DNA from: Sebaldella sp.
GTDB lineage: Bacteria > Fusobacteriota > Fusobacteriia > Fusobacteriales > Leptotrichiaceae
Reading direction: 5' to 3'
Assembly: GCA_018058425.1 (NCBI GenBank)
Contig: JAGOZX010000005.1
Span: 1-64,000 of the forward strand
Length of the DNA: 64,000 nucleotides
In this document: one piece after another, positions 1 to 64,000 of the stretch
Numbering within the stretch: position 1 is the first letter of the stretch
Layout of the letters: each line of letters starts with the position of its first letter
The notes under the pieces: generated by a model
Database searches by the model: none
What the model saw: the letters and a program-made list of their open reading frames with translations, nothing else
Told to the model about the DNA's origin: nothing
Made by a program: the position numbers and the translations under genes

Positions 1-185
1 CTCTTTAATAGAGTAATATCAAGTAAGTTTAAAATAAATAAATAAAAGGTAGAAAAAATATTATTTGTTGATAATTTTAGGAAATGAAATAAATTAAATT
101 TATTGATATAAATAAGTAATAAAAGATTGAATATATTTTTATTTATATGTATAATAGAGTATATTTATGCAGGGGAGGTGTAATT
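1..185. other. window edge, non-coding leader
   Basis: Very AT-rich sequence before the first gene. No convincing coding region is seen. A short inverted repeat (CTCT...AGAG) lies at the extreme left edge and may be the tail of a terminator cut by the window border. A GGGGAGGTG ribosome binding site at 172-180 serves the first gene. Confidence 0.5.
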
Positions 186-764
186 ATGAGGTTTTTTTTA
201 TTGCTAATTTTTTTATCATTTAGTATTTTTGCTGTTGATGAAGTAGATTTTTCTGATATTAAAATGGAAAAAGGTAAAAATAAGACAAAGACATTTTCTA
301 AGAATGGTATTTTAATTAATACTAGTGTAATCATTTTAGGTTTTCCAGAAGAATTAAGCATTTCATCAATGGAAGCACACAATGTTTCTAGTTTATGTGA
401 CATTGAAAATATTAATATGACTAAAATATCAAAAATAGAAGCAGATTTTCAAAATGGTTATCCAAATGGTAATGTAAAATGTTTTAATAGAAAAGATAAA
501 GTTTTTTACGAGGAAAATTTATTACCTAACAATGTTGTGGAAATAATGAAGTATGATGTAAATGGTATTTTAGATCAAAGAAAAAGAATAAATGGAAGTG
601 CTATTGAGTATACTTCTTTTTATGATAATGGAACTATTTTAAAAGAGGGCAACTATATAAATAATCAAAAAAATGGTGTATGGAAAGAGTATTATAAAGA
701 TGGCAATATTAAAAGTATAACGAATTTCAAAAAGAATAAGATAGTCAATATTGAAAAATTTTAA
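186..764 (+). CDS. secreted MORN-like (YwqK-type) repeat protein
   Basis: A 192-residue protein with a hydrophobic signal peptide (about residues 1-16) and, in its last 50 residues, MORN-variant repeats of the type found in YwqK-family proteins (NGTILKEG, NQKNGVWKEYY, DGNIKS). An in-frame ATG exists upstream at 147, but the strong GGGGAGGTG site at 172-180 sits 5 bases before the ATG at 186, and only this start begins cleanly with a signal peptide. The middle of the protein is not recognisable. The next gene begins 21 bases downstream on the same strand, so the two are probably co-transcribed. YwqK-type proteins are sometimes annotated as antitoxins. No toxin partner is evident here, so an envelope or secreted role is only inferred. 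Confidence 0.7.
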   Translation: MRFFLLLIFLSFSIFAVDEVDFSDIKMEKGKNKTKTFSKNGILINTSVIILGFPEELSISSMEAHNVSSLCDIENINMTKISKIEADFQNGYPNGNVKCFNRKDKVFYEENLLPNNVVEIMKYDVNGILDQRKRINGSAIEYTSFYDNGTILKEGNYINNQKNGVWKEYYKDGNIKSITNFKKNKIVNIEKF

Positions 765-785
765 AAAATTTAGATTGGAGAAAGT

Positions 786-1409
786 ATGAGAAAAATATTG
801 TTTTTATTGATTTTAATTGGTGGTATGGCATTTAGTTCTACAGTATACATAGATATAAAAGGACCCGATTACTTGGTTGTAAATTCTGATCAAGAATTTA
901 ATTTTAATGGTCTTCCGCTTCACATGTTTACAAAAAAAGGAAGAGATACAGAAGCTAGACTATATAAACTGTCTGGATATAGAATTTCTGGAAAAGTAAG
1001 TGCAGCAGAAAAATTATATAGTTATTTTTTAGAAAGTGTTTCAAAACAGGATATTTTTGAAGATGAATTAAATAAAATTTCAGAATTGAGTAAACCTGAA
1101 AAGGAAACTTTGCTGAATTCTTTGAGTAAAAGTTTTACTTCAAAGTGGCAAGACAACGGTGTAAAAGTAGTGATAAGTAATTCTAAAGATAAAAAATCTT
1201 TTAACAAAAAGGTACGTAAAAGTGAAATATTTTATGATGATGTAGAGCACACACTATATTTTAATGAGGATATGTTTGATTTTACAGAAAAGGAAAAAAT
1301 AACTGGTTCAATAGGATATGCTAATTATGATCATTTTTTATTTTATAATAGTGAAAAATGGGATACATGGGATTTAACAGATGTAAATGATTTTTTTGCA
1401 CAAAAATAA
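786..1409 (+). CDS. secreted protein of unknown function
   Basis: A 207-residue protein with a clear signal peptide (MRKILFLLILIGGMAFSS). The mature part is mixed polar and aromatic, with no motif I recognise, ending in an acidic stretch (WDTWDLTDVNDFF). GGAG upstream at 777-780 supports the ATG. It follows the MORN-like gene by 21 bases and is closed by a strong terminator, so the pair forms a small transcription unit. The protein has no cysteine pair, lipobox or membrane anchor beyond the signal peptide. I cannot assign a function; a periplasmic location is inferred from the signal peptide only. Confidence 0.7.
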   Translation: MRKILFLLILIGGMAFSSTVYIDIKGPDYLVVNSDQEFNFNGLPLHMFTKKGRDTEARLYKLSGYRISGKVSAAEKLYSYFLESVSKQDIFEDELNKISELSKPEKETLLNSLSKSFTSKWQDNGVKVVISNSKDKKSFNKKVRKSEIFYDDVEHTLYFNEDMFDFTEKEKITGSIGYANYDHFLFYNSEKWDTWDLTDVNDFFAQK

Positions 1410-1417
1410 TAAGCAAG

Positions 1418-1459
1418 AAAAAAAGCCGTTACAAAAATAAATATGTAGCGGCTTTTTTT
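1418..1459 (+). terminator. intrinsic terminator
   Basis: Stem AAAAGCCG-TACA / TGTA-CGGCTTTT with a long T-run on the plus strand, 9 bases after the preceding stop codon. Confidence 0.9.
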
Positions 1460-1538
1460 GTGTAATAATAAACTTATATTATTGTGAAAAACTAGCGATT
1501 TTAAAATCTTTTGTTTCTCATTTTAAGTATTTTTCTTC

Positions 1539-1567
1539 TTGACATGATGAAGATAGGAGTTTATACT
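1539..1567 (+). promoter_or_regulatory. sigma70-type promoter of the M18 aminopeptidase gene
   Basis: A perfect -35 TTGACA at 1539-1544 and a -10 TATACT at 1562-1567 are separated by 17 bases. The predicted start of transcription is about 30 bases upstream of the gene. Confidence 0.8.
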
Positions 1568-1607
1568 ATTTTTATAAATCAAAAATATTGTAAATGAAAG
1601 GAAAAAT

Positions 1608-2903
1608 ATGAAAAAAAAGTTTGCTAAAGATTTTATTGAATTTGTAAATAATAGTCCGAGCAGTTATCATGTGACTAAAAATTGCTCTAATATATTAGAA
1701 AAAAAAGGCTTTACAAGGTTGGAGCCAAGTGAAGAATGGAAATTAGAATTAGGTGGAAAATATTATATAAAAAGAACAAACTCAACTATAATGGCTTTTA
1801 CTATTGGAAAAAAAGTTAATATCGATTCAGGATTCAAAATAGTAGGATCACATACTGATTCTCCTTGTTTTAGAATAAAGCCAAATCCTGAAATAACTGT
1901 GGAAAATATAGTGAGATTAAATACCGAAGTATATGGTGGACCTATACTAAGTACATGGTTTGACAGACCATTATCTATAGCGGGTAGAGTGGTTGTGAAG
2001 TCTAAAAATCCATTTAAACCAAAAACTATAACTATAAATATAGATAGACCACTTATGACAATACCTAATTTAGCTATACATCAAAATAGAAATGTAAATC
2101 AAGGTGTGGAAATAGATAAGCAAAATGATGTTTTACCAATAATTGGATTAGTTAACGAAAGTTTTGAAAAGGAAAATTTTCTAATAAATTTAATAGCTAA
2201 AGAGTGTAAAATTAAAAAATCGGAAATACTAGACTTTGATTTATTTTTATATGACTATGAAAAAGGAACACTATTAGGAATAGAAAATGAAATGGTGTCA
2301 GTAACCAAAATAGATAATCTAGCTTCAGTATATTCAGGTATTATTGGATTAATTGAAACTAAAAAAAATAATGATAAAATAAATGTTTTTATAGGATTTG
2401 ATAATGAGGAGATAGGCAGCTCTACAAAGCAAGGTGCTGACTCAAATTATCTTTCTAGTTTTCTAGAGAGAATATACTTAGCGTTAGGTATAGGAAGAGA
2501 AGGCTTTTTAAGAGGTTTAAGCAATTCATTTTTAGTATCAGCTGATGGAGCACATGCAGCACATCCGGCATTTATAGGGAAAATGGATATAACAAATAGA
2601 CCTAGACTAAATGAAGGTGTAGTTATGAAAATAAGTGCAAATCAGAGATATACATCTGATGGTTATTCAATTAGTGTGATAAAACAAATCTTACAAGATG
2701 AAGATGTAAAAATCCAATATTTCGTAAATAACTCAAAAGAAGTAGGAGGTTCTACAATAGGGCCAATATCTTCTACTCATTTAGATATTGATTCGGTGGA
2801 TTTAGGAATACCAATGTTGGCAATGCACTCAGCAAGAGAACTTTGTGGTGTAGATGACTTATATGACTTGAAAGAATTAATAAGATTATTTTTTGAAGTA
2901 TAG
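1608..2903 (+). CDS. apeB: M18 family aminopeptidase
   Basis: This 431-residue protein is full length for the M18 (aspartyl aminopeptidase, DNPEP/Ape1) family: cytosolic, di-zinc exopeptidases that remove N-terminal residues from peptides. Visible family signatures are the metal-ligand motif SHTDSP (His82, Asp84), the FDNEEIG block with the catalytic Glu and a ligand Glu (267-268), SADGAHAAHP (Asp313), and the C-terminal MHSARE motif (His407). The start is supported by AAAGGA at 1597-1602 and a strong promoter just upstream. It is monocistronic or the first gene before the acid phosphatase gene, which has its own AGGAGG site. In a fermenter it probably works in peptide turnover. Confidence 0.95.
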   Translation: MKKKFAKDFIEFVNNSPSSYHVTKNCSNILEKKGFTRLEPSEEWKLELGGKYYIKRTNSTIMAFTIGKKVNIDSGFKIVGSHTDSPCFRIKPNPEITVENIVRLNTEVYGGPILSTWFDRPLSIAGRVVVKSKNPFKPKTITINIDRPLMTIPNLAIHQNRNVNQGVEIDKQNDVLPIIGLVNESFEKENFLINLIAKECKIKKSEILDFDLFLYDYEKGTLLGIENEMVSVTKIDNLASVYSGIIGLIETKKNNDKINVFIGFDNEEIGSSTKQGADSNYLSSFLERIYLALGIGREGFLRGLSNSFLVSADGAHAAHPAFIGKMDITNRPRLNEGVVMKISANQRYTSDGYSISVIKQILQDEDVKIQYFVNNSKEVGGSTIGPISSTHLDIDSVDLGIPMLAMHSARELCGVDDLYDLKELIRLFFEV

Positions 2904-2971
2904 AAGTATAATTATGAAATAATGCTTTTAAGTTTATAATTCGAAAAATCTAGAAATTAAGGAGGAGTTTA

Positions 2972-3826
2972 GTGAAAAAATCATTGGTTATTATTAGTTT
3001 TACTTTATTATTATTATTAGTTTCATGCTCTACAACTTCTTCAACAGTTTCAAAAACAAAAGCTGTTAATAGTACAAAAAGCGAAGAGACAGTTCAGATG
3101 AGTTATGAAAAGTTACAATCTCAGCAAACAGTATTAGGAACAGTGTGGATGCAGGAATCAGGAGAATATAGAGCTTTAGCATATCAAGTATATAATGCTG
3201 CTAAAGATAGGTTTTTAATAGAAAAACTGAACCTAGATAATAAAAATAAAAAACTAGCCGTAATAATGGATATTGATGAAACAGTGTTAAATAATATTTA
3301 TACACAAGGAGAATATATAAAAGAAGGAAAAAACTATTCTAAAAAGGCTTGGGATGAGTGGGTAAAAGCTGAAAAAGCTACAGCTATACCAGGAGCAGTG
3401 GGATTTGTAAGTTATGTGTATAAAAATGGAGGGGAAGTTTTCTTTATTACAAATAGAAATGAAGATGAGAGATTAAGTACATTAAATAATTTAGAAAAAG
3501 AAGGATTTATTGTAGATAACACACATTTAATTTTGAAAACAAAAGAGTCTAGCAAGGAAGCTAGAAGGAAAGTAATCGAGGACTCAGGGTATAAAGTTAT
3601 TATTTATGTGGGGGATGACTTAAATGATTTTATAGACTTAGGGTCTACAAGTCAGGAAAAGAGAGACAAAGTAGATGAGTTAAAAGCTGAGTTTGGGAAA
3701 AAATACTTTATTTTACCTAATCCTGTTTATGGCGGATTTGAATCTGGTTTAGATAAAAATTATTATAAAACAGATTATAAAGGAAGAGTGGAAATTAGAG
3801 AGAATCAATTAGAGGGCTGGAAGTGA
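2972..3826 (+). CDS. class C acid phosphatase, lipoprotein e(P4) family
   Basis: A 284-residue HAD-superfamily phosphatase of the bacterial class C / 5'-nucleotidase e(P4) family. The first 19 residues form a lipoprotein signal ending in the lipobox LVSC (Cys19). The HAD nucleophile motif DIDET follows at 100-104 (Asp100, Asp102), then FFITNR with the conserved Thr, and VGDDLNDF with the Mg-binding acidic residues. In Haemophilus the homologue dephosphorylates nucleotides such as NMN at the outer membrane to feed NAD salvage. Here a general surface nucleotidase role is inferred. The start is GTG, 4 bases after GGAGGAG at 2961. A nicotinate salvage gene lies elsewhere in this window but is not linked. 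Confidence 0.93.
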   Translation: MKKSLVIISFTLLLLLVSCSTTSSTVSKTKAVNSTKSEETVQMSYEKLQSQQTVLGTVWMQESGEYRALAYQVYNAAKDRFLIEKLNLDNKNKKLAVIMDIDETVLNNIYTQGEYIKEGKNYSKKAWDEWVKAEKATAIPGAVGFVSYVYKNGGEVFFITNRNEDERLSTLNNLEKEGFIVDNTHLILKTKESSKEARRKVIEDSGYKVIIYVGDDLNDFIDLGSTSQEKRDKVDELKAEFGKKYFILPNPVYGGFESGLDKNYYKTDYKGRVEIRENQLEGWK

Positions 3827-3828
3827 TC

Positions 3829-3884
3829 TTTTTTATCCTTTATGTAAAAAAAGGAAATAAAAACAATATATAAAGGATAAAAAA
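3829..3884. repeat. 15-bp perfect inverted repeat
   Basis: TTTTTTATCCTTTAT at 3829-3843 is exactly mirrored by ATAAAGGATAAAAAA at 3870-3884, with a 26-base spacer. It follows the acid phosphatase stop codon immediately. Neither strand has a T-run after the stem, so it is not a textbook terminator. It may stabilise the mRNA 3' end. Confidence 0.6.
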
Positions 3885-3956
3885 AGTGAAAGCTAAGCTA
3901 TTCTTTGTATAATTATATATGCTAATAAAGAGAGTAATTTTTTCATATACCCCCTT

Positions 3957-3991
3957 AAAAACTATTGATAAAACCAATCAATAGTTTTTTT
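3957..3991 (+). terminator. intrinsic terminator
   Basis: Stem AAAAACTATTGAT / ATCAATAGTTTTT with a 7-base loop and a T-run at 3986-3991. The A-run on the other side could also make it work on the minus strand. Confidence 0.85.
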
Positions 3992-4030
3992 TATAAATAA
4001 TAAAAAAACCGAAAAAAACCTTTTGATATA

Positions 4031-4039
4031 TGTTATAAT
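4031..4039 (+). promoter_or_regulatory. extended -10 promoter element
   Basis: TG-T-TATAAT lies 30 bases upstream of the DUF2059 gene. No good -35 is visible, as is typical for extended -10 promoters. Confidence 0.45.
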
Positions 4040-4068
4040 TATTTATATATGAAAACAGGAGGTTAGTA

Positions 4069-4503
4069 ATGAAAAGATTTTTAAGTATAGTAATCTTAAT
4101 ATTTTTAATAGGAGCAACTGGGTTTTCAGCCGAAACAAATAAGCAAAAAATGATCAAAGAATTACTAACAGTCATAAATTTAGATGATACAGCTTCTAAA
4201 TTGGCTGACGAACTTTTAAGTGGATTATTAAGAAATAATTCAAATCTAACTGAAAGTCAAAAGGCTGCTTTTGCAAAAGAAATGCAGGATTTTTTAAATT
4301 ATATAATCACAAAGCAAGAAGAACTCTATGACAGTAATTATTCAGAAAAGGAAATAAAAGATATATTAACTTTTTATAAAACAACAACAGGGAGAAAACT
4401 AATAGAAAAAGGACCTGTGATACAGAGAGAATGGCTTAATGATGTTTCTGTTAATTATATTCCTGATATGGCAACCAGATTAGAAAAGATCTTAACAAAT
4501 TAA
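4069..4503 (+). CDS. DUF2059 domain-containing periplasmic protein
   Basis: A 144-residue protein with a signal peptide (about residues 1-20, ending GFSA) followed by a helical DUF2059 domain. The domain is recognisable from the FYKTTTGRKLIEKGP motif at about residues 103-117, the conserved core of that family. Function is unknown; members are secreted or periplasmic. AGGAGG upstream supports the ATG. The aminotransferase gene starts 36 bases downstream with no terminator between, so the two may be transcribed together, though no functional link is apparent. Confidence 0.8.
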   Translation: MKRFLSIVILIFLIGATGFSAETNKQKMIKELLTVINLDDTASKLADELLSGLLRNNSNLTESQKAAFAKEMQDFLNYIITKQEELYDSNYSEKEIKDILTFYKTTTGRKLIEKGPVIQREWLNDVSVNYIPDMATRLEKILTN

Positions 4504-4539
4504 TTATAAAAGTATAGTAAACAAATGAGGAGGATAAAA

Positions 4540-5793
4540 GTGTTAGCAAATCATTCAAAAGAAAAGTCCATTGTAGATAAGGTGTTCTCAGTGGTAGCTA
4601 AAGCTAAAAAATTAAAAGAAGAAATAGGGGCGGAAAATGTAATTGATGCAACAATAGGTGTATTATGTAATGAAGATGCTAAGTTTGTTAACTTTAAAAC
4701 TGTTGCTAATGTGTATAAAAACCTTCCAGATGATGAAATTGCAGCATATGCCAGTTCATTTTCTGGAGATCCGACTTATTTAGAATGTGTAAAAAAAGTA
4801 GTGCTTGGCGAGGACTATGAAGTAGTGTTTAAAGACTCATATCTTGATGCTGTGGCAACTCCTGGAGGAAGTGGTGCAGTAAGTAATACAATATGGAACT
4901 ATGTAGACAGAGGGGAAAAAATATTGATTCCAGATTGGATGTGGGAATCATATAAAATAATGGCAGAAGAATTTGAAAATAAGTATGAATTATATAGCTT
5001 GTTTAACGAAAACGGGACATTTAATTTAGAAAATTTCAAAGAAAAAGTGACTAAAATAATTAAAGAACAAGGAAAAGTCCTTGCTATAATAAATGATCCT
5101 TGTCATAACCCTACAGGTTATTCATTATCATTAGAAGAGTGGAAAGAATTAAGAGAGTTTTTAATAGAGATTAGTTCAAAAGGTGAAGTAATATTATTGA
5201 ATGATATAGCATATATAGACTATGATTTCCGTGGTAAAAAAGTAACTAGAGAGTATATGAAATATTTTATAGGACTTCCTGAAAATATATTAGTAGTTTT
5301 TTCATTTAGTATTTCTAAAGCTTTTACAGAATATGGATTAAGAGTGGGAGCACAATTAGCTTTATCTTCAAGTAAAAAAGTAATAGAGGATTTTAGAAGA
5401 GCAAATGAATTCTCATGTCGTAGTAGATGGTCTAATATTTCTAGAGGTGGAATGAGATTATTTTCAGATATTGTATCAAATGAAAATCTATTTAATGAGT
5501 TAAAAAAAGAAAGACAAGAATATATTGATTTAATGAGAGAAAGATCAGATATATTTATTACTGAAGCAAATGAAATTGGCTTACCAATGTGTACATATAG
5601 AGGTGGTTTTTTTATCACAATACCACTAGGAAGTAAAACAGAAAAAATAGGATTAGAACTTCAGAACCATGGTATATTTACAGTGATTTTAGACGAAGGT
5701 TTAAGAGTAGCTATTTGCAGTGTTCCTAAAAAACAATTGATTGGATTAGCTGGTAAGATAAAAAAGGTTATGGATTCTTGTAGCATAAGATAA
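4540..5793 (+). CDS. PLP-dependent aminotransferase, class I/II
   Basis: A fold-type I aminotransferase of 417 residues. It shows NDPCHNPTGY (Asn and Pro of the PLP pocket, about 185-194), a ND-A-Y motif (221-225) and the PLP-binding lysine in SISKAF (Lys260); an Arg near the C-terminus (RVAIC) would bind the substrate carboxylate. It resembles aspartate/aromatic aminotransferases; the amino acid specificity cannot be read from sequence. I chose the GTG at 4540 because AGGAGG at 4528-4533 is correctly placed for it, whereas the in-frame ATG at 4525 precedes that site. A terminator follows. Confidence 0.9.
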   Translation: MLANHSKEKSIVDKVFSVVAKAKKLKEEIGAENVIDATIGVLCNEDAKFVNFKTVANVYKNLPDDEIAAYASSFSGDPTYLECVKKVVLGEDYEVVFKDSYLDAVATPGGSGAVSNTIWNYVDRGEKILIPDWMWESYKIMAEEFENKYELYSLFNENGTFNLENFKEKVTKIIKEQGKVLAIINDPCHNPTGYSLSLEEWKELREFLIEISSKGEVILLNDIAYIDYDFRGKKVTREYMKYFIGLPENILVVFSFSISKAFTEYGLRVGAQLALSSSKKVIEDFRRANEFSCRSRWSNISRGGMRLFSDIVSNENLFNELKKERQEYIDLMRERSDIFITEANEIGLPMCTYRGGFFITIPLGSKTEKIGLELQNHGIFTVILDEGLRVAICSVPKKQLIGLAGKIKKVMDSCSIR

Positions 5794-5798
5794 ACAAA

Positions 5799-5825
5799 GA
5801 TAGGCTTTAGAGAGCCTATTTTTTA
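5799..5825 (+). terminator. intrinsic terminator
   Basis: Stem ATAGGCT / AGCCTAT with a 6-base loop and T-run, directly after the aminotransferase gene. Confidence 0.85.
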
Positions 5826-5864
5826 TTTACCAGTGATATAATAAGGGAAAAATTATTAATTCTA

Positions 5865-5873
5865 TGGTATAAT
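5865..5873 (+). promoter_or_regulatory. extended -10 promoter element for the DUF4189 gene
   Basis: TG-G-TATAAT at 5865-5873. Predicted transcription would begin near 5880, leaving a leader of roughly 95 bases that contains a small inverted repeat. Confidence 0.5.
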
Positions 5874-5912
5874 TATTGAAGAAATAAAACAAAGGAGCTA
5901 AGAAAAACTAGT

Positions 5913-5941
5913 GATAAATTTTCTATTAGCCTAAATTTATC
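5913..5941 (+). repeat. 9-bp inverted repeat in the leader
   Basis: GATAAATTT (5913-5921) and AAATTTATC (5933-5941) are perfect complements separated by 11 bases. They would form a hairpin in the leader RNA, 34 bases before the start codon. No known riboswitch is recognised. Confidence 0.5.
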
Positions 5942-5975
5942 AATAAACAGTGACTTTATTATACAAGGAGGAGTA

Positions 5976-6818
5976 ATGATGAAAAAATTATTTTTTGTAA
6001 CAAGCATACTATTTTTATTATTTGGGTTCAATGTATTTGGTAATGCTGGTAATGTGTGTGGTGTAGGTATCCCACCTGATGTATGTTTTGGAAAGACTGG
6101 AGGTAATCAGGCACCTGTATATGTGGCGCCTAATTATTATGGCGCAATAGCAGTGGATATCGAAACAGGACAATGGTCGAGTGCCTCAGCATATCCAACT
6201 AGAAAATCTGCAAGAGAGACTGTTATTTCTGGCTGTGGAGAACATTGTAAAGTGATTAATGTAGATGTTAAACGTTGTGTAGCCATAGCATACTCAGAAA
6301 CAGATAAAATATTGGAGTCTGATTCAGCAATAGCAGTGTATGGTAAGATCGGGTATAATACGAGAGTGGTACGCTCAAATGAAAAAGCAATAAAAAAATG
6401 TGAAAAAAGTGGTGGAAAAAACTGTAAGGTCCTTGTAAATGTATGCGCATTGGAAGGAACATCATCAAAAAGTGAATATAATCCCAAAATATGGGGAGCT
6501 ATTGCTCTAGATTCTGAACTTGGAAAAAATGGATGGTCATGGAGTCATGAAACAGAAATAGAAGCAATAAATGCTGCTGAAGCAGATTGTCGAAGAATGG
6601 GTGGCAAAAAATGTACTGCAATAATAACATATGGAGATAAAGAATACGCAACTTACTCAGTTTCCAAGACAGATGGATCTTATGGAGTGGCGAGAGACTT
6701 AAATGAAAGTGCAGCTGATAAAAGAGCTTTAGAAGAATGCAGTGAATACGCAAAGGATTGTTACATATTTATGACAGTACATGCAGAAAGAGGGTTAATA
6801 AAACCTAGTAAAAAGTAA
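5976..6818 (+). CDS. secreted protein with two tandem DUF4189 domains
   Basis: A 280-residue protein with a signal peptide (about 1-24). The mature part is cysteine-rich and made of repeated units: YGAIAVD...W...A...C...C...C, then a degenerate half, then WGAIALD...W...A...C...C, then SYGVARD...A...C...C. I read this as two DUF4189 domains, about residues 48-150 and 165-275, each of two half-repeats whose paired cysteines suggest disulfides formed outside the cytoplasm. DUF4189 function is unknown. GGAGGAG before the ATG supports the start; a second ATG lies immediately after. The membrane-anchored PstS-like gene follows 75 bases later with no obvious terminator. Confidence 0.8.
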   Translation: MMKKLFFVTSILFLLFGFNVFGNAGNVCGVGIPPDVCFGKTGGNQAPVYVAPNYYGAIAVDIETGQWSSASAYPTRKSARETVISGCGEHCKVINVDVKRCVAIAYSETDKILESDSAIAVYGKIGYNTRVVRSNEKAIKKCEKSGGKNCKVLVNVCALEGTSSKSEYNPKIWGAIALDSELGKNGWSWSHETEIEAINAAEADCRRMGGKKCTAIITYGDKEYATYSVSKTDGSYGVARDLNESAADKRALEECSEYAKDCYIFMTVHAERGLIKPSKK

Positions 6819-6893
6819 AAGGGATAGGTGCTATTTTAGTTTTTTAGAAAAATTGGAATGGCACCTATTAAAAATAAAAAAAGGAGAGCTTTA

Positions 6894-8345
6894 ATGAATG
6901 AAAATAAAAAATATGTTATAAGGACATTTTTAGTGTTATTGTTTCTAGTTCCACTGCTTTTATCAAGTTTATCTGCATTGATAATATTTTTAGATGCATT
7001 TGGAATAATAATAACGATACTTATATTTATTGTACTGCTAACAGCAGGATATTTTTATACAAAAAAAACAGTAATTCCAGAAGATATTTATATAAGGTAT
7101 TTACCAATGTTAATGTCAATAATGTATACTTCAATATTTTGGGTTATAGCAATGTTTGTGAGTAAAGGAGATACAAAGAGTGACTTATTTTGGATATTTT
7201 GGATTTCACATTTTCAATATTTTTCATATATGATTTTCTTTCAACTTTTTGAAAATAATTATTTATTATTTTTATTTCCAATAATTGTAAGTGTGATGTT
7301 TACAATTGCGTTTAGTATAGGAGCAAGAAAAAATAAGGCCAAGATATCTGGAGGGAAAATGAAACTATTTAGTGTTTTTTTAGTAACTTTAGTTTTGATG
7401 GGAATTGGTATTTTTCAGATTGAAGCTAGAAAAAGAGTTGTATTAGGTGCAGATTACAAAATAGAAAGTGTAAAAGATGAAGTAGACCTTGATCAATATT
7501 TTCCTTTTGGTACTAATAATAAGCTTTATACTTTTAAACAGGCTCCAAATTTAGCTATTAATGATAATTATCCACTTTTAGATGGTGCAACTGCTGCTTA
7601 TCCAATTTATGCAGCTGCAGTACAGGGAATATACAAAGGATTAAATGTAGATAATGTAGAAAAATATGTTCAGTGTAACACTACGCCTACAGCATATGAA
7701 AGGCTTATGAATAAAGAAGTAGATGCTATATTTGTAGCAGAACCTTCAAAAAAACAACTTGAAATGGCTAAAAGTAAAGGTGTAAAATTAAAATTGATTC
7801 CAATTGGACGTGAGGCCTTTGTATTTTTTGTTAATAAAAAGAATAAGGTTAACAGTTTAAGTGTTACAGAAATTCAAGGAATATATACAAAAGAAATAAC
7901 TAATTGGAAGAGTGTAGGTGGGAAAAATAAAAGAATAATGCCTTTTCAGAGACCTGAAAATTCAGGAAGTCAAACAATAATGGAGAACAAAATCATGAAA
8001 GGTATACAGCTTGCAAAACCATTAAGAGAAGAATATTCACAATTTATGGGGGAAATAGTAGATAGAGTTGCAGATTATCGTAATTATGATGAAGCAATAG
8101 GATATTCATTTAGATATTATGCTTCTGGTATGAATAAAAATGAAAATATAAAATTATTAGCTATAAACGGAATAGAACCAACAGCGGAAAATATAAGAAA
8201 TGGAAAGTACCCATATACAGTAGATGTATATTTAGTAACAAGAGAAGATGTAAAAAATCCTAAATTAGATTCTTTGATAAACTGGTTTTTAAGTAAGCAA
8301 GGACAGGAAATGGTCGAAAGTGTAGGATATGTTGGAAATAATTGA
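6894..8345 (+). CDS. membrane-anchored PstS-like substrate-binding protein
   Basis: A 483-residue protein in two parts. Residues about 10-190 contain roughly six hydrophobic membrane segments. Residues about 210-483 are a periplasmic-binding-protein domain of the PstS/phosphate type (GATAAYPIYAAAVQGIY, then an NSGSQTIME motif resembling the ligand loop). The binding domain would sit on the outer face of the inner membrane, tethered rather than free. No Pst permease or ATPase is adjacent, so it may be a phosphate or anion sensor rather than a transporter subunit; that is inference. The ATG at 6894 follows AAGGAG by 7 bases; an in-frame ATG at 6858 lacks such a site. A strong terminator follows. 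Confidence 0.8.
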   Translation: MNENKKYVIRTFLVLLFLVPLLLSSLSALIIFLDAFGIIITILIFIVLLTAGYFYTKKTVIPEDIYIRYLPMLMSIMYTSIFWVIAMFVSKGDTKSDLFWIFWISHFQYFSYMIFFQLFENNYLLFLFPIIVSVMFTIAFSIGARKNKAKISGGKMKLFSVFLVTLVLMGIGIFQIEARKRVVLGADYKIESVKDEVDLDQYFPFGTNNKLYTFKQAPNLAINDNYPLLDGATAAYPIYAAAVQGIYKGLNVDNVEKYVQCNTTPTAYERLMNKEVDAIFVAEPSKKQLEMAKSKGVKLKLIPIGREAFVFFVNKKNKVNSLSVTEIQGIYTKEITNWKSVGGKNKRIMPFQRPENSGSQTIMENKIMKGIQLAKPLREEYSQFMGEIVDRVADYRNYDEAIGYSFRYYASGMNKNENIKLLAINGIEPTAENIRNGKYPYTVDVYLVTREDVKNPKLDSLINWFLSKQGQEMVESVGYVGNN

Positions 8346-8375
8346 TAATGTCATAAAGTGTTTTAAAATTTGATC

Positions 8376-8419
8376 AAAAGCCGTAAAGTATATTATTATT
8401 TATATTTTATGGCTTTTTT
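8376..8419 (+). terminator. intrinsic terminator
   Basis: AAAAGCC / GGCTTTT stem extended by about 10 further, partly wobble, pairs; T-run on the plus strand. The A-rich flank could also serve the convergent yeiL-like gene. Confidence 0.85.
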
Positions 8420-8451
8420 CATAGAGTATATGTGATCTGTTTTTTTGAGTA

Positions 8452-9138
8452 TTACCCAAAAAATAGATCAGGGTCAACAATATGAGCTAGTTGTAATAAG
8501 GCTTGTCTATTGGAAATTTGATAGATACGATTTTCTTTTTTCAAGAACCCTTTCTCCACAAATTGAGCCATTACATATAGCAAATGGCGATAAGATACAC
8601 CAAGATACTCAGCAGCATGGCTGTGTTTTTCTTCGTAAATATTAGTAGAAGTTGATAGCAGAATAAAACCAGCAAGGCGGTTTTCAAGAGAATATGCTTG
8701 ATTTTTTGTTAAGGATCGGATATTTTTTGCATTTTTATCTCCAAGATATAGGCATATTTCACGAAGAAAAACTGGGTCTGCTAACAGCATTTCTCTACAT
8801 TGTGTAATAGGCAGTGCTAGGCATAGACAAGGTTCGATTGCCTGTACTGAACAAATATCTTGTGTGTGACCTATAAGCTCCATTTCTCCAACAAAACAAG
8901 GAGCTCTAAAAAAGTCAATTAATGCAATTTTACCATTAGCGAGTGTTGTATAAAGTTTAGCTCGACCAGAAGTCAAAAAGAAAAGGTGAGAAGGTAATGT
9001 ATTTTCTTTGATAATATATTCATTAGGTAAAAAAGTTATTAATTTTACAAAAGAATCAACTGGAAATGAAAAAAGATTCATAAAACCTGACTTTTGAATT
9101 TCATCATTTATACTCGATTTATTTTTAACTTCATGCAT
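8452..9138 (-). CDS. yeiL: Crp/Fnr-family transcriptional regulator, YeiL-like
   Basis: A 228-residue regulator: N-terminal cyclic-nucleotide-binding-type beta-roll (about 20-140) and C-terminal winged helix with the recognition segment AAEYLGVSYRHLLYV. From memory of the family it closely resembles Escherichia coli YeiL (shared stretches such as LYTTLANGK, LIDFF-APCF-GE, EYLGVSYRHLLYV). Cysteines in the sensory domain are compatible with the redox or Fe-S sensing suggested for YeiL. The ATG at 9138 has AAAGGAGG just upstream; a longer frame to 9225 lacks one. It is divergent from the rihB-like gene, the same pairing as in E. coli, so it probably controls nucleoside hydrolase expression. Confidence 0.9.
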   Translation of the reverse strand: MHEVKNKSSINDEIQKSGFMNLFSFPVDSFVKLITFLPNEYIIKENTLPSHLFFLTSGRAKLYTTLANGKIALIDFFRAPCFVGEMELIGHTQDICSVQAIEPCLCLALPITQCREMLLADPVFLREICLYLGDKNAKNIRSLTKNQAYSLENRLAGFILLSTSTNIYEEKHSHAAEYLGVSYRHLLYVMAQFVEKGFLKKENRIYQISNRQALLQLAHIVDPDLFFG

Positions 9139-9162
9139 GAATTTTCCTCCTTTTAAACTAAT

Positions 9163-9178
9163 TGTGAGATTTCTCATA
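9163..9178. promoter_or_regulatory. CRP/FNR-type operator between yeiL and rihB
   Basis: TGTGA-GATTTC-TCATA differs at one position from the classical TGTGA-N6-TCACA dyad. It lies 25 bases upstream of the yeiL-like start. A -10 TATAAT for rihB lies at 9195-9200, placing the dyad centre near -36, a typical class II activation position. A minus-strand TATAAT (9181-9186) would place the same dyad at the yeiL transcription start, suggesting self-repression. Confidence 0.55.
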
Positions 9179-9254
9179 TAATTATAGCTCGAATTATAAT
9201 ATAATTCAACTAAGGATGTCGACACCCAAGCTTATTATAGGAGGAAATAAAAAA

Positions 9255-10187
9255 ATGGAAAAACGAAAAATTATTATAGACTGTGATCCAGGGCATGATG
9301 ACGCTATTGCCATCTTGATGGCTGCTAATAATCCAAAGCTTGATTTATTAGGTATCACAATAGTTGCAGGAAACCAGACACTTGAAAAGACATGTAAAAA
9401 TGGATTAAATGTGTGCCAGGCATTAAATATTAAAGTGCCTATATATGCTGGAGTACCACTTCCCATGGTACGAGAACAAGTAGTTGCTGCAAATGTCCAT
9501 GGAGAAACAGGACTTGATGGTCCAGTTTTTGGGCCACTCAAAATAAAAGCAGAAGATAAACACGCTATTTCCTACATAATTGAAACTCTTATGGCATCGG
9601 ATGGGGATATTACTCTTGTTCCAGTAGGTCCATTGACTAATATTGCTATGGCTATGCGTATTGAGCCAAGAATAATACCTAAAATTCAGGAAATTGTGTT
9701 AATGGGAGGAGCTTATTCGATTGGGAATTTTACACCATCTGCTGAATTTAATTTCTATGCTGATCCAGAAGCTGCTCATGTGGTGTTTACCTCAGGTGCA
9801 CCAATTGTAATGATGGGATTGGATTTAACTAACCAGACTATATGTACTAAAGATATAATAAAAAGAATGGAAGCTATTGGAAATAAGGCATCAGCTTTGT
9901 TTAGTGATATTATGAATTTTGTATTGAAATCACAAAAAGAAGCATTTGGTCTTGATGGCGGGCCTTTACATGATGCCACTTGTATTGCATATTTGACAGA
10001 ACCATCTCTCTTTACAGTGAAATCAATGTATACAGAGATAGATATAAAAAGTGAATTATGTTATGGACGTTCAGTTTGTGATGTTCTTGATGTACTAAAA
10101 AAACCACATAACACAAAGGTTGGAATGAATATCGATGTTGATGAATTTTGGAATATGGTTGAAAAGTGTATAAAGAATTATCAATAA
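9255..10187 (+). CDS. rihB: pyrimidine-type ribonucleoside hydrolase
   Basis: A 310-residue nucleoside hydrolase of the IUNH family, which cleaves the N-glycosidic bond of ribonucleosides to base plus ribose in the cytosol. The calcium-binding motif DCDPGHDD is at residues 9-16; further signatures are the LVPVGPLTN block and the C-terminal LHDATC motif with catalytic His and ligand Asp. Similarity to E. coli RihB (pyrimidine-preferring) is very high as far as I remember it ([35 protein letters not shown]), so I use that name. AGGAGG at 9239-9244 supports this ATG. With the yeiL-like gene it forms a divergent cassette whose close likeness to enterobacterial proteins suggests horizontal exchange. 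Confidence 0.93.
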
Positions 10188-10270
10188 GGTTACTGTATTT
10201 AGTTATTTATATCAAGATGAAATAAGTCTTTATTTGAGTACTAGATAACAAGAAAAGAATTGAAAGAATA

Positions 10271-10301
10271 AAAAAATACAGATATTTTTCTGTATTTTTT
10301 G
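10271..10301 (+). terminator. intrinsic terminator of rihB
   Basis: AAAATACAG / CTGTATTTT stem with a 7-base loop and T-run, about 85 bases after the rihB stop. Confidence 0.8.
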
Positions 10302-10310
10302 TAAGAAGAA

Positions 10311-10339
10311 TTTCAAAGCAGGAGAAAATATCTCCTGCT
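10311..10339 (-). terminator. hairpin terminator of the beta-glucoside operon
   Basis: Perfect 9-bp stem AGCAGGAGA / TCTCCTGCT (10317-10325, 10331-10339), 30 bases past the EIIC stop on the minus strand, followed there by a short T-rich tail. Confidence 0.7.
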
Positions 10340-10369
10340 AAGTATTGATGTTAAAGGTATTTCTAAAGT

Positions 10370-11650
10370 TTATACTTCCCCTAATTTACTTTCTTCTCTT
10401 AATTTTTGTTTTTCTACCATTTTGAAAAATGGATAATATATAACCAGACTTATTATTATCAATACTACTTGAAGAATGGCTCCCTTAGGACCTGAAACTA
10501 AAGCTCCACTTATTATAGTCGGCGTAGTCCAAGGAATTGCAACTCCTGATGTGTAAGGTACAAGTCCACTCCACATAGAAAAGTATGTAACTCCTGCTAG
10601 AATAGGTGTAGTCAGTATCCAAGGAATAAATAAAACTGGTGATAAAACTATAGGTAATCCAAATATAACGGGTTCGTTAATATTAAAGAGTCCTGCTGGT
10701 AGTGCTAAAAGCCCCAGAGTTTTCAGTTGTTTTGATTTTGAAGTAGCTAGTAAAAATACTAAAGGCAGTGTAGAACCTGAACCACCTATTTGTAAAAAGA
10801 CTTCTTTAAATTGTTTTGTAACTATATTTACTAATTCTGTGTGACCTTGGAAAGCTGATAAGTTTTCTGCTGATAATGCATACCAAATAGGATCCATTAC
10901 TCCTGAAACAATAGCATTTCCATGAAGACCAAAAAACCATAAAAGCTGTCCTAACATTTCAACCAAAATCATAGAAAAAAGGTTTCCGCCTAGTTTTTGA
11001 AGTGGTATTTGAAACATTTTAAATATTAGTTCTTGTATGCTTTCAAATGGTGTAAAGCCTATTAATAAACGTATTACTAAGAAAAGTACTGCTATTACAA
11101 AAATAGGAACTAGTGCTGCAAATGATTTTATAACGCCAGGTGGTACTCCATCAGGCATTTTTGGAGCTATATTCAGTCCTAATATAAATTTATATAATCT
11201 AGTAACAGATAGACCTATTAGTATATTTACAAGCATTCCCTGAGTTCCAAGCCATTGAAGAGAAATATTACCATCCTTCACTGGTGTTAGAATAAACAAT
11301 ACTGCTATACTTAAAACTATGGAAAGAATACTGTCTACTCCCAGCTCTCTTGAATAAAAATAAGCTGTTCCTACTAATACTATTAGAGCTATAATTCCAA
11401 AAGTGGCCCCAGTTATTAACGTTATTTTTTCCTGCCAACCCTCTCCAAATATTCCAGTTATAAATCCTTCATAACCAGGAATAGGAAGATACGCTAACAA
11501 TAAAAATACTGAACCAACTATTAAAAATGGCATTGCAGTTATCATTGTATCTTTTACAGCCATAAGCCATTTTGTAGAAGTAAGTTTATTAGCTATTGGT
11601 AACAATACTTTTTCTAATTTATTCATCATTTTTTCCAATGATTTTTCCAT
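10370..11650 (-). CDS. celB: PTS cellobiose/beta-glucoside-type transporter subunit EIIC
   Basis: A 426-residue polytopic membrane protein of the lactose/cellobiose EIIC family, with 8-10 hydrophobic segments and the conserved FNINEPVIFGLPI motif (about 310-322) that carries the substrate-binding Glu. It would import a beta-glucoside or oligosaccharide and phosphorylate it, given EIIA and EIIB partners. No EIIA or EIIB gene lies nearby, so it must borrow them from elsewhere in the genome. It is the last gene of a minus-strand operon after GH1 and the RpiR regulator. GGGAGG at 11655-11660 decides the ATG start; a TTG 12 bases upstream is discounted. Confidence 0.9.
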   Translation of the reverse strand: MEKSLEKMMNKLEKVLLPIANKLTSTKWLMAVKDTMITAMPFLIVGSVFLLLAYLPIPGYEGFITGIFGEGWQEKITLITGATFGIIALIVLVGTAYFYSRELGVDSILSIVLSIAVLFILTPVKDGNISLQWLGTQGMLVNILIGLSVTRLYKFILGLNIAPKMPDGVPPGVIKSFAALVPIFVIAVLFLVIRLLIGFTPFESIQELIFKMFQIPLQKLGGNLFSMILVEMLGQLLWFFGLHGNAIVSGVMDPIWYALSAENLSAFQGHTELVNIVTKQFKEVFLQIGGSGSTLPLVFLLATSKSKQLKTLGLLALPAGLFNINEPVIFGLPIVLSPVLFIPWILTTPILAGVTYFSMWSGLVPYTSGVAIPWTTPTIISGALVSGPKGAILQVVLIIISLVIYYPFFKMVEKQKLREESKLGEV

Positions 11651-11690
11651 ATTTCCTCCCAAATTAATTATTTACTGATTGAGTATACTT

Positions 11691-12368
11691 CTAAATTTCT
11701 TTTAAATTTATAAGTATTTTTTGAATTATTACAAATATTGGAAATATATTTTCACGATCAAATGAGTTTTCAGCTTTATAATTAGTAAAATCAAATGTTA
11801 TCGAATAATGTGATATTTTTTCAAGAAGTGATTTTTCTTTTGTTAGAGAAATAATTTTAGTCTTAATATCCCTTACATTACTATTTATCAAATCATTTTC
11901 ACCTGAATTACTAATACAAATTAATAGATCTTTTTCTCTAAAAAGCTTTTTATACTCTAAAAATTCAAATTCATCTCTTAGAGAAACAGCAAAGAAGCCT
12001 AAATTCACTAGTTGCCTAGAGAAATAATTTGATGCAAAACATGTGGCTTGTGTGGCTAAAACAAATATCCTGTCTGCCATTATGATCTCATCCATTATCT
12101 TCTCTAAGTCACCAGAATGAGTCATCTTTAAAAGATCATCTATTGCAACCTCTGTCATTTTCTTTTCTTCTTTTACTTTTTCCTGTGTTTCTTTTGAAAA
12201 TTTAAAATGTGAAAATGATTTATAACCCATTTTATTACATACTCTGTATATAGTTGTTCTGCTTACAAAAAGTTCTTTTGCTATTGTTTCAGCAGACTTA
12301 TTTGAAATATCTGTTCTTAGCAGATATTTATAAACATTATACTCATTTTCATTAAAGTCGTATTTCAT
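11691..12368 (-). CDS. RpiR-family transcriptional regulator with SIS domain
   Basis: A 225-residue regulator. The N-terminal HTH_6/RpiR helix-turn-helix (about 1-70; KSAETIAKELFVSRTTIYRVCNKMGY) is followed by a sugar-isomerase (SIS) sensory domain (about 85-220; the phosphosugar-binding loop is CISNSGENDLI). Such proteins sense phosphorylated sugars and usually repress the adjacent catabolic operon. Lying between the GH1 6-phospho-glycosidase gene and the EIIC gene on the same strand, it probably regulates this operon from the dyad at 13862-13886. It begins 27 bases after the GH1 stop. Confidence 0.9.
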   Translation of the reverse strand: MKYDFNENEYNVYKYLLRTDISNKSAETIAKELFVSRTTIYRVCNKMGYKSFSHFKFSKETQEKVKEEKKMTEVAIDDLLKMTHSGDLEKIMDEIIMADRIFVLATQATCFASNYFSRQLVNLGFFAVSLRDEFEFLEYKKLFREKDLLICISNSGENDLINSNVRDIKTKIISLTKEKSLLEKISHYSITFDFTNYKAENSFDRENIFPIFVIIQKILINLKEI

Positions 12369-12395
12369 AAATATATCCCCAATACTTTTCAGATT

Positions 12396-13805
12396 TTATT
12401 CGTACTTATCCTCCAAAGCCTCAAAACCATTCTCTTCTATTACTTTTTTTATCCAGTAACCTGATTTTTTTATTGTTCTGTTTCGTGTTTTAAGATCTAA
12501 AGAAACATAACCATATCTATTTTTATAAGCATTTGTCCACGACCAATTATCTACAAATGTCCATAAGTGGTAACCCTGACAGTTTGATCCCTCGTCCATT
12601 GCTTTACTCAGCCATTCTAAATGCTCTTTTATGAATTCTATTCTATAATCGTCTTCTATTATACCATCTTTATTTAGAAAACGCATTTCATCTTGAACAC
12701 CCATTCCATTTTCTGATATAAACCATTTTATATTACCATATTCATTTTTTACACGCATTGCTATATCATAAATTGTTTTTGGATATATTTCCCATCCTCT
12801 GTAAATATTCATCCTTCTATTTGGCATACTATAGTCTTCAAAATACCAGTTTGGTGTAAAGGGTGCATTTATATTAGGCGTAAATGTCGGTGCTTTTACA
12901 CGCTGCGGTTGGTAATAGTTTATTCCTATAAAATCTACTGTATTTTTTTTAATAAGTTCAAATTCTTCCATTGTGTAATCAAACATACAGTGATGTTTTT
13001 CAAGTATTTCTATATATTCATCATCATATTCACCTTTTACACAAGGATCCATAAATATTAAGTTAAAGAATAAATCGGCCACACGTGATGCATACAGATC
13101 AGCAGGTTCAGAGCTCCGTGGTATTGGTGGCAGAAGATCTACTACTATACCTATTTCTCCTCCTAAATTTAGTTCTCTATATGCTTTTGAGGCTCCTACA
13201 TGTGCAAGTAAGATATTATAGCTAGCTTGAGCAAATGATTTGGTATTTAATTCATTCGGATAAATAAAATCATGTAAATAAGCTCCTTTAGTATGAGCTA
13301 CAGGCTCATTAAAAGTTATCCATCTTTTTACCCTGTCACCAAACAACTTAAAAGCTGTGACTGCAAATTTAATGTAAAGTTCTGCTACAATTTTACTCTT
13401 GAATCCTCCATATTCTTTTTCCAGCTGAATTGGAGTATCAAAATGAAATAAATTCATCACAGGTTCTATTCCATTAGCTATCATTTCATCAATATAAGAA
13501 TTATAAAATTCTACAGCTTTAGGATCAGGTTCACCTGTTTCCAGATCTTTTATCAATCTTGTCCACTGTATTGATGTTCTAAAAGACTTTAATCCCAGTT
13601 CCTTCATTATTTTTATATCTTCTTTATAACGATGATACGAATCACAAGTAACTTTAGGTCCTACTTTCTCAAAAAAACGATCCTTATCCTTTTTATACCA
13701 GTAATCCCATACTGATTCGTGTAACTTATCTTTAGAACCTTCACTCTGTGGTCCGCTTGAAGCTGTTCCCCAGTCAAAATTTTCAGGAAAATTTATTTTT
13801 TTCAT
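12396..13805 (-). CDS. GH1 glycosidase, probable 6-phospho-beta-glucosidase
   Basis: A 469-residue, full-length glycoside hydrolase family 1 enzyme. The acid/base Glu167 lies in TFNEPVA and the nucleophile Glu365 in ISENGMG. Near the C-terminus, DNWSW (Ser422) replaces the NFEW found in non-phospho beta-glucosidases, which favours a 6-phospho substrate. However, the Lys of the usual Ser-Lys-Tyr phosphate pocket (LacG S428/K435/Y437 by my alignment) is Asn429, with Lys428 beside it and Tyr431 retained. The start at 13805 follows GGAGG; a longer frame to 13868 lacks a site. First gene of the operon with RpiR and PTS EIIC; the enzyme would hydrolyse the phosphorylated sugar delivered by the PTS. 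Confidence 0.88.
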   Translation of the reverse strand: MKKINFPENFDWGTASSGPQSEGSKDKLHESVWDYWYKKDKDRFFEKVGPKVTCDSYHRYKEDIKIMKELGLKSFRTSIQWTRLIKDLETGEPDPKAVEFYNSYIDEMIANGIEPVMNLFHFDTPIQLEKEYGGFKSKIVAELYIKFAVTAFKLFGDRVKRWITFNEPVAHTKGAYLHDFIYPNELNTKSFAQASYNILLAHVGASKAYRELNLGGEIGIVVDLLPPIPRSSEPADLYASRVADLFFNLIFMDPCVKGEYDDEYIEILEKHHCMFDYTMEEFELIKKNTVDFIGINYYQPQRVKAPTFTPNINAPFTPNWYFEDYSMPNRRMNIYRGWEIYPKTIYDIAMRVKNEYGNIKWFISENGMGVQDEMRFLNKDGIIEDDYRIEFIKEHLEWLSKAMDEGSNCQGYHLWTFVDNWSWTNAYKNRYGYVSLDLKTRNRTIKKSGYWIKKVIEENGFEALEDKYE

Positions 13806-13861
13806 GTCTATTACCTCCATAAATAAAATATAGCATAAAATATAAAATAAGTTGTCATTTC

Positions 13862-13886
13862 TGTACAATTGAACTCAATTTGTACA
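13862..13886. promoter_or_regulatory. candidate RpiR operator upstream of GH1
   Basis: A dyad TGTACAA-N11-TTGTACA with perfect 7-bp arms lies 57 bases upstream of the GH1 start. The minus-strand arm TTGTAC could itself serve as the -35 of a promoter with a TATATT -10 (spacer about 18), so a bound regulator would block RNA polymerase. Confidence 0.55.
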
Positions 13887-14036
13887 AATGTTCTAGTATT
13901 TATATTTGCTGATTAAAAAGTATTTTTTTTTAAGAGTACTATATAATGAAGTAATAATATTTTTGGAAATCACTTTATAATGGGGTATACTTATTCTAAT
14001 AAGATAATTATTCGATTTTCAAAAGGAGGATATTGG

Positions 14037-14498
14037 ATGGTTCATTTGGTGTATTGTGATGATAAAGAAAAAGTATTAGAAAAAATTTTGGAAAATAAAA
14101 AAACTATGATAATAAGAGGGGCAGCAGGGCGAAAGATTCCTCATAGCCGAGTATTTGAGGGAGAAACCCTTTATTTTATGAAAAAAGGAAGTAAGGAAAT
14201 TTCGGCCAAAGCTAGAGTAGAAAGTGTACAAAATCATGTTAAACTCAATGATGATGAAATTATTAAAGTTATTAATGACAATCAAGATAGGATTAATCTA
14301 AGCGAAAAATAAAAACTAAGATGGCATAAAAAAGCGCTCTGCCTTATTGGATTTGAGGATTTACAGGCCATATCACCGCCACTAGACTTTGAACATCAAG
14401 GTAACATGGATGATTGGATGATAATTGAAAAAATAGAGGATGTAGTTGTGGGAACAAGTATTCCATATAATTATGAAAAATCAAGATTTAAAAGTTAA
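14037..14498 (+). pseudogene. gene of unknown function interrupted by an in-frame TAA
   Basis: AAAGGAGG precedes the ATG at 14037. The reading frame codes for 91 residues (MVHLVYCDDKEK..., with the motif IIRGAAGRKIPHSRVF) and stops at TAA 14310-14312. The same frame then continues without another stop for 61 further codons (LRWHKKALCLIGF, FEHQGNMDDWMIIEKIED, PYNYEKSRFK) to a TAA at 14496-14498. The continuity of coding-like sequence in one frame strongly suggests a roughly 153-codon gene broken by a single CAA- or GAA/AAA-to-TAA change. The N-terminal part may still be translated alone. A sequencing error would give the same picture. I do not recognise a function; an ASCH- or PUA-like small domain is possible but unproven. 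Confidence 0.7.
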
Positions 14499-14529
14499 AT
14501 GGATTAAATAAATTTAGATGTGAAATAAC

Positions 14530-14561
14530 AAAGAGTATTGGTTTAGGCTAATACTTTTTTA
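14530..14561 (+). terminator. intrinsic terminator
   Basis: AGTATT / AATACT stem extended by A/T pairs, with a 10-base loop and T-run, downstream of the interrupted gene. Confidence 0.7.
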
Positions 14562-14604
14562 TTATGGAAAATAATATATAAACCTATTTTGTGAATAATC
14601 AAAG

Positions 14605-14657
14605 GGGCTGTCTCAAACTAGAAAAATTTCAATTTGAAAATTCTATTTTGAGACAAC
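14605..14657. terminator. long hairpin between convergent genes
   Basis: GTCTCAAA (14610-14617) pairs with TTTGAGAC (14647-14654); the stem continues with TAGAA / TTCTA and an inner TTTC / GAAA. It lies 14 bases past the LprI-like stop on the minus strand and probably terminates in both directions. The GGCTGTCTC core resembles the terminator at 27112-27148. Confidence 0.65.
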
Positions 14658-14670
14658 TCCTCAAATAATT

Positions 14671-15087
14671 TTATTTTTTTCCAATAAGCTTATCATAAGC
14701 TTTAGAAAGCTCTATTGTCCTATTTTTAGTCTCTGTTCTAAAAGTCATACTTCCATTTAGAGTAGCTATAGAGCCATTAGCTTTCATAGAATCAGCAATT
14801 TTCTTATCTCTAGTTTTTATCCATTCTCTTTGTTTATTTCTTAATGCAGTTTGATTTTCTTGTGAAAGTTTACTCATTAGAAGTTTATAAACAACATTTA
14901 GCTCCTTATCCCATTCTTTTGATGAATAGGCAACAGCCTCTGTCATATCCTTTGTTGAAACAGAAACTTCTAGCATTTGATCTGATTTTTGATCAATAGG
15001 CTTCATCCTTGTCATAAGATCATTTTCATAATTAGCAAATACAGTAAAAGTTAATAAAAATGCAAGTAATAAAATTCCTTTTTTCAT
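14671..15087 (-). CDS. LprI/DUF1311-like periplasmic protein
   Basis: A 138-residue protein with a signal peptide (about 1-18) and the DUF1311/LprI signature in its middle: KEWDKELNVVYKLL followed by LRNKQREWIKTRDKK (about 57-96). The family includes Mycobacterium LprI, a lysozyme inhibitor; for most members the function is unknown. The cysteines common in other members are absent, so it lacks the disulfides. AAGGAG precedes the ATG on the minus strand. It is a single gene with the long hairpin as its terminator. A role in envelope protection is inferred from family only. Confidence 0.8.
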   Translation of the reverse strand: MKKGILLLAFLLTFTVFANYENDLMTRMKPIDQKSDQMLEVSVSTKDMTEAVAYSSKEWDKELNVVYKLLMSKLSQENQTALRNKQREWIKTRDKKIADSMKANGSIATLNGSMTFRTETKNRTIELSKAYDKLIGKK

Positions 15088-15278
15088 ATATTTTCTCCTT
15101 GATATCCTTTTTAAATTGATTATATAATTGTCTGATAAAGTTTGTCAAGTAATATGTAAGAGTATAAATATGAATATGATTATTTGAAAATAAAAGTAAG
15201 TGAAAATTCTTATTTTTATAATCAAATTTTTAAATTTATTAGAATAAAAAATATTATAAAATTAGAAGGCAGGTTTAT

Positions 15279-15306
15279 CAGTATAAAAATACTGGTAATT
15301 TTTTGT
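15279..15306 (+). other. hairpin with T-run upstream of the PRD regulator gene
   Basis: CAGTAT-AAAA-ATACTG (15279-15294) is followed by GTAATTTTTT. It looks like a small terminator or attenuator in the 290-base gap before the regulator gene. The opposite-strand gene starts at 15087 and points away, so this hairpin can only act on leader RNA of the PTS operon or on a transcript entering from the left. Confidence 0.4.
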
Positions 15307-15378
15307 CAAAAAATCTAGAAAGGAAGTTTACCTTGAAAGCTTTTAAAAATAAGGTATTCTATATAGTAGGTGATGTAT

Positions 15379-17442
15379 ATGTTAAATCACAGAGAATTAG
15401 AATTATTAAGTTTTTTTGTGAAAAATCAGAAGTTTTCTTATGAAGAAATACAGAAAAAATACAAAATTTCAGAAAGGGCAGTTAGATATAATATTGAAAA
15501 TATAAATTATTTTTTAGAAGTATTAAAAATAAAACAAATACAGAAAAAGGATGGTTTCTTATATTTTGATAATACACAAGATATCTCAAGTATATATTCA
15601 TTATTAAGAGAAATTGAAATTTTTTCTCAAGTAGAGAGATTAGGAATACTAAAATTCATAATATGTTTTGATTCAAGCGGATTAAATCTAACTAAAATCT
15701 CTGAAAAATTAGGTGTTTCAAGAACAACTATAAAAAAGGACATGAAGATTTTGAAAAAGGAGTTGATACAAGAAGAGTTAAACATAGTTTATAAAAATAA
15801 TAATGGTTATAAGCTAAAAGGAGAGGCGTATAAAATAGAGTTATTTAAAATAAATGAGTTAAAAAGAAACTTAAATCCAATAATAAAGAATGAAAAAGAC
15901 AGTGCATTCAAAAAGGTAATGATAGAACTTTTTGAGTCATTACTTTTTTTAAAAGACACGAATAATATAAAAAAATTTATTTTAAATATTCAAAATGATT
16001 TAAATATAAGTGTTTCAGATGAAATTTTTGATGTTCTCTACGCGTACCTGATAATTCTAGTTACTAATGAAAGAGATATAGAGGAATTAGAGTTTGAGAC
16101 CACAAATAAAGGATTTTTAGAAGATACAAAAGAATTTATTTGTGTAGAAAAAGAACTTGGGAAAATTTTAGAGTTAGAAAATAGAAAACTATCTAAAGAA
16201 ATCATATTAAAATTAACGGATTTTATTCTAGGTATTACTACAAATAATTTTAATGTATATTATTTGGAAAATTGGATTCATGAAGAGATATTCATAAAAA
16301 AGATGATTAATGAATTTAATAAATATGTAGATATAGATATTTCAAATGATAAGGTGCTTATAGACTGTCTTATATACCACATGAAACCAGCCATATATAG
16401 AATAAAAAATAATGTGAAAGTATCAAATCCAGTTTTTAAAGAATTGATAATAAACAAAGATCCAGTTTTAGAATTAGTGAAAATAGTAATATCGGATATA
16501 GAAAAAATGTTTGGAATAAGTTTTCCAGAAGAAGAATTAGCACTTTTGGCCTTTCATTTTAAAGCCTCTGTGGATAGAAATACATACCAAAATCTAAAAA
16601 GAATACTCTTGGTTTGCGGGTTAGGATATGGGAGTTCAAGGCTTTTGGAACAAAGTATAAAAGAAAACTATAATGTAGACATAGTAGATGTACTTCCTTA
16701 TTACTTGTTAGGAGATGTTTTAAAAAACTATAAAAATATAGATTTAATCTTGACTACTCTGGATATAGAAGAGAAATTTGAAATACCAGTAGTTAAGATA
16801 AATCCCTTATTAAAACAGGAAGATTTTATAGAAATGTCTAAGTATAATATTCCTAAAAATGATAATAAGATATTTTTATCAAAAATTATAGAAATAATAG
16901 ATAAAAACTCTGATATTATTAGCAAAAAAAAATTGATTAATGATATAAAAAAAGAGTTTAAAAATAAGATAATCGATGATATTAACTACAAAGATATTCA
17001 TATAAAAGACTTTATTAATAATCAAAATGTCAGTCTGATTGACAAGGTAAAAGATTGGGAAGAGGCTGTAAGGATTTCTGGCAATTTACTAAAATTAGGA
17101 AAATGTGTGGATGATGGCTATATTGACGAAATGATAGAGCTGGTAAAGAAATATGGTTCATATATTGTGATTGATGATGGAATTGCCTTACCACATGCAG
17201 GTATAAGTAAAAATGTACTGAATACAGGAATTGGTGTATTGGTAGTAAAGGAGGCGGTATTTTTTCCAGATGGTAAGTCAGCAAATATATTTATATCTTT
17301 TTCGAGCAAAGATAACACTTCACATTTGAATATATTAAATGATTTGTTTAATTTTATAACTAAATGTGATTTAAAAAATAAATTGCTGAAAGCAAAAAAT
17401 AAGGAAGAAATAAAAAATTATTTTACAAAAATGAATTTTTAG
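15379..17442 (+). CDS. PRD-containing transcriptional regulator with PTS EIIB- and EIIA-like domains
   Basis: A 687-residue activator of the BglG/MtlR/LicR type. Two helix-turn-helix segments come first (about 1-60, and 85-135 with LGVSRTTIKKDMKILKKE), then two PTS regulatory domains (about 170-390), an EIIB-like domain with CGLGYGSS (Cys413), and a C-terminal EIIA-like domain with the phosphorylatable His606 in ALPHAG. Phosphorylation by PTS components would adjust its activity to sugar flux. AGGTGA at 15368 favours the ATG at 15379; GTG 15370 and ATG 15373 are alternatives. It heads the PTS-transketolase operon: the EIIA gene begins 11 bases after its stop, and its stop codon overlaps that gene's AGGAGG site. 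Confidence 0.92.
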   Translation: MLNHRELELLSFFVKNQKFSYEEIQKKYKISERAVRYNIENINYFLEVLKIKQIQKKDGFLYFDNTQDISSIYSLLREIEIFSQVERLGILKFIICFDSSGLNLTKISEKLGVSRTTIKKDMKILKKELIQEELNIVYKNNNGYKLKGEAYKIELFKINELKRNLNPIIKNEKDSAFKKVMIELFESLLFLKDTNNIKKFILNIQNDLNISVSDEIFDVLYAYLIILVTNERDIEELEFETTNKGFLEDTKEFICVEKELGKILELENRKLSKEIILKLTDFILGITTNNFNVYYLENWIHEEIFIKKMINEFNKYVDIDISNDKVLIDCLIYHMKPAIYRIKNNVKVSNPVFKELIINKDPVLELVKIVISDIEKMFGISFPEEELALLAFHFKASVDRNTYQNLKRILLVCGLGYGSSRLLEQSIKENYNVDIVDVLPYYLLGDVLKNYKNIDLILTTLDIEEKFEIPVVKINPLLKQEDFIEMSKYNIPKNDNKIFLSKIIEIIDKNSDIISKKKLINDIKKEFKNKIIDDINYKDIHIKDFINNQNVSLIDKVKDWEEAVRISGNLLKLGKCVDDGYIDEMIELVKKYGSYIVIDDGIALPHAGISKNVLNTGIGVLVVKEAVFFPDGKSANIFISFSSKDNTSHLNILNDLFNFITKCDLKNKLLKAKNKEEIKNYFTKMNF

Positions 17443-17453
17443 GAGGCATAAAT

Positions 17454-17885
17454 GTGCTAAAAAAGATTTTAGACGACAATATAATAATATTAGAGAGTAT
17501 TGATGATTGGAAGCAATCTATTAAAGCAGCTTCAAAGCCACTTGTAGATAAGAAAAACGTTTTAGAAAAATATGTAGAAATAATGATAAATGATATCGAA
17601 AAATTAGGGTTTTACGTAGTACTTAGAGAAGGTGCAGCAATGCCGCATTCTAGACCAGAAAATGGGGTATTAAAAACATCAATGTCATTATTAAAACTGA
17701 ATAAACCGGTAATGTATGGAGAAAATCCAATATATTTAGTTTTTGTCTTAGCAGCAAAAGACAGTGAAGAACATATAGAGGCGTTAACAAGTTTCTCAGA
17801 ATTATTACAAAATGATGAGGATGTAGAATTACTAATAAAAGCTAACGATATAGATAGTATTAGAAAAATAATTAATAAATATTAG
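17454..17885 (+). CDS. PTS ascorbate/fructose-type EIIA
   Basis: A 143-residue cytosolic EIIA of the mannitol/fructose/ascorbate (UlaC-like) type, with the active His65 in AAMPHSRPE. It would pass phosphate from HPr to the adjacent EIIB. The start is GTG at 17454 (AGGAGG at 17441-17446, 7 bases away). An overlapping ATG at 17452 is in another frame and stops after two codons. It belongs to the operon PRD regulator-EIIA-EIIB-EIIC-transketolase N-transketolase C. The resemblance to ascorbate EIIA reflects protein family, not proof of substrate; no ulaD, E, F or G homologue is present here. Confidence 0.92.
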   Translation: MLKKILDDNIIILESIDDWKQSIKAASKPLVDKKNVLEKYVEIMINDIEKLGFYVVLREGAAMPHSRPENGVLKTSMSLLKLNKPVMYGENPIYLVFVLAAKDSEEHIEALTSFSELLQNDEDVELLIKANDIDSIRKIINKY

Positions 17886-17897
17886 AGGAGGAAAACA

Positions 17898-18167
17898 ATG
17901 AGAATAATGGCAGTATGTGGATCAGGATTAGGAAGCAGCTTTCTTGTGGAAATGAATATAAAGAAAGTATTAGTAAAAATAGGTGTGGAAGCAGAGGTGG
18001 AACATTCAGATTTATCTTCAGCAACACCTGGAACAGCTGATTTATTTGTGATGGGAAAGGATATAGCAGAAAGTGCAAGTGTCCCAGAAGATAAATTAAT
18101 AGTATTAAATAATATTGTAGACATGGTTGAGTTAGAAGAAAAACTAAGAAAATGGTTTGGGAAATAA
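17898..18167 (+). CDS. PTS ascorbate-type EIIB
   Basis: An 89-residue EIIB of the ascorbate/galactitol fold. The phosphocysteine loop is at the N-terminus (VCGSGLGSSF, Cys7). It accepts phosphate from EIIA and donates it to the sugar during transport through the EIIC encoded next. GAGGAG upstream supports the ATG. Spacing is 12 bases from EIIA and 18 bases to EIIC, so translation is probably coupled. Confidence 0.93.
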   Translation: MRIMAVCGSGLGSSFLVEMNIKKVLVKIGVEAEVEHSDLSSATPGTADLFVMGKDIAESASVPEDKLIVLNNIVDMVELEEKLRKWFGK

Positions 18168-18185
18168 AAAATAGGAGGGAAAATT

Positions 18186-19544
18186 ATGGATGGATTATTA
18201 ATGTTTGTATTTGATATATTAAAAGTACCATCGGTTTTAGTTGGATTAATGGCATTTATTGGACTGGTAGCACAAAAAAAACCAGTAACAGATGTAGTAA
18301 AAGGGACAATAAAGACAATATTAGGGTTTATAGTTTTAGGTGGTGGAGCTGGAGTTTTAGTAGGCTCGTTAGACCCACTTGGAAAAATGTTTGAACATGC
18401 TTTTCATATTCAGGGAATAATTCCTAATAATGAAGCTATAGTCTCGATAGCATTAGGTAAATATGGAGCTATAACAGCTTATATAATGGCGTTTGGAATG
18501 CTTTTTAATATTTTAATAGCAAGATTTACTAGATTAAAATATATATTTTTAACAGGGCATCATACACTATATATGGCATGTATGATAGCGATAATACTAC
18601 AAGTGGGCGGTTTTCAAGGAATACAATTAGTACTAGTAGGATCGATCTTTTTAGGATTAGTAATGGCAATTTTTCCAGCAATGGCTCAAAGACATATGAG
18701 AAGAATAACTGGAAATGATGATATAGCTTTTGGACACTTTGGTACATTAGGATATGTATTATCTGGTTTTGTGGGAGAAGCAGTAGGAAAAGGATCAAAA
18801 TCAACAGAAGATATGAATCTTCCAAAAAATTTAAGTTTTTTAAGAGACAGTTCTATCTCTATATCTTTAACAATGATGATAATATACATAATATTAGCAG
18901 TATTATCTGGAAAAGAATTTGTCCAAACTAATTTAAGTAACGGAGATAATTATTTAGTTTACTCTATTATTCAGGCAATAACATTTGCAGCAGGTGTATT
19001 TATTATACTTTCTGGGGTTAGATTAATTTTAGCAGAAATAGTACCGGCATTTAAAGGGTTTTCGGAAAAAATAGTACCAGCAGCAAAACCTGCATTAGAT
19101 TGTCCAGTAGTATTTCCATATGCACCAAATGCCGTTTTAATAGGTTTCTTATTTAGCTTTTTAGGAGGGATAGTAGGATTAGTAATATTAGGACAGCTAA
19201 ACTTAGTACTTATATTACCAGGAGTAGTGCCACATTTCTTTACAGGAGCTACAGCAGGAGTATTTGGAAATGCTACAGGTGGAAAAAGAGGAGCAATGCT
19301 TGGGGCATTTGCAAATGGATTGTTAATAACTTTTTTACCAGTACTTCTTCTTCCAGTTTTGGGATCATTAGGCTTTGCAAATACGACTTTTTCAGATTCA
19401 GACTTTGGATTAGTAGGGATAATTTTAGGAAACATGTCAAAATATATGGATAAAAATATGATAACAGCTATTGCAGTGGGAATATTAGTAGTTTTAGTGG
19501 CATTTAATTTTTTACCAGGAAAAAAATCAAAAAAAACAGTATAA
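18186..19544 (+). CDS. PTS ascorbate-type transporter subunit EIIC
   Basis: A 452-residue membrane protein of the UlaA/SgaT family with about 11 hydrophobic segments. It shows conserved glycine-rich loops typical of this family (GGGAGVLVGSLDPLGKMF, TGHHTLYMA, FFTGATAGVFGNATGG). It transports a sugar or sugar acid and, with the upstream EIIB, phosphorylates it. The true UlaA substrate is L-ascorbate, but downstream transketolase genes in place of ascorbate-6-phosphate lactonase suggest another substrate such as a ketose. AGGAGGG precedes the ATG. Confidence 0.93.
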   Translation: MDGLLMFVFDILKVPSVLVGLMAFIGLVAQKKPVTDVVKGTIKTILGFIVLGGGAGVLVGSLDPLGKMFEHAFHIQGIIPNNEAIVSIALGKYGAITAYIMAFGMLFNILIARFTRLKYIFLTGHHTLYMACMIAIILQVGGFQGIQLVLVGSIFLGLVMAIFPAMAQRHMRRITGNDDIAFGHFGTLGYVLSGFVGEAVGKGSKSTEDMNLPKNLSFLRDSSISISLTMMIIYIILAVLSGKEFVQTNLSNGDNYLVYSIIQAITFAAGVFIILSGVRLILAEIVPAFKGFSEKIVPAAKPALDCPVVFPYAPNAVLIGFLFSFLGGIVGLVILGQLNLVLILPGVVPHFFTGATAGVFGNATGGKRGAMLGAFANGLLITFLPVLLLPVLGSLGFANTTFSDSDFGLVGIILGNMSKYMDKNMITAIAVGILVVLVAFNFLPGKKSKKTV

Positions 19545-19563
19545 AAATAGTAAGGAGGAACAA

Positions 19564-20397
19564 ATGGAAAATTATAAAGAAATCAAAAAATTAGCAAAAA
19601 GAATTAGGCTTGATGTACTAAAAATGTTAGTTAATCTTGGATTTGGACATTTTGGAGGAAGTCTTTCAGTAGTAGAAACATTAGCAGTATTATATGGAGC
19701 TGTGATGAAAGTAGATCCTAAAAACCCAGACTGGGAAGGCAGAGATTATATGGTGTTATCAAAGGGGCATGCAGGACCTGCACTATATTCAACTTTAGCT
19801 ATAAAAGGATTTTTTGAAGAAGCCGAATTAATGACTTTAAATATAAATGGAACTCATTTACCAAGTCATCCAGACAGACTTTTAACAAAGGGTGTTGACG
19901 CTACTACAGGATCATTGGGGCAAGGAATATCGATAGCAGCTGGAATAGCTTTAGCTGAAAGATTATCAGGGAAAGAAAATAGGGTTTTTTCAATAGTTGG
20001 AGATGGTGAATTAAATGAAGGTCAGTGTTGGGAGGCATTTCAGTTTATTGCACATCACAATTTAAATAATTTAGTAACATTTGTAGACTATAATAAACAG
20101 CAATTAGATGGGACTTTAGAAGAAATAATAAGACCATTTTCATTTGTGGAAAAATTTAATGCATTTGGTTTTGAAGCAGTACAAGTAAAAGGGGATGACA
20201 TAGAAGGAATATATAATCTTTTAAAAGATAAAAGAAATGAGAGCCAAAAGCCTTTAGTAGTAATTTTAGATAGTAAAAAAGGACAGGGAGTAAAGTATAT
20301 AGAAGATTTAAAAAATTCTCATCATTTAAGATTAACTGATGAAATAAAAATTGAAATAGAGAAAGCGATTATCGAGATAGAAAAGGAGGCAGAATAA
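19564..20397 (+). CDS. transketolase N-terminal (ThDP-binding) subunit
   Basis: A 277-residue protein equal to the N-terminal third of a classical transketolase. It contains the thiamine-diphosphate/Mg motif GDGELNEGQ...N (about 144-175), the FGHFGGSLS and SKGHAGPALY loops, and THLPSHPD. It would pair with the product of the next gene, whose start codon overlaps its stop (TAATG at 20395), to form a split transketolase that moves two-carbon units between sugar phosphates. Placed after a PTS, it probably acts on the phosphorylated sugar or a close derivative. AAGGAGG precedes the ATG. Confidence 0.95.
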   Translation: MENYKEIKKLAKRIRLDVLKMLVNLGFGHFGGSLSVVETLAVLYGAVMKVDPKNPDWEGRDYMVLSKGHAGPALYSTLAIKGFFEEAELMTLNINGTHLPSHPDRLLTKGVDATTGSLGQGISIAAGIALAERLSGKENRVFSIVGDGELNEGQCWEAFQFIAHHNLNNLVTFVDYNKQQLDGTLEEIIRPFSFVEKFNAFGFEAVQVKGDDIEGIYNLLKDKRNESQKPLVVILDSKKGQGVKYIEDLKNSHHLRLTDEIKIEIEKAIIEIEKEAE

Positions 20398-21353
20398 TGT
20401 ATAAGGTGTCAAAGGAAAGAAAAAAAGATGAATTAGAAATGAGAAAGGTTTATTCTGCTACTCTGAAAGAACTAATGGATAAAGATGAAAGAATAATAGC
20501 TTTAGAAGCTGATCTAATGAGTTCGATGACAATGGATGTACTTCAAAAAGAATTACCAAACAGAGTAATAAATTGTGGTATTATGGAAGCTAATATTATA
20601 GGAATGGCTGGAGGTCTGTCTATAGCGGGGAAAATACCTTTTGTTCATACATTTACAGCATTTGCAAGTCGTAGATGTTTTGATCAATTATTTATGTCAG
20701 TGTCTTATCAAAAGAATAATGTGAAAGTAATAGCCTCAGATGCAGGAGTGACAGCTGTTCATAATGGGGGTACACATATGTCTTTTGAAGATATGGGTAT
20801 AGTTAGAGGTCTCGCAGGTTCTATAGTTTTAGAGGTTACAGATGCTGTAATGTTTGCAAATGTAATTAAACAAATAGCTGAAAAATATGGTTTCTATTGG
20901 GTTAGAACTATGAGAAAAAATGCTGAAAAAATATACGAAGATGGTTCTACATTTGAAATAGGAAAAGGAAATATATTAAGAGATGGGAAGGATATAACTT
21001 TAATTGCTAATGGGATTATGGTATCAGAAGCATTAAAGGCAGCTGATAAGTTAGAAAAAGATGGTCATAGTGTTGCTGTTATAGATATGTTTACCTTAAA
21101 ACCTATAGATAAAGATCTTATAATTAAGTATGCTAAGCAGACAGGCAAAATAGTAACATGTGAAAATCATAGTATACATAATGGATTAGGTTCGGCTGTA
21201 GCGGAAGTTTTATCAGAAAATTATCCTGTGAAAATGAAAAGAGTTGGAATAAATGAAAGATATGGACAAGTAGGAACATTAGATTTTTTAATGAAAGAAT
21301 ATGGACTTACATCTGATAATATATACGAAGAGGCTAAAAAGCTGCTTGGGTAG
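20397..21353 (+). CDS. transketolase C-terminal subunit
   Basis: A 318-residue protein containing the pyrimidine-binding domain (about 15-180; the ThDP-activating Glu is in CGIMEANIIGMAGG, followed by PFVHTFTAFASRRCFDQ) and the C-terminal transketolase domain (about 190-315; IDMFTLKPIDKDLI). It overlaps the N-terminal subunit gene by one base, indicating translational coupling and 1:1 expression. It ends the operon before a strong terminator. Similar split transketolases are known in pentose and apiose breakdown (apulose-4-phosphate transketolase) and in PTS-linked clusters of enterobacteria; which reaction applies here is not determined by sequence. Confidence 0.95.
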   Translation: MYKVSKERKKDELEMRKVYSATLKELMDKDERIIALEADLMSSMTMDVLQKELPNRVINCGIMEANIIGMAGGLSIAGKIPFVHTFTAFASRRCFDQLFMSVSYQKNNVKVIASDAGVTAVHNGGTHMSFEDMGIVRGLAGSIVLEVTDAVMFANVIKQIAEKYGFYWVRTMRKNAEKIYEDGSTFEIGKGNILRDGKDITLIANGIMVSEALKAADKLEKDGHSVAVIDMFTLKPIDKDLIIKYAKQTGKIVTCENHSIHNGLGSAVAEVLSENYPVKMKRVGINERYGQVGTLDFLMKEYGLTSDNIYEEAKKLLG

Positions 21354-21393
21354 AAAAGTTTGAAAAGTAATGATATAAAATATGGAGTTAAAC

Positions 21394-21430
21394 AAAAGTG
21401 CAGTCAAGTGCTATATGACTGCACTTTTTG
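21394..21430 (+). terminator. intrinsic terminator of the PTS-transketolase operon
   Basis: Perfect 13-bp stem AAAAGTGCAGTCA / TGACTGCACTTTT (21394-21406, 21416-21428) with a 9-base loop and T-run. Confidence 0.95.
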
Positions 21431-21525
21431 GCAGTAGAATTTAAAATATACTTTAAGGTTACCTTGAATTATTACAGGAGTTATGCTAAATTATAAAAAG
21501 ATAGAACTTTTTTAAAGGAGGAATT

Positions 21526-22263
21526 TTGGATTATAAAAAGGAAGATATTATAAAACGAGTAAAAGAGTTTATGGAAAAAAATGGAAGAAAACCTATGAAG
21601 TCAGAATTTAATATGAAGCATAATTTACCCTCTCCTAGAACAGTAAGAAATTATTTCGGGACTACAGTGGAGTTATTTCGAGAATGTGGCCTTGATGAGC
21701 CATTAACAATAAAAGAAATTACAAAAGAGGACGTAATACGGTTAATACAAGAGTATCATAAAAAGAATGGGAGCTTACCAAAAAAGGCAGATTTTATAAT
21801 AAAAAATCAGCTTCCAACAATAGATCAAATAAAATTATATTTTAAAGGAATAAGAGATGCAGAAAATGCTGCTGGATTTAAAGTGGGAGAGAAGAAAAAG
21901 ATATATACAAAAATAGAAGTAATAGAGGCAATTAAAAATTTTTATAAAGAAAAAGAAAGACTACCATTGAAAGAGGAGATCAAAGCAGAAAATGGCTTTC
22001 CATCAATAAATAAGGTAAGAGCATTATTTGGAACTTTAAGAAATGCAAAAGAAGAAGCAGGCTTTGAAACAACTGGTAAAAAATCTACAGAAAATAATGG
22101 ATATGAAATAAAAGAGTTACTGCTAAATAAATACAAGGAAAATGGAAGAAGGCTTAAGGCAAGTGAGATAGATGCTGATGAAGACTTGCCAAACTATGCT
22201 ACAACTTGTAATATAATGGAAGCTCAGTCTTATGATGAGCTATGGAAAAAAATTGGAAAGTAG
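21526..22263 (+). CDS. homing-endonuclease-associated repeat (HEAR/HNH_repeat) protein
   Basis: A 245-residue basic cytosolic protein made almost entirely of four tandem units of about 55 residues. Each has the pattern EDII-hydrophobic-KEF-KNG-P-K-EF-LPS--T---FG------ECG. They start near residues 6, 65, 126 and 185; the last is degenerate. This is the repeat found beside HNH or LAGLIDADG homing endonucleases and in stand-alone DNA-binding proteins. No nuclease motif is present. The start is TTG at 21526, 4 bases after AAAGGAGG, so expression may be low. No neighbour is functionally linked. A DNA-binding or regulatory role is inferred. Confidence 0.8.
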   Translation: MDYKKEDIIKRVKEFMEKNGRKPMKSEFNMKHNLPSPRTVRNYFGTTVELFRECGLDEPLTIKEITKEDVIRLIQEYHKKNGSLPKKADFIIKNQLPTIDQIKLYFKGIRDAENAAGFKVGEKKKIYTKIEVIEAIKNFYKEKERLPLKEEIKAENGFPSINKVRALFGTLRNAKEEAGFETTGKKSTENNGYEIKELLLNKYKENGRRLKASEIDADEDLPNYATTCNIMEAQSYDELWKKIGK

Positions 22264-22376
22264 AGGGTTTCTACAACTTGCATAAAAGAATGAGTAATGA
22301 TTAATTACTCAGAAAATAATACAGTGAAAACCACTTAAGGTATTCTAAATCATTTGATTTTAGAATAGCTTTGAAT

Positions 22377-22420
22377 AAAAAAATGCTCTCTAGCTTATAT
22401 TTGCTATTGAGCATTTTAAT
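22377..22420 (-). terminator. terminator of the EamA gene (probably bidirectional)
   Basis: AAATGCTC / GAGCATTT stem with inner TAGC / GCTA pairs. On the minus strand it is followed by a seven-base T-run. A second inverted repeat, TATTCTAAA / TTTAGAATA at 22341-22367, lies beside it. Confidence 0.75.
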
Positions 22421-22429
22421 TTTTACTTA

Positions 22430-23329
22430 TTATCTACTCTTCCTAGAATTTAAACTTAACAATAAAATCATTACAATAATAAGAAAAGCACCGACAAACT
22501 GATAAAATCCAAATTCTGTGTGGAGCCATAAAATAGCTGCTATCAATGAAGCTAATGGTTCACTACAACTTAAAAGAGAGGCCTCTTTTGGATTTATATA
22601 ACGTAAACTTTCTATAAAGAAGTAAAATGGAACTAGTGTTCCTAAAATTATTATAAATATCATAGAAAGTATAACATCTGTTTTTTTAAACTCTTCTAAA
22701 ACATTCCAATCAGGAACAAAAAAGGCAAGAATAATTCCACCTATAATCATACTCCATCCTATTATTATAGATGATGGCCATTTAAGAAGCTTTTTTACAT
22801 ATACAGTATAAAATGCTAATGCAAACGCTGAGGAAACACCCCAAAAAAGAGCTGCATGAGATATAGTAAGAGTTTTTGTATTTCCATTAGTAAGTAGTAA
22901 AAAAGTACCAGTTAATGCAAGAAAAAGAGCTCCGATCTCTGATAATTTAATTTTTTGTTTTAACCTAATAATGTAAAAAATAATTACAATAATTGGAGCT
23001 AAATATTGTAGTAAAGTAGCAATAGCAGCATTACTAGCAGCTATTGCAGTAAAGTAAGTGAATTGAACACCAAGCATACCAAAAATTGAGTAAATTATAA
23101 TATTAATACAAGAATTTTTATCTTTTAAAATATCTATGACTTTCTTTTTATGTCCTTTATATATGGAGATAAGAATTAATAAAACTCCAGCAGTAAACAT
23201 ACGTATAGAAACTACACATGCTACAGAAATAGTTGATACACTAAATAAATACTGAGAAACTGTTCCAGAAATCCCCCATAAAATGGCACTGATAACTACC
23301 ATAAAGATGCCTAACCATCTGTTTTTCAT
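22430..23329 (-). CDS. EamA/DMT-family transporter
   Basis: A 299-residue protein with ten hydrophobic membrane segments arranged as two EamA repeats. The second repeat ends with the family's typical YINPKEASLLSCSEPLASLIAAILWLHTEF. Such transporters export amino acids or other metabolites. GGAGG precedes the ATG. It lies 100 bases downstream of ada on the same strand and may be co-transcribed, but no functional link is expected. The substrate cannot be predicted. Confidence 0.9.
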   Translation of the reverse strand: MKNRWLGIFMVVISAILWGISGTVSQYLFSVSTISVACVVSIRMFTAGVLLILISIYKGHKKKVIDILKDKNSCINIIIYSIFGMLGVQFTYFTAIAASNAAIATLLQYLAPIIVIIFYIIRLKQKIKLSEIGALFLALTGTFLLLTNGNTKTLTISHAALFWGVSSAFALAFYTVYVKKLLKWPSSIIIGWSMIIGGIILAFFVPDWNVLEEFKKTDVILSMIFIIILGTLVPFYFFIESLRYINPKEASLLSCSEPLASLIAAILWLHTEFGFYQFVGAFLIIVMILLLSLNSRKSR

Positions 23330-23429
23330 TGTTCCTCCAAAAAAATTAATTATTATGTACGAAATTACTATATAAATGTAACATAAGTTTTATGAAATAA
23401 CAAATGATTTTTAACTCTTTTATTTAAAA

Positions 23430-24470
23430 CTACATATTTTCTTTTTCAAAATCTAAAAGCCATTGCTTTCTCCAAAGACCACCAGCATAGCCTACAAGCT
23501 TTCCATCCTCTCCAATTACTCTGTGACAAGGGATAATAATAGCAATTCTATTCATTCCATTAGCTTTAGCAACAGCTCGTATAGCTTTTGGGTTATTTAC
23601 AGCAATAGCTTGTTTTTTATAGCTACGTGTTTCTCCATATGGAATAGTTTGTAGTTGTCCCCAAACTATATTTTGAAATTCAGTTCCAGGAGTGTCTAAT
23701 GGCAGATCAAATTTTTTTCTTTTTCCTTCAAAATATTCAGCTACTTGTTTTTGAAGAATTTCAAAATGCTGATTTTCACCATATATAATTTCAGCATTTA
23801 AGCGTTTTTTCAAATCCTTAAACTCTGTTTCTAGCATTCTGCGTTCAGTAAATTCCAAAAGGCAAATGCCCTTATTTGTAGCACAGGCAACCATTGGGCC
23901 TAGTGGAGTGGTGAACCTAGTGATATTTATTATATTATTATGTGTAGTATTAGATGGACTATCACCTATAATGTTTTTAAATGCACTGGTAAATCCGCTT
24001 AGTGAATTATAACCATTATCAAATGCAGAATTTATTACCTTATCTCCATTTATGAGCTGGTGAAATGCACCATTAATTCTAAGCATTCTTTGGTAACCCT
24101 GAAAAGTTATTCCATGATTGGCTTTAAACCATCTTCTTACTTTATTTGGTTCAATATTCATTTTTACTAGATCATAATCTTTTATTTTTTCATCAGGATT
24201 TGTTTGTAATTTATCTAAAAGAATTTTTATATATTGAGGTGTAGAACCAAGATGTTCTAGTGGGTTACAAACTTTACATGGTCTATAGCCATGTAAAATA
24301 GCATCATTAGTAGATGAAAAGAATTCTACATTTTCTTTTTTTGGTTTTTTAGAAGTACATGTAGGGCGGCAAAAAATACCAGTTGTTTTTACACCAACAA
24401 TAAAGCTTCCCTCATATGTACTATCTTTATGGATTAAGGCATTATACATTTCGTCAAATTCTAATTTCAT
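23430..24470 (-). CDS. ada: Ada: methylphosphotriester-responsive regulator and O6-methylguanine-DNA methyltransferase
   Basis: A 346-residue protein with complete Ada architecture. The zinc-binding methyl-acceptor domain (1-75) has Cys34, Cys38, Cys65 and Cys68 in GIFCRPTC and YRPCKVC; an AraC-type helix-turn-helix follows (about 80-170); the C-terminal O6-methylguanine methyltransferase (about 180-346) has the acceptor Cys315 in IIPCHRV. It repairs alkylated DNA by suicide methyl transfer and, once methylated at the N-terminal cysteine, activates its regulon. AAGGAG lies upstream of the ATG. No alkA, alkB or ogt lies nearby. Confidence 0.95.
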   Translation of the reverse strand: MKLEFDEMYNALIHKDSTYEGSFIVGVKTTGIFCRPTCTSKKPKKENVEFFSSTNDAILHGYRPCKVCNPLEHLGSTPQYIKILLDKLQTNPDEKIKDYDLVKMNIEPNKVRRWFKANHGITFQGYQRMLRINGAFHQLINGDKVINSAFDNGYNSLSGFTSAFKNIIGDSPSNTTHNNIINITRFTTPLGPMVACATNKGICLLEFTERRMLETEFKDLKKRLNAEIIYGENQHFEILQKQVAEYFEGKRKKFDLPLDTPGTEFQNIVWGQLQTIPYGETRSYKKQAIAVNNPKAIRAVAKANGMNRIAIIIPCHRVIGEDGKLVGYAGGLWRKQWLLDFEKENM

Positions 24471-24846
24471 ATGTTTACTCCTTTTTCTTTTAGTATACTA
24501 GGAAAGTTATATATAGTTCAACCGAAAATTTAACAAGTATTTTTTATTATAAATTTTAAAATAAAAATACTGATTGGAATGAGTAAATATTTATTTACAC
24601 AGTATATGATATACAAGCATTAGAAAGAAAATAAAAGTTTAAAATAAATCTAAATTACAAAAAAAAGTCAAAATTTTAAAAAAAGTACTTTTCAAGATGG
24701 TATATATAGTGTAGAATATACTAAAAGAGATTTTTTATAAAGGGAAATATTTTAAAAGAAAGATTTACTAAATATTTAAAAAATACAAAAGGCTTAGGAA
24801 CTTATCCAAAAATAATTGGAACAGACAAAAACTAGGAGGTATGTAC
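24471..24846. other. intergenic region with a short dyad
   Basis: No gene is seen in this 376-base divergent gap between ada and the flavodoxin gene. It contains the dyad GTAAATA-TT-TATTTAC at 24583-24598, which could be an operator, and otherwise AT-rich sequence that must hold both promoters. Confidence 0.4.
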
Positions 24847-25332
24847 GTGAGAAATTTAGTGGTTTATTATTCTCTTGGAGGTAATTCTAAATTTATGGCA
24901 GAATTAATTAAGTCGTATACAAATGCTGACATTTTAGAATTAAAATTAAAAGAAGAAGTAAAATCTAAGGGGTTTTTGAAATATTTATGGGGAGGAAAAC
25001 AGGTTATTAGTAATGAAAAACCTGAATTACAATCTATTGATAAAAATTTAAATGATTATGATATGATATTTATAGGAACTCCTGTTTGGGCATGGAGTTT
25101 TTCACCAGCATTAAATACATTTTTTTCAAAATATAAGATTCTGGACAAGAAAATAGCTTTATTTTGTTCTAGTGGCGGCGGAAAAGGAAAAACTTTTGAA
25201 AAAATGAAAAATATGCTTTTAGGAAATGAAATTGTAGGAGAAATAGATTTTGTAGATCCTCTTAAAAATAAAAAGGAAGACTATGATAAAAAAATTCTGG
25301 ATTGGGTAGATGGAATCACAGAAATTATTTAA
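24847..25332 (+). CDS. flavodoxin-like protein
   Basis: A 161-residue flavodoxin-fold protein. The N-terminal VVYYSLGGNSKFMAELI is the phosphate-binding loop for FMN, and GTPVWAWSFSPALNTFF and FCSSGGGKGKTF form the flavin-contacting loops. It is close to the flavodoxin/NAD(P)H-reductase-like proteins of anaerobes and would act in low-potential electron transfer in the cytosol. The start is GTG at 24847: AGGAGGT ends directly before an in-frame ATG at 24841, leaving no spacer for that ATG, but 6-7 bases for the GTG. It seems monocistronic. Confidence 0.88.
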   Translation: MRNLVVYYSLGGNSKFMAELIKSYTNADILELKLKEEVKSKGFLKYLWGGKQVISNEKPELQSIDKNLNDYDMIFIGTPVWAWSFSPALNTFFSKYKILDKKIALFCSSGGGKGKTFEKMKNMLLGNEIVGEIDFVDPLKNKKEDYDKKILDWVDGITEII

Positions 25333-25347
25333 TTTATAAAAGTAGTG

Positions 25348-25376
25348 TTGAATTTTTAAGTGTTTTAGGATAAAAT
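25348..25376 (+). promoter_or_regulatory. sigma70-type promoter
   Basis: TTGAAT at 25348-25353 and TAAAAT at 25371-25376 with a 17-base spacer, 35 bases upstream of the following gene. Confidence 0.65.
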
Positions 25377-25411
25377 AGATAATAGAATTAAAAGAAATTT
25401 GGGAGGAAAGA

Positions 25412-26050
25412 ATGAAGAAGATTATATTATCTGTTTTATTATTAGTTTGCACAGTTTCATTTTCTAATATATCAGGAATAGACACTAAGAAAGTTTTGAG
25501 AAATCATTATGGAGAAAAAGATACTTATATGAAAAGTAATGATTACTATTTTAAAAAAGTCGGAAAAGATTTTAATTTTAGAGCTTTTGAGTGGAGTACA
25601 TCAAAAGATACAGCAATTAAAATTTATGGAAAAAAAGACTATGTTATTAAAGGTAATGAATTGATTTTTACTGATATAAATTTTGCTGGAATGGTTCTAT
25701 CTGAGCTGCATCTAACTTATGAAAATGATAGACTAGTGAGTTGGACAGGAATAGGAAGACCAACTTTTGAACTTACAGCTGCTTTAATAGATACTTATAA
25801 GAAAAAGTATAAAGATACTATAATAGAATCAGAAAGTGATTCTATTAAAATGCTTATAACAAAAGAAAGAACAAATAGTATGTTTATAATTTTAGATCCA
25901 GACATGATAACTTTTTATTATCAAAGTCCAGAACTTTATGATAGAGTAATTAAGGGTGAAACAGAAGAAAAAGAAATGGAAAGAATAAGATTAGAAAATG
26001 AAAAAAAAGAAAAAGTAAAAGTGAAACAAGACATGTTTAATGACTTATAA
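25412..26050 (+). CDS. secreted protein of unknown function
   Basis: A 212-residue protein with a signal peptide (MKKIILSVLLLVCTVSFS). The mature part has repeated short beta-like stretches (VIKGNELIFTDINFAGMVLSEL, FIILDPDMITFYY) and ends in a charged helical tail of about 35 residues (GETEEKEMERIRLENEKKEK). I recognise no family. GGGAGG precedes the ATG and a terminator follows at once, so it is monocistronic with its own promoter. A periplasmic location is inferred. Confidence 0.75.
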   Translation: MKKIILSVLLLVCTVSFSNISGIDTKKVLRNHYGEKDTYMKSNDYYFKKVGKDFNFRAFEWSTSKDTAIKIYGKKDYVIKGNELIFTDINFAGMVLSELHLTYENDRLVSWTGIGRPTFELTAALIDTYKKKYKDTIIESESDSIKMLITKERTNSMFIILDPDMITFYYQSPELYDRVIKGETEEKEMERIRLENEKKEKVKVKQDMFNDL

Positions 26051-26053
26051 AGT

Positions 26054-26092
26054 AAAAAAAACTGCTTAAATTTTTTTGAGCAGTTTTTATTT
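26054..26092 (+). terminator. intrinsic terminator
   Basis: AAAACTGCT / AGCAGTTTT stem with extra A/T pairs and a T-run. Confidence 0.85.
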
Positions 26093-26250
26093 TAGAAAAG
26101 TGTATATTGGTTAATTTTATTTAAGTAAGCTAATATCAAAGAGAAAAAGTAATATTTATTTTTTTATAAAGATAGAGAAATTGACATATAATGGGAAAAA
26201 TGATACATTAATAAGCAATAACTTACTTATAGGGGTAAAAAGGAGAGAGA

Positions 26251-26649
26251 ATGGATACAAAAATACTTTTAATATCACTAATGTTAATCATTGGAATATT
26301 AGAATTAGTAGTAGCAATAATATTTTACATCAGGGAGAAAAAGTTTAAAACACATGGAATAAAGACAGAAGCTAAGATTATTAAGTTAGAAAGAATAGGA
26401 AGAGCTTATAGACCTACTATAGAGTATCAAACTGTAGATGGGAAAATTGAAGTAAAGAAAATTATGTCATCAAGTAAGATTTTTTATCCTTTTAATGAAG
26501 GAGATCAAGTTAATATTTATTATGATAAAAATGATTTGAAAAGATACCGTTTTGAGAATAATAGGATTTGGAATTTTTTAATAATGATGTTATTTGCGTT
26601 TGGGATAGTTAGCTTTATCTGGACATTTATTATATTTTTAGTGTTATAA
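26251..26649 (+). CDS. DUF3592-like membrane protein
   Basis: A 132-residue protein with one membrane segment at each end (about 5-27 and 108-130) enclosing a small soluble beta domain. That domain has the DUF3592 pattern (T-A-I-----R-----P-IEYQ-DG, then GDQVNIYYD). Function is unknown; DUF3592 proteins often occur as small membrane proteins of unknown partnership. AAGGAGAG precedes the ATG. The next gene follows 71 bases downstream on the same strand and may form a unit with it. Confidence 0.75.
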   Translation: MDTKILLISLMLIIGILELVVAIIFYIREKKFKTHGIKTEAKIIKLERIGRAYRPTIEYQTVDGKIEVKKIMSSSKIFYPFNEGDQVNIYYDKNDLKRYRFENNRIWNFLIMMLFAFGIVSFIWTFIIFLVL

Positions 26650-26720
26650 AAGCTTATAAGTTAAATCCTAAATTTTATTTTGAGATTTAATACAAAGAAA
26701 ATAAAAAGGAGAGAAAAAGG

Positions 26721-27095
26721 ATGAGTAAAGGAAAAAGAACATGGCTGGGAGTTTTATCGTTCCTGCCGTTAATAACAACTACGATTTTTATGGTTTTCGT
26801 CTGCATATTTTATTTTAAAATGATTTTTGGAATGATAGATGGTTCATTAGCATATTCTAATGGGAGTGAATATATTTATTTTGTGATAATTATGATGGTT
26901 TTTGCACTTTTACTTAATGTTGTGATGTATACTGCATTAATAGTTTTTACAATATGTATAGTAAAAAATAAAAGAATAGGTGATACAGCAAAGATATTAT
27001 ATTTAATTGGTATGTTTTTCTTGTACACTATAACTCCAATAATATATTTCTTTATTGAAGTATTTGGGAAAAAGGATGAAATAGAGGAGAAATAA
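26721..27095 (+). CDS. small membrane protein of unknown function
   Basis: A 124-residue protein with three or four hydrophobic segments (about 10-35, 50-75, 90-112) and a charged acidic C-terminus (GKKDEIEEK). No family is recognised. AAGGAGAG precedes the ATG. It follows the DUF3592-like gene and is closed by a strong bidirectional terminator. Confidence 0.7.
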   Translation: MSKGKRTWLGVLSFLPLITTTIFMVFVCIFYFKMIFGMIDGSLAYSNGSEYIYFVIIMMVFALLLNVVMYTALIVFTICIVKNKRIGDTAKILYLIGMFFLYTITPIIYFFIEVFGKKDEIEEK

Positions 27096-27111
27096 ATAAG
27101 GAAATAAGTAC

Positions 27112-27148
27112 AAAAAGGCTGTCTTTGCATTTGAGACAGCCTTTTTTA
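27112..27148. terminator. strong bidirectional terminator
   Basis: AAAAAGGCTGTCT / GAGACAGCCTTTTT stem with a 7-8 base loop. Both flanks are A/T-runs, and it separates convergent genes. Confidence 0.9.
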
Positions 27149-27203
27149 TGATTTTTGGTTAAAGATGAAAACTTAGTTTAATAGTTCTCGGATTTTGGTA
27201 TCT

Positions 27204-27956
27204 TTATTTATTCATATATTCAAAAATTGGTTCGCTAAATTCAAATTCACCAGTTACTCTACTCACTAAACCAATTGAATACTCACTATCATATAATTTA
27301 AGTAAAAAATCAGCCATTTCTTTTGGTGTATGATATTTTATACCGCCTTCTTGGTAGTTATAGTCTTTTAATCCAGTAGCTGTCTTTCCAAATTGAGTTT
27401 CAGTTCTTCCAGGAGCCAAGATTTTCACTTTCATTTTGGAATTTTGTTGTTTCAGTTCATGAATTAATCCTTCTGTAAATGCGCTTACATAGAATTTTGT
27501 GGCACAATAAATGACTGCGTTTCCTACAATAATATATCCTGTATTTGATGATACGTTAATTAATTTTGTTCCTTCAATTTCAGAATAATCTTGTACAAAT
27601 AGAGCAGATAAAATGGTTACAGCTTTAATATTTAAATCAATCATATTTTCTATTTTACTTAAATTTTCTTTTGAAACTAAGCTGAAATCACCTAAACCTG
27701 CATTATTGACCCAAGTTTCGATTTCATACTTTTTTAAAGATTCATAAAATTCATAGATATCCAAACTATAACTTAAATCAACAACTTTCAATATAATATC
27801 TAAATCTGGATACTCCATTAAAAGCTTTCTTTTTAATTCCTCAAGTTCATTTTTTTGACGAGATGCTATTATTAAATTTTTATTTCGTTTTGCAAATGCC
27901 AATGAAGTCTGATATCCAATTCCTGAACTAGCTCCTGTAATTACAGTGTATTTCAT
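27204..27956 (-). CDS. short-chain dehydrogenase/reductase (SDR)
   Basis: A 250-residue classical SDR. TGASSGIG at residues 7-14 is the NAD(P) glycine motif, NNAG follows at about 88-91, the catalytic Ser lies in INVSSNTG, and the Tyr-x-x-x-Lys is YCATK (about 150). The arginines SRQK after the first strand suggest NADP(H) preference. Substrate is unknown. GGGAGG lies upstream of the ATG on the minus strand. It is a single gene flanked by a long non-coding region upstream and convergent with the membrane protein gene. Confidence 0.93.
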   Translation of the reverse strand: MKYTVITGASSGIGYQTSLAFAKRNKNLIIASRQKNELEELKRKLLMEYPDLDIILKVVDLSYSLDIYEFYESLKKYEIETWVNNAGLGDFSLVSKENLSKIENMIDLNIKAVTILSALFVQDYSEIEGTKLINVSSNTGYIIVGNAVIYCATKFYVSAFTEGLIHELKQQNSKMKVKILAPGRTETQFGKTATGLKDYNYQEGGIKYHTPKEMADFLLKLYDSEYSIGLVSRVTGEFEFSEPIFEYMNK

Positions 27957-28419
27957 ACTAAAAACCTCCCAATAGTTTTATATATATTTACTCATTAAAT
28001 AAATATCATGATATAAATTATGAAGAAGACATAATAACTACTTATCTATTATTTTATAGTATAAACAAATCAAAGTTTTTTGTATGAATTAACATTTATA
28101 ATGCTATTGTTAATGTGCTATTAGATGATCTAAGATAATTATGTTGGGATTTAATTTAGACTTTCATTGTTATGTGGATTTATTCTATATAAAGTATAAC
28201 ATACGATCATATAATTGTATACTTGTTTAATTGTTTTGTAAGATGTTAAAATGTATAAATTAATATATCTAATGACTGAAAGGATTCTAAAATTTATTGC
28301 TTTTTATCTTAAATAAAAGAGATCCTATAGTTCATCAAAAATCAAAAAATAAATTGTAATGCTGATAAAAATAAGTTATTATGTGATAAATCATAAAAAA
28401 TATTTATATTGGAGGAAAA
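27957..28419. other. 463-base intergenic region
   Basis: Divergent gap between the SDR and lipoprotein genes. I see no open reading frame with a ribosome binding site, no recognisable RNA gene and no strong hairpin; it is uniformly AT-rich with scattered -10-like sequences. Both flanking promoters must lie in it. Confidence 0.5.
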
Positions 28420-29004
28420 ATGCTAAAAAATTTTTTGATTATGGTACTGGGTACGTTTATGCTTATGAGTTGTCAACAAAATAATTCAAGTACTTCAAAA
28501 GAAGAAAAGAAAGTAAATAAAAAAGTAGCTAAAAAAAATGTAGAAGTTAAGTTTTCTTTTGAGGATTTTACGAATACAATACCTGAAAGTCAGGAAATAA
28601 GTACTGGACGTGGAATGAAAATAACTTTTAAAAATTCAAGTGAAAGTGTACAAGAAATAATGGTAAGTAATATTGGAATAAATCGAGTTTACTCAACGTT
28701 TTACGCTTCTGTACTTGGAAATGATAAACTGGATCAATCTTATAATGTAGGAAGTTTAATAGTGATGGGGTATGATTCAACTGAGACTTTATGGCTAAAA
28801 ACGTATAAGACAAATGTGCAGACTGGTATATCATTAGACACAGATATAAAGTTTCCAGCGATAATAACAATACCAATTAAGGATCTGAATTCTGGAGAAA
28901 CTTCTAATTTAGAAATAGTAATTGATAAAGATGGAAAAGTTCTATACGAAAAAGTTGATCTGACTCCTTATATAAATATTTCGGAAAGAAATATGGCAGA
29001 TTAA
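28420..29004 (+). CDS. lipoprotein of unknown function
   Basis: A 194-residue protein with a lipoprotein signal (lipobox LMSC, Cys18), then a low-complexity Lys/Ser/Asn linker (about 19-45), then a globular domain rich in beta-type sequence (FKNSSESVQEIMVSNIGI, AIITIPIKDLNSGETSNLEIVIDKDG). The LNSGETSNLEI stretch resembles immunoglobulin-like or DUF4352-type folds, but I cannot assign a family. GGAGG precedes the ATG. It stands alone. Attachment to the inner or outer membrane is inferred from the lipobox. Confidence 0.75.
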   Translation: MLKNFLIMVLGTFMLMSCQQNNSSTSKEEKKVNKKVAKKNVEVKFSFEDFTNTIPESQEISTGRGMKITFKNSSESVQEIMVSNIGINRVYSTFYASVLGNDKLDQSYNVGSLIVMGYDSTETLWLKTYKTNVQTGISLDTDIKFPAIITIPIKDLNSGETSNLEIVIDKDGKVLYEKVDLTPYINISERNMAD

Positions 29005-29022
29005 AATCAATGTTGAATTTCT

Positions 29023-29078
29023 AGAAAAAATAAACAGTGTATTTCTTATTAGCTTAGAAGAGATAGCTGTTTTTATTT
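29023..29078 (+). terminator. probable terminator of the lipoprotein gene
   Basis: AAACAG / CTGTTT outer stem with an imperfect inner stem (TTCT / AGAA) and a T-run. It is weaker than the others in the window. Confidence 0.5.
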
Positions 29079-29144
29079 TGCTTTATTGTTATCAATGTAT
29101 AAGTTTACACAAGTTGGATAAGTTTAAGTATATTCTAAAAATCA

Positions 29145-29175
29145 AAATAAAAAACTGGCATAAATTAAGCCAGTC
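29145..29175 (-). terminator. intrinsic terminator of the GH4 gene
   Basis: ACTGGC / GCCAGT stem with a 9-base loop. On the minus strand it is followed by a six-base T-run, 29 bases past the GH4 stop codon. Confidence 0.85.
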
Positions 29176-29203
29176 TTCTGATATTATAAATAAGGTTTTA
29201 CTT

Positions 29204-30520
29204 CTATTTATTTTTGAAAAATTGTGGTAAATATTTTTTATGTGCTTCTAGTAACTCATCTAATACGAGTTTAGCAACTTTTCCACTTGGAACTAATGGA
29301 TTTAAAGTTAGTGCTTGTAAAGCAGCGCCATAGTCTCCAGTTACAGCAGCATCTACAGTCATTTCTTCAAAAGACTTCATAAGTGATAAAAGTCCACTAA
29401 CAGTTTTTGGTAATGGTTCTGAGTTTAATGGAAGAGCTCCGTGTCTTCCTATTAAACAATTAGTTTCAATTGCAACATTATCAGGAAGTGACGGTATTGT
29501 TCCATTGTTTTTTATATCTACAGTCATTATAATTTGTTTGTCATTATAAATTGCATTTATTAATTCACATGCTGCTTCTGAATAGTAAGCTCCACCTCTT
29601 TGCTCGAGCTGTTTAGGCTTATCCTTCAGATCAGGATCTTTATATAATTCAAATAATTCATTTTCTACTCTTTTTACGACTTCTCCTCTAGTTCCCACAG
29701 TTTTCAAATCTTCTAGCTGTTTTTCTAGAACATCACTTGTGACATAATAGTATTGATGATATGGACATGGGATAACTCCTAAGTTTTCTACTTGTTCTTG
29801 CAACCATGGTATATCAGGAATATTTTTAGGTTTATGTTCACTTGTAGGTTTTAGATTTTCAATTACTTTTTTTACTACATCTTTACCATTTAAGTATACA
29901 TGAGTTCCATAAATAAAGTGGTTTAATCCAACTAGATGAAGAAAAAAGTCATCTTTTTCAACATTTAAAATTTCAGCAACCATTCTTTGCATTGATAAAG
30001 ATAGGTTACATAGACCAATAACTTTTATTTTAGAATGTTTTAGTACTGCTTCTGTGACGATTCCACTTGGATTTGTGAAATTAATAAGCCATGCATCAGG
30101 ACAAAGTTCTTCCATATCACGACAAATGTCTAAGATGACAGGAATAGTTCTTAATGCTTTTGCAAAACCACCTGCACCATTAGTTTCTTGCCCAATAAGG
30201 CCATGACTAAGAGGTATTCTCTCGTCCTTTATTCTTGCTTCTAATTGACCAACTCTAAATTGTGTAGTAACAAAGTCAGCATCTTTTAGAGCTTCTCTTC
30301 TATCTAGCGTAAGAAAAATTTTACAATCTACACCAGCTTTCTCAACCATTCTTTTAGCTAAATTTCCAACTATTTCTAATTTTTCTTTTCCATCTTCTAT
30401 ATCAACTAACCAAATCTCTTTTATTGGTAATTCATGATATCTATTGATAAAACCTTCAATTATTTCAGGAGTGTATGAACTTCCTCCGCCTATAGTTACT
30501 ATTTTTAAATCTTTTTTCAC
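29204..30520 (-). CDS. licH: GH4 family 6-phospho-beta-glucosidase
   Basis: A 438-residue NAD- and metal-dependent glycosidase of family GH4 (LicH/CelF/BglT group). The N-terminal nucleotide-binding fold starts with VTIGGGSSYTPEI (8-20). Substrate and metal residues are in INFTNPSG, GLCNLSLS (metal-ligand Cys) and VGLNHF (metal-ligand His). GH4 enzymes use a redox-elimination mechanism to split phosphorylated disaccharides delivered by a PTS. It stands alone here, and no PTS gene is adjacent. Together with the GH1 enzyme at 12396-13805 the cell has two unrelated enzymes for phosphorylated beta-glucosides. GGAGG precedes the start at 30520, which I read as GTG. Confidence 0.92.
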   Translation of the reverse strand: MKKDLKIVTIGGGSSYTPEIIEGFINRYHELPIKEIWLVDIEDGKEKLEIVGNLAKRMVEKAGVDCKIFLTLDRREALKDADFVTTQFRVGQLEARIKDERIPLSHGLIGQETNGAGGFAKALRTIPVILDICRDMEELCPDAWLINFTNPSGIVTEAVLKHSKIKVIGLCNLSLSMQRMVAEILNVEKDDFFLHLVGLNHFIYGTHVYLNGKDVVKKVIENLKPTSEHKPKNIPDIPWLQEQVENLGVIPCPYHQYYYVTSDVLEKQLEDLKTVGTRGEVVKRVENELFELYKDPDLKDKPKQLEQRGGAYYSEAACELINAIYNDKQIIMTVDIKNNGTIPSLPDNVAIETNCLIGRHGALPLNSEPLPKTVSGLLSLMKSFEEMTVDAAVTGDYGAALQALTLNPLVPSGKVAKLVLDELLEAHKKYLPQFFKNK

Positions 30521-30623
30521 GTTATTACCTCCATCATTTTGTATATTGGAACATTTTTTTATTTCATGTATAAGAAGACATTCAGGATTTGGGTTATCAT
30601 GAGTATGACTTATACTATTTTAA

Positions 30624-30645
30624 ACCAGTTAACTGGTATATACCA
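30624..30645. promoter_or_regulatory. composite palindromic operator upstream of GH4
   Basis: Two perfect palindromes overlap: ACCAGTTAACTGGT (30624-30637) and TGGTATATACCA (30634-30645). GGT/ACC half-sites at this spacing are typical of GntR/HutC-type repressors of sugar genes. The site lies about 105 bases upstream of the GH4 start and 140 bases upstream of the deoxynucleoside kinase promoter. No GntR gene is in the window. Confidence 0.5.
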
Positions 30646-30786
30646 TCTATAATTAGTATACTATATTTTGAAAAAAAGTCAATATCAAAATCTAATTTAT
30701 GTAAAGAATTATGGAAATTACTAGAAATAAAAAATAAAAAAGTATTTAGAGCCTTTATTTACAACATCATAAAAAAGATATATTTT

Positions 30787-30815
30787 TTGAATTGTAAAAC
30801 ATGTGATATTATAAG
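30787..30815 (+). promoter_or_regulatory. promoter of the deoxynucleoside kinase gene
   Basis: TTGAAT at 30787-30792 and TATAAG at 30810-30815 with a 17-base spacer. The predicted start of transcription is near 30822. Confidence 0.55.
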
Positions 30816-30899
30816 AAAAAAGAAATTTACTTAAAAGGAGTATTAATGGATAATTATTACAAATCATACTTCAAAAATATTAAAATTAAGGAGAAGATA

Positions 30900-31511
30900 A
30901 TGGATGGTATAATATGTGTGGATGGCGTAGTAGGTGTTGGAAAAAGCACATTAGGAGAACTCATTGCAAAAAAGTATAATATGATGTTTTTCGAAGAACC
31001 AGTGGTTGATAACCCTATTTTAGATAAGTTTTACTACAATAAAAAGAGATATAGTTTTCCATTACAGGTATTCTTTTTAAATAAGAGATTTAAAGTAATG
31101 AAGGAAGCTGCTAAAATTAATAAATGTGTTATGGACAGGTCAATATATGGAGATGTTATATTTTCAAAAATGCTTATGGAAGATGGAGATATGACAAAAG
31201 AAGAGTTTGAACTTTATGAAGAACTCCTGTATAACATGCTTGAACATATAGCAAAACCTAAACTAATGATCTACTTGGAAACAGGTGTAGATTCAGCAAT
31301 AGAAAAGATAAAAAAAAGAGGAAGAGACTATGAACTTATAGTTCCAAGACAGTATTGGGAAAGTCTGAATCATAACTATAGAGAGTACTTTGAAAGTTAT
31401 GATATTTCTGAGATTTTAAAAATTAATGTGGATAATTTAGATTTTGTTGAGAATAAACATGATGAAGAGTATATTTTAAAGCTAATAGATGATAAGTTAA
31501 AACAAATGTAG
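30900..31511 (+). CDS. deoxynucleoside kinase
   Basis: A 203-residue kinase of the dNK/deoxyguanosine-deoxyadenosine kinase family, which phosphorylates salvaged deoxynucleosides in the cytosol. The P-loop is GVVGVGKST (residues 9-17), then FFEEPV (substrate Glu), MDRSIYGD (the ERS/DRS motif) and a lid with KKRGRDYE. Two in-frame starts have good sites: ATG 30846 (AAGGAG at 30835) and ATG 30900 (AAGGAG at 30888). I prefer 30900 because it places the P-loop at the usual distance from the N-terminus; the longer form would add 18 residues. Not obviously in an operon; pncB follows after a probable terminator. Confidence 0.88.
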   Translation: MDGIICVDGVVGVGKSTLGELIAKKYNMMFFEEPVVDNPILDKFYYNKKRYSFPLQVFFLNKRFKVMKEAAKINKCVMDRSIYGDVIFSKMLMEDGDMTKEEFELYEELLYNMLEHIAKPKLMIYLETGVDSAIEKIKKRGRDYELIVPRQYWESLNHNYREYFESYDISEILKINVDNLDFVENKHDEEYILKLIDDKLKQM

Positions 31512-31521
31512 GTATAAAAAA

Positions 31522-31567
31522 TAAAAAGGAATTGCAGTAAAATTATTTTATATGTAGTTCTTTTTTA
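31522..31567 (+). terminator. probable intrinsic terminator
   Basis: A stem pairing AAAAGGAATTGCA with TGTAGTTCTTTTT (several G-U pairs), with an inner TAAAAT / TTTTA extension and a T-run. Confidence 0.6.
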
Positions 31568-31717
31568 TTTATATATAATATTACATGCTATAACTTTAAA
31601 AGCTAATTGTCAATACAAAATACAAAGATAATAGAAGTAAGAAAATTAAATTATACTGGATTATTACTATCAAAATATAGTATAATTAGTTTAATAATTT
31701 TTCGAGGTGAAGTACTT

Positions 31718-33214
31718 ATGGATGATTTTTTAAGAGTTATGAATTCTGATAGATATCAGTATACAGAGAGTAATGTTTTTTTAAAAGAAAAAATGGAAAA
31801 TAAGATAGCTACTTTTGATATGTTTTTTAGAAAAGTGGAAGGGAACGCTTTTGCTGTAGTTTCAGGGGTATCAGATGTTTTAGAACTGATAGATATCATG
31901 AACAGCACTGATAAAGATAAAAAAAGAAAGTATTTAAGTAAAGTAATTCATGAGGAAGACCTAGTGGATTATTTAGTAGACATGAAGTTTACCGGTTCAA
32001 TAAAAGGTCTTCGAGATGGAGAAATTGCTTATCCAAATGAACCTGTTCTTACTGTAACAGCACCATTAATACAGGCGAAAATATTAGAGACACCTATATT
32101 AAATATATTAAACCATCAAATGGCAGTAGCAACAAAAACTTCTCGTGTTACTAGAGCAGCAAAAGGAATACCAGTTTCTGCATTTGGAAGCAGAAGGGCA
32201 CATGGTTTCGATAGTGCTGTAAAAGGTGCTAAAGCAGCATACATAGCAGGATGTGACTCACATTCAAATCTTGTCACTGAATACCTATATGGAATAAAAA
32301 GTATAGGAACTATGGCTCATTCATATATCCAAAGTTTTGGTGTAGGAGAAGCAGCAGAATATGAAGCATTTGACTTATTTATAAAATATAATAGAGTTGA
32401 AAATCATTCGTTATTATTGCTTATAGATACTTATAATACATTAGAAATGGGGCTTAAAAATGCTATAAAAGCATTTAAAGCAAATGGAATTGATGATAAT
32501 TATAATGGAAAGTATGGGATTAGATTGGATTCTGGAGATTTAGCATATTTATCTAGAAAATGTCGTGAGGAATTAAATAAAGCTGGATTTGAGAAAGCTG
32601 AAATAGCCCTTACAAATAGTTTGGATGAGTATTTAATAAGATCTCTTTTAGACCAAGGTGCAGAAGTGAACTTATTTGGAGTGGGAGATTCTATAGCAGT
32701 ATCTAAGGATAATCCATGTTTTGGAGGAGTTTATAAGATTGTGGAAATAGATGGAGAAAGATTAATAAAGCTGTCTAATGACATAATAAAAATATCTAAT
32801 CCTGGAAATAAAGATGTATATAGACTCTTTGAAGATGGCTTTGCTACAGCGGACCTTGTAGTTCTTAATAATGATGATTCAGATACTAAAAAAATTCTTG
32901 ATGGTAGTGAACTTGTAATAGTGGATGAAAATAATAGATTTAATTCATATAAATTTAAAAAAGGAAACTATACATATGAAAAAATAACTTTAGATTTCAT
33001 AGTAAATGGAGAGAAAACTGCTGATTTTTATGACTTAGTAAATGTAGAAAATGCAAGAAAACACTATGAAAAAAGACTGGAACATTTATTGAAAGGACAT
33101 AAAAGACTAGAAAATCCTCATAACTATATGGTGGATTTATCAATGGATTTATATAATTTAAAATCATCATTAATAAAAAAAATAAAAAATCAGATGGAAA
33201 ATTTAGAATACTAA
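31718..33214 (+). CDS. pncB: nicotinate phosphoribosyltransferase
   Basis: A 498-residue NAPRTase of the long bacterial class, making nicotinate mononucleotide from nicotinate and PRPP (with ATP) in NAD salvage. Family signatures are MNSDRYQYTE at the N-terminus (10-19), SAFGSRRAHG (PRPP/substrate arginines), IGTMAHSYIQSF (with the phospho-acceptor-type His) and RLDSGDLAYLS. I start at ATG 31718 because GAGGTGA lies 7 bases upstream and the N-terminus then matches the family; an in-frame extension to 31607 lacks a site. It stands alone between terminators. Confidence 0.95.
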   Translation: MDDFLRVMNSDRYQYTESNVFLKEKMENKIATFDMFFRKVEGNAFAVVSGVSDVLELIDIMNSTDKDKKRKYLSKVIHEEDLVDYLVDMKFTGSIKGLRDGEIAYPNEPVLTVTAPLIQAKILETPILNILNHQMAVATKTSRVTRAAKGIPVSAFGSRRAHGFDSAVKGAKAAYIAGCDSHSNLVTEYLYGIKSIGTMAHSYIQSFGVGEAAEYEAFDLFIKYNRVENHSLLLLIDTYNTLEMGLKNAIKAFKANGIDDNYNGKYGIRLDSGDLAYLSRKCREELNKAGFEKAEIALTNSLDEYLIRSLLDQGAEVNLFGVGDSIAVSKDNPCFGGVYKIVEIDGERLIKLSNDIIKISNPGNKDVYRLFEDGFATADLVVLNNDDSDTKKILDGSELVIVDENNRFNSYKFKKGNYTYEKITLDFIVNGEKTADFYDLVNVENARKHYEKRLEHLLKGHKRLENPHNYMVDLSMDLYNLKSSLIKKIKNQMENLEY

Positions 33215-33326
33215 AAAGTGAAAAAATATATTTAAGAAACAATGTAAAAAAATCAAATGCAACAGTATGGAACTAATAAAAGATTTTTTTATTTATAAAA
33301 ATTCTATGTATATTTCATTTGAGATA

Positions 33327-33335
33327 TGCTATAAT
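33327..33335 (+). promoter_or_regulatory. extended -10 promoter of potABC
   Basis: TG-C-TATAAT at 33327-33335, 40 bases upstream of potA. The -35 region is poor, as expected for an extended -10 promoter. Confidence 0.6.
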
Positions 33336-33374
33336 ATAGCTTGTGACTTATAAGTAATCTAGGAGGAGTGATAA

Positions 33375-34478
33375 TTGGAAAGAAGTTTAGAAATAAAAGG
33401 AATAAGAAAAACTTTTGGGAAAGATGAGATCTTAAAAGGTGTAGATTTGAATATTAGAAAAGGTGAATTTTTCTCAATATTGGGACCTTCCGGATGTGGG
33501 AAGACAACAATATTAAGAATGATAGCTGGTTTTATAAAACCTGATGAAGGAGAAATAAGACTAAATGGTAATAGAATTGATAATCTAGACCCAAATAAGA
33601 GAAATGTAAATACAGTATTTCAAAATTATGCTTTATTTCCTCATCTCACAGTATTTGACAATATAGCGTTTCCTTTAAAAATAAAGAAAATGCCGAAAGC
33701 TGAATTAGAAGAAGAAGTGATGAAGTTTCTTAGTTTAGTTAATTTGGAAGAATACAAGGATAAATACCCTAAAAGTCTCTCAGGAGGACAAAAACAAAGG
33801 GTTGCTATAGCGAGAGCGCTTATAGGTAAGCCAGAAATTTTACTTTTAGATGAGCCTTTATCTGCTTTGGATGCAAAATTAAGACAAAAATTACTAATAG
33901 AATTGGATACAATCCATGATGAAGTGGGAATAACTTTTATTTTTGTAACTCATGACCAAGAAGAGGCACTCAGTGTATCAGATAGAATTGCAATAATGAA
34001 CAAAGGTGAAATTTTACAAATAGGAACACCTAATGAAATTTATGAATCTCCAGAAAATGCTTTTGTAGCAGATTTTATAGGAGAAACAAATTTCATAGAG
34101 GGAAAAGTAACAGAGGTTCATGAAAAACATGGATATATAGAAACTGAGAAATTAGGAAAAATGAAAATAGAGTTAGATAAGCCTGTAAAAATAGGTGACA
34201 CTGTGGTATTAACACTAAGACCAGAAAAGATAAAAATTTCTAATAATAAACCAAATTATTTACACGATAATTATAATATTTTACATGGAATGATAGAAGA
34301 AGTAATTTACACTGGATTCCAAAGTAAACTTTTTATAAAAGTCGAAAATAGCGATAAGTTAATAAATGTCTTTAATCCTCACATAGAATACTTAGTAGAA
34401 GAAGAAATCTATGAATGGAAAGAGGAAGTTTACATTTTCTGGAATTACGAAGATGCCTATTTAGTGGAGGTGAGATAA
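33375..34478 (+). CDS. potA: spermidine/putrescine ABC transporter ATP-binding protein
   Basis: A 367-residue importer ATPase. Walker A is GPSGCGKTT (37-45), the Q-loop NYALFPHLTVFDN, the signature LSGGQKQRVAIARAL, Walker B ILLLDEPLSALD and the H-loop FVTHDQEEA, followed by a C-terminal TOBE/regulatory domain (about 235-365). The start is TTG at 33375, 8 bases after AGGAGG; no ATG is in frame nearby. The potB gene begins one base after its stop. Family membership and the PotB/PotC-type permeases indicate polyamine uptake, but the related thiamine, iron and 2-aminoethylphosphonate importers look similar. Confidence 0.9.
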   Translation: MERSLEIKGIRKTFGKDEILKGVDLNIRKGEFFSILGPSGCGKTTILRMIAGFIKPDEGEIRLNGNRIDNLDPNKRNVNTVFQNYALFPHLTVFDNIAFPLKIKKMPKAELEEEVMKFLSLVNLEEYKDKYPKSLSGGQKQRVAIARALIGKPEILLLDEPLSALDAKLRQKLLIELDTIHDEVGITFIFVTHDQEEALSVSDRIAIMNKGEILQIGTPNEIYESPENAFVADFIGETNFIEGKVTEVHEKHGYIETEKLGKMKIELDKPVKIGDTVVLTLRPEKIKISNNKPNYLHDNYNILHGMIEEVIYTGFQSKLFIKVENSDKLINVFNPHIEYLVEEEIYEWKEEVYIFWNYEDAYLVEVR

Positions 34479-34479
34479 T

Positions 34480-35316
34480 ATGGGGAAAAAAAGTGGTTTT
34501 TCTTATTATATTTCACTCCTTTTGTGGTTAACATTCTTTTTTGTTATCCCTACTTTAATAATAGTGGTCTTTAGTTTTCTAAAAAAAGCTCCTTATGGCG
34601 GTGTAATATTTTGGGATTTTGATCTAGGCGCTTATGCAAGTTTATTTGATAAAATATTTTTGAAGATAGTTTTTAGAACTATAGAAATTTCAATATGGGT
34701 AACAGTAATTACTTTGATTTTAGCTTTACCAGCAGCTTATTTTATATCTAGATCAAAATTAAAAAATTTATGGTTACTATTAGTGATAATACCATTTTGG
34801 ACTAATTTTCTTGTTAGAATATATTCATTTATAGCCATATTAGGGAATAATGGAATTGTAAATAAAACATTACAATTTTTATTTCACTTAGATGAACCTA
34901 TACAGCTTTTATATAATCAAAATGCAGTAATAATAGTCACTGTTTATATTTTTTTACCTTATGCTATATTACCTCTGTATTCTTCTATAGAAAAGTTTGA
35001 CTTTTCATTATTAGATGCAGCAAGGGATTTAGGAGCAAGTAAAACAACATCAATGATAAAGATATTTTTACCTGGTATAAAATCAGGACTAATATCAGCT
35101 ATTATACTTACTTTTATTCCAGCCATGGGTTCATATGCAGTCCCAGATCTTTTGGGAGGAAATGATGCCATCATGCTTGGAAATGTTATTGGTAAAAGAC
35201 TATTAGATTCTAGGGATTGGCCTATAGCTTCAGCAGTATCTACAGTATTAATTGTTTTTACTACTATTGTAGTGCTTTGTTTCATGAGAACTAGTAAGGA
35301 AGAGGGTGATCAATAA
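34480..35316 (+). CDS. potB: spermidine/putrescine ABC transporter permease
   Basis: A 278-residue inner-membrane permease with six hydrophobic segments and the EAA-type loop LLDAARDLGASKTTSMIKIFLPG (about 180-202) that docks on the ATPase. The sequences RIYSFIAILGNNGIVN and AMGSYAVPDLLGG are typical of PotB. GAGGTGA inside the potA end supports the ATG. Its stop overlaps the potC start by one base. Confidence 0.92.
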   Translation: MGKKSGFSYYISLLLWLTFFFVIPTLIIVVFSFLKKAPYGGVIFWDFDLGAYASLFDKIFLKIVFRTIEISIWVTVITLILALPAAYFISRSKLKNLWLLLVIIPFWTNFLVRIYSFIAILGNNGIVNKTLQFLFHLDEPIQLLYNQNAVIIVTVYIFLPYAILPLYSSIEKFDFSLLDAARDLGASKTTSMIKIFLPGIKSGLISAIILTFIPAMGSYAVPDLLGGNDAIMLGNVIGKRLLDSRDWPIASAVSTVLIVFTTIVVLCFMRTSKEEGDQ

Positions 35317-36116
35317 TGGATGAAAAAAGAAAAATTTCATTATTTTTTTTCATACTGGTTTTGATATTTTTTTATATGCCGATAATGATGCTGGTTGTCT
35401 TATCATTTAATAATGGAAGAGGGTTTAACTGGGAAGGCTTTTCATTAAAATGGTATATAGAATTACTTGTAAAATCACCAGATTTATGGGAGGCATTCTT
35501 TAGAAGTGTACTTATTGCTTTAACGTCATCAGTTATATCAGTAGCTATAGCAACTTTAGGAGCCATAGCTATAAAATGGTACAATTTTAAAATGAAAAAT
35601 TATGTAAAATTTGTTTCATATCTTCCACTTGTTATTCCCGATATAATAATGGGAATATCACTAGCAATATTTTTTGCTAATTTCAACATTCCTTTTTTAG
35701 GTATAGAAGGAATACCACTAAGTTTATGGACAATATTTATAGCTCACACAACTTTTAATATACCTTTCGCATTATTTATAATAATGTCTAGGTTAGACGA
35801 GTTTGATTATGCTGTAGTGGAAGCAGCACAGGACTTAGGAGCTAGCGACTTTCAAGCTTTAGTAAAAGTAATAATACCAATAATGATGCCAGGAATAATA
35901 TCTGGATTTTTAATGGCAATGACTTTATCATTTGATGATTATGTGATAACTTCATTTGTATCAGGCAATGGAGAACCAACATTACCATTGTATATATATT
36001 CATCAATAAAACGAGGTGTTTCACCAGTTGTGAACGCACTATCTGTAATATTAATAATAGGAACTATAATATTAACTTTTTCTAGCAGAAAATTACAGAA
36101 AAATATATTAGGATAA
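35316..36116 (+). CDS. potC: spermidine/putrescine ABC transporter permease
   Basis: A 266-residue permease with six hydrophobic segments. The PotC signatures are YLPLVIPDIIMGISLAIFF, the docking loop VVEAAQDLGASDFQALVKVIIPIMMPG (about 165-190) and FDDYVITSFVSG. It is translationally coupled to potB (TAATG). The usual fourth gene, potD (periplasmic polyamine-binding protein), does not follow; a DEAD-box helicase gene begins 47 bases later. The binding protein must be encoded elsewhere. Confidence 0.92.
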   Translation: MDEKRKISLFFFILVLIFFYMPIMMLVVLSFNNGRGFNWEGFSLKWYIELLVKSPDLWEAFFRSVLIALTSSVISVAIATLGAIAIKWYNFKMKNYVKFVSYLPLVIPDIIMGISLAIFFANFNIPFLGIEGIPLSLWTIFIAHTTFNIPFALFIIMSRLDEFDYAVVEAAQDLGASDFQALVKVIIPIMMPGIISGFLMAMTLSFDDYVITSFVSGNGEPTLPLYIYSSIKRGVSPVVNALSVILIIGTIILTFSSRKLQKNILG

Positions 36117-36163
36117 ATTGATAAGAAAAATCTATATCAATTATATGGAAAAGAGGATGTAAA

Positions 36164-37741
36164 ATGAGTAAGAAAACATTTATAGAATTAGGGGTAAGCG
36201 AAGGAACGTTAAAGGCATTATTGAAAAAGGGCTTTGACACACCAAGTGATATACAAGCACTTGTAATCCCTGAATTGTTAAAAGAAAGAACAAATTTAAT
36301 TGGTCAGGCACAAACAGGAACAGGGAAAACAGCGGCTTTCTCTATACCAATATTAGAAACATTAGAGTGTGACGGAAATATAAGAGCATTAGTATTAGCT
36401 CCAACAAGAGAATTAGCAAATCAAGTAGCAGACGAAATGTACTCATTAAGAGGGTCAAAAGATATAAAAGTTCTTCCGGTTTATGGTGGACAGGCAATAG
36501 ACCAACAAATAAAGAAGATAAAAAAGGGAATAGATGTAATAGTAGGAACTCCTGGAAGAATAATGGATCTAATGAATAGAAGAGTAATAAAATTAGATAA
36601 TTTAGAATATTTTGTCTTAGATGAAGCAGATGAAATGTTAAATATGGGATTTATAGAGGATATTGAAACTATATTAGAAAAAACAAATGATGATAAAAAA
36701 ATGTTGTTTTTCTCTGCTACAATGCCAGACTCTATAATAAAAATAGCTAAAAGATACATGGGGAAATATAAAGTCTTAAAAGTAGAAAATAAAGAATTGA
36801 CTACAGCTCTTACAGAGCAAATTTATTTCCAAGTAAGTGAAGGAGATAAGTTTGAAGCATTATGTAGAGTTTTAGATTATTCACAAAATTTTTACGGAAT
36901 AGTATTTTGTCGTACTAAGTCAGATGTAGATGATGTAACACAGCACTTAAAAGGAAGAGGTTATGATGCTGAATCTATACATGGTGATATTACACAAGGT
37001 ATGAGAACTAAAACATTAGAAGACTTCAAAAAGAAAACAACAACTATTTTAGTAGCTACTGATGTAGCAGCAAGAGGAATAGATGTAAATAACTTAACAC
37101 ACGTTATTAACTACTCTATACCACAAGAACCTGAATCTTATGTACATAGAATAGGTAGAACAGGAAGAGCAGGAAATAAAGGAGTAGCTGTAACTTTTGT
37201 AACTCCAAAAGAGATAAGCAAACTTACTAGAATACAAAAATTAACAAAAACAGACATTAAAAGAGAGAAAATTCCTAAAATAGAAGATATATTAAATATA
37301 AAAAAGGAAACTTTATATGCTTGTGTAGAAGAAGTAATTAAAGAAAATGATTATGATTCATATTTAAAAATGGCAAAAGACTTAATTGAAAGTAAAGAGC
37401 CAGAAGTAGTTTTAGCATCTTTATTAAGACACGTTTTTGATGACGAGTTTTTACCAGAGGGTTATAGTGAAATTTCAGAAGCTAATAATGGAAGCTCTAG
37501 AATAGAAGATAAAACTAGATTATTTATAGCTTTAGGTAAAAAAGATGGATATACTCCTGGGAAATTATTAGACTTATTAAATAAAAAAGCTAATACTCCT
37601 GGAAGAAAAGTTAGAGATATTAAAATTATGGAAAACTTCTCATTTATAACTGTTCCTTTAAAAGAGGCAGAATTTATAATGAAGTCATTAAATAAAAATA
37701 ATAAAAATAAACCATTAGTTGAAAAAGCTAAAAAGTCTTAA
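36164..37741 (+). CDS. deaD: DEAD-box ATP-dependent RNA helicase
   Basis: A 525-residue helicase with all core motifs: Q motif (GFDTPSDIQ), AQTGTGKT (49-56), PTRELANQ, TPGRIMD, DEAD, SAT, the RecA2 motifs VFCRTK, ATDVAARGID and HRIGRTGRAG. After a linker comes a DbpA/CsdA-type RNA-binding domain (about 445-510: TRLFIALGKKDGYTPGKLLDLL). It probably assists ribosome assembly and RNA decay, especially in the cold. GAGGATG precedes the ATG. It may be partly co-transcribed with potABC, since there is no terminator between them. Confidence 0.95.
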   Translation: MSKKTFIELGVSEGTLKALLKKGFDTPSDIQALVIPELLKERTNLIGQAQTGTGKTAAFSIPILETLECDGNIRALVLAPTRELANQVADEMYSLRGSKDIKVLPVYGGQAIDQQIKKIKKGIDVIVGTPGRIMDLMNRRVIKLDNLEYFVLDEADEMLNMGFIEDIETILEKTNDDKKMLFFSATMPDSIIKIAKRYMGKYKVLKVENKELTTALTEQIYFQVSEGDKFEALCRVLDYSQNFYGIVFCRTKSDVDDVTQHLKGRGYDAESIHGDITQGMRTKTLEDFKKKTTTILVATDVAARGIDVNNLTHVINYSIPQEPESYVHRIGRTGRAGNKGVAVTFVTPKEISKLTRIQKLTKTDIKREKIPKIEDILNIKKETLYACVEEVIKENDYDSYLKMAKDLIESKEPEVVLASLLRHVFDDEFLPEGYSEISEANNGSSRIEDKTRLFIALGKKDGYTPGKLLDLLNKKANTPGRKVRDIKIMENFSFITVPLKEAEFIMKSLNKNNKNKPLVEKAKKS

Positions 37742-37778
37742 TACTATGCTTTAGTTATATGTGAGTATAATAAATAAA

Positions 37779-37817
37779 GAAGATGATTTTGTATAAAAAT
37801 ACAAGTCATCTTTTTTT
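37779..37817 (+). terminator. intrinsic terminator of deaD
   Basis: AAGATGA...GTAT / ATAC...TCATCTT stem with a seven-base T-run. Confidence 0.85.
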
Positions 37818-37978
37818 ATAGTTTTAAAATTACTAAATTAAAAAATGTCATAAAAAAGGAGCTAATGAAGTTATAAGTCAGAACAAATATAATAGGAGTA
37901 GTATATTATTATAAGAATAGTAAAATAGGGTATTTATATTATAAAATAATAAGGGACTAAACTTTTATAGTGAGTTGA

Positions 37979-38551
37979 AATTTTAAGATAAATTTATTTA
38001 CTATTTTTGGTAAGGCATTAGTTAAAAGTTATTTTAATCCTAATATATTAGGTGGTAATACAGGTGATACACTTGCTATATATGATAAATTAGATTTAAT
38101 TAAAGAGGAACAGACTTTTAGAAATGTAGTATCTGACTTAGCAGGTAATGTATATGCGAATATTAATCAAAGAGAAGACGATATAGTAAAAATATTTGAA
38201 GATTCACTTTCAATATTACAAGATTCTAAAAATAATACAAAAGAAAATGTAAAAATAAATATAATAGCTGATAAAGGTAAAAAAATGATAAAACTACAGG
38301 TATTGTAGATTATGATTATGACACAGCTGGTGTATTAGCTCTGAGAGAGATAGAAAGGGCTTATAAGAACACTTTTGGATACTCTTTGGGATATTTGCAC
38401 ACAAATTTTGAAATGAATGATAACAACAGCAGTGAGAAGTCTGTGGATACAATTCAAATAGGAGGACATAATAAATATAGTTCAAATAATTGGATATTAA
38501 AAAATGATATAACTGCAAGAGCAAGTATACATAATGTAGATAAAAATTAGA
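37979..38551 (+). pseudogene. remnant of a type V autotransporter (C-terminal barrel region)
   Basis: No intact gene lies here, but two overlapping frames read as coding. Positions 37979-38308 code FGKALVKSYFNPNILGG..., LIKEEQTFRNVVSDLAGNVYANINQR and stop at TAG 38306. From about 38285 the +1-shifted frame continues with IVDYDYDTAGVLALREIER, YKNTFGYSLGYLHTNFEM and SSNNWILKNDITARASIHNVDKN, stopping at 38549-38551. The YDYDTAGVLALRE...FGYSLGY block is, as I recall it, typical of autotransporter beta-domains in Leptotrichia-type fusobacteria. There is no start, no passenger region and no complete barrel end, plus at least one frameshift, so this is a decayed fragment left by deletion or recombination. 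Confidence 0.75.
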
Positions 38552-38662
38552 ATTCTAAATATTATTTATAATGTTTTTTTCATATAAAAAATAAAAATAT
38601 TGAAATGTAAGAGAAATTATATTAAGATAAAAGAGTAGACAGAAATAAAGAGGAGTAATAAA

Positions 38663-39133
38663 ATGGCAATAATAAATGAAACAAAGAAATATTTACACAT
38701 GTTAGTAAAAGTATTAGTTTTTGTACTGGTATTATGTGTATTTAAGTTGATTGAAAGTTTTTTTGAAATAAAGAGTATGCCCATTATTTATCTAGGAACA
38801 TATCTATTTTTTTCATTCTTTATAATAGGAAGATTATTTAGTACTGCAAAAGAAAAAATAATGATACTTATTTATTTATTAATAGATACTTCTATGTCAA
38901 TATATCTATTAGAAAAGAAATCTCTCTTTTTTTTAAAATATATTATTTTCTTTATTTTATTAAGCAGTCTTATAATTTACATATATCATTTTTTTAATAA
39001 AGATGAAAAGAGAAAGGATATATTGATATTTTTAATGCCGTTTTATTTGTTATTTGTAAAATTTATATTTATAATCACATATATTTATTTACATATTGAT
39101 GAGTTTAATATCTTTACTTTATGGTTTTTATAA
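38663..39133 (+). CDS. membrane protein of unknown function
   Basis: A 156-residue, strongly hydrophobic protein with about five membrane segments (12-33, 40-57, 65-85, 90-112, 122-145) and a short charged loop (NKDEKRKD). No family is recognised. GAGGAG precedes the ATG. It lies between the autotransporter remnant and the tpiA promoter, on its own. Confidence 0.65.
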   Translation: MAIINETKKYLHMLVKVLVFVLVLCVFKLIESFFEIKSMPIIYLGTYLFFSFFIIGRLFSTAKEKIMILIYLLIDTSMSIYLLEKKSLFFLKYIIFFILLSSLIIYIYHFFNKDEKRKDILIFLMPFYLLFVKFIFIITYIYLHIDEFNIFTLWFL

Positions 39134-39185
39134 ACATAAAGTGTCTAACTTATAAAAAACAAGCAATATTATTAATTAGTGTTAA

Positions 39186-39214
39186 TTGAAAAAAATAGTC
39201 AATTATGATAAAAT
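39186..39214 (+). promoter_or_regulatory. promoter of the tpiA-gpmI-secG unit
   Basis: TTGAAA at 39186-39191 and TAAAAT at 39209-39214 with a 17-base spacer, 32 bases upstream of tpiA. Confidence 0.7.
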
Positions 39215-39246
39215 ATATAAAAAAGCAATAAGGAAGGAAAGAAACC

Positions 39247-40002
39247 ATGAGAAAAAATATTGTAGCAGGTAACTGGAAAATGAATAAAACAAATAAAGAA
39301 GCTGTTAGTTTTTTATCGGAATTAAAAGGTTTAGTACAAGGAATTGATAACGTAGGAATAATAATAGGAGCACCTTTTACAGCTTTATCAGATGCAGTAA
39401 AGGAAACAGCAGGTTCTAATGTAAAAATAGCAGCACAAAATATGAATCCTAATGAAAGCGGAGCTTATACAGGTGAAGTTTCACCATTAATGCTGAAAGA
39501 ATTAGGAGTAGAGTATGTAATACTTGGACATTCTGAGAGAAGAGAATATTATGGAGAAACAAATGAATTCATAAATGAAAAAGTAAAATCAGCTTTAAAT
39601 CATGGTTTAAAACCAATTTTATGTATTGGTGAAAAATTAGAGGAAAGAGAAGCAGGGAAAACAGAAAATGTAGTGGCTGACCATCTTCAAAACGGATTAT
39701 TTAATGTTTCGGTAGAAGAGTTAAAAAATGTAGTAATAGCTTATGAACCAGTATGGGCAATAGGAACTGGTAAAACAGCAACTCCACAACAAGCAGAATT
39801 AGTTCATAACTTTATAAGAGAGTTATTAATTGATATGTATGGAAAAGAAGCTGCTGAAAATGTAACTATCCAATATGGTGGTTCAATGAAGCCAGATAAC
39901 GCAAAAGAATTAATATCACAAACAAATATAGATGGTGGACTTATTGGCGGAGCAAGTTTAGAAGCAAAAAGTTTTTCTGAAATAGTAAAAGCAGCATTAT
40001 AA
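39247..40002 (+). CDS. tpiA: triosephosphate isomerase
   Basis: A 251-residue glycolytic enzyme interconverting dihydroxyacetone phosphate and glyceraldehyde 3-phosphate. It contains NWKMNK (catalytic Lys), ILGHSERR (catalytic His), AYEPVWAIGTGKTA (catalytic Glu and the flexible loop) and the C-terminal phosphate loop GGLIGGASL. It is full length for the family. AAGGAAGG precedes the ATG. First gene of the unit with gpmI and secG. Confidence 0.98.
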   Translation: MRKNIVAGNWKMNKTNKEAVSFLSELKGLVQGIDNVGIIIGAPFTALSDAVKETAGSNVKIAAQNMNPNESGAYTGEVSPLMLKELGVEYVILGHSERREYYGETNEFINEKVKSALNHGLKPILCIGEKLEEREAGKTENVVADHLQNGLFNVSVEELKNVVIAYEPVWAIGTGKTATPQQAELVHNFIRELLIDMYGKEAAENVTIQYGGSMKPDNAKELISQTNIDGGLIGGASLEAKSFSEIVKAAL

Positions 40003-40019
40003 AGAACAGGAGAGAGAAA

Positions 40020-41561
40020 ATGAAAAAACCAATAGTACTTATGATTTTGGACGGATGGGGAATTAATGAAAATTTGGACCAAGTAAATGCAATTAGAATG
40101 GCAGAGCCAACTAACTTTAATAATTATTGGACTACTTACCCACATACACAACTAAGAGCAGATGGAGAATTTGTGGGACTTCCAGATGGACAATTTGGAA
40201 ATTCAGAAGTAGGACATTTAAATATAGGAGCAGGAAGAGTAGTTTATCAGCAGCTTCCTAAAATAACAAAAGCAATAAAAGATGGAACAATACTTGAAAA
40301 TAAAGCTTTATTAGATATAATGACAGAAACTAAGAAGAATGGAAAAGCTCTTCACTTAACAGGATTAGTATCTGATGGTGGAGTACATTCTCATATAGAT
40401 CATATACTGGGCCTTGTAAATATGGCAAAAGTAAATGGACTTACAGAAGTTTATATTCATGCAATATTAGATGGAAGAGATACACCACCTAAATCAGGAA
40501 TAAAATATTTAGAATATTTAGAAGCTGGGATGGCAAAACTAGGTGTAGGGAAAATAGCATCAGTAATAGGAAGATACTTTGCTATGGATAGAGACACAAA
40601 TTGGGAAAGAACAGAGCAGGCATATGATTTAATGACTCTAGGTGAAGGATCAAAAACAAAGTCATCGCTGCAAACAATGGAAGAAGCATATAATAAAGGT
40701 GAGACAGATGAATTTGTTAAAGCTACTGTTATAGTAAAAGATGATGGTACACCAGTTGCTACAGTGAAAGATGGAGATGGAATAATATTTTTTAATTTCA
40801 GACCAGATAGAGCAAGACAATTAACTAGAACATTTGTAGAAAAGGATTTTTCAGGTTTTGTTAGAAAAGTTCATCCAAAAGTTAATTTTGTTTGTTTAGC
40901 ACAATATGATTCAAAATTAGGACTTCCAGTTGCATTCCCACCTGAAAATATTACAAATACTTTTGGAGAGATAATTTCAAAGCATGGGTTAAAGCAAATT
41001 AGAACTGCTGAAACTGAAAAATATGCACATGTTACATTTTTCTTTAATGGTGGAGTAGAAGATCCATATCCAGGAGAAATAAGATTATTAACACCTTCTC
41101 CTAGTGTTGCTACATATGATTTAAAACCAGAGATGAGTGCTTATGAAGTAACTGATAAATTATTAGCAGAATTAAGTAAAGGTGATACAGATGTCGTTAT
41201 CTTAAACTTTGCAAATACTGACATGGTAGGTCATACAGGAATTATAGAAGCAGAGATAAAAGCAGTAAGAGCTGTAGACGAATGTATGGGTAAAGTAGTA
41301 TCTAAAGTATTAGAAATGGATGGATTACTATTAGTATCAGCAGATCATGGAAATGGAGATTTAATGGTAGATCCTATAACAAAGGGAATTTACACAGCAC
41401 ATACTTCAAATCCTGTACCATTTATATTAATATCAAATACACTAAAGGATGCTAAATTAAGAAATGATGGTAAATTAGCAGATTTAACTCCAACAATATT
41501 AGATATTTTAAATATTGAGAAACCTGTAGAGATGACAGGTAAGTCATTAATAATTAAATAG
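40020..41561 (+). CDS. gpmI: 2,3-bisphosphoglycerate-independent phosphoglycerate mutase
   Basis: A 513-residue, manganese-dependent alkaline-phosphatase-superfamily enzyme converting 3- to 2-phosphoglycerate. It shows MILDGWG (metal Asp), GNSEVGHLNIGAG (phospho-acceptor Ser), LDGRDTPP, FFNFRPDRARQL, FANTDMVGHTG and ADHGNGD (metal ligands). It is full length. It begins 17 bases after tpiA, so the two lower-glycolysis genes are co-expressed. Strict iPGM use is common in anaerobes. Confidence 0.98.
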   Translation: MKKPIVLMILDGWGINENLDQVNAIRMAEPTNFNNYWTTYPHTQLRADGEFVGLPDGQFGNSEVGHLNIGAGRVVYQQLPKITKAIKDGTILENKALLDIMTETKKNGKALHLTGLVSDGGVHSHIDHILGLVNMAKVNGLTEVYIHAILDGRDTPPKSGIKYLEYLEAGMAKLGVGKIASVIGRYFAMDRDTNWERTEQAYDLMTLGEGSKTKSSLQTMEEAYNKGETDEFVKATVIVKDDGTPVATVKDGDGIIFFNFRPDRARQLTRTFVEKDFSGFVRKVHPKVNFVCLAQYDSKLGLPVAFPPENITNTFGEIISKHGLKQIRTAETEKYAHVTFFFNGGVEDPYPGEIRLLTPSPSVATYDLKPEMSAYEVTDKLLAELSKGDTDVVILNFANTDMVGHTGIIEAEIKAVRAVDECMGKVVSKVLEMDGLLLVSADHGNGDLMVDPITKGIYTAHTSNPVPFILISNTLKDAKLRNDGKLADLTPTILDILNIEKPVEMTGKSLIIK

Positions 41562-41569
41562 GAGGAACT

Positions 41570-41767
41570 ATGACAACTTTATTAACAATAGCCTTGGTTA
41601 TTTTAGCTGTTTTATTAATAGGATTAATATTAATGCAGCCTGATAGAAGTCAGGGTATGAATAACTCTAGTACATATGATAATCCAAAAGAGCCAATAGA
41701 ACAATTGACAGAATATGTAGCAATTGCGTTTCTGGTAGTTGCAGTACTTTTTCAATTAATAAGATAA
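41570..41767 (+). CDS. secG: preprotein translocase subunit SecG
   Basis: A 65-residue protein with two membrane segments (about 4-22 and 45-63) joined by a loop QPDRSQGMNNSS. This matches SecG, the small accessory subunit of the SecYEG translocon. GGAGG precedes the ATG, 8 bases after the gpmI stop, so it is co-transcribed with glycolytic genes, a linkage also common in Gram-positive bacteria. Confidence 0.9.
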   Translation: MTTLLTIALVILAVLLIGLILMQPDRSQGMNNSSTYDNPKEPIEQLTEYVAIAFLVVAVLFQLIR

Positions 41768-41777
41768 AGAAAATTAT

Positions 41778-41816
41778 AAAAATAGGTATGCAAATTACAG
41801 CATATCTATTTTCTTT
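41778..41816 (+). terminator. probable intrinsic terminator
   Basis: ATAGGTATGC / GCATATCTAT stem (with G-U pair) and T-rich tail after secG. Confidence 0.7.
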
Positions 41817-41841
41817 TAGGAATTAGTAAAATGGAGGAACT

Positions 41842-43071
41842 ATGAATCTTTTTGAAAGTCAAAATCAAAGTAAAAAACCATTAGCATACAGATACAGACC
41901 AACAAGTTTAGAAGACTTTGTAGGTCAAGAAAGTATAGTTGGTGAAAAGGGTGTTTTAAAAAAGATTATACAAAAATCAAGATTTATGAATTCTATTTTT
42001 TGGGGACCTTCTGGAACAGGAAAAACAACATTAGCCGAAATAATAGCATCACAATTAAATTATTCATATGAGTATTTAAATGCAACAAAATCATCTGTGA
42101 GTGATATAAAAGAAATATCAGAAAAGGCTAAAAAACGATTCTCAATAGAAGGAAAACAAACAATTTTATTTTTCGATGAAATACATAGATTTAATAAGCT
42201 ACAGCAAGATTCACTCTTACATGATATAGAAATTGGGAATTTAATACTGATAGGTGCTACCACAGAAAATCCATATTTCAATTTAAATAATGCACTCTTA
42301 TCAAGATGTCTAATGTTTGAGTTTAAGAAATTAACAACAAAAAATGTATTTGAAATTTTAAAGAGAATATCAGATGCTGAAAAAATAGAGATAAGTGATG
42401 AAGTATTAGAGTATGTATCAGAAATAGTAGAAGGTGATGCAAGACAGGCTATTAATTTTTTAGATTTATTAAGTAGTTTAGGAGATGTAAGCCTTGATAT
42501 TAATGAAGTCAAACAAATAATACAAACCAGAAAATCATATGATAGAGTTGAAGACAAGTATGACACTATTTCCGCAATGATAAAAAGTATAAGGGGAAGT
42601 GACCCTGATTCTGCTGTATATTGGATAGCTAAAATGCTTTCAGGCGGAGAGGATCCATTATATATAGCCAGAAGACTTGTAATACTGGCATCAGAAGATA
42701 TAGGCTTAGGAAATGCAAATGCTCTTCCAGTAGCAGTAGCTGGGATGCAGGCTGCTAAAGATATAGGTATGCCAGAAGTAAGGATTATATTAGCAGAAGT
42801 TGCAGTATATTTAGCATTGTCACCAAAAAGTAATTCTGCATATAATGCTATAGATGAGGCGATGCTCGAAATTCAGAATAATAAAATACAAGAAATACCA
42901 AAATATTTAACAAAGTTGGGTGCTAAAGATTATAAATATCCACATAGTTATAAGGGTAATTTTGTGAAGCAGAATTATATGTTAAAAAAAATAAAGTTTT
43001 ATAAACATGGTGAAAACAAATTTGAAATAGCAGCTAATGAAAGATTAAAAAAGTTATGGGAAGATGACTAG
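41842..43071 (+). CDS. rarA: replication-associated recombination protein A (AAA ATPase)
   Basis: A 409-residue RarA/MgsA (WRNIP1-type) clamp-loader-like ATPase that acts at stalled forks. Walker A is GPSGTGKTT (about 55-63), Walker B LFFDEIHRF, the sensor 1 region is IGATTENP, and the C-terminal tetramerisation domain contains KMLSGGEDPLYIARRL and PKSNSAY. The N-terminus PLAYRYRPTSLEDFVGQ is the family hallmark. GGAGG precedes the ATG. It probably has its own transcript. Confidence 0.96.
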   Translation: MNLFESQNQSKKPLAYRYRPTSLEDFVGQESIVGEKGVLKKIIQKSRFMNSIFWGPSGTGKTTLAEIIASQLNYSYEYLNATKSSVSDIKEISEKAKKRFSIEGKQTILFFDEIHRFNKLQQDSLLHDIEIGNLILIGATTENPYFNLNNALLSRCLMFEFKKLTTKNVFEILKRISDAEKIEISDEVLEYVSEIVEGDARQAINFLDLLSSLGDVSLDINEVKQIIQTRKSYDRVEDKYDTISAMIKSIRGSDPDSAVYWIAKMLSGGEDPLYIARRLVILASEDIGLGNANALPVAVAGMQAAKDIGMPEVRIILAEVAVYLALSPKSNSAYNAIDEAMLEIQNNKIQEIPKYLTKLGAKDYKYPHSYKGNFVKQNYMLKKIKFYKHGENKFEIAANERLKKLWEDD

Positions 43072-43140
43072 TATGCAAAAATAATTATTTTTTATAATAA
43101 AGTTATTATTTACAAAAATAAGAAGAATAAAATCTTAAAA

Positions 43141-44463
43141 ATGATAGGAGAACAAAGTAATTATATGGGCAGTTTTATTAGTTTAGTAATAGTATTTTTA
43201 TTAGTATTTTTAAATGGGTTTTTCGTAGCAGCAGAGTTTGCTATAGTAAAGATTCGGCCATCAAAATTAGAAACATTAATATCGTCAGGAAAAGGTAATG
43301 CTAAGTATGCAAAAAAAGTAGTAGATGATCTAAATTCATATTTATCAGCTTGTCAGTTTGGAATAACATTAGCATCTCTAGGATTAGGGTGGATAGGGGA
43401 ACCTGCCATAGTAAAAATTTTAGATCCATTATTTAATTATTTTAATATGGAACCAGTTATAAAACATACTGTTTCATTTATAGTAGGTTTTTCAATTATA
43501 ACAGCATTTCACATCGTTTTAGGAGAATTAGTTCCTAAGTCATTAGCAATATTAAGTGCAGAAAAAGTAGCAATGTTAACAGCAAGGCCCTTATTGATTT
43601 TTTATAAGATAAGTTATCCTATAATATGGTTATTTGATAAGAGCACTAATTTAATTTTGAAAGCTTTTGGTATAAAAAATGTTCATTCACATGAAGAAGT
43701 CCACTCAAATGAAGAGATACTGTTATTGCTACAAGATAGCTATAATCATGGCTTGTTAAATAAAGAATCATTAACTTTAATGGATAATGTTTTTGATTTT
43801 TCAGAAAAAAATGTAACAAGTGTGATGATACCAAGGACAGAAATGGCCTGTATATCTAAGAATGATGATTTTAATGATATATTGAAATATATGTTAGAGG
43901 GAAAATATACAAGATATCCAGTGTACACAGAAAATAAAGATAATATAATTGGATTTATCCATATTAGAGATATATGTAAACAAGAAATTTTAATTCAAGA
44001 AGAGAATTTAGATGAAATCATAAGAGAAATAATTTATGTTCCTGTAACTATGCCAGTAAGTTCATTATTTAAGAAATTTCAAGCAGAAAATTCACAAATA
44101 GCTATTGTAATAGATGAATATGGAGGAACAGCTGGAATGGTGACTTTTGAGGACATAATAGAGGAACTAGTGGGGGATATTCAAGATGAGTTTGATCTAA
44201 ATGATGATTCAGAAATAAAAAAATTATCAGAATACAGTTATTCTGTGGATGGAAAAATACCAATTGACAGAATAAATAAAATACTAAATATTGATATAGA
44301 AACAAATGTGGAGACAATAGGGGGACTATTTAGCTCAGAGTATGGCTTGCTTCCAGAGATTGGACAAAAAATTATTCATGATGGCTATAAATTTACAGTC
44401 ACTAAGTCTGATGGTAGAAGAGCTTTAAGAGTAAAAATAGATGAATTAACTGGAAAAGAATAA
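43141..44463 (+). CDS. CNNM/CorC-HlyC family membrane protein
   Basis: A 440-residue protein with a DUF21/CNNM membrane domain (about 1-190, four hydrophobic segments, including NGFFVAAEFAIVKIRPSKLE), a CBS-pair domain (about 205-335; VMIPRTEM, RYPVYTENKDNIIGFIHIRDI, IVIDEYGGTAGMVTFEDIIEELVGDI) and a C-terminal CorC_HlyC transporter-associated domain (about 350-435). Related proteins act in Mg2+ or Co2+ efflux; the old name is hemolysin. The ATG at 43141 lacks a strong site; an in-frame ATG at 43165 has AGGAG about 15 bases upstream, so the start is uncertain. Confidence 0.92.
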   Translation: MIGEQSNYMGSFISLVIVFLLVFLNGFFVAAEFAIVKIRPSKLETLISSGKGNAKYAKKVVDDLNSYLSACQFGITLASLGLGWIGEPAIVKILDPLFNYFNMEPVIKHTVSFIVGFSIITAFHIVLGELVPKSLAILSAEKVAMLTARPLLIFYKISYPIIWLFDKSTNLILKAFGIKNVHSHEEVHSNEEILLLLQDSYNHGLLNKESLTLMDNVFDFSEKNVTSVMIPRTEMACISKNDDFNDILKYMLEGKYTRYPVYTENKDNIIGFIHIRDICKQEILIQEENLDEIIREIIYVPVTMPVSSLFKKFQAENSQIAIVIDEYGGTAGMVTFEDIIEELVGDIQDEFDLNDDSEIKKLSEYSYSVDGKIPIDRINKILNIDIETNVETIGGLFSSEYGLLPEIGQKIIHDGYKFTVTKSDGRRALRVKIDELTGKE

Positions 44464-44472
44464 AAAATAATC

Positions 44473-44504
44473 TTCATAATTATTTCACATATGTAGTGTA
44501 TAAT
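44473..44504 (+). promoter_or_regulatory. response-regulator-type promoter, copy 1
   Basis: A direct repeat TTCA (44473) / TTCACA (44484) with 11-base periodicity is placed so that its second half-site starts 15 bases before the -10 TATAAT (44499-44504). The same arrangement occurs at 44972-45003 and, on the minus strand, at 58391-58422, each upstream of a Spy-like gene. The boxes take the place of a -35 element. Confidence 0.7.
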
Positions 44505-44540
44505 AAGTTACATGAAAAATTTAATGAGGTGAGTAAAAAT

Positions 44541-44870
44541 ATGAAAAAAATTATATTAATGATATTTTTGTTGGTATTAGGGTTGTCTTCTTTTAGTTTT
44601 GGTGCTGGTAATGATGATCATTATAAAAATAGAGTTGAAAAACAAAAGAAGTATGATGAAATTTGTGCAAAATATGATTCTAAAATAGAGTCTTTAAATA
44701 GAAAGCTTTCTCAAAAAAATGATGAAGTAGAGAAAGCAAACAAAGGCTCAGATAAAGGAAAAGTAAGCAAACTAACTGGAGAAAGAGACTCTGTAAAAAG
44801 GGAATTAGAATCAGTTCATTCACAGTTTAGAAATGAGCTTGCTAGTAATAATCTAAGTGATTATAGATAA
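44541..44870 (+). CDS. small periplasmic Spy-like helical protein, paralogue 1
   Basis: A 109-residue protein with a signal peptide (about 1-21, ending FSFG) and a mature part of long amphipathic, charged helices (YDEICAKYDSKIESLNRKLSQKNDEVEKA, then ERDSVKRELESVHSQFRNELASNN). The size, helical hairpin pattern and promoter suggest a Spy/CpxP-like periplasmic chaperone or heavy-metal-resistance-type protein; the LTxxQ motif of true Spy is not present, so this is a structural resemblance. GAGGTGA supports ATG 44541, and an in-frame start at 44496 has none. It is paralogous to the proteins at 45041 and 57894 (shared KYD-K-------L--KN/RDL and RNELASNNL-like C-terminus). Confidence 0.75.
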   Translation: MKKIILMIFLLVLGLSSFSFGAGNDDHYKNRVEKQKKYDEICAKYDSKIESLNRKLSQKNDEVEKANKGSDKGKVSKLTGERDSVKRELESVHSQFRNELASNNLSDYR

Positions 44871-44886
44871 TAAGTTTTTAGTAAAT

Positions 44887-44933
44887 AAAGCTAAATTATA
44901 TAATGTAAAGTTGTATAGTTTAGCTTTTTTATT
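44887..44933 (+). terminator. intrinsic terminator
   Basis: AAAGCTAAA-TATA / TATA-TTTAGCTTT stem with T-run, 17 bases after paralogue 1. Confidence 0.85.
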
Positions 44934-44971
44934 TTTGAAAAATAAAAGTATTTACTAATTTTTTTGATAAC

Positions 44972-45003
44972 TTCATAATAACTTCACATAACTAATGTAT
45001 CAT
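44972..45003 (+). promoter_or_regulatory. response-regulator-type promoter, copy 2
   Basis: TTCA (44972) and TTCACA (44983), 11 bases apart, with a -10 TATCAT at 44998-45003 again beginning 15 bases after the second half-site. The core CTTCACATA matches the other two copies. Confidence 0.7.
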
Positions 45004-45040
45004 ATAAATATAGAAAATAGATTTATGAGGTGATGTAGAA

Positions 45041-45430
45041 ATGAAAAAAAGTATATTAACTATAATAGTATTGGTATTAGGATTCTCAACTTTCAGCTAT
45101 AGTAGAGACTATAATAATAACAGATATAATGAAAGAAATAAATATAGAGAAAATGATTATTATAAAAATGACAGAAATGCAAGAGATAGAAAATATGATC
45201 AGATTTACTCAAGATACGAGTCTAAAATAAATCTTTTATATGATAGACTAGATCAGAAGAATAATGACTTAAGATATGAAAGAAGAGGAAAGAGAACTGA
45301 TTATGGGAAAATAGATAGATTAAATAATGAGAGAAATATTATAATAAGAGAATTAGACTACACATATGCAGACTTAAGAAGAGAACTAGAGAGAAATAAT
45401 CTATATGGTTACTCGATACCCAGAAGGTAA
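45041..45430 (+). CDS. small periplasmic Spy-like helical protein, paralogue 2
   Basis: A 129-residue protein with a signal peptide (about 1-20) and a mature part extremely rich in Arg, Asn, Tyr and Asp (basic; DYNNNRYNERNKYRENDYY). The helical region YDQIYSRYESKINLLYDRLDQKNNDLR and a C-terminal ELDYTYADLRRELERNNLYGY align with paralogue 1 and with the protein at 57894. GAGGTGA precedes the ATG. It has its own copy of the shared promoter and its own terminator. The strongly basic composition is unlike its paralogues and may indicate binding to anionic envelope polymers; that is inference. Confidence 0.75.
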   Translation: MKKSILTIIVLVLGFSTFSYSRDYNNNRYNERNKYRENDYYKNDRNARDRKYDQIYSRYESKINLLYDRLDQKNNDLRYERRGKRTDYGKIDRLNNERNIIIRELDYTYADLRRELERNNLYGYSIPRR

Positions 45431-45541
45431 GAGGATTATAAAGAAAGGGATAAGTTAAAGTTTATCTTTCTAAAAAAACTTATAATGTGGAATCTTAAGC
45501 ATAAAAATATTAAATAACAGCAATAAAGGAAGAACTTGTAT

Positions 45542-45574
45542 GGGGGGCATAAATCATTTATGACCCCTATTTTT
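45542..45574 (+). terminator. intrinsic terminator
   Basis: GGGG-CATAAAT / ATTTATG-CCCC stem with one-base loop region and a TATTTTTA tail, between convergent genes. Confidence 0.85.
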
Positions 45575-45593
45575 ATGAAAAAATTCTATATTT

Positions 45594-46658
45594 TTAAATA
45601 TCATTAATTTGAAAATAATTCATTATTATTTCAGCAATTTTTGCGGTATCAGATAAAGGAATAAATTTTAGTTCTTTATTTAAAGAAGTAATTTTAGTAT
45701 CTGTAGCAATAGCAATTAAATTTTCCTTTTCACAAATAGACTTTTTAGAAATTTCTTCACGGATAATTTCTATTTTGGGATATTTACTATGTTTCATTCC
45801 TTCTATTATAATTAATTCAGTATCCTTTTCGATTTTACTAATTATTTCTTCAACACTAACATTTGGTTTTTTTACAATAGAAGCATATTTATAATTTGAA
45901 AAAATAGACACCTGACTGACTCCAGATTTCATAAATCGATTTGTATCAGTATCTTCATTATCAATAGTAAAATCATGACCGTCATGTTTTATAACTGCTA
46001 TTTTAGAAAATTTAAGTTTAAAAATTTCTATTAACTTCACTATTAAAGTTGTTTTTCCGCTATTTTTAAGTCCGCTTATACAGAAAACTAAAGGATATTT
46101 TACTTTCTCATAGTCTTTTACTGTATTTATATTTGTAAGAATTTTTTCTGGAAAATTACTATATTTTAGTTGAATATACTTAGTTTTAAGTTTTGAAGCT
46201 ATATCTATAAGCTTATACTTCCCATCATTTATAGACTCTTCGAGTAATTTTAGAGTGTTTTTAGAATAAATGGCACATAATGGATGTAGTCCATTTTCAG
46301 ATGAAATCACATAACAGTCATAGTCAGAACTTAGGAACTGCATCATATAATTAACTATTTCCTTTTTAATAAATATCATATCTACAGCACATATAAAAGT
46401 ATAAAAGCTTTTTGATTCAGATACTATTTGCCTGATTCCTTCTACTGGTCCAATTCCTTTTTCTCTATCTTCTACAAATGTATAAGGTAAGTGTGAGAAG
46501 CGTTCACGTGATTCTACAGAAACTAAAACTTCTTTAAATACACTTAGTTCATCTGCTATTGTAGTTAAAAAAGTTTTTTGATTAACTGTTAAAAATGCCT
46601 TGTCTTTCCCCATTCTGCTGCTTTTTCCACCAGCCAGTATACCAATGCTTATATCCAT
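45594..46658 (-). CDS. mobA: bifunctional molybdenum cofactor guanylyltransferase / MobB
   Basis: A 354-residue fusion. Residues 1-190 are MobA (ILAGGKSSRMGKDKAF GTP-binding start), which adds GMP to molybdopterin to form the MGD cofactor of formate dehydrogenase. Residues about 190-354 are the MobB GTPase-like partner (P-loop GLKNSGKTT, then VIKHDGHDF and IIEGMKHS). Last gene of the minus-strand formate dehydrogenase operon, after the FocA-type gene. GAGGT precedes the ATG. Fusions of MobA and MobB are known in other bacteria; here both halves look complete. Confidence 0.92.
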   Translation of the reverse strand: MDISIGILAGGKSSRMGKDKAFLTVNQKTFLTTIADELSVFKEVLVSVESRERFSHLPYTFVEDREKGIGPVEGIRQIVSESKSFYTFICAVDMIFIKKEIVNYMMQFLSSDYDCYVISSENGLHPLCAIYSKNTLKLLEESINDGKYKLIDIASKLKTKYIQLKYSNFPEKILTNINTVKDYEKVKYPLVFCISGLKNSGKTTLIVKLIEIFKLKFSKIAVIKHDGHDFTIDNEDTDTNRFMKSGVSQVSIFSNYKYASIVKKPNVSVEEIISKIEKDTELIIIEGMKHSKYPKIEIIREEISKKSICEKENLIAIATDTKITSLNKELKFIPLSDTAKIAEIIMNYFQINDI

Positions 46659-46687
46659 AAAAATACCTCTTCATATAAAGTTCTTAT

Positions 46688-47467
46688 TTACTTTTTTATA
46701 TCCTGCCCATAAGCAATATAATAAACTAATCCCAAGCAGACAGCTCCACCAATTACATTACCAATATATACAGGAAAAGCATTTGAAATATAATCTATCC
46801 ATGTAATAGAAGACTGTCCAGAAAATATTGCAGCTGGAATAATAAACATATTAGCTACAATATGCTGAAAACCAATTGCTACAAATGCTGTAATAGAAAA
46901 CCATATAACCAAAACCTTACCTGATATATCCTTTGTGATTGCAGCCATCCATACACCAAGACCAACAAAGATATTACATCCAATACCAGATACCAATGCT
47001 ACTAAAGGAGGATCAGATATTTTAGCAGTGGCAACAGCAATTGTTTTTGAAAGAAAGGCTCCTTCAGTAAAGCCTATAAAATGTCCTAAAAAATATGCTA
47101 CAGAGAAAGCACCTATTGCATTAGATATTGTTATAATTAACCAATTATACAAAACATCTTTTAATTTTATGGCTTTTGTATAATAAGCAACTGGCATAAC
47201 TAACATATTTCCTGTAAGTAATTCAGCTCCTGCAAATGTAACTGCCATTAATCCCACAGGGAAAATACCAGCTCCGATAAATCCTGAAAAGCTTCCCCAT
47301 TGAGAAGGCATAGTTCCAACTACTCTTATATATGCTAAGTAACCCAAAGCTATATATGCACCACCCATTATTCCAAGAGTAAACAGTTTTTTAAAAGAAT
47401 AATGAAGCTTTTCTTCACCTTTTTTAGAAATGAAATCTAAAATTTCTGCTGGACTCAAACAACTCAT
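46688..47467 (-). CDS. formate/nitrite channel, FocA/FdhC family
   Basis: A 259-residue membrane protein with six hydrophobic segments and the FNT-family signatures GAYIALGYLAYI, GAELLTGNMLVMP and the pore-region sequence GIGCNIFVGLGVWMA, including the N-x-x-V-x-L/W stretch. It forms pentameric channels for formate. Position within the formate dehydrogenase operon indicates formate import or release coupled to the enzyme. ATG 47467 has GAGGTG upstream; a GTG two codons earlier is less well placed. Confidence 0.92.
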   Translation of the reverse strand: MSCLSPAEILDFISKKGEEKLHYSFKKLFTLGIMGGAYIALGYLAYIRVVGTMPSQWGSFSGFIGAGIFPVGLMAVTFAGAELLTGNMLVMPVAYYTKAIKLKDVLYNWLIITISNAIGAFSVAYFLGHFIGFTEGAFLSKTIAVATAKISDPPLVALVSGIGCNIFVGLGVWMAAITKDISGKVLVIWFSITAFVAIGFQHIVANMFIIPAAIFSGQSSITWIDYISNAFPVYIGNVIGGAVCLGLVYYIAYGQDIKK

Positions 47468-47482
47468 AAACACACCTCTTTC

Positions 47483-48670
47483 TTATTTAAAATATATAAT
47501 TTTTACTCTATCACCTACATTTATTTCATTATTAGGTATTTGATCAATTAAACAGTTACAATTTACGAGATTTGACAATACAGAAGAGTGATTAATTTTT
47601 TCTGTTATTGAAACGAAGCCATCTTCTTCATATGCTCTTATAAAACGACGTAAATTATCACTTTTTACATATCCTTCTTTTACCACTGCATATGTCTTCT
47701 TTAGATTTAATTCTTTATTACACATAAACTTTTCAAGTAAGGGCCAAAAGAAAAGATGAAAGTTTGTAAATGCCGCAAAGGGATTTCCTGACAAACTTAA
47801 AATAATTTTATTTTTATAAAAGTTAGCTAAAACAGGAGTTCCGGGCTTCATATTTACATGTTTGAAAATTTGTTTTGAGCCAAGAATCCTTAGAGTTTCT
47901 GGAATTATATCCTCTGTTCCCACAGATATGGAACCTATAGTAATAAGCATATCGATACTATCTAATTTTTCCTCTATTTTTTGTACAGCATCATTTGCAT
48001 TGTCCAAACAGGTATCCATAAATTCCACTTCTATACCTTTTGATTTCAATAATGCTGATATTGTATAAGAACAACTATTATATATTTTGCCCATTATAAA
48101 TGGAGAACCAGGATTTATAATCTCATTCCCCACAGCTAAAATTCCTACTTTCATTGGGCTTAATACATTCACTTTTGCAATACCTAAACTTGCTAGGATT
48201 CCTATATGGAAGTTATTTAATTTAGTATACTTACTTATAATAAGCTGCCCTTTTTCTATATCTTCCCCAATTTTACAATAATTTTCCCACTTTTTCATTT
48301 TTTTATAAATTTGGACTTGATTTTCACCATAATCTGTATCTTCTTGTTTAATAACACAATCATAACCCTTAGGAATAGCATCTCCAGTCATTATTCGGAG
48401 TGCTGTGCCATTATTTGGAATTACATCAACAAGAATATCTCTGATCACATCTAAAGTCACTGGGTGGTCTTTTTTGGCATTATTACTATCATTACTAATA
48501 ATTGCATATCCATCCATAGCTGATTTTGAAAAAGGTGGAACTGGAAATGGAGCATAAATATCGTCAGCAATAATACTAGAATTAGCTTCTAGGATATCTA
48601 ATTCTATAATTTTAGTTTGAGGATTTATACATTGCAGCAATAAATCTACAGCTTCTTCTATTTTTATCAT
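47483..48670 (-). CDS. moeA: molybdopterin molybdotransferase
   Basis: A 395-residue MoeA that inserts molybdate into adenylylated molybdopterin. It shows PVPPFSKSAMDGYAI (about 48-62), RIMTGDAIPKGYDCVIKQED, and the MoCF_biosynth domain with SVGTEDIIPETL (normally SxGxxD) and LSLSGNPFAAFTNF. Adjacent fdhD, fdhF and mobAB show it serves formate dehydrogenase maturation. ATG 48670 follows GGGGGGAAG; a GTG one codon upstream is possible. Confidence 0.93.
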   Translation of the reverse strand: MIKIEEAVDLLLQCINPQTKIIELDILEANSSIIADDIYAPFPVPPFSKSAMDGYAIISNDSNNAKKDHPVTLDVIRDILVDVIPNNGTALRIMTGDAIPKGYDCVIKQEDTDYGENQVQIYKKMKKWENYCKIGEDIEKGQLIISKYTKLNNFHIGILASLGIAKVNVLSPMKVGILAVGNEIINPGSPFIMGKIYNSCSYTISALLKSKGIEVEFMDTCLDNANDAVQKIEEKLDSIDMLITIGSISVGTEDIIPETLRILGSKQIFKHVNMKPGTPVLANFYKNKIILSLSGNPFAAFTNFHLFFWPLLEKFMCNKELNLKKTYAVVKEGYVKSDNLRRFIRAYEEDGFVSITEKINHSSVLSNLVNCNCLIDQIPNNEINVGDRVKIIYFK

Positions 48671-48724
48671 CACACTTCCCCCCTTTATTTATAAATTTTT
48701 ACTTTGATTAAGAATATACAGTTT

Positions 48725-49474
48725 TTATTCTGTATATAAGTTCATTTTTTCTCCTTTTGCAAAGCCAATTACTGTTAAATTATGCTCTTTAGCAATTCTT
48801 ATAGTTGTGTCAGTAGGAGCTGAACGTGACACAATCATGGGTATTCCAAGGCGTATTACCTTCATGGCAATACTGCTGGGAATACGTCCACTTGTATAAA
48901 TACAAGTTTTATCTAAATTTACATTATCTCTTAATGCTTGACCAATAGACTTATCAAAAGCATTATATCTTCCTATATCTTCAGAAAAATATAATACTTT
49001 TTCATCCTGACAAAGCATAACAGAATGTACATTTCCTGTTTTTTTAAAAAGTTCAGACTTGCTTAATAATAAATTTGCATTTTTTAATATCACTTCTGGT
49101 TTCCATGCGATATTTTTTAGTTTTATATTGTTTTTAAGATTTTTAAATTTATAAGGAATTTCTGCAAAATCACCACTATCAGTTGTAACAATACTTTTTC
49201 CATTTTCCCCATAGGAAGTTAGTTCCACATCAGCACGCCCATTTTCTATATCAACTTTTATTGTACTTATCTCATTAGCACCTGATATTATTGACTCTGA
49301 ATATAGGTATCCTAAAATTAGTTCATCTAAATACTCTGGTATGCATATTAATTTTACTATAAGGTTTTGATCAATATAAATTGATAGTATGTATTCAGAT
49401 AGAATATAATCAAAGTCTTTTATGGCTTCACCATTTATATACCTAGTTACTGGAAATTTTTTTAAAATACTCAT
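48725..49474 (-). CDS. fdhD: formate dehydrogenase accessory protein FdhD
   Basis: A 249-residue protein of the FdhD family, which in E. coli transfers sulfur from IscS to the molybdenum cofactor so that formate dehydrogenase becomes active. Recognisable blocks are DELILGYLYSESII, FKKTGNVHSVMLC, DIGRYNAFDKSIG, TSGRIPSSIAMKVIRLGIPMIVSRSAPT and IGFAKGEKMNLYT. The Cys-x-x-Cys active-site loop known from E. coli FdhD (around residue 121) is not visible; the corresponding region reads TTDSGDFAE. ATG 49474 follows AAAGG. It sits between fdhF and moeA. Confidence 0.9.
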   Translation of the reverse strand: MSILKKFPVTRYINGEAIKDFDYILSEYILSIYIDQNLIVKLICIPEYLDELILGYLYSESIISGANEISTIKVDIENGRADVELTSYGENGKSIVTTDSGDFAEIPYKFKNLKNNIKLKNIAWKPEVILKNANLLLSKSELFKKTGNVHSVMLCQDEKVLYFSEDIGRYNAFDKSIGQALRDNVNLDKTCIYTSGRIPSSIAMKVIRLGIPMIVSRSAPTDTTIRIAKEHNLTVIGFAKGEKMNLYTE

Positions 49475-49495
49475 TATAAACAACCTTTCTGATAA

Positions 49496-52213
49496 TTAAG
49501 CTTTATTTACTTTAACTGCACAAACTTTATATTCTGGTATTCTTGCTATATCATCTGTAACAGAGTTCGTAACTTTATTTACATTACCATCTGGAAAGTG
49601 AAATGTCATAAAAACTTCATCCAATCCAACTTTATCTCCTACAAGAGCTGTTGTCTCCAATTCTCCACGACGTGAAGAAACTTTTACACGGTCTCCATTT
49701 TTTATTCCCATAATATTTGCATTTTCTTCATTTATTTCAATATAAGAACTGTTAACTATTTCATTTAATCCTTCTGTTCTACCAGTCATTGCACGTGTAT
49801 TATAATGGTAGAGCATACGACCTGTTACCATCATTAGTGGATAGTCTTCATCAGGCATTTCTTTAGATTTTTTGTAAATAGTAGGATAAAATAATCCTAA
49901 ACCTCTAGTAAACTTTCCTTCATGCATAATATAAGTACCTTTGTGATTTTTATCAGTACACGGCCATTGTAAAGTTTCTCCATTATCTAAACGTTCATGG
50001 CTGATACCTCCAAATGATGGTACTAAAGATGAAATTTCTTTCATTATATCAGCAGCATTAATATAATCAGTAGGATAACCCATTCTTGTCATTACATCAC
50101 AGAATATATCAGTATCTAAACGCATTTCTCCTTCTAATTCCACAGCTTTTCTGACTCTTTGTACACGACGTTCAGTATTTGAAAAAGTACCTTCTTTTTC
50201 AGCATAGCTTTTACCTGGTAATACTACATCTGCAAGTTCTGCGGTTTCAGTCATAAATAATTCTTGAACAACTAAAAATTCTAAATTATTAAGAGCATCT
50301 TTAACATGAGTAGTATTTGGATCTGTAACTACTGGATCTTCACCAAATATATATAGTCCTTTCATTTTACCTTCAAGAGCTTCTGGAATTACTTGAGTTG
50401 ACATTAAACCAGTGTTTCTACTTAATTCTACACCCCAACCTTTTTCAAATTTTTCAATGACTTCAGGGTTGTTAACTTTCTGATAACCTGGAAAGTCATA
50501 AGGCATACATCCCATATCGCATGCTCCTTGTACATTATTTTGACCACGTAATGGATTTATTCCACAACCAGACTTACCAATCTTACCTACAAGCATTGCA
50601 ATATTAGACATACTCATTACACCCTCAGTTCCAGTAGAGTGTTCAGTAACTCCAAGACAATAAATTATAGGTGCCTTTTCAGCTTTTGCGTACATAATAG
50701 CTGCTTTTCTTAGGTCATCAGCATCTATGTGACATATTTTAGCTACTTTTTCTGGAGTGTAGTCTTCTACAATTTTTTGAATTTCTTCAAATCCTTCTGT
50801 TCTGGATTTAATAAATTCTCTATCCATTAATCCCTCTTTTATTATAATATTCATCATACCATTAGCAAAAGCAACATTAGTACCCGGTTTTATCTGCAAG
50901 TGGATATCTGCATCTTTTGTTAGATCTATTTTTCTTGGATCCACTACGATTAATTTTGTTCCTCTTTGTAATGCTTGACGAATTTGAACCCCGACAACTG
51001 GATGAGCTTCAGTAGTATTTGAACCAATTAGCATAATAACATCCACATCTTGTGTGATATCTTTAATAGGATTTGTCATAGCTCCTGAACCTAGTGTTAT
51101 AGCCAAACCATGAACAGAAGCAGAGTGACAGACTCTTGCACAGTTATCCACATTATTTGTACCAAATGCTGCTCTCATCATCTTTTGAAACATGTAGTTA
51201 TCTTCATTTGGTGCACGAGAACAAGAAAAACCAGCTATTGCATCAGCTCCATAATTCTTTTTTATTTCTTTAAATTTAGACTCGATTAGATTTAAAGCTT
51301 CGTCCCATGAAGCTTTTTCAAATTTACCATTTCTTTTTATCAATGGATGCGTTAATCTATCTTGAGAATGAATAAATTTATAAGAACCAAATTTTCCTTT
51401 TACACAAAGGAGTCCGCTATTAGATGGTCCAGCGGCAGGATCAACTCCCACAACCTTATTATTTTTTACTAATAAGTCGTATTGGCATCCTACACCACAG
51501 TGAGGACAAGTTGTTCTTACTTTTTCTACTTCCCATGCTCTATAATTTCTCTTATTATCTTTAGAAGATAGAGCTCCAGTTGGGCAATTTGAAACACAGT
51601 TTCCACAAGATTCACAATTAGATTCTTTCCATGGTAGTCCGTAGCTTGGAGATATTTTAGTATCAAAACTTCTATTTTCAATACTTATTACGTTTCTCCC
51701 TTGAAGCTTTTCACAGACTCTTGTACATCTTCTACACATAATACATAGCTCAGGGTTAAATTCAAAAAATGGATTTGATGTATCTTTCTGATTTCCTTTT
51801 ATTCGTTTTCCTCTCATATAGCTTGTTTTCTCTATACCATATTCTAATGAATGTTTTTGCAGCTCACACGAACCATTTTTTCCACAACTAAAACAATTTA
51901 GAGTGTGGTTACTTAGAAGAAGATCTAAAATAAATTTTCTAGACTCCATAACTCTATCTGAATGTGTACTTATCTTCATTCCTTCTTTACAATGTTCAGT
52001 ACATGCAGTGGCAAGTCCGCCTTTACGTCCACCTTCTATCTCAACTACACACATACGGCAAGAACCATCTGGTGTTAATTCTTTTAAGTGGCATAATGTA
52101 GGTATATCAATTCCTATTTTTCTGCTGGCTTCTAGTATTGTCATTTCACTGGGAACCTGATATGGAATGCCATTAATTTCTAAACTAATATTTTCATTCT
52201 CTTTATTTAACAT
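49496..52213 (-). CDS. fdhF: NAD-linked formate dehydrogenase catalytic subunit
   Basis: A 905-residue molybdopterin enzyme. The N-terminal [2Fe-2S] domain (Cys41, 52, 55, 71) is followed by the NuoG-type His-Cys3 cluster (His103, Cys107, 110, 116), two [4Fe-4S] ferredoxin clusters (Cys157-167 and Cys200-210) and the catalytic domain with its own [4Fe-4S] (Cys236, 239, 243, 270). The Mo ligand is Cys362 (RVCHSAS), so this is a cysteine, not selenocysteine, enzyme. The C-terminal molydopterin-dinucleotide-binding domain is present (about 790-905). With the NuoE- and NuoF-like subunits it would exchange electrons between formate/CO2 and NAD. AGGAGG precedes the ATG. Confidence 0.95.
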   Translation of the reverse strand: MLNKENENISLEINGIPYQVPSEMTILEASRKIGIDIPTLCHLKELTPDGSCRMCVVEIEGGRKGGLATACTEHCKEGMKISTHSDRVMESRKFILDLLLSNHTLNCFSCGKNGSCELQKHSLEYGIEKTSYMRGKRIKGNQKDTSNPFFEFNPELCIMCRRCTRVCEKLQGRNVISIENRSFDTKISPSYGLPWKESNCESCGNCVSNCPTGALSSKDNKRNYRAWEVEKVRTTCPHCGVGCQYDLLVKNNKVVGVDPAAGPSNSGLLCVKGKFGSYKFIHSQDRLTHPLIKRNGKFEKASWDEALNLIESKFKEIKKNYGADAIAGFSCSRAPNEDNYMFQKMMRAAFGTNNVDNCARVCHSASVHGLAITLGSGAMTNPIKDITQDVDVIMLIGSNTTEAHPVVGVQIRQALQRGTKLIVVDPRKIDLTKDADIHLQIKPGTNVAFANGMMNIIIKEGLMDREFIKSRTEGFEEIQKIVEDYTPEKVAKICHIDADDLRKAAIMYAKAEKAPIIYCLGVTEHSTGTEGVMSMSNIAMLVGKIGKSGCGINPLRGQNNVQGACDMGCMPYDFPGYQKVNNPEVIEKFEKGWGVELSRNTGLMSTQVIPEALEGKMKGLYIFGEDPVVTDPNTTHVKDALNNLEFLVVQELFMTETAELADVVLPGKSYAEKEGTFSNTERRVQRVRKAVELEGEMRLDTDIFCDVMTRMGYPTDYINAADIMKEISSLVPSFGGISHERLDNGETLQWPCTDKNHKGTYIMHEGKFTRGLGLFYPTIYKKSKEMPDEDYPLMMVTGRMLYHYNTRAMTGRTEGLNEIVNSSYIEINEENANIMGIKNGDRVKVSSRRGELETTALVGDKVGLDEVFMTFHFPDGNVNKVTNSVTDDIARIPEYKVCAVKVNKA

Positions 52214-52242
52214 TATTCTTCCTCCTGAAATTTTAATTTAAA

Positions 52243-53508
52243 TTATTTTATACATTCTTCAAATTCTTGTCTGCTATATTTTAAACTAGATTTTATCGCA
52301 ACTCCAACAGATTGCCCTAAACCACAAGCAGATAGATCTGTGATATGATTTACTAAAGTTTCTAATTGATCAATATCAGTTTCTTTTACATTTTTTTTGG
52401 AAAAATTATTTAAAAGTTCTAAAAGTCTTGTAGTTCCTAATCTACATGGAGTACATTTACCACAAGATTCATGAACAAAGAATTCCATTACACTTTTTAA
52501 ATATTCAATAGTACTCACAGTATCATCCATCACAACAATTGCGCCAGAACCAACAGCTAAATCATTGTTCCACAGATCTTCATAGCTGTATAAGCGCTCA
52601 TTTAACTGATCTATATATCCAATAGGACCTGATTGCCCGCCTAAATGACAAAATTTTATTGGATTTCCAGTAGATGTCCCACCACCATACTCTTCTGAAT
52701 ACAATATGTCATGTAAAGGAGTACCTAGTTTAACTTCATAGACACCACGGTTTTTAGAATGTCCAGATAATGAAATTAGTTTAGTTCCACCGCCGTCTAT
52801 AGTTCCTAATTCTAAAAATTTAGTTCCTCCTAGATTTATAACAAGTGGAATACAAGCAAAAGTTTCTACATTATTTACTAATGTAGGCTTTAAATATAAT
52901 CCTACTTCTGCTAAATGTGGCGGCTTAACTCTTGGTCTTCCTGCTTTTCCTTCTATTGAGTTTAGTAGAGCAGAATTTTCACCGCAAACGTAAGCTCCAC
53001 TACCTGAAACAATGGTAATTGTATAATTAAACCCTTCTATTCCTAGTATATTATTACCTAAAAATCCAGCTTTGACAGCTTCATTTATGGCATTTTGAAA
53101 AGTTTTTTGAATATCTCTATATTCTCCTCTAATATATATGAATCCATTTTCAGAACCAAATAAATATCCTGCAATAAGCATTCCTTCTATTACACTAAAT
53201 GGGTCCTTACTAAGTAAAACTTTATCTTTAAAGGTTCCTGGCTCTCCTTCATCAGCATTACAAACAATATACTTAGGTGACTCATTGATTTCATACAGCT
53301 GTTTCCATTTTCTTCCAGCGGGATAAGCAGCACCACCTCTGCCTCTTAAGTTTGCTTCTATTATTTCATTTAAGATGTCCTCTTTAGGCATTTTAACAGC
53401 TTTTTTTATAGCTGAAAATCCGTCAAGTGCTATAAATTCAGTTATAGAAACAGGATTCTTCATTTTATTAATTCTTTTAAGTAAGAATTGTTCGTTGTTA
53501 TCAGACAT
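52243..53508 (-). CDS. NuoF-like NADH-binding flavoprotein subunit of formate dehydrogenase
   Basis: A 421-residue protein of the NuoF/HoxF/HydB family. GRGGAAYPAGRKW (NADH-binding glycine loop), CNADEGEPGTFKD (FMN site), GSGAYVCGENSALLNSIEG, and the C-terminal [4Fe-4S] motif ESCGKCTPCRLG. It binds NAD(H) and FMN and connects NAD to the iron-sulfur chain of FdhF. I start at ATG 53508 because GGAGATGA precedes it; a longer frame to 53562 overlaps the upstream gene. Operon neighbours are the NuoE-like gene (28 bases upstream) and fdhF (29 bases downstream). Confidence 0.94.
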   Translation of the reverse strand: MSDNNEQFLLKRINKMKNPVSITEFIALDGFSAIKKAVKMPKEDILNEIIEANLRGRGGAAYPAGRKWKQLYEINESPKYIVCNADEGEPGTFKDKVLLSKDPFSVIEGMLIAGYLFGSENGFIYIRGEYRDIQKTFQNAINEAVKAGFLGNNILGIEGFNYTITIVSGSGAYVCGENSALLNSIEGKAGRPRVKPPHLAEVGLYLKPTLVNNVETFACIPLVINLGGTKFLELGTIDGGGTKLISLSGHSKNRGVYEVKLGTPLHDILYSEEYGGGTSTGNPIKFCHLGGQSGPIGYIDQLNERLYSYEDLWNNDLAVGSGAIVVMDDTVSTIEYLKSVMEFFVHESCGKCTPCRLGTTRLLELLNNFSKKNVKETDIDQLETLVNHITDLSACGLGQSVGVAIKSSLKYSRQEFEECIK

Positions 53509-53536
53509 TCTTTCATCTCCTTTCATATAGATATTT

Positions 53537-54031
53537 TTATAATAGTTGTTCTGATTTTTCATTTTTTAAATTATTTATGATTTGTTTTATTTTGTCTTTA
53601 TCTAAATTGCCATAAACAGTGTCTTTAAGTTTTATAATTGGTCCAATATCACATGCACCAACACAAGGAATGTAATGAAAAGAAAACATATGATCTTCTG
53701 TAGTTTCTCCAATTTTTATATTAAGCTCTTCTTCTAAAAAAGATTTTATAGTATCTGATTTAGAAAAATGACATGGAGAACTATTACATATTTTAAAGAC
53801 ATTTTTTGCTTGTGGTTTTGTCTTTAACATTGAATAAAAGGTAGCTACTTCATATACTTTTGATTCAGGGAGTTCTAATTCCTGCCCCACCAATGCTGCT
53901 GTTTCTCTATCGATATAACCTTCTGGAATAGCATTTTGAAGTTCAAGTAAAATATTAAGTATATCTTTTTGAGTACCGCCATTGCTTCTTATGATTGATA
54001 GTTTTTTTTCATGTGATAATTTTTTTTTCAT
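53537..54031 (-). CDS. NuoE-like [2Fe-2S] subunit of formate dehydrogenase
   Basis: A 164-residue thioredoxin-like ferredoxin of the NuoE family: helical N-terminal half (IPEGYIDRETAALVGQELELPESKVYEVATFYSM), then the [2Fe-2S] ligands in CNSSPCH and IPCVGACDIGP (C-x4-C...C-x3-C). First gene of the formate dehydrogenase operon. AAGGAGG supports ATG 54031. It forms the electron-transfer module with the NuoF-like protein. Confidence 0.94.
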   Translation of the reverse strand: MKKKLSHEKKLSIIRSNGGTQKDILNILLELQNAIPEGYIDRETAALVGQELELPESKVYEVATFYSMLKTKPQAKNVFKICNSSPCHFSKSDTIKSFLEEELNIKIGETTEDHMFSFHYIPCVGACDIGPIIKLKDTVYGNLDKDKIKQIINNLKNEKSEQLL

Positions 54032-54301
54032 TTGAAAAATCCTCCTTAAACTTTCATACAATATTTTATAATTAGTTCATCTTCTCATATTTAGAATAAA
54101 ATAAATTTCATTCACTGTGATAAAGTTTACCTCGAAATAAACGAAAGTCAATTAAAAAAAATATTTTTTTTGTAAATTGAATTTTTATTTTAATAAAATA
54201 CCTATAAAATATAATAAATATATAGTTCAAAAAATATCATAAAAAAATATTTAATAAAATTTTTAGTGAGTAATTAACAGGTTTAATGTTTAAGAGGGAA
54301 A
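54032..54301 (-). promoter_or_regulatory. upstream region of the formate dehydrogenase operon
   Basis: No gene is seen in the roughly 270 bases before the operon. A -35 TTGACT (54146-54151, minus strand) with a possible -10 TAAACT (54124-54129, spacer 16) is the best promoter candidate, leaving a leader of about 85 bases. I could not identify a molybdate or redox regulator site. Confidence 0.4.
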
Positions 54302-54353
54302 TAAAAAAAGAGCATTATTACGAAATGAATTTATTCATTTTGCAATAACACCC
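54302..54353 (-). terminator. intrinsic terminator of the GNAT gene
   Basis: AAATGAAT / ATTCATTT core, extended by TTATTG / TAATAA pairs. On the minus strand it is followed by a seven-base T-run, starting 10 bases after the GNAT stop codon. Confidence 0.8.
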
Positions 54354-54363
54354 CTTAAAATAA

Positions 54364-55167
54364 TTATAAGATATTATTTTCATATATATTAATTTTAATA
54401 ACTTCTTTAAATCCAAAGTTTTTATACATTTTTACACCATCTTCGGAAGCTTGTAAAATACAATATTCTCTTTTATCATTTTTTATTTTAGAAAGTAGGT
54501 AGTTAAACATTGCTGTTCCAAATCCTTGTTTTCTAAAATGGAGACTTGTAGAGATATCATAAATTCCAATACTTTCTTCTGTAAAATAGAGGCATCCAGT
54601 AGAGACAGCATTTCCATTATAGTATCCAATATAATACTTAATACTGGAATTTTTATAAAGGTCATTTTGAGTAATTAATTTATAGTATTCTTTTACATAA
54701 AAAGACTCTTTAGAATTTCCAAATATAGAAGAAAGAATTTCAGAAAAATCATTCATTTCAATTCTAGATGAGACTTCTTTAATAAGAAAATTTTCTATTT
54801 GTATATCATCAGTATTTATTTTATCAATGGGCAGATACATTCCCAATTCCTGCTCTGTAATAACAAATTTCCTATTTTTCATTTCTTCTTCTATTTCATA
54901 ATTTGGCATTTCCCAAAACCATAAAGCAGCAGGGAATAACTTATTATTAAAATAATCAGCAGTTTGAGCTAAAATACTTTTTATATTTTCTGTATTTTGT
55001 TTTTTAATTACAGCTATATTAAATGTATTTGAGGGTATAGAAGCATCTATTCTAGCAAAGTGCTTTGTTTCTAATACTTTTGTAGTAATAAGATATTTTG
55101 AAAAAAAAGAAATTTTTGAAATAAAATTTTTTTGAATTATATTTGAAATTTTATCTATTTGATTCAT
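54364..55167 (-). CDS. GNAT-family N-acetyltransferase
   Basis: A 267-residue protein. The C-terminal 110 residues are a GNAT domain (STGCLYFTEESIGIYDISTSLHFRKQGFGTAMFNYLL: strand 4 and the acetyl-CoA-binding R/Q-x-x-G-x-G/A motif RKQGFGTA; ILQASEDGVKMYKNFGF). The N-terminal half is an extra domain of the kind found in two-part GNAT proteins of anaerobes. Substrate is unknown. The reverse-strand start is preceded by AAAGG. It lies between the VOC gene and the formate dehydrogenase operon, all on the minus strand. Confidence 0.85.
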   Translation of the reverse strand: MNQIDKISNIIQKNFISKISFFSKYLITTKVLETKHFARIDASIPSNTFNIAVIKKQNTENIKSILAQTADYFNNKLFPAALWFWEMPNYEIEEEMKNRKFVITEQELGMYLPIDKINTDDIQIENFLIKEVSSRIEMNDFSEILSSIFGNSKESFYVKEYYKLITQNDLYKNSSIKYYIGYYNGNAVSTGCLYFTEESIGIYDISTSLHFRKQGFGTAMFNYLLSKIKNDKREYCILQASEDGVKMYKNFGFKEVIKINIYENNIL

Positions 55168-55210
55168 TTGTATAAACCTTTCCTACTTTTTTTCTTAAAA
55201 TTATAGAATC

Positions 55211-55636
55211 TTAAGAATTTAAACTCTTATCATAGTTAAAAAACCATGACATTCCAAATTTATCAGTTAATGCTCCGTAGCAGATACTCCAAGGAGTTTC
55301 CTGTAAACTCATTTTTATAACAGCATTTTCACTTAATGCATTATAAACTTTTTTAATTTTATTAACATCATTTGATCGAAATGCTGTAGCTAGATTATTT
55401 CCCATTAAAACAGGAGAGTTTGGTAAAACATCTCCAAACATCATTATTTCACCATCAAGTTTAAGTTCAGCGTGAGAAACAAGATTTTTTATATTCTCAG
55501 AAATAGGAGAGTCAGGATTAGCAGGTGCATCTCCATATGTTTCAATAAAAGCCTCCGTTTCAAAAACTTTCGAATAAAATTCTAGTACTTCCTTACAATT
55601 ACCATTAAATAAAAAATATGGTGTCATTTTAGGCAT
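55211..55636 (-). CDS. VOC-superfamily (PhnB/glyoxalase-like) protein
   Basis: A 141-residue protein of the PhnB/3-demethylubiquinone-methyltransferase-like VOC group: TPYFLFNGNCKEVLEFYSKVF at the N-terminus, then HAELKLDGEIMMFGD, and TPWSICYGALTDKFGMSWFFN at the C-terminus. Function is not established for these proteins. AAGGGA about 10 bases upstream favours the ATG at 55636; ATGs at 55645 and 55654 are in frame. It ends downstream of the histidine kinase gene region but probably has its own transcript. Confidence 0.87.
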   Translation of the reverse strand: MPKMTPYFLFNGNCKEVLEFYSKVFETEAFIETYGDAPANPDSPISENIKNLVSHAELKLDGEIMMFGDVLPNSPVLMGNNLATAFRSNDVNKIKKVYNALSENAVIKMSLQETPWSICYGALTDKFGMSWFFNYDKSLNS

Positions 55637-55683
55637 TAATATCATTCCCTTCATAAAATATTTAGTTTTTATATTACTTTAGT

Positions 55684-57063
55684 TTATACTTTTTTTATAT
55701 CAAACCAGAATTTAACTCCGTTTTCCAGGTTAACTACTCCACAGCTTCCACCGAGTCTTTCTAAGACCCCTTTCACAATTGCCAGACCAAGACCAGTACC
55801 TCCATATTTTCTATTTCTGGAAGCCTCTTCTTTAAAAAATGGATCCCAGACTTTATCGATAAGATTTTCTGGAATAGTAGGGCCGTTATTTATTATTTCA
55901 ATTGTAATAAAATCATTTTTATTATACGAAATAATTTTTATTTCACCAGTTCCGTCACTTGGAACAAATGAAACAGCATTACTTATAAGATTATCAAAAA
56001 CTTGCTTTAAAAGAGACTTATTTGAATTAACTATAGAAGGTTTTTTTATATCAATAATTAATGATACTTTTTTTTCTTCAAGATCTACATTATATCTAGA
56101 AACTATAGAATCAACAAAAGTTTTTAAATCAAAATCTTCAAATTTAACAGTATCTAATAGAGAAGAACTTTTTAGTAAAGTAAGTAATTTATCAATTAAA
56201 CCAGACATATGCTGCCCTTCATTCATTATTTCATTTGCATATTCTTGTAGGTCTTCCTTACCATCAGTGTATCCTCCAGCAATATATTCAGCGTGAGTAT
56301 TCATTATTGTAATTGGAGTTTTTAGTTCATGTGTGATAGCTGTTATAAAATTTCTAGTATATTGTTCTTTTTTTCTCTCAAAATCAATATCTATTTGAAG
56401 CTGATTATTCATGTTTTTTAGATTTTGAAGATTATTTTCCAAAGTTTGTGATAATAGATTCAGATTATTAGCAGTTTCACCAAATTCATCTCTAGACTGT
56501 AAATCTAATTTTTTTGAAAAATTAAGCCCTATAATTTCTTTAATATTATTATTTATAAGTGAAATTTTCGTAGATAGATACTTTGAAAAGATCATTACAA
56601 AAGGGATTGAGATAATGAGAGAAATTATTCCTACATATATATAGAATTTGTTGGAGATTTCAACAGCTTTTTGTACTTGGTCTAAAGTAGTTAGTAGTGC
56701 ATACTGTCCTTCTGGAGTTTTCCTTACCACAAGTTTTAACATAGATGGTCCACGACGAAATTTAAGTATCTCAAACTCATAGTTTTTATAAGTAAAGGCC
56801 CTTTTTAGAGTTCTATTTGAGGAATTATCTAAAAGCCTTCTAGGAATAAAATTATAAGAAATTTCATCATTTAGCTCAATACTTTTTCTTTCTACTGGGG
56901 CTAATTTTTTGGTATCTAAAGTTTCAGCAATTGAAATTAGATCTTTTTGTTTATTTTTTAGGTAATATTCATTTAGAAATAGTTTATTAGAAAAAATTCC
57001 AAAAGTTATAGTGAAAATAATCAATAACATAGTAAAAAAGAAAATTTTATAGACTATTTTCAT
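55684..57063 (-). CDS. sensor histidine kinase
   Basis: A 459-residue HisKA-type kinase. Membrane segment 1 (about 4-24), an extracytoplasmic sensor domain (about 25-138), membrane segment 2 (140-160), HAMP (161-212), HisKA with the phospho-acceptor His245 (AITHELKTPI), and HATPase with NLISNAVSFV (N box) and GGTGLGLAIVKGVLERLGG (G2 box). It overlaps the response regulator gene by four bases (ATGA), so both are co-translated. The extracytoplasmic domain has no cysteines. A Cpx/Pho-like envelope-stress role is suggested by the adjacent Spy-like gene. Confidence 0.95.
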   Translation of the reverse strand: MKIVYKIFFFTMLLIIFTITFGIFSNKLFLNEYYLKNKQKDLISIAETLDTKKLAPVERKSIELNDEISYNFIPRRLLDNSSNRTLKRAFTYKNYEFEILKFRRGPSMLKLVVRKTPEGQYALLTTLDQVQKAVEISNKFYIYVGIISLIISIPFVMIFSKYLSTKISLINNNIKEIIGLNFSKKLDLQSRDEFGETANNLNLLSQTLENNLQNLKNMNNQLQIDIDFERKKEQYTRNFITAITHELKTPITIMNTHAEYIAGGYTDGKEDLQEYANEIMNEGQHMSGLIDKLLTLLKSSSLLDTVKFEDFDLKTFVDSIVSRYNVDLEEKKVSLIIDIKKPSIVNSNKSLLKQVFDNLISNAVSFVPSDGTGEIKIISYNKNDFITIEIINNGPTIPENLIDKVWDPFFKEEASRNRKYGGTGLGLAIVKGVLERLGGSCGVVNLENGVKFWFDIKKV

Positions 57064-57701
57064 TTTTTCACCTCAAATTTATACCCAAATCCTTTCACTG
57101 TAGTGATATACTCATGTCCAATTTTCTTTCTGAGGTTTTTAACATGTGTGTCAACAGTTCTAGGGTCACTTTCACATAATAAATCCCAGACATTATTTAA
57201 AATTTGTTCACGTGAAAAAATTTTATTTTGATTTTTAGCAAGATAGTATAAAAGATCGTATTCTTTTGGTGGAAGATCAAGAGCCACACTATTTAAATAG
57301 ACATTTTTTTCATTTTTAAAAAACTTAAAATTTTCTATAGATAAAATTTCATCACCTAGTAGATTTTTTACCCTGAGTTCAAGTATTCTTAAGCTGAAAG
57401 GTTTTCTAATATAGTCATCAGCACCAAGTTCTAATCCTCTTATTTCATCTTCTTCCTGAGTTTTTGCAGTTAACATTAAAATAGGGGTAGATTTTTCTTC
57501 TCTAACCGCCTTGCATACCTCATACCCGTCTTTTTTAGGCATCATAACATCCAGTAGAATTAAATCTGGATTCCATTCATAAAAAATATCAAGACCTTCA
57601 TCGCCGTCAGCGGCTTCTTTAACATCGTATCCTTTTTTTTCTAGGAATGATTTGATAACTTTACGAATTCTTTCTTCATCTTCAACAACTAATATTTTCA
57701 T
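57060..57701 (-). CDS. OmpR-family response regulator
   Basis: A 213-residue regulator: receiver domain (1-118) with phospho-acceptor Asp51 (LILLDVMMPKKDGYE) and the Thr/Ala and Lys switch residues (LMLTAKTQ), then a winged-helix DNA-binding domain (about 125-210; PPKEYDLLYYLAKN, DPRTVDTHVKNLRKKIG, TTVKGFGYKF). Family members bind direct repeats of 11-bp periodicity, exactly what is seen in front of the three Spy-like genes. AGGAGG precedes the ATG. Its gene lies directly downstream of Spy-like paralogue 3. Confidence 0.95.
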   Translation of the reverse strand: MKILVVEDEERIRKVIKSFLEKKGYDVKEAADGDEGLDIFYEWNPDLILLDVMMPKKDGYEVCKAVREEKSTPILMLTAKTQEEDEIRGLELGADDYIRKPFSLRILELRVKNLLGDEILSIENFKFFKNEKNVYLNSVALDLPPKEYDLLYYLAKNQNKIFSREQILNNVWDLLCESDPRTVDTHVKNLRKKIGHEYITTVKGFGYKFEVKK

Positions 57702-57806
57702 AACGATCCTCCTTGTGAGAACTTAAAACAAAAAGCTTTACTCAATTTTACCATTTTATCTAATTTATGTAAAATTTTTTATACTTAATCTTAGAATATA
57801 ATAAAG

Positions 57807-57850
57807 GGAGAAATAGAACTCTATTTTTGTAATAGAAGTTTTATTTCTCC
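57807..57850. other. long hairpin between paralogue 3 and the response regulator gene
   Basis: GGAGAAATAGAACTCTATT (57807-57825) pairs with AATAGAAGTTTTATTTCTCC (57831-57850) with only two wobble-type differences and a 5-base loop, so a roughly 19-bp stem. No good T-run follows on either strand. It may limit read-through from the Spy-like gene into the two-component genes, allowing low expression of the regulator, or act as a bidirectional terminator. Confidence 0.65.
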
Positions 57851-57893
57851 AAAATATTTTTGGATTTTTATAATATGAAACTTAATATTATAA

Positions 57894-58343
57894 CTATTTT
57901 TTAGGTGCAAAACCTCTTTCATTTGGGTTCATAGGTCTATTTGGCCCATTTTTGAAATCATGTCTTTTTTCTGACATACGCATTGGTCTTAGATTATTTT
58001 TAGACAGCTCATCTTTTAACTGATATCCTAAAACTTCTTTTTGAGCTTGTAAATTAGCCTTATCTTTTGTGATACTTTCTACCTTTTTCCAGTTAACATT
58101 TTCTGCTCTAAGTTCTTTTCTTAAATCTTGTCTTTTTTCTAAAAGACTGACATCTAATTTATTGAACTTATCTTCATATTTTGAATATATTTGATTATAA
58201 AGCTTTTTATTTTCCTCTGAGTAACCTTTTGTTTGTGTTACAGCATTAACACTTGTAACTTGTGGTTCCACTGTTGCTGCAAGAGATAGTGAAGATAAAA
58301 CCATTAACATTGCAGATACTTTTATAATATTTTTTTTGATCAT
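57894..58343 (-). CDS. small periplasmic Spy-like helical protein, paralogue 3
   Basis: A 149-residue protein: signal peptide (about 1-23, ending LSLA), then helices YNQIYSKYEDKFNKLDVSLLEKRQDLRKELR and ITKDKANLQAQKEVLGYQLKDELSKNNLRP, then a Pro/Asn/Arg-rich tail. The helical part aligns with paralogues 1 and 2 (YSKYE-KI/F--L----L--K--DLR; L-DELS-NNL). GAGGTGA precedes ATG 58343; a GTG three codons upstream is less likely. The gene is immediately upstream of the OmpR-type regulator and kinase and carries promoter copy 3, the arrangement expected of a Cpx-like system with its periplasmic effector. Confidence 0.8.
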   Translation of the reverse strand: MIKKNIIKVSAMLMVLSSLSLAATVEPQVTSVNAVTQTKGYSEENKKLYNQIYSKYEDKFNKLDVSLLEKRQDLRKELRAENVNWKKVESITKDKANLQAQKEVLGYQLKDELSKNNLRPMRMSEKRHDFKNGPNRPMNPNERGFAPKK

Positions 58344-58390
58344 TTGAATCACCTCATATAATTTTTGCTTTTCAGCTTTTTCCTATATAC

Positions 58391-58422
58391 ATAGTATTCC
58401 ATATATGTGAAGTGTGTGTGAA
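58391..58422 (-). promoter_or_regulatory. response-regulator-type promoter, copy 3
   Basis: On the minus strand, TTCACA (58422-58417) and TTCACA (58411-58406) are 11 bases apart. The -10 TACTAT (58396-58391) starts 15 bases after the second half-site, identical geometry to copies 1 and 2. Confidence 0.7.
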
Positions 58423-58458
58423 TAAAAAAAAGTTTTTTAAATTTAATTTATAAATACT

Positions 58459-58487
58459 TTGAAAAAATTTATAGATAATGATATTAT
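58459..58487 (+). promoter_or_regulatory. promoter of hisS-aspS
   Basis: TTGAAA at 58459-58464 and TATTAT at 58482-58487 with a 17-base spacer. The leader of about 115 bases contains a hairpin ATATGAAAA / TTTTCATAT (58509-58545). I see no T-box elements. Confidence 0.65.
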
Positions 58488-58609
58488 ATGGTGGTAGTTT
58501 TGGGGATTATATGAAAAAATTTGGGATTATTTTTAGTTTTCATATTATTACTTAAACTAGTGTAAATGTTAGAGTAATTTATTTTAAGAGAAGCAGTTAG
58601 GAGAAAGAT

Positions 58610-59854
58610 ATGATACAAATATTAAAAGGAATGAAAGATAGATTTTCAGATGATGTAAAAAAATATGATTACATTATAGATAGTGCAAAAAATGTTTTTT
58701 CAAAATATGGTTTTGAAAAAATAATAACTCCAGTTGTTGAGGCAACAGAACTTTTTGAAAGAGGAGTGGGAGAAGAAACTGATGTGGTGTCTAAAGAGAT
58801 GTATACCTTTTTGGATAAAGGAGATAGAAGTATAACTTTAAGACCAGAGGGAACAGCTGGAATCGTAAGAGCATACTTACAATCAGGGCTGCATAAATCA
58901 GACCCAGTAGTAAAATGGTTTTATTTTGGACCAATGTACAGATATGAAGCTCCGCAAAAAGGAAGATATAGAGAGTTTCATCAAGTTGGAACAGAAACAT
59001 TTGGAATAAGAAATCCACTAATAGATGCTGAGATCATAAAAATGGGTTGTGAATTTTTAGAAAAAACAGGGATTGAAAATCTTATAGTTGAAATTAATAG
59101 TTTAGGAAATACAGAATCAAGAAAAAGATATACAGATGATTTGAGAAAGTTTATAGAATCAAAATTAGATAAACTTTGTCATAATTGTAAAACTAGATAT
59201 ACTAAAAATCCATTAAGAGTTCTAGATTGTAAATCAGAATCTTGTCAAGAGCAGTATAAGGATGCACCTTTATTAATAGATTATTTAGATGAAGAAAGTA
59301 AAAAATATTATGAAGAAACAAAGGCATATTTAGATAAATTAAATGTTAACTATGTAGAAAATCATAGGTTAGTTAGAGGACTTGATTATTATTCTGATAC
59401 TGTATTTGAAATAAAGTCAGAGAATTTGGGAGCACAGTCTACAGTATTAGCTGGTGGAAGATATGATAAACTATTGACTATTTTAGGCGATGTAGATGTA
59501 CCGGGAATAGGTTTTGCAGCTGGTATGGAAAGAATCGCACTTTTATTAGATGAGAATAATATAAAAAAAGAGAGCAAAGCAGTTTATGTAACATATTTTG
59601 AAGAAACGAAAGACTATGCCTTAGAAGTAATAAGTAAATTAAGAGAAAGTGATATAAAAGTGGCTTTTGAATATGAAACAAAAAGTTTCAAGGCTCAAAT
59701 GAAAAAAGCAGGAAAATTAGACTCAAAATATGTTATAATTATAGGAGAAGAAGAAAGACAAGAGAAAAAATTAGTTTTAAAGAATTTTGAAACAGGAAAT
59801 CAAGAAAAATTAGATATAGATAAAGTCATAGAAAGGGTAAATGAGGATGTATAG
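58610..59854 (+). CDS. hisS: histidyl-tRNA synthetase
   Basis: A 414-residue class II synthetase charging tRNA-His. Motif 2 is in [20 protein letters not shown], the histidine-binding HisA motif is [14 protein letters not shown], and motif 3 is GGRYDKL...[10 protein letters not shown]; the anticodon-binding domain is C-terminal (about 320-410). [11 protein letters not shown] is also diagnostic. GGAGAAAG precedes the ATG. Its 3' end overlaps aspS by 14 bases, a hisS-aspS pairing also seen in Bacillus. Confidence 0.97.
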
Positions 59855-61640
59855 AACGCATAATTTAGGAGAATTAAGAATAAATAATGTTGGAGAAAAA
59901 GTTACTTTATCAGGATGGGTTTCTAGAGTAAGAGACTTAAGTAACTTCTTATTTGTAATTTTAAGAGATAGAGAAGGTATCACACAAGTAATAATAGATA
60001 AAGAAAATTCTCCAAAAGATATTTTGGAAATGGTAAAATCATTAAATAATGAAGATGTTATAAGAGTATCTGGAATGGTAAATGAGAGAAGTAGTAAGAA
60101 TAAAGATATTCCAACAGGGGAAATAGAAGTATTACCTGAAACTATGGAAATATTAAGCAGATCTTTACCACTGCCATTTGAAATAAATGATAATATCACA
60201 AATTTAAGTGAAGATATGAGATTAAAATATAGATATTTAGATTTGAGAAGAAGTAAGATGTTAAATAATCTGAAAAAAAGACACTTAATGACAAATGCAA
60301 TTAGAGAATATCTAGGAACAAGAGGATTTTTAGATATAGATACACCTATATTAGCAAAGGCAACTCCAGAAGGTGCAAGAGACTTTATAGTTCCTAGCAG
60401 AACAAATAAAGGAGACTTTTATGCCCTGCCTCAGTCACCACAGTTATTTAAGCAAATACTTATGGTAGCAGGAGTAGACAAATATTTTCAGCTGGCAAAA
60501 TGTTTTAGAGATGAAGATCTAAGAGCAGATAGACAGCCTGAATTTACACAACTAGATATTGAAATGTCATTTGTTACACAAGAAGATATATTAAGAGAAA
60601 TGGAAGCAATGGCAAAGGTAGTATTTGAAAAAGTAACAGGTAAAAAAGCAGATTATGATTTCCCTAGAATGGATTATTATGAAGCTGTAAATAGATATGG
60701 GTCTGATAAGCCAGATACTAGATTTGGATTAGAACTAATTGATATTACAGAACAAGTTAAAAATTCTGGATTTAAAGCATTTTCAGCAGTTGCTGCTAAT
60801 GGCGGTCTTATAAAAGCAATAGTAATACCAGATAATAATGAGAAATTCACTAGAAAATATGCCGGTGATTTAGAAGAGTATGCGAAAACATATTTTAAAG
60901 CTAAGGGAATGGCAAACATAAAAAGAGATGAAAATGGAGAAATTTCTTCACCAATTGCAAAATTTTTTACTGAAGAAGAACTAAATAGCATAGTAGAAAA
61001 GTTAGAATTAAAAAATAATAGTACAGCGCTTATAATTGCAGATAATAAAGATATAGTAAATAATTCATTAGGAGCATTGAGATTAAGAGTTGGTGATGAA
61101 TTAGGGTTTATAGATAAAGAAAAAGATAATTTCTTATGGGTCATTGATTTCCCAATGTTTGAGTGGAGTGAAGAGGATGAAAGATATAAGTCTACTCATC
61201 ATCCATTTACAGCAATAAAAGAAGAAGATGTAAAATTTTTAGAAGAAGACCTTGAAAAAATTCGTACTTTGAGTTATGATATGGTTATGAATGGTTACGA
61301 AATAGGAGGAGGAAGTATAAGAATACATGATTCTGTACTTCAAGATAAAATCTTCGAAAAGTTAGGGTTATCATTAGAAGAAGCTACTGACAAGTTTGGA
61401 TTTTTCTTAAATGCCTTAAAATATGGAGTACCACCACACGGAGGAATAGCATTTGGTTTTGACAGATGGCTTATGGCTATGTTAAAAGAAGAGTCTATAA
61501 AAGAAGTAATGCCTTTTCCTAAAACTAATAAAGGGCAGGACTTAATGATGGAATCTCCAGCTGGTGTGGATAAAAAGCAGTTGGAAGAGGAACTGTTAAT
61601 AAAAAGTTTATATGATAAAAATATAAAAGATAAAAGTTAA
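59841..61640 (+). CDS. aspS: aspartyl-tRNA synthetase
   Basis: A 599-residue bacterial-type AspRS. N-terminal OB-fold anticodon domain ([22 protein letters not shown]), motif 2 region [22 protein letters not shown], the bacterial GAD insertion (about 290-420) and motif 3 [14 protein letters not shown]. It overlaps hisS by 14 bases; ATG 59841 and ATG 59847 are both possible, with AAAGGG better spaced for 59847. Whether it also charges tRNA-Asn cannot be told from sequence. It is followed by a structured intergenic RNA. Confidence 0.97.
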
Positions 61641-61644
61641 ATTT

Positions 61645-61843
61645 ATTTCTGACCTGTTTGTTATCAAAATCATAATTTTTGTTCTAACATTGTCATAACG
61701 GGGCTATCGCTGTATATATCTTATAGAAAAATCACGATCATACACTTGAGATGATAACGGATCCTGTATTGTATGTATAAATAGCTACCACCTGAACTTC
61801 AGGCGACCAAAAATTTATTTGAGACGGCAGGTTGGATTTTTTT
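61645..61843 (+). ncRNA. ssrS: candidate 6S RNA
   Basis: No gene lies between aspS and the MATE gene, but this stretch is less AT-rich than its surroundings and folds by eye into the 6S plan. Closing stem: 61652-61658 (ACCTGTT) with 61826-61832 (GGCAGGT), and 61672-61681 (ATAATTTTTG) with 61808-61818 (one bulge). Central bubble: 61682-61699 opposite 61790-61807, whose 3' side forms the small hairpin CCTGA-ACT-TCAGG. Terminal stem: 61700-61707 (GGGGCTAT) with 61781-61789. A seven-base T-run follows the closing stem. In B. subtilis the 6S RNA gene bsrA also lies just after aspS. 6S RNA binds housekeeping RNA polymerase and serves as a template for product RNAs. Confidence 0.6.
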
Positions 61844-61873
61844 ATTAAAAATAAAATTCAAGCCTAATAAAAA

Positions 61874-61926
61874 GCTAACTAAAAAATGTTAACTGTGATA
61901 GTTATGTCTTTTTAGTTATTTTTTTA
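61874..61926 (+). terminator. intrinsic terminator
   Basis: TAACTAAAAA / TTTTTAGTTA stem (61876-61885, 61909-61918) with an inner TAACT / AGTTA stem and a seven-base T-run. A second barrier between the 6S-like RNA and the MATE gene. Confidence 0.85.
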
Positions 61927-62001
61927 TTATGAGAATATTTCAAACAGAAAGATTTATTTAAGAAGAATATAGTGCAGATATAGAAGAAAAGAAGGTAATA
62001 T

Positions 62002-63357
62002 ATGAAAAATGAAAATTTTTACAGAATTTATGCTAAATTAGCAATTCCTTTGGTATTACAGCAATTTTTAAATGTATCCTTAAATCTTGCAGATAATTTA
62101 ATGATAGGGAAGTTAGGAGAATCTTCTATAGCTTCTGTTGGCTTTGCTAATAAGTATTATATGGTGTTTAATATAACTTTATTTGGTGCTTTTAGCGGTG
62201 GTTCAATATTCATGGCACAATTTTATGGGAAAAAGAACTATGATATATTAAAAAAAATATTTGCTGTTATGATGTTGCTGGCAATTTTCTTTTTTACTAT
62301 TTTTACAATTGCAGGATTCTTTTTTCCAGAATGGGTCATAGGCATTTTTTCAAATGATCAAGAAGTAATAAATATAGGAGCTTCATATCTAAAAATAATA
62401 GCTATCTCATTTCCAATGACGGCGGTTTCACTCGCTGTTATTATGGCCATTCGTTCTATGGGGAAAACTATGGAGCCATTAATTATATCTTTCGCAGCAG
62501 TGTTAATAAATATAATACTGAATTATATACTAATAAATGGGAAACTTGGTTTTCCAATTATGGGAGTTAGAGGTTCAGCATTAGCAACTACAATTGCAAG
62601 AATAATAGAAGTGAGTTTATATATATGGCTGATTTGGAAAAATGGTTATTATTTAAAGGGAAAACTCAAAAGTTATTTTGGCTTATCAAAAGAGATATTA
62701 ATGTCAATGACAAGAATTTCAATTCCAGTACTGTTAACAGAAATAATTTGGGTATGTGGTACAGCAGCGTTAACTGTGGCTTATGCTAAAGCGGGAACAA
62801 ATCCTGCAGCAAGTGTCCAAATTGGAGAGATATTATTAAATTTCTCAACAGTTGTATTTATGGGGATTGCTAATGCGGCAAGTGTAATTATAGGTCAGGC
62901 AATCGGTGCAGGCAGACATAAAGAAGCAATAGCAATGGCAAAGAAAATAATGAAAATAGCCTTTGTTTTCGCCTTTATTTCAGCTATCTTTTTGGAGCTT
63001 ATAGCAAGACCTGTTCTTGTATTTTATACTTTAAAACCAGAAGTTATAGAAATGACTGTGTCAATAATAAGAATTTTAGGAATAGCAGTGTTTTTTAAAA
63101 CGTTAAATTGGACAATTTTAATAGGTATTCTAAGAGCTGGAGGAGATACAAAGGTAGCATTTTTATTAGATACAGTTTTATTAATATTTTATGCTGTACC
63201 AATAGCTTTTTTAGGAACAGTTGTGTGGAAGTTACCTATATATCAAGTAGTGGCACTGGCAAATTTAGAAGAAGTATTAAAGTTTGTACTAGGATTTTGG
63301 AGATATAGATCAAAAAGATGGATGCATGATTTGGCTAGCCTTACTGGCGAAAGTTAA
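62002..63357 (+). CDS. MATE-family efflux transporter
   Basis: A 451-residue membrane protein with twelve hydrophobic segments in two MatE repeats (first begins LAIPLVLQQFLNVSLNLADNLMIGKLG; second begins ISIPVLLTEIIWVCGTAALTVAYAKAG). Such antiporters expel cationic drugs or metabolites using Na+ or H+. AAGAAGG precedes the ATG. It is a single gene. Substrate cannot be predicted; it is closer to the NorM/DinF-like group of anaerobes than to the LPS-type flippases. Confidence 0.93.
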   Translation: MKNENFYRIYAKLAIPLVLQQFLNVSLNLADNLMIGKLGESSIASVGFANKYYMVFNITLFGAFSGGSIFMAQFYGKKNYDILKKIFAVMMLLAIFFFTIFTIAGFFFPEWVIGIFSNDQEVINIGASYLKIIAISFPMTAVSLAVIMAIRSMGKTMEPLIISFAAVLINIILNYILINGKLGFPIMGVRGSALATTIARIIEVSLYIWLIWKNGYYLKGKLKSYFGLSKEILMSMTRISIPVLLTEIIWVCGTAALTVAYAKAGTNPAASVQIGEILLNFSTVVFMGIANAASVIIGQAIGAGRHKEAIAMAKKIMKIAFVFAFISAIFLELIARPVLVFYTLKPEVIEMTVSIIRILGIAVFFKTLNWTILIGILRAGGDTKVAFLLDTVLLIFYAVPIAFLGTVVWKLPIYQVVALANLEEVLKFVLGFWRYRSKRWMHDLASLTGES

Positions 63358-63433
63358 ATTTATTATGTATTTGTACTATTAAAAATGAGCAAGCATAGTG
63401 AAATAATAAATAAGAACTTAGAAAAAATATAGA

Positions 63434-63462
63434 TATAAAAAAAGACTCTATACAGAGTCTAA
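63434..63462 (-). terminator. intrinsic terminator
   Basis: Perfect AGACTCT / AGAGTCT stem with a 4-base loop. On the minus strand it is followed by a seven-base T-run, 9 bases past the stop of the last gene. Confidence 0.9.
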
Positions 63463-63470
63463 TAAAAAAT

Positions 63471-63971
63471 TTATTTATAAACTATAAATTTACCTTTATC
63501 AATTTTTATATCTTCAACAAAAGAAAAGTTTTTAAGTTCTAAAATAGAATCTTTTTCTAATTTTTTAAATGATGCATTTAGTGCAGTTCTTATGATAGGG
63601 TGTTTATTCAAATCGATATTTTCACCGTCTTTAGTGACATCAATTAGCTTGAAATCATCTAAATAAAGTTTAGAATCAATAGAATCATATTTTACACTTG
63701 TTTCAAATTTCATAGTACCTTTTATGTTATCACCAACAGCTTCATTGGAATAATTAGTTTCTATAATTAATTTATCATCTATAATAGAAGTTTTAGGGTT
63801 GCTAAGTTTTATTTTACCAACAACATAATTCTTTTCTATTGGAAATTTCTTTTTTACAGACATTTGTACAAGAAATTTAGGAACTTGAATTTCTGGTTGC
63901 AAATATAAGAATAAGCCGTAACCAAATATAAAAATAAAAATTAAAAATAGAAAATTTAGGATTTTTTTCAT
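63471..63971 (-). CDS. DUF1439 (YceB-like) membrane-anchored protein
   Basis: A 166-residue protein with an N-terminal membrane segment (about 4-24, no lipobox) and a periplasmic domain resembling DUF1439/YceB: FLVQMSVKKKFPIEKNY, KLSNPKTSIIDDKLIIETNY, GTMKFETSVKYDSIDSKLYLDDFKLIDV, and a C-terminal LNASFKKLEKDSILELKN. YceB-type proteins are lipid-binding-like envelope proteins of unknown role. The identification rests on the pattern of alternating strands and the KLYLDDFKLIDV motif. GAGGTGA precedes the ATG on the minus strand. Confidence 0.6.
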   Translation of the reverse strand: MKKILNFLFLIFIFIFGYGLFLYLQPEIQVPKFLVQMSVKKKFPIEKNYVVGKIKLSNPKTSIIDDKLIIETNYSNEAVGDNIKGTMKFETSVKYDSIDSKLYLDDFKLIDVTKDGENIDLNKHPIIRTALNASFKKLEKDSILELKNFSFVEDIKIDKGKFIVYK

Positions 63972-64000
63972 TAATTCACCTCAGGATAATAATTTTCTGA

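Follow-up and report, generated by a model that had tools for sequence, protein, structure and literature searches.

Among the closest described systems to the operon reported here is the pneumococcal ula2 cluster (ulaR2-ulaB2-ulaA2-tktN-tktC; SP2131-SP2127, spd_1961-1957), which is expressed as a single transcript and combines an ascorbate-type EIIB and EIIC with a split transketolase encoded last (PMC4324149, PMC3302838). In S. pneumoniae D39, ascorbic acid induces ula2 approximately 2- to 3-fold through UlaR2, and no induction was seen with the 15 other carbon sources tested (PMC4324149). A ketopentose PTS has also been proposed for SP2129-30 (Bidossi et al. 2012). A cluster with the order IIA-IIB-IIC-TktN-TktC is located between yfcD and yfcC/pta-ackA in Salmonella, Klebsiella, Enterobacter, Serratia, and E. 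albertii; no functional study of the Salmonella representative, STM2340-2344, was found in the literature. The outline of this operon type is already known from ula2 and the enterobacterial cluster, as is the ketopentose PTS idea of 2012. Two other split transketolases are dedicated to particular sugars. AptA/AptB acts on apulose 4-phosphate in the degradation of D-apiose (PMC13001218), and SqwGH, which acts on 6-deoxy-6-sulfofructose, has a RAFDR head-group motif in which Asp replaces the phosphate-binding His (PMC11659671).

Organization of the operon

The window analyzed here, 64,000 nucleotides of a Sebaldella sp. contig, contains six ORFs on the plus strand whose names are all supported by Pfam and NCBIfam. 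The first (15379-17442) encodes a PRD transcriptional regulator for which HTH_11/HTH_Mga, a single significant PRD, and a C-terminal EIIA_2 domain were matched, and inspection of the translation revealed CGLGYGSS, a stretch resembling EIIB, as well as the His of EIIA within ALPHAG. Its start is ambiguous (GTG 15370, ATG 15373, or ATG 15379). The regulator gene is followed after 11 bases by a gene for an EIIA of the EIIA_2 fold (17454-17885; PF00359, 107.6 bits; active-site His in AMPHSRPENG), after another 12 by one for an EIIB of the lactose/cellobiose/ascorbate type (17898-18167; active-site Cys in CGSGLGSS), and after 18 by one for an EIIC of the ascorbate (UlaA) superfamily (18186-19544). 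The N-terminal, thiamine diphosphate subunit of a transketolase (TktN, 19564-20397) is encoded 19 bases further on, and its ORF shares one base, at 20397, with that of the C-terminal subunit (TktC, 20397-21353), which consists of the pyrimidine and C-terminal domains. The operon is closed by an intrinsic terminator-like hairpin (21394-21428) with a 13-bp stem (21394-21406 / 21416-21428) of zero mismatches, a 9-base loop, and a T run at its end (MFE -17.4 kcal/mol, z -3.9); a simple scanner overlooked this hairpin because its loop maximum was 8. The gene order, coordinates, short gaps, and 13-bp terminator given in a first-pass annotation made from the letters alone were thus confirmed from the ORFs, domain matches, and folding.

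As in ula2, ascorbate-type IIB and IIC are followed by TktN and TktC within one cluster, and the linked regulator has the HTH, PRD, EIIB-like, and EIIA architecture of the streptococcal form, matching the description of SP2131 (PMC3302838). The separate EIIA gene of the window operon is missing from most pneumococci, although it is present in strain G54 (PMC4324149). The protein comparisons below draw on the enterobacterial and Niallia orthologues. Matches from a promoter scan were not commoner than in shuffled sequences. A palindrome 5′ of the regulator gene on the plus strand (TTATCAGTAT-aaaa-ATACTGGTAA, 15275-15298) was examined as a candidate operator or leader hairpin. It has no counterpart at the equivalent place in two same-genus orthologues (L123 and L124), so no operator is claimed.

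Distribution and gene neighborhood

Orthologues were identified in 27 of the 98 Fusobacteriota genomes, in many Enterobacterales, and on one Bacillota (Niallia) plasmid, with conserved partners in Fusobacteriota, Enterobacterales/Pasteurellaceae, and the Niallia plasmid. This survey of the gene neighborhood returned the same PTS and split-transketolase set across three phyla, and the arrangement is therefore not due to chance. The Salmonella cluster of similar content that the first-pass annotation had mentioned does exist, in the yfcD–yfcC/pta-ackA region. Compared with the window proteins, those of the enterobacterial cluster are 75-79% (IIC), 67-73% (TktC), and 66-73% (TktN) identical, and both the IIC pocket and the TktC signature described below are the same, whereas a divergent LacI-type regulator takes the place of the PRD regulator. 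The enterobacterial flanks (his, yfc, pta-ackA) were considered as a clue to the substrate and discarded as conserved chromosomal synteny, which is uninformative.

Conservation of the set bears on whether the transketolase acts on the PTS product at all, or instead recycles or diverts a different metabolite, the two functions being merely co-regulated. Three Fusobacteriaceae genomes (G004, G005, and G006) carry a same-clade transketolase without adjacent PTS genes, accompanied in G005 and G006 by TalC, and in a fourth genome (G097) a same-clade transketolase lies inside an inositol-type cluster that also encodes an MFS sugar porter. Against such a reading, which we regard as quite unlikely, each of the 27 Fusobacteriota genomes whose IIC is 68% or more identical has a TktC of at least 54% identity nearby, the arrangement is conserved in three phyla, and TktN starts 19 bases after IIC.

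Substrate pocket of the EIIC

The 11 positions at which UlaA contacts ascorbate were taken from PMC6048161, and the comparison of the pocket was rechecked with an independent pairwise alignment; homologues of solved structure could be aligned across the pockets. At UlaA positions 86, 87, 135, 136, 139, 194, 195, 314, 358, 362, and 410, the window IIC carries N, E, H, H, Y, H, F, D, V, F, and D. Five of these are sharp changes (T/P86N, Y87E, I136H, Q139Y, and Q195F), and M410D is probably a sixth. Orthologues from three phyla all carry the same replacements, and the UlaA of the same genome retains the ascorbate-contact set. The genome also has a true ula operon on a separate contig (C164), whose genes are 74% (ulaG), 56% (ulaD), 43% (ulaE), and 57% (ulaF) identical to those of E. 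coli. When E. coli UlaG, UlaD, UlaE, and UlaF were searched against the window, zero matches were obtained at E 1e-8, in agreement with the earlier observation that the operon encodes no ascorbate-6-phosphate lactonase, decarboxylase, or epimerase. The canonical ulaABCDEF/ulaG operon and the window operon have the EIIC superfamily, the EIIB, and the EIIA fold in common, but the canonical operon has the lactonase, decarboxylase, and epimerases together with the contact residues, whereas in the window operon the enzymes are absent and the residues are replaced. Together with the separate ula operon, the replaced contacts make ascorbate an unlikely substrate, and the claim that this is not a true ascorbate operon is supported.

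If the operon were a second ascorbate system, the role claimed for ula2, its PTS would import ascorbate and its transketolase would handle pentose phosphates arising from the main ula enzymes. The UlaR2-dependent response of ula2 in D39 to ascorbate and to none of the 15 other carbon sources (PMC4324149) fits such a role, a pneumococcal ula PTS mutant is only partly defective on ascorbate and so leaves room for a second importer (PMC3302838), and the window IIC does fall within the UlaA superfamily. We nevertheless consider it very unlikely, as five and probably six of the 11 UlaA contacts are replaced by residues invariant across three phyla, the genome's own UlaA keeps the contact set, a complete ula operon is present elsewhere in the genome, and the split transketolase of a true Fusobacterium ula operon (L172) has a His461/Asp469 pair that the window TktC does not.

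Active site of the split transketolase

TktN and TktC keep the thiamine-diphosphate and catalytic residues E411, H26, H66, H100, D155, N185, H261, and F434 (E. coli TktA numbering). In the phosphate-binding site of TktC, R358, S385, and R520 are also kept, but relative to a standard transketolase His461 is replaced by Asp and Asp469 by Asn. The TktC clade forms one monophyletic group (tree support 100/100), and each of the 21 members placed in the tree has Asp461 and Asn469. His461 and Asp469 are kept in L172 and in a split-transketolase paralogue (C114), and a separate fused Tkt of 659 aa on contig C27 of the same genome has canonical residues, which supports the view that the operon does not encode the housekeeping enzyme. 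The split transketolase of Carboxydothermus hydrogenoformans (PDB 6yaj/6yak), the best PDB match for both subunits, likewise keeps the standard His and the GEDG motif, unlike the window TktC. These replacements suggest an altered substrate pocket and, given the His/Asp pair of L172 and C114, the donor is probably something other than ordinary xylulose 5-phosphate. An Asp at the phosphate-binding His position, although PTS products carry a phosphate, fits a non-standard donor; it could also point to a transketolase substrate other than the PTS product.

The same residues bear on a plain ketopentose PTS, which would import D-xylulose or D-ribulose as the 5-phosphate, to be fed by the transketolase into the pentose phosphate pathway. 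This corresponds to what Bidossi et al. (2012) proposed for SP2129-30, and the TalC-type transaldolase encoded directly 3′ of TktC in Fusobacteriaceae versions of the operon would complete the non-oxidative pathway. However, the presumed users of xylulose 5-phosphate (L172 and the fused housekeeping Tkt) retain both His461 and Asp469 where all 21 clade members have Asp and Asn. In addition, sister IICs with the same pocket except Y139F are paired with a transaldolase or with PfkB and a class II (FBP-type) aldolase, the latter pair being better suited to hexuloses. We consider a plain ketopentose PTS unlikely, and the sugar is probably not plain D-xylulose.

The first-pass annotation had hinted at a branched-sugar pathway through apiose and apulose, and AptA/AptB and the window TktN/TktC are indeed both two-gene transketolases dedicated to one sugar. 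That kinship did not survive comparison, and an apiose role is hardly credible: AptB of E. coli SE15 shares 28% identity with TktC over 287 residues, and its head-group positions are nearly all different (A358, T385, A434, N461, L469, and G520). The apiose system also relies on an ABC transporter and an FGGY kinase rather than a PTS, and no FGGY kinase, ABC transporter, or sugar isomerase is encoded near the window operon. At the positions of the reported sulfo-TK motif RAFDR (PMC11659671), the window TktC has R358-S385-F434-D461-R520, and Fusobacteriaceae orthologues of TktC have R-A-F-D-R. The sulfo-TK pathway also uses a split heteromeric transketolase, and a bifurcated transketolase and transaldolase route is known there as well. 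In contrast, the window operon has a PTS transporter, and no sulfoquinovose isomerase or sulfonate genes were found among the translations of adjoining genes.

Proposed pathway and candidate sugars

With moderate confidence, we propose that the operon serves the PEP-dependent PTS uptake and transketolase catabolism of a ketose other than ascorbate. This proposal is built on the gene content, kinship, intact PTS phosphorylation and thiamine-diphosphate residues, altered pockets, and separate ula operon. As we infer the direct action on the PTS product, the direction of flux, and the mode of regulation, EIIA, EIIB, and EIIC would import and phosphorylate the sugar, and the heteromeric transketolase would transfer the C1-C2 glycolaldehyde unit of the PTS product onto an aldose phosphate, for example glyceraldehyde 3-phosphate, yielding xylulose 5-phosphate or another pentose-phosphate intermediate and leaving an aldehyde phosphate of shorter chain. 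Once the substrate drains phosphate from the PTS, the PRD/EIIB/EIIA regulator would turn the operon on. Uptake by the PTS followed by direct transketolase cleavage is plausible, and the ketose phosphate donor put forward in the first-pass annotation remains the most economical choice. A ketose is indicated, indirectly, by the transaldolase in Fusobacteriaceae and by the pairing of sister IICs with transaldolase or with PfkB and aldolase, because the transketolase, transaldolase, PfkB, and aldolase partners all act on ketose phosphates.

More tentatively, and with somewhat less than even confidence, we suggest that in this clade the PTS-linked transketolases are specialized for a ketose not used with transketolase in any described pathway. 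In that case, an unrecognized short pathway of uptake and direct ketol cleavage, routinely mislabeled as ascorbate use, would be common to Salmonella, Klebsiella, Serratia, Leptotrichia, Sebaldella, and possibly streptococci. The operon is common among gut, oral, and plant-associated bacteria, pathogens included, and the usual annotation of its IIC is ascorbate PTS. The IIC pocket and transketolase signatures provide concrete grounds to doubt that annotation and a short list of testable residues and sugars, and they set these specialized split transketolases apart from others whose role is confined to the pentose phosphate pathway. The replacement of the IIC pocket beside a true ula operon in the same genome, the signature of the TktC clade, and the links to transaldolase and to PfkB and aldolase are new.

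Hexuloses are among the possible sugars, as are longer or epimeric ketoses recognized differently at the far end. One candidate considered was sedoheptulose, whose 7-phosphate is a possible substrate of transketolase, of transaldolase, and of PFK/aldolase; nothing relevant to its uptake by a PTS was found in the literature. D-Allulose and other epimeric hexuloses were considered because the cleavage removes the C3 center, and on present data these candidates and sedoheptulose stand equal.

Organization and distribution of the operon

Six forward-strand genes (15379-21353), identified from ORFs and domain matches, encode a PRD regulator, PTS IIA, IIB, and IIC, and the N- and C-terminal transketolase subunits (TktN and TktC). 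Intergenic gaps are 11, 12, 18, and 19 bases, the transketolase genes overlap by 1 base, and the operon ends in a perfect 13-bp stem followed by a T run, in agreement with the first-pass annotation. Inspection of the translations showed that the phosphorylation sites are intact, both in the PTS proteins (the IIB Cys and IIA His) and in the EIIB- and EIIA-like parts of the regulator. Positions 9216-13868 hold a nucleoside hydrolase and, on the opposite strand, a cellobiose-type PTS IIC, an RpiR-type regulator, and a GH1-type glucosidase, all named from translations only.

The operon is a further case of a known kind. The same regulator architecture, together with IIB, IIC, TktN, and TktC genes, recurs in the ula2 operon of Streptococcus pneumoniae (SP2131-SP2127), a single transcription unit with UlaR2 as activator that is induced about two- to three-fold by ascorbic acid (PMC4324149) and for which Bidossi et al. 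put forward ketopentose transport, as a proposal only (PMC3302838). The PTS-transketolase cluster of Salmonella mentioned in the first-pass annotation was located between yfcD and yfcC/pta-ackA, but its regulator is LacI rather than PRD. Most of the window-type operons found by a scan of genome contigs belong to Enterobacterales (Rahnella, Serratia, Klebsiella, Enterobacter, Citrobacter, E. albertii, and others), where TktC shares 67-73% identity with the window TktC. A further copy lies on a Niallia plasmid. An IIC at least 68% identical to the window IIC is present in 27 of 98 Fusobacteriota genomes, in all 27 near a TktC at least 54% identical. In one Salmonella record (CP148755.1, L117:10482-11466) the TktC gene is split into two overlapping frames, unannotated there; other enterobacterial copies are intact.

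The IIC pocket and the ascorbate question

Queries with E. coli UlaG, UlaD, UlaE, and UlaF gave no matches within the window. Homologs 74%, 56%, 43%, and 57% identical, respectively, lie in a full ascorbate (ula) operon on contig C164 of the same genome. In the structure of the ascorbate EIIC, UlaA, 11 core residues contact ascorbate (PMC6048161); T86, Y87, H135, I136, Q139, H194, Q195, D314, I358, F362, and M410 correspond to N, E, H, H, Y, H, F, D, V, F, and D in the window IIC, and to P, Y, H, I, Q, H, Q, D, V, F, and N in the UlaA of the window genome. A separate pairwise alignment confirmed the window IIC positions except 410, which lies past its end. Apart from V/I variation at 358, every close orthologue (Fusobacteriota, Pseudomonadota, and Niallia) has the same residues as the window IIC, and the polar replacements would be expected for a neutral sugar. 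Given the full ula operon elsewhere in the genome and the replaced contact residues, ascorbate is an unlikely substrate.

The transketolase active site

TktN and TktC retain every thiamine-diphosphate and catalytic residue that was examined. In TktC, Asp stands in place of His461 (E. coli TktA numbering), a phosphate ligand, and xHNGGTH in place of the GEDGP(S/T)H motif, which changes Asp469 to Asn. Asp469 of transketolase reads the hydroxyl adjoining the cleaved bond. In the tree of sequences compared, transketolases with Asp/Asn fall into one group (support 100/100). His and Asp are kept in the genome's own fused housekeeping transketolase, in its second PTS-linked split transketolase, on contig C114, and in the split transketolase of a true ula operon from Fusobacterium (L172); genome G024 carries both forms, in that operon and in a window-type operon (L130). 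Because these comparators keep His/Asp, the window-type enzyme is probably specialized and not simply a xylulose 5-phosphate enzyme. For this operon family, the analysis as a whole speaks against two substrates proposed in the literature, ascorbate and plain xylulose, and supplies a residue signature by which the substrate question becomes testable. A precedent for a changed head-group motif is the sulfofructose split transketolase, in which RAFDR replaces RSFHR and has been tied to a different head group (PMC11659671); the window enzyme has RSFDR at those positions and its Fusobacteriaceae orthologues RAFDR.

The apiose pathway suggested by the first-pass annotation is very unlikely: AptB, the C subunit of the apulose-4-phosphate transketolase of E. 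coli SE15, shares 28% identity with the window TktC, and almost all of its pocket residues are different.

Clues to the sugar

A TalC-type transaldolase gene directly follows TktC in Fusobacteriaceae (L129, L130, L131, L132, and L155). IICs 50-58% identical to the window IIC share its pocket except for Tyr139 to Phe; after them comes either a transaldolase gene (L128 and L150) or a PfkB kinase gene, in most cases accompanied by one for a class II ketose-bisphosphate aldolase (L137-L148); the IIC on contig C120 of the window genome is paired with a phosphofructokinase and a class II aldolase. As these partners all act on ketose phosphates, they support a ketose substrate, with no single sugar favoured; hexuloses or heptuloses are at least as likely as pentuloses. 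The most economical reading is that proposed earlier, in which the sugar would be imported by the PTS and the product then cleaved directly by the transketolase.

Related clusters

Window-clade TktN-TktC pairs lacking adjoining PTS genes occur at L162 (G006), L163 (G005), and L164 (G004), with TalC alongside in the first two. The ula operon of G024 (L172:7052-17115) comprises ulaA-G, the split transketolase, whose residues are canonical, and a transaldolase of the TalC type. In the distant Fusobacteriota genome G097 (contig C107, L178:53-2029 and L165:1043-9673), a split transketolase of the Asp/Asn clade accompanies IolD, IolE, IolG, a tartrate/D-malate-type dehydrogenase, a type II glyceraldehyde-3-phosphate dehydrogenase, phosphoglycerate kinase, and an MFS sugar porter; neither IolC nor IolJ is among the genes read in this cluster. 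It could be an inositol route, with the transketolase cleaving 5-dehydro-2-deoxygluconate to malate semialdehyde, which would proceed to malate, with a gain of ATP, and then pyruvate.

Two HAD phosphatases flank the second PTS/split-transketolase operon of the window genome (C114, L118:8283-14148), which is 46% (IIC), 39% (TktN), and 33% (TktC) identical to the window operon; the pocket of its IIC is of a third type (A E Q H Y H Y). Another uncharacterised PTS cluster of the window genome lies on contig C21 (L121:7528-10893), where a phosphotriesterase-family protein and a creatininase-family protein adjoin a IIB-IIC pair of the ascorbate type.

What the first reader, a model, noticed from the sequence alone, without database searches (positions are those of the whole stretch)
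44473..58422. Three Spy-like paralogues share one response-regulator promoter architecture, beside an OmpR-type two-component system
Seen directly: upstream of the genes at 44541, 45041 (plus) and 58343 (minus) there is a TTCA(CA)-N5/7-TTCACA direct repeat with exactly 11-base periodicity, whose second half-site begins exactly 15 bases before a -10 hexamer (TATAAT, TATCAT, TACTAT). The repeat stands where a -35 would be. Known: OmpR/PhoB-type regulators bind 11-bp direct repeats just upstream of the -10. The third gene is adjacent to such a regulator and kinase (57701-55684). Inference: this is a Cpx/Pho-like envelope-stress regulon with three helical periplasmic effectors, possibly undescribed in fusobacteria.
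Basis: partly seen in the sequence, partly recalled or inferred. Interest (0 to 1): 0.8.

Follow-up and report, generated by a model that had tools for sequence, protein, structure and literature searches.

The report
Fusobacterial envelope-stress regulon with small RNAs
A two-gene sensor-regulator system in Sebaldella, a fusobacterium, probably switches on a set of cell-envelope genes through one shared DNA switch, including a family of small periplasmic helper proteins and a small RNA, and relatives of the same switch recur in other fusobacteria.

Summary
TTCA-N7-TTCACA-N9-TANNNT occurs 3 times in the window (0 in 100 shuffles) and 9 times in the genome (0 in the reversed-pattern control). 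Four Sebaldella genomes hold 44 sites against 1 control hit. Of the 44, 33 have an ORF start 10-200 nt downstream, and 32 of these 33 ORFs have a signal-like N-terminus. Six more sites precede a conserved non-coding RNA. The motif is also abundant in genus g25 of another family, whose regulator is a reciprocal best hit and carries the box upstream of its own gene. The helical proteins are ZraP/CpxP/Spy-like by fold and profile but below Pfam cut-offs. Best explanation: an autoregulated OmpR/PhoB-type regulator activates an envelope regulon with a small-RNA arm; binding, signal and activation are inferred. Unexpectedly, in the Fusobacterium varium clade the same geometry, with varied half-sites, stands before 72 of 85 examined copies of a C-loop small-RNA family. 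By the curated model it is not CpxR. I rate it a new variant of a known kind.

The parts
44473..44504 (+). regulator site plus -10: TTCATAATTATTTCACA-N9-TATAAT
44541..44870 (+). secreted helical protein, 109 aa, small paralogue
   Evidence: no Pfam hit above cut-off
44972..45003 (+). regulator site plus -10: TTCATAATAACTTCACA-N9-TATCAT
45041..45430 (+). secreted two-helix hairpin protein, 129 aa; model matches ZraP first
58391..58422 (-). regulator site plus -10: TTCACACACACTTCACA-N9-TACTAT; first promoter of the spy-like/regulator/kinase cluster
   Evidence: a site at the same place in three other Sebaldella genomes (L084, L085, L090)
57894..58343 (-). ZraP/CpxP/Spy-like secreted two-helix protein, 149 aa
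57807..57850 (-). hairpin in the spy-like/regulator gap; sequence conserved in four Sebaldella genomes; role unknown (attenuator or processing site, inferred)
   Evidence: fold of the window copy; alignment of four
57060..57701 (-). OmpR/PhoB-type response regulator, 213 aa
55684..57063 (-). sensor histidine kinase, 459 aa
   Evidence: sensor part without a credible PDB relative

Best explanation
The kinase (55684-57063) and the OmpR/PhoB-type regulator (57060-57701) form an autoregulated two-component system. The phosphorylated regulator dimer binds the 11-bp direct repeat TTCACA-N5-TTCACA, whose second half-site starts 15 bp before the -10, and recruits sigma-70 RNA polymerase in place of a -35 box. 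It turns on an envelope regulon: several ZraP/CpxP/Spy-like periplasmic helical hairpins, outer-membrane barrels, OmpA, DKNYY and TPR proteins, two-partner-secretion genes, and one or two copies of a structured small RNA. The spy-like protein encoded just ahead of the regulator is probably a chaperone and/or feedback sensor for the kinase, as CpxP and ZraP are (recalled). Shown by computation: motif, spacing, enrichment, gene content, conservation, predicted fold. Inferred: binding, activation, signal, chaperone role, RNA function.
For: Motif 9 v 0 control; 44 v 1 in four Sebaldella genomes, 9 v 2 in the other 29 family genomes. Of 44 sites, 33 have an ORF start 10-200 nt downstream, 26 of those at 21-47 nt, and 32 of the 33 have a hydrophobic signal-like N-terminus against 801 of 4,264 genes in S. 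termitidis (PMC3035275, passages); binomial P 1.6e-22, orthologues not independent. The unconstrained fifth base of the -10 is A in 38 of 44. The regulator is 84-86% identical in the three other Sebaldella genomes; the best listed match in the other 29 family genomes is 45%. Genus g25, in another family, has 39 strict sites v 1 control in 8 genomes and a 52-58% regulator in 7 of the 8 (G088, 62% complete, had none at E 1e-50); the G091 one is a reciprocal best hit. In the four g25 regulator loci fetched, TTCACA-N5-TTCATA with a -10-like hexamer (GATAAT x3, TATATT) at the same offset lies 29, 191, 230 and 749 nt upstream of the regulator start. In both g18 genomes GTCACA-N5-GTCACA or GTCACA-N5-AACACA at the same offset lies ahead of the SHOCT-protein/regulator/kinase cluster. 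In G051 a repeat ends 40 nt before a regulator. ZraP is the top hit by sequence profile (3lay, E 3.7e-4) and fold.
Against: No binding, expression or stress data. Co-occurrence is imperfect: G076 (g20) holds the best-scoring regulator match outside Sebaldella (56%, E 1.1e-74, one in-frame stop) yet no strict site and one loose GTCACA-type site, before a SHOCT protein; many other genomes have 48-52% relatives and no strict site. Conversely G004 has a strict site with a best regulator match of about 43%, and the G051 repeat precedes its 49% regulator, not its best match (51%). Two of the 9 own-genome sites are not before a protein gene: one precedes the RNA, one lies antisense inside a coding gene and is probably chance. 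The window proteins are below Pfam thresholds. TPS-type genes have longer leaders, some with a second sigma-70-like promoter after the motif (by eye), so the motif need not act the same way there. The shared RTVDTH helix was not compared with non-orthologous regulators.
Confidence: 0.77

Rival explanations
1. The motif is real but is read by another OmpR-family regulator of the genome; the adjacent one only happens to be a target.
For: The genome has 11 matches to this regulator including itself, the next best at 46%. Repeats of the same geometry with other half-sites exist in the F. varium clade. G076 has a close regulator relative but no strict site.
Against: Sebaldella and g25, the two genera rich in strict sites, share a reciprocal-best-hit regulator, and the repeat sits upstream of that regulator gene or its cluster in g1, g25 and g18.
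Confidence: 0.16
2. A PhoB-like phosphate regulon: the box resembles phosphate-regulator repeats and the regulator scores best to RpaB and PhoB.
For: NCBIfam RpaB 195.9 and PhoB 195.2 bits are the top two hits; TTCACA-type 11-bp repeats resemble PhoP boxes (recalled).
Against: Both scores lie far below their cut-offs (330 and 296.2). I recognised no phosphate-uptake gene among the ORFs after the 44 Sebaldella sites (by eye; 10 own-genus targets scanned with Pfam).
Confidence: 0.04
3. The conserved block is an alternative sigma-factor promoter rather than an activator site.
For: F. nucleatum sigma-E drives envelope-related small RNAs FoxI and FoxJ (PMC11005410, passages and section 7).
Against: The -10 is sigma-70-like (TATNAT-type) and the upstream part is a direct repeat with 11-bp period. 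The published sigma-E -35/-10 are shown only in a figure, which I could not compare.
Confidence: 0.03

Closest known systems
CpxRA with CpxP and Spy (Escherichia coli)
   Same: OmpR-family regulator, membrane kinase, periplasmic CpxP/Spy-fold protein, envelope targets; E. coli also has an RNA output, CpxQ from the cpxP 3' region (PMC4817254, start of abstract in listing)
   Different: Regulator scores 139.4 against the CpxR cut-off of 341; box is TTCACA-N5-TTCACA, not GTAAA-type (recalled); cluster order is spy-like, regulator, kinase in one direction; several spy-like paralogues
ZraSR with ZraP (Salmonella, E. coli)
   Same: ZraP is the closest solved relative by sequence and fold
   Different: ZraR is an NtrC-type sigma-54 activator (recalled); here OmpR-type. 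Zinc response not tested
LisRK with LhrC small RNAs (Listeria)
   Same: A multicopy small RNA with UCCC motifs, induced by envelope stress and tied to a two-component system (PMC4132741, start of abstract in listing, and passages)
   Different: The Sebaldella RNA has GGAGTTTTT inside its 5' stem, with a CU-rich ATCTCC-like stretch further 3' (by eye). The F. varium-clade family has a C-rich loop, but no homology to LhrC was tested
Sigma-E with FoxI and FoxJ (Fusobacterium nucleatum)
   Same: Protein arm plus small-RNA arm aimed at the envelope in a fusobacterium; FoxJ has a C-stretch in a predicted hairpin loop (PMC11005410, passages)
   Different: Sigma factor, not a two-component system; reported to respond to oxygen but not to classical envelope stress (section 7)

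Membership tests
Cpx envelope-stress two-component system | Regulator is CpxR by curated model | tested here: not met
   139.4 bits, cut-off 341
Cpx envelope-stress two-component system | OmpR-type regulator next to a sensor kinase | tested here: met
   Response_reg, Trans_reg_C, HisKA, HATPase_c
Cpx envelope-stress two-component system | CpxP/Spy-fold periplasmic protein under the regulator's box | tested here: inconclusive
   Box at 58391-58422; CpxP 3itf and 3qzc at Foldseek ranks 8-9, E 0.44 and 0.81, after ZraP; secretion judged by N-terminus only
Cpx envelope-stress two-component system | Autoregulated promoter | tested here: inconclusive
   Repeat ahead of the regulator cluster or gene in Sebaldella, g25 and g18; binding not shown
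Cpx envelope-stress two-component system | Induced by envelope stress | not testable with these tools
   needs expression data
Metal_resist / LTXXQ (ZraP, Spy, CpxP) | Pfam gathering score | tested here: not met
   Window proteins: 14.7 bits v 29.2 for the third, no such hit for the others. Sebaldella: orthologue L084 26.8, paralogues L101 and L077 none. g25: L111 31.0 and L110 29.7 pass, L115 21.1 does not
Metal_resist / LTXXQ (ZraP, Spy, CpxP) | Two-helix hairpin of ZraP type | tested here: met
   Helices 43-79 and 85-115, 35-82 and 88-118; ZraP ranks 1-6, probability 1.00, E 0.02-0.23; 109-aa protein not modelled
OmpR/PhoB-type activator site | 11-bp direct repeat at fixed distance from the -10, in place of a -35 | tested here: met
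   occupancy by a regulator not tested
FoxI/FoxJ sigma-E small RNAs | Sigma-E promoter and sequence homology | tested here: inconclusive
   Sebaldella RNA model and F. varium-clade RNA model find nothing at E<=0.1 in genus g16 (strict filters); Fox sequences themselves not compared

The most novel reading that the evidence does not exclude
Across Fusobacteriales a set of related OmpR/PhoB-type regulators shares one promoter geometry (11-bp repeat, 15 nt before the -10) and uses it to drive small RNAs as well as envelope proteins. In the F. varium clade, copies of one small-RNA family with a near-identical C-rich loop (TCTTTCCCCAAGAT) carry different half-site flavours (TTCACA, GTCACA, GTAACA/GACATA, GACACA), so several two-component systems would each switch on their own copy of the same regulatory RNA: many sensors, one seed. 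One broad-specificity regulator for all copies is not excluded.
Probability: 0.5. Interest if true: 0.88.

Novelty: new variant of a known kind. Interest (0 to 1): 0.76.

Why it matters
In F. nucleatum the known envelope regulator, sigma-E, is reported to answer to oxygen and not to classical envelope stress (PMC11005410 section 7), so what senses envelope damage in this phylum looks open. This system is a concrete candidate, with a defined box, named targets and a small-RNA output that can be tested directly. It also extends ZraP/Spy-type proteins, with their own regulator, to Fusobacteriota; a review lists Spy homologues in enterobacteria, proteobacteria and some cyanobacteria (PMC8144458, passages).

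Tried and rejected
Ideas rejected. (1) Chance. A Fisher test of hits against reversed-control hits, Sebaldella v the other family genomes, gave P=0.095; with controls near zero it is uninformative, but it is not significant. The Poisson estimate from the other-genus rate gave 0.49 expected against 9 seen. (2) FadA-like adhesins: no FadA model among the Pfam hits. (3) Phosphate regulon: see rivals. (4) Known RNA family: no Rfam match to either small RNA near its gathering score; a few weak overlaps at E 0.12 or worse. (5) Kinase sensor domain against the PDB: nothing credible. (6) Naming by genome contigs kept 80 loci, mostly unrelated OmpR regulators; L147 (Fusobacteriaceae bacterium CSMAG_112) matches G093 of g25 by coordinates. 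Genus names rest on chromosome length: G026 4,418,842 bp = S. termitidis; G060 3,965,155 bp = F. varium Fv113-g1. (7) My notes called the first gene of the g18 cluster Spy-like; Pfam finds only SHOCT in it, so I dropped that label; in G071 that gene reads interrupted. (8) F. varium-clade RNA: one search gives 93 hits in g15 at E<=0.1; I took 85 and left the 8 weakest listed. Of the 85, 13 lack the exact repeat geometry: L341 and L354 are near-misses by eye, L320, L323, L337, L343 and L344 share a different upstream block, L350-L352 share another, L327, L336 and L345 have neither. R2 hits outside g15: G079, G092, G021 and G042 lack the core; G018 was not examined. (9) An automated hairpin scan for the six Sebaldella RNAs picked the terminator seen by eye in L096, L074 and L097, a T-rich hairpin in L087, and other hairpins in L099 and L073.

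Literature: 10 searches in the held library. Among the results listed (lists are capped) none described a Sebaldella regulon or a fusobacterial Spy/CpxP-type two-component system. ModRS and CarRS of F. nucleatum were seen (PMC9239216 and PMC12288474, passages; CarRS only as a mention). Nothing was searched on F. varium small RNAs, so no claim is made that they are unpublished.
Full report
What is in the window. None of 100 dinucleotide-preserving shuffles of the window contains even one. In the window's genome (G000, 3.24 Mb, 173 contigs) the strict pattern occurs 9 times and its reversed control 0 times. Letting the spacer before the -10 vary from 8 to 10 gave the same 9 sites, all with 9-base spacers, and 1 control hit.

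What the other sites precede. Besides the three window genes, own-genome sites stand before a fourth paralogue on contig C114, two secreted TPR-type proteins on C146 (one scanned, TPR_2) and an outer-membrane-barrel-like protein on C110 (OMP_b-brl_2, E 0.0017, below cut-off). One site (C23) has no near protein gene after it and precedes an RNA. One (C28) lies antisense inside a coding gene, probably cbiD (named by eye), and is likely chance.

Which organism. The assembly's genus (g1) includes G026, whose chromosome is 4,418,842 bp, the published length for Sebaldella termitidis (PMC3035275, passages). The window is therefore Sebaldella, family Leptotrichiaceae.

The Sebaldella regulon. The four g1 genomes hold 9, 18, 3 and 14 sites, 44 in all, against 1 reversed-control hit; the other 29 family genomes hold 9 against 2. 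I examined all 44. 33 have an ORF start 10-200 nt downstream, 26 of them 21-47 nt downstream. By a crude hydrophobicity rule 32 of these 33 have a signal-like N-terminus; the background in S. termitidis is 801 of 4,264 genes. The 33 include orthologues and paralogues, so the binomial value overstates independence; in the window's own genome it is 7 of 7. Ten targets scanned with Pfam include DKNYY (two), OmpA, TPR, an outer-membrane barrel above cut-off (L089), a VWA/YfbK lipoprotein, ShlB and TPS secretion domains; one (L088) had no hit. Of the 11 remaining sites, 6 precede the RNA, one lies 208 nt before the ATG of a ShlB gene (L081), two are near contig ends (L078, L086), and two (L002, L080) have no plausible target. 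In the three other Sebaldella genomes a site precedes the spy-like/regulator cluster, followed by the kinase (read); in G024 and G026 three spy-like paralogues stand in tandem, each with its own site.

A small RNA in the regulon. Six ORF-less sites (L099, L073, L087, L096, L074, L097) share a downstream element: a CAGTATAA...TTATACTG stem enclosing GGAGTTTTT. T-rich terminator-like hairpins follow within about 200-320 nt by eye (an automated scan, agreed for about four of the six). No Rfam family matches near its gathering score. A covariance model of the 5' part searched in 96 genomes of the order found exactly these six copies (E 4e-8 to 2e-13) and nothing better than 0.06 elsewhere, under strict filters. 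The model was built from these six, starting right after the -10, so their scores and start point are by construction; the informative part is that no copy without the motif appeared. The A-type copies follow the same PTS-gene end in all four genomes (by eye).

Linking motif to regulator. The regulator is 84-86% identical in the three other Sebaldella genomes; the best listed match in the other 29 family genomes is 45%. In the order (96 genomes, stricter TTCAC pattern) the motif is abundant in g1 (34 v 1 control) and in g25 of another family (39 v 1 in 8 genomes), and rare in the other 84 genomes (11 v 4). Seven of 8 g25 genomes have a 52-58% regulator; G091's finds the window's orthologue first in all four Sebaldella genomes (54-58%, next 45%). 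In the four g25 regulator loci fetched, TTCACATTAATTTCATA plus a -10-like hexamer at the same 15-nt offset lies 29-749 nt upstream of the regulator start. In g18 both loci have a GTCACA-first repeat at that offset before the SHOCT-protein/regulator/kinase cluster. In G051 a repeat ends 40 nt before a 49% regulator, which is not that genome's best match. The RTVDTH-K-LRKK region is the same in the 13 regulators aligned, but I did not compare non-orthologues. Against a simple rule: G076 has the best-scoring regulator outside Sebaldella (56%) and no strict site, only one GTCACA-type site before a SHOCT protein; and G004 has one strict site, before an LTXXQ protein (E 1.5e-8), with a best regulator match of about 43%. 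The half-site therefore probably drifts between lineages, or related regulators share it.

Targets in g25. I fetched 26 of its 39 strict sites. Genes downstream include Metal_resist-type spy-like proteins, small SHOCT membrane proteins, an outer-membrane efflux protein, an HMA protein, EamA and Fer4_5 membrane proteins; some ORFs (L103, L106, L109 plus strand) had no Pfam hit.

The helical proteins. The 149-aa protein models as a two-helix hairpin (helices at block pLDDT 86-96, whole model 72). Foldseek ranks ZraP 3lay 1-6 at probability 1.00, E 0.02-0.08, with CpxP at 8-9. The profile of its family hits ZraP in the PDB at E 3.7e-4. The 129-aa paralogue gives the same hairpin and the same six ZraP chains first, E 0.07-0.23, with no CpxP among the 50 shown. 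Profiles of the two groups align at 98.3% probability. Short helical hairpins match many things weakly, so the Foldseek E-values alone are not strong. Pfam places two of three scanned g25 relatives in Metal_resist above threshold, the Sebaldella ones below.

How it probably works. By analogy with PhoB and OmpR (recalled), a dimer on the repeat just upstream of the -10 contacts polymerase and replaces the missing -35. The unconstrained fifth -10 base is A in 38 of 44 sites, which supports a true -10. The spy-like gene is first in the cluster; a conserved hairpin lies between it and the regulator gene (57807-57850) and could lower expression of the regulator relative to the spy-like protein. That is inference.

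A wider result. A looser pattern, TCACA-N6-TCACA-N9-TANNNT, gives 27 v 0 in g1, 29 v 1 in g25 and 34 v 6 in the other 84 genomes. In the F. varium clade (g15; G060 is F. varium Fv113-g1 by its 3,965,155-bp chromosome, PMC5720691, passages) the paired sites precede a short RNA of about 85 nt with a TCTTTCCCCAAGA hairpin and a terminator. A model of it finds 11-16 copies in each of the four large-genome species and 3-8 in the eight others of the genus, 93 in all, at E up to 0.1. I examined 85: 79 have the exact core, and 72 have two degenerate half-sites at period 11 and offset 15, against a mean of 2.1 and a maximum of 7 in 200 Markov resamplings; no other period (7-15) and offset (11-19) tested exceeds 30. 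Half-sites differ by copy (GTAACA/GTCACA 15, GTAACA/GACATA 14, TTCACA/TTCACA 7, others fewer). Copies are related by descent, so these counts are not independent, and the half-site expression was chosen after seeing examples. This looks like several regulators feeding one RNA family, though one broad-specificity regulator is not excluded. LisRK and LhrC in Listeria are the nearest functional analogue I know (PMC4132741, start of abstract and passages).

Status. The sequence facts are solid. That this regulator binds the box is well supported but not shown; that the signal is envelope stress is a reasoned guess from the gene content.

Noticed in passing
L267, L283, L265, L282, L294 and about 80 other places in genus g15: Multicopy small-RNA family with a near-identical C-rich loop; 72 of 85 copies examined have an 11-bp direct repeat at a fixed offset, with half-sites that differ by copy.
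   Followed up: partly
L320, L323, L337, L343, L344: Five copies of that RNA family share a different upstream block (TTGTATTCACAAAAA-type, then TATGATATTAT), suggesting another regulator.
   Followed up: no
L350, L351, L352: Three copies share an AAAAAGGAAAA upstream block without the repeat; possibly another promoter type.
   Followed up: no
L099, L073, L087, L096, L074, L097: Sebaldella-specific structured RNA preceded by the motif, one or two copies per genome, no Rfam match near threshold.
   Followed up: partly
L141, L142, L146: In the F. varium clade the nearest regulator relative (51%) and its kinase lie beside a CsoR-like gene and a copper-ATPase-like gene (named by eye), hinting at metal sensing.
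   Followed up: no
L079, L081, L083, L098: Motif upstream of large surface or two-partner-secretion-type genes with long leaders and, in some, a second sigma-70-like promoter after the motif (by eye; L081 ShlB and L083 TPS by Pfam).
   Followed up: partly
G076 (C85, C166, C3): Genus g20 has three regulators at 53-56% to the window's, no strict site, and one GTCACA-type repeat before a SHOCT protein.
   Followed up: no
window 45594-54061 (-): Formate-dehydrogenase-type cluster with molybdenum-cofactor genes, including a fused MobA-MobB-like gene; the large subunit seems to read Cys at the usual Sec position (named by eye, recalled).
   Followed up: no
L003:695-1423: A near-identical barrel-like paralogue just upstream of the motif-controlled one has no such motif in the 135 bases read before it.
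   Followed up: no
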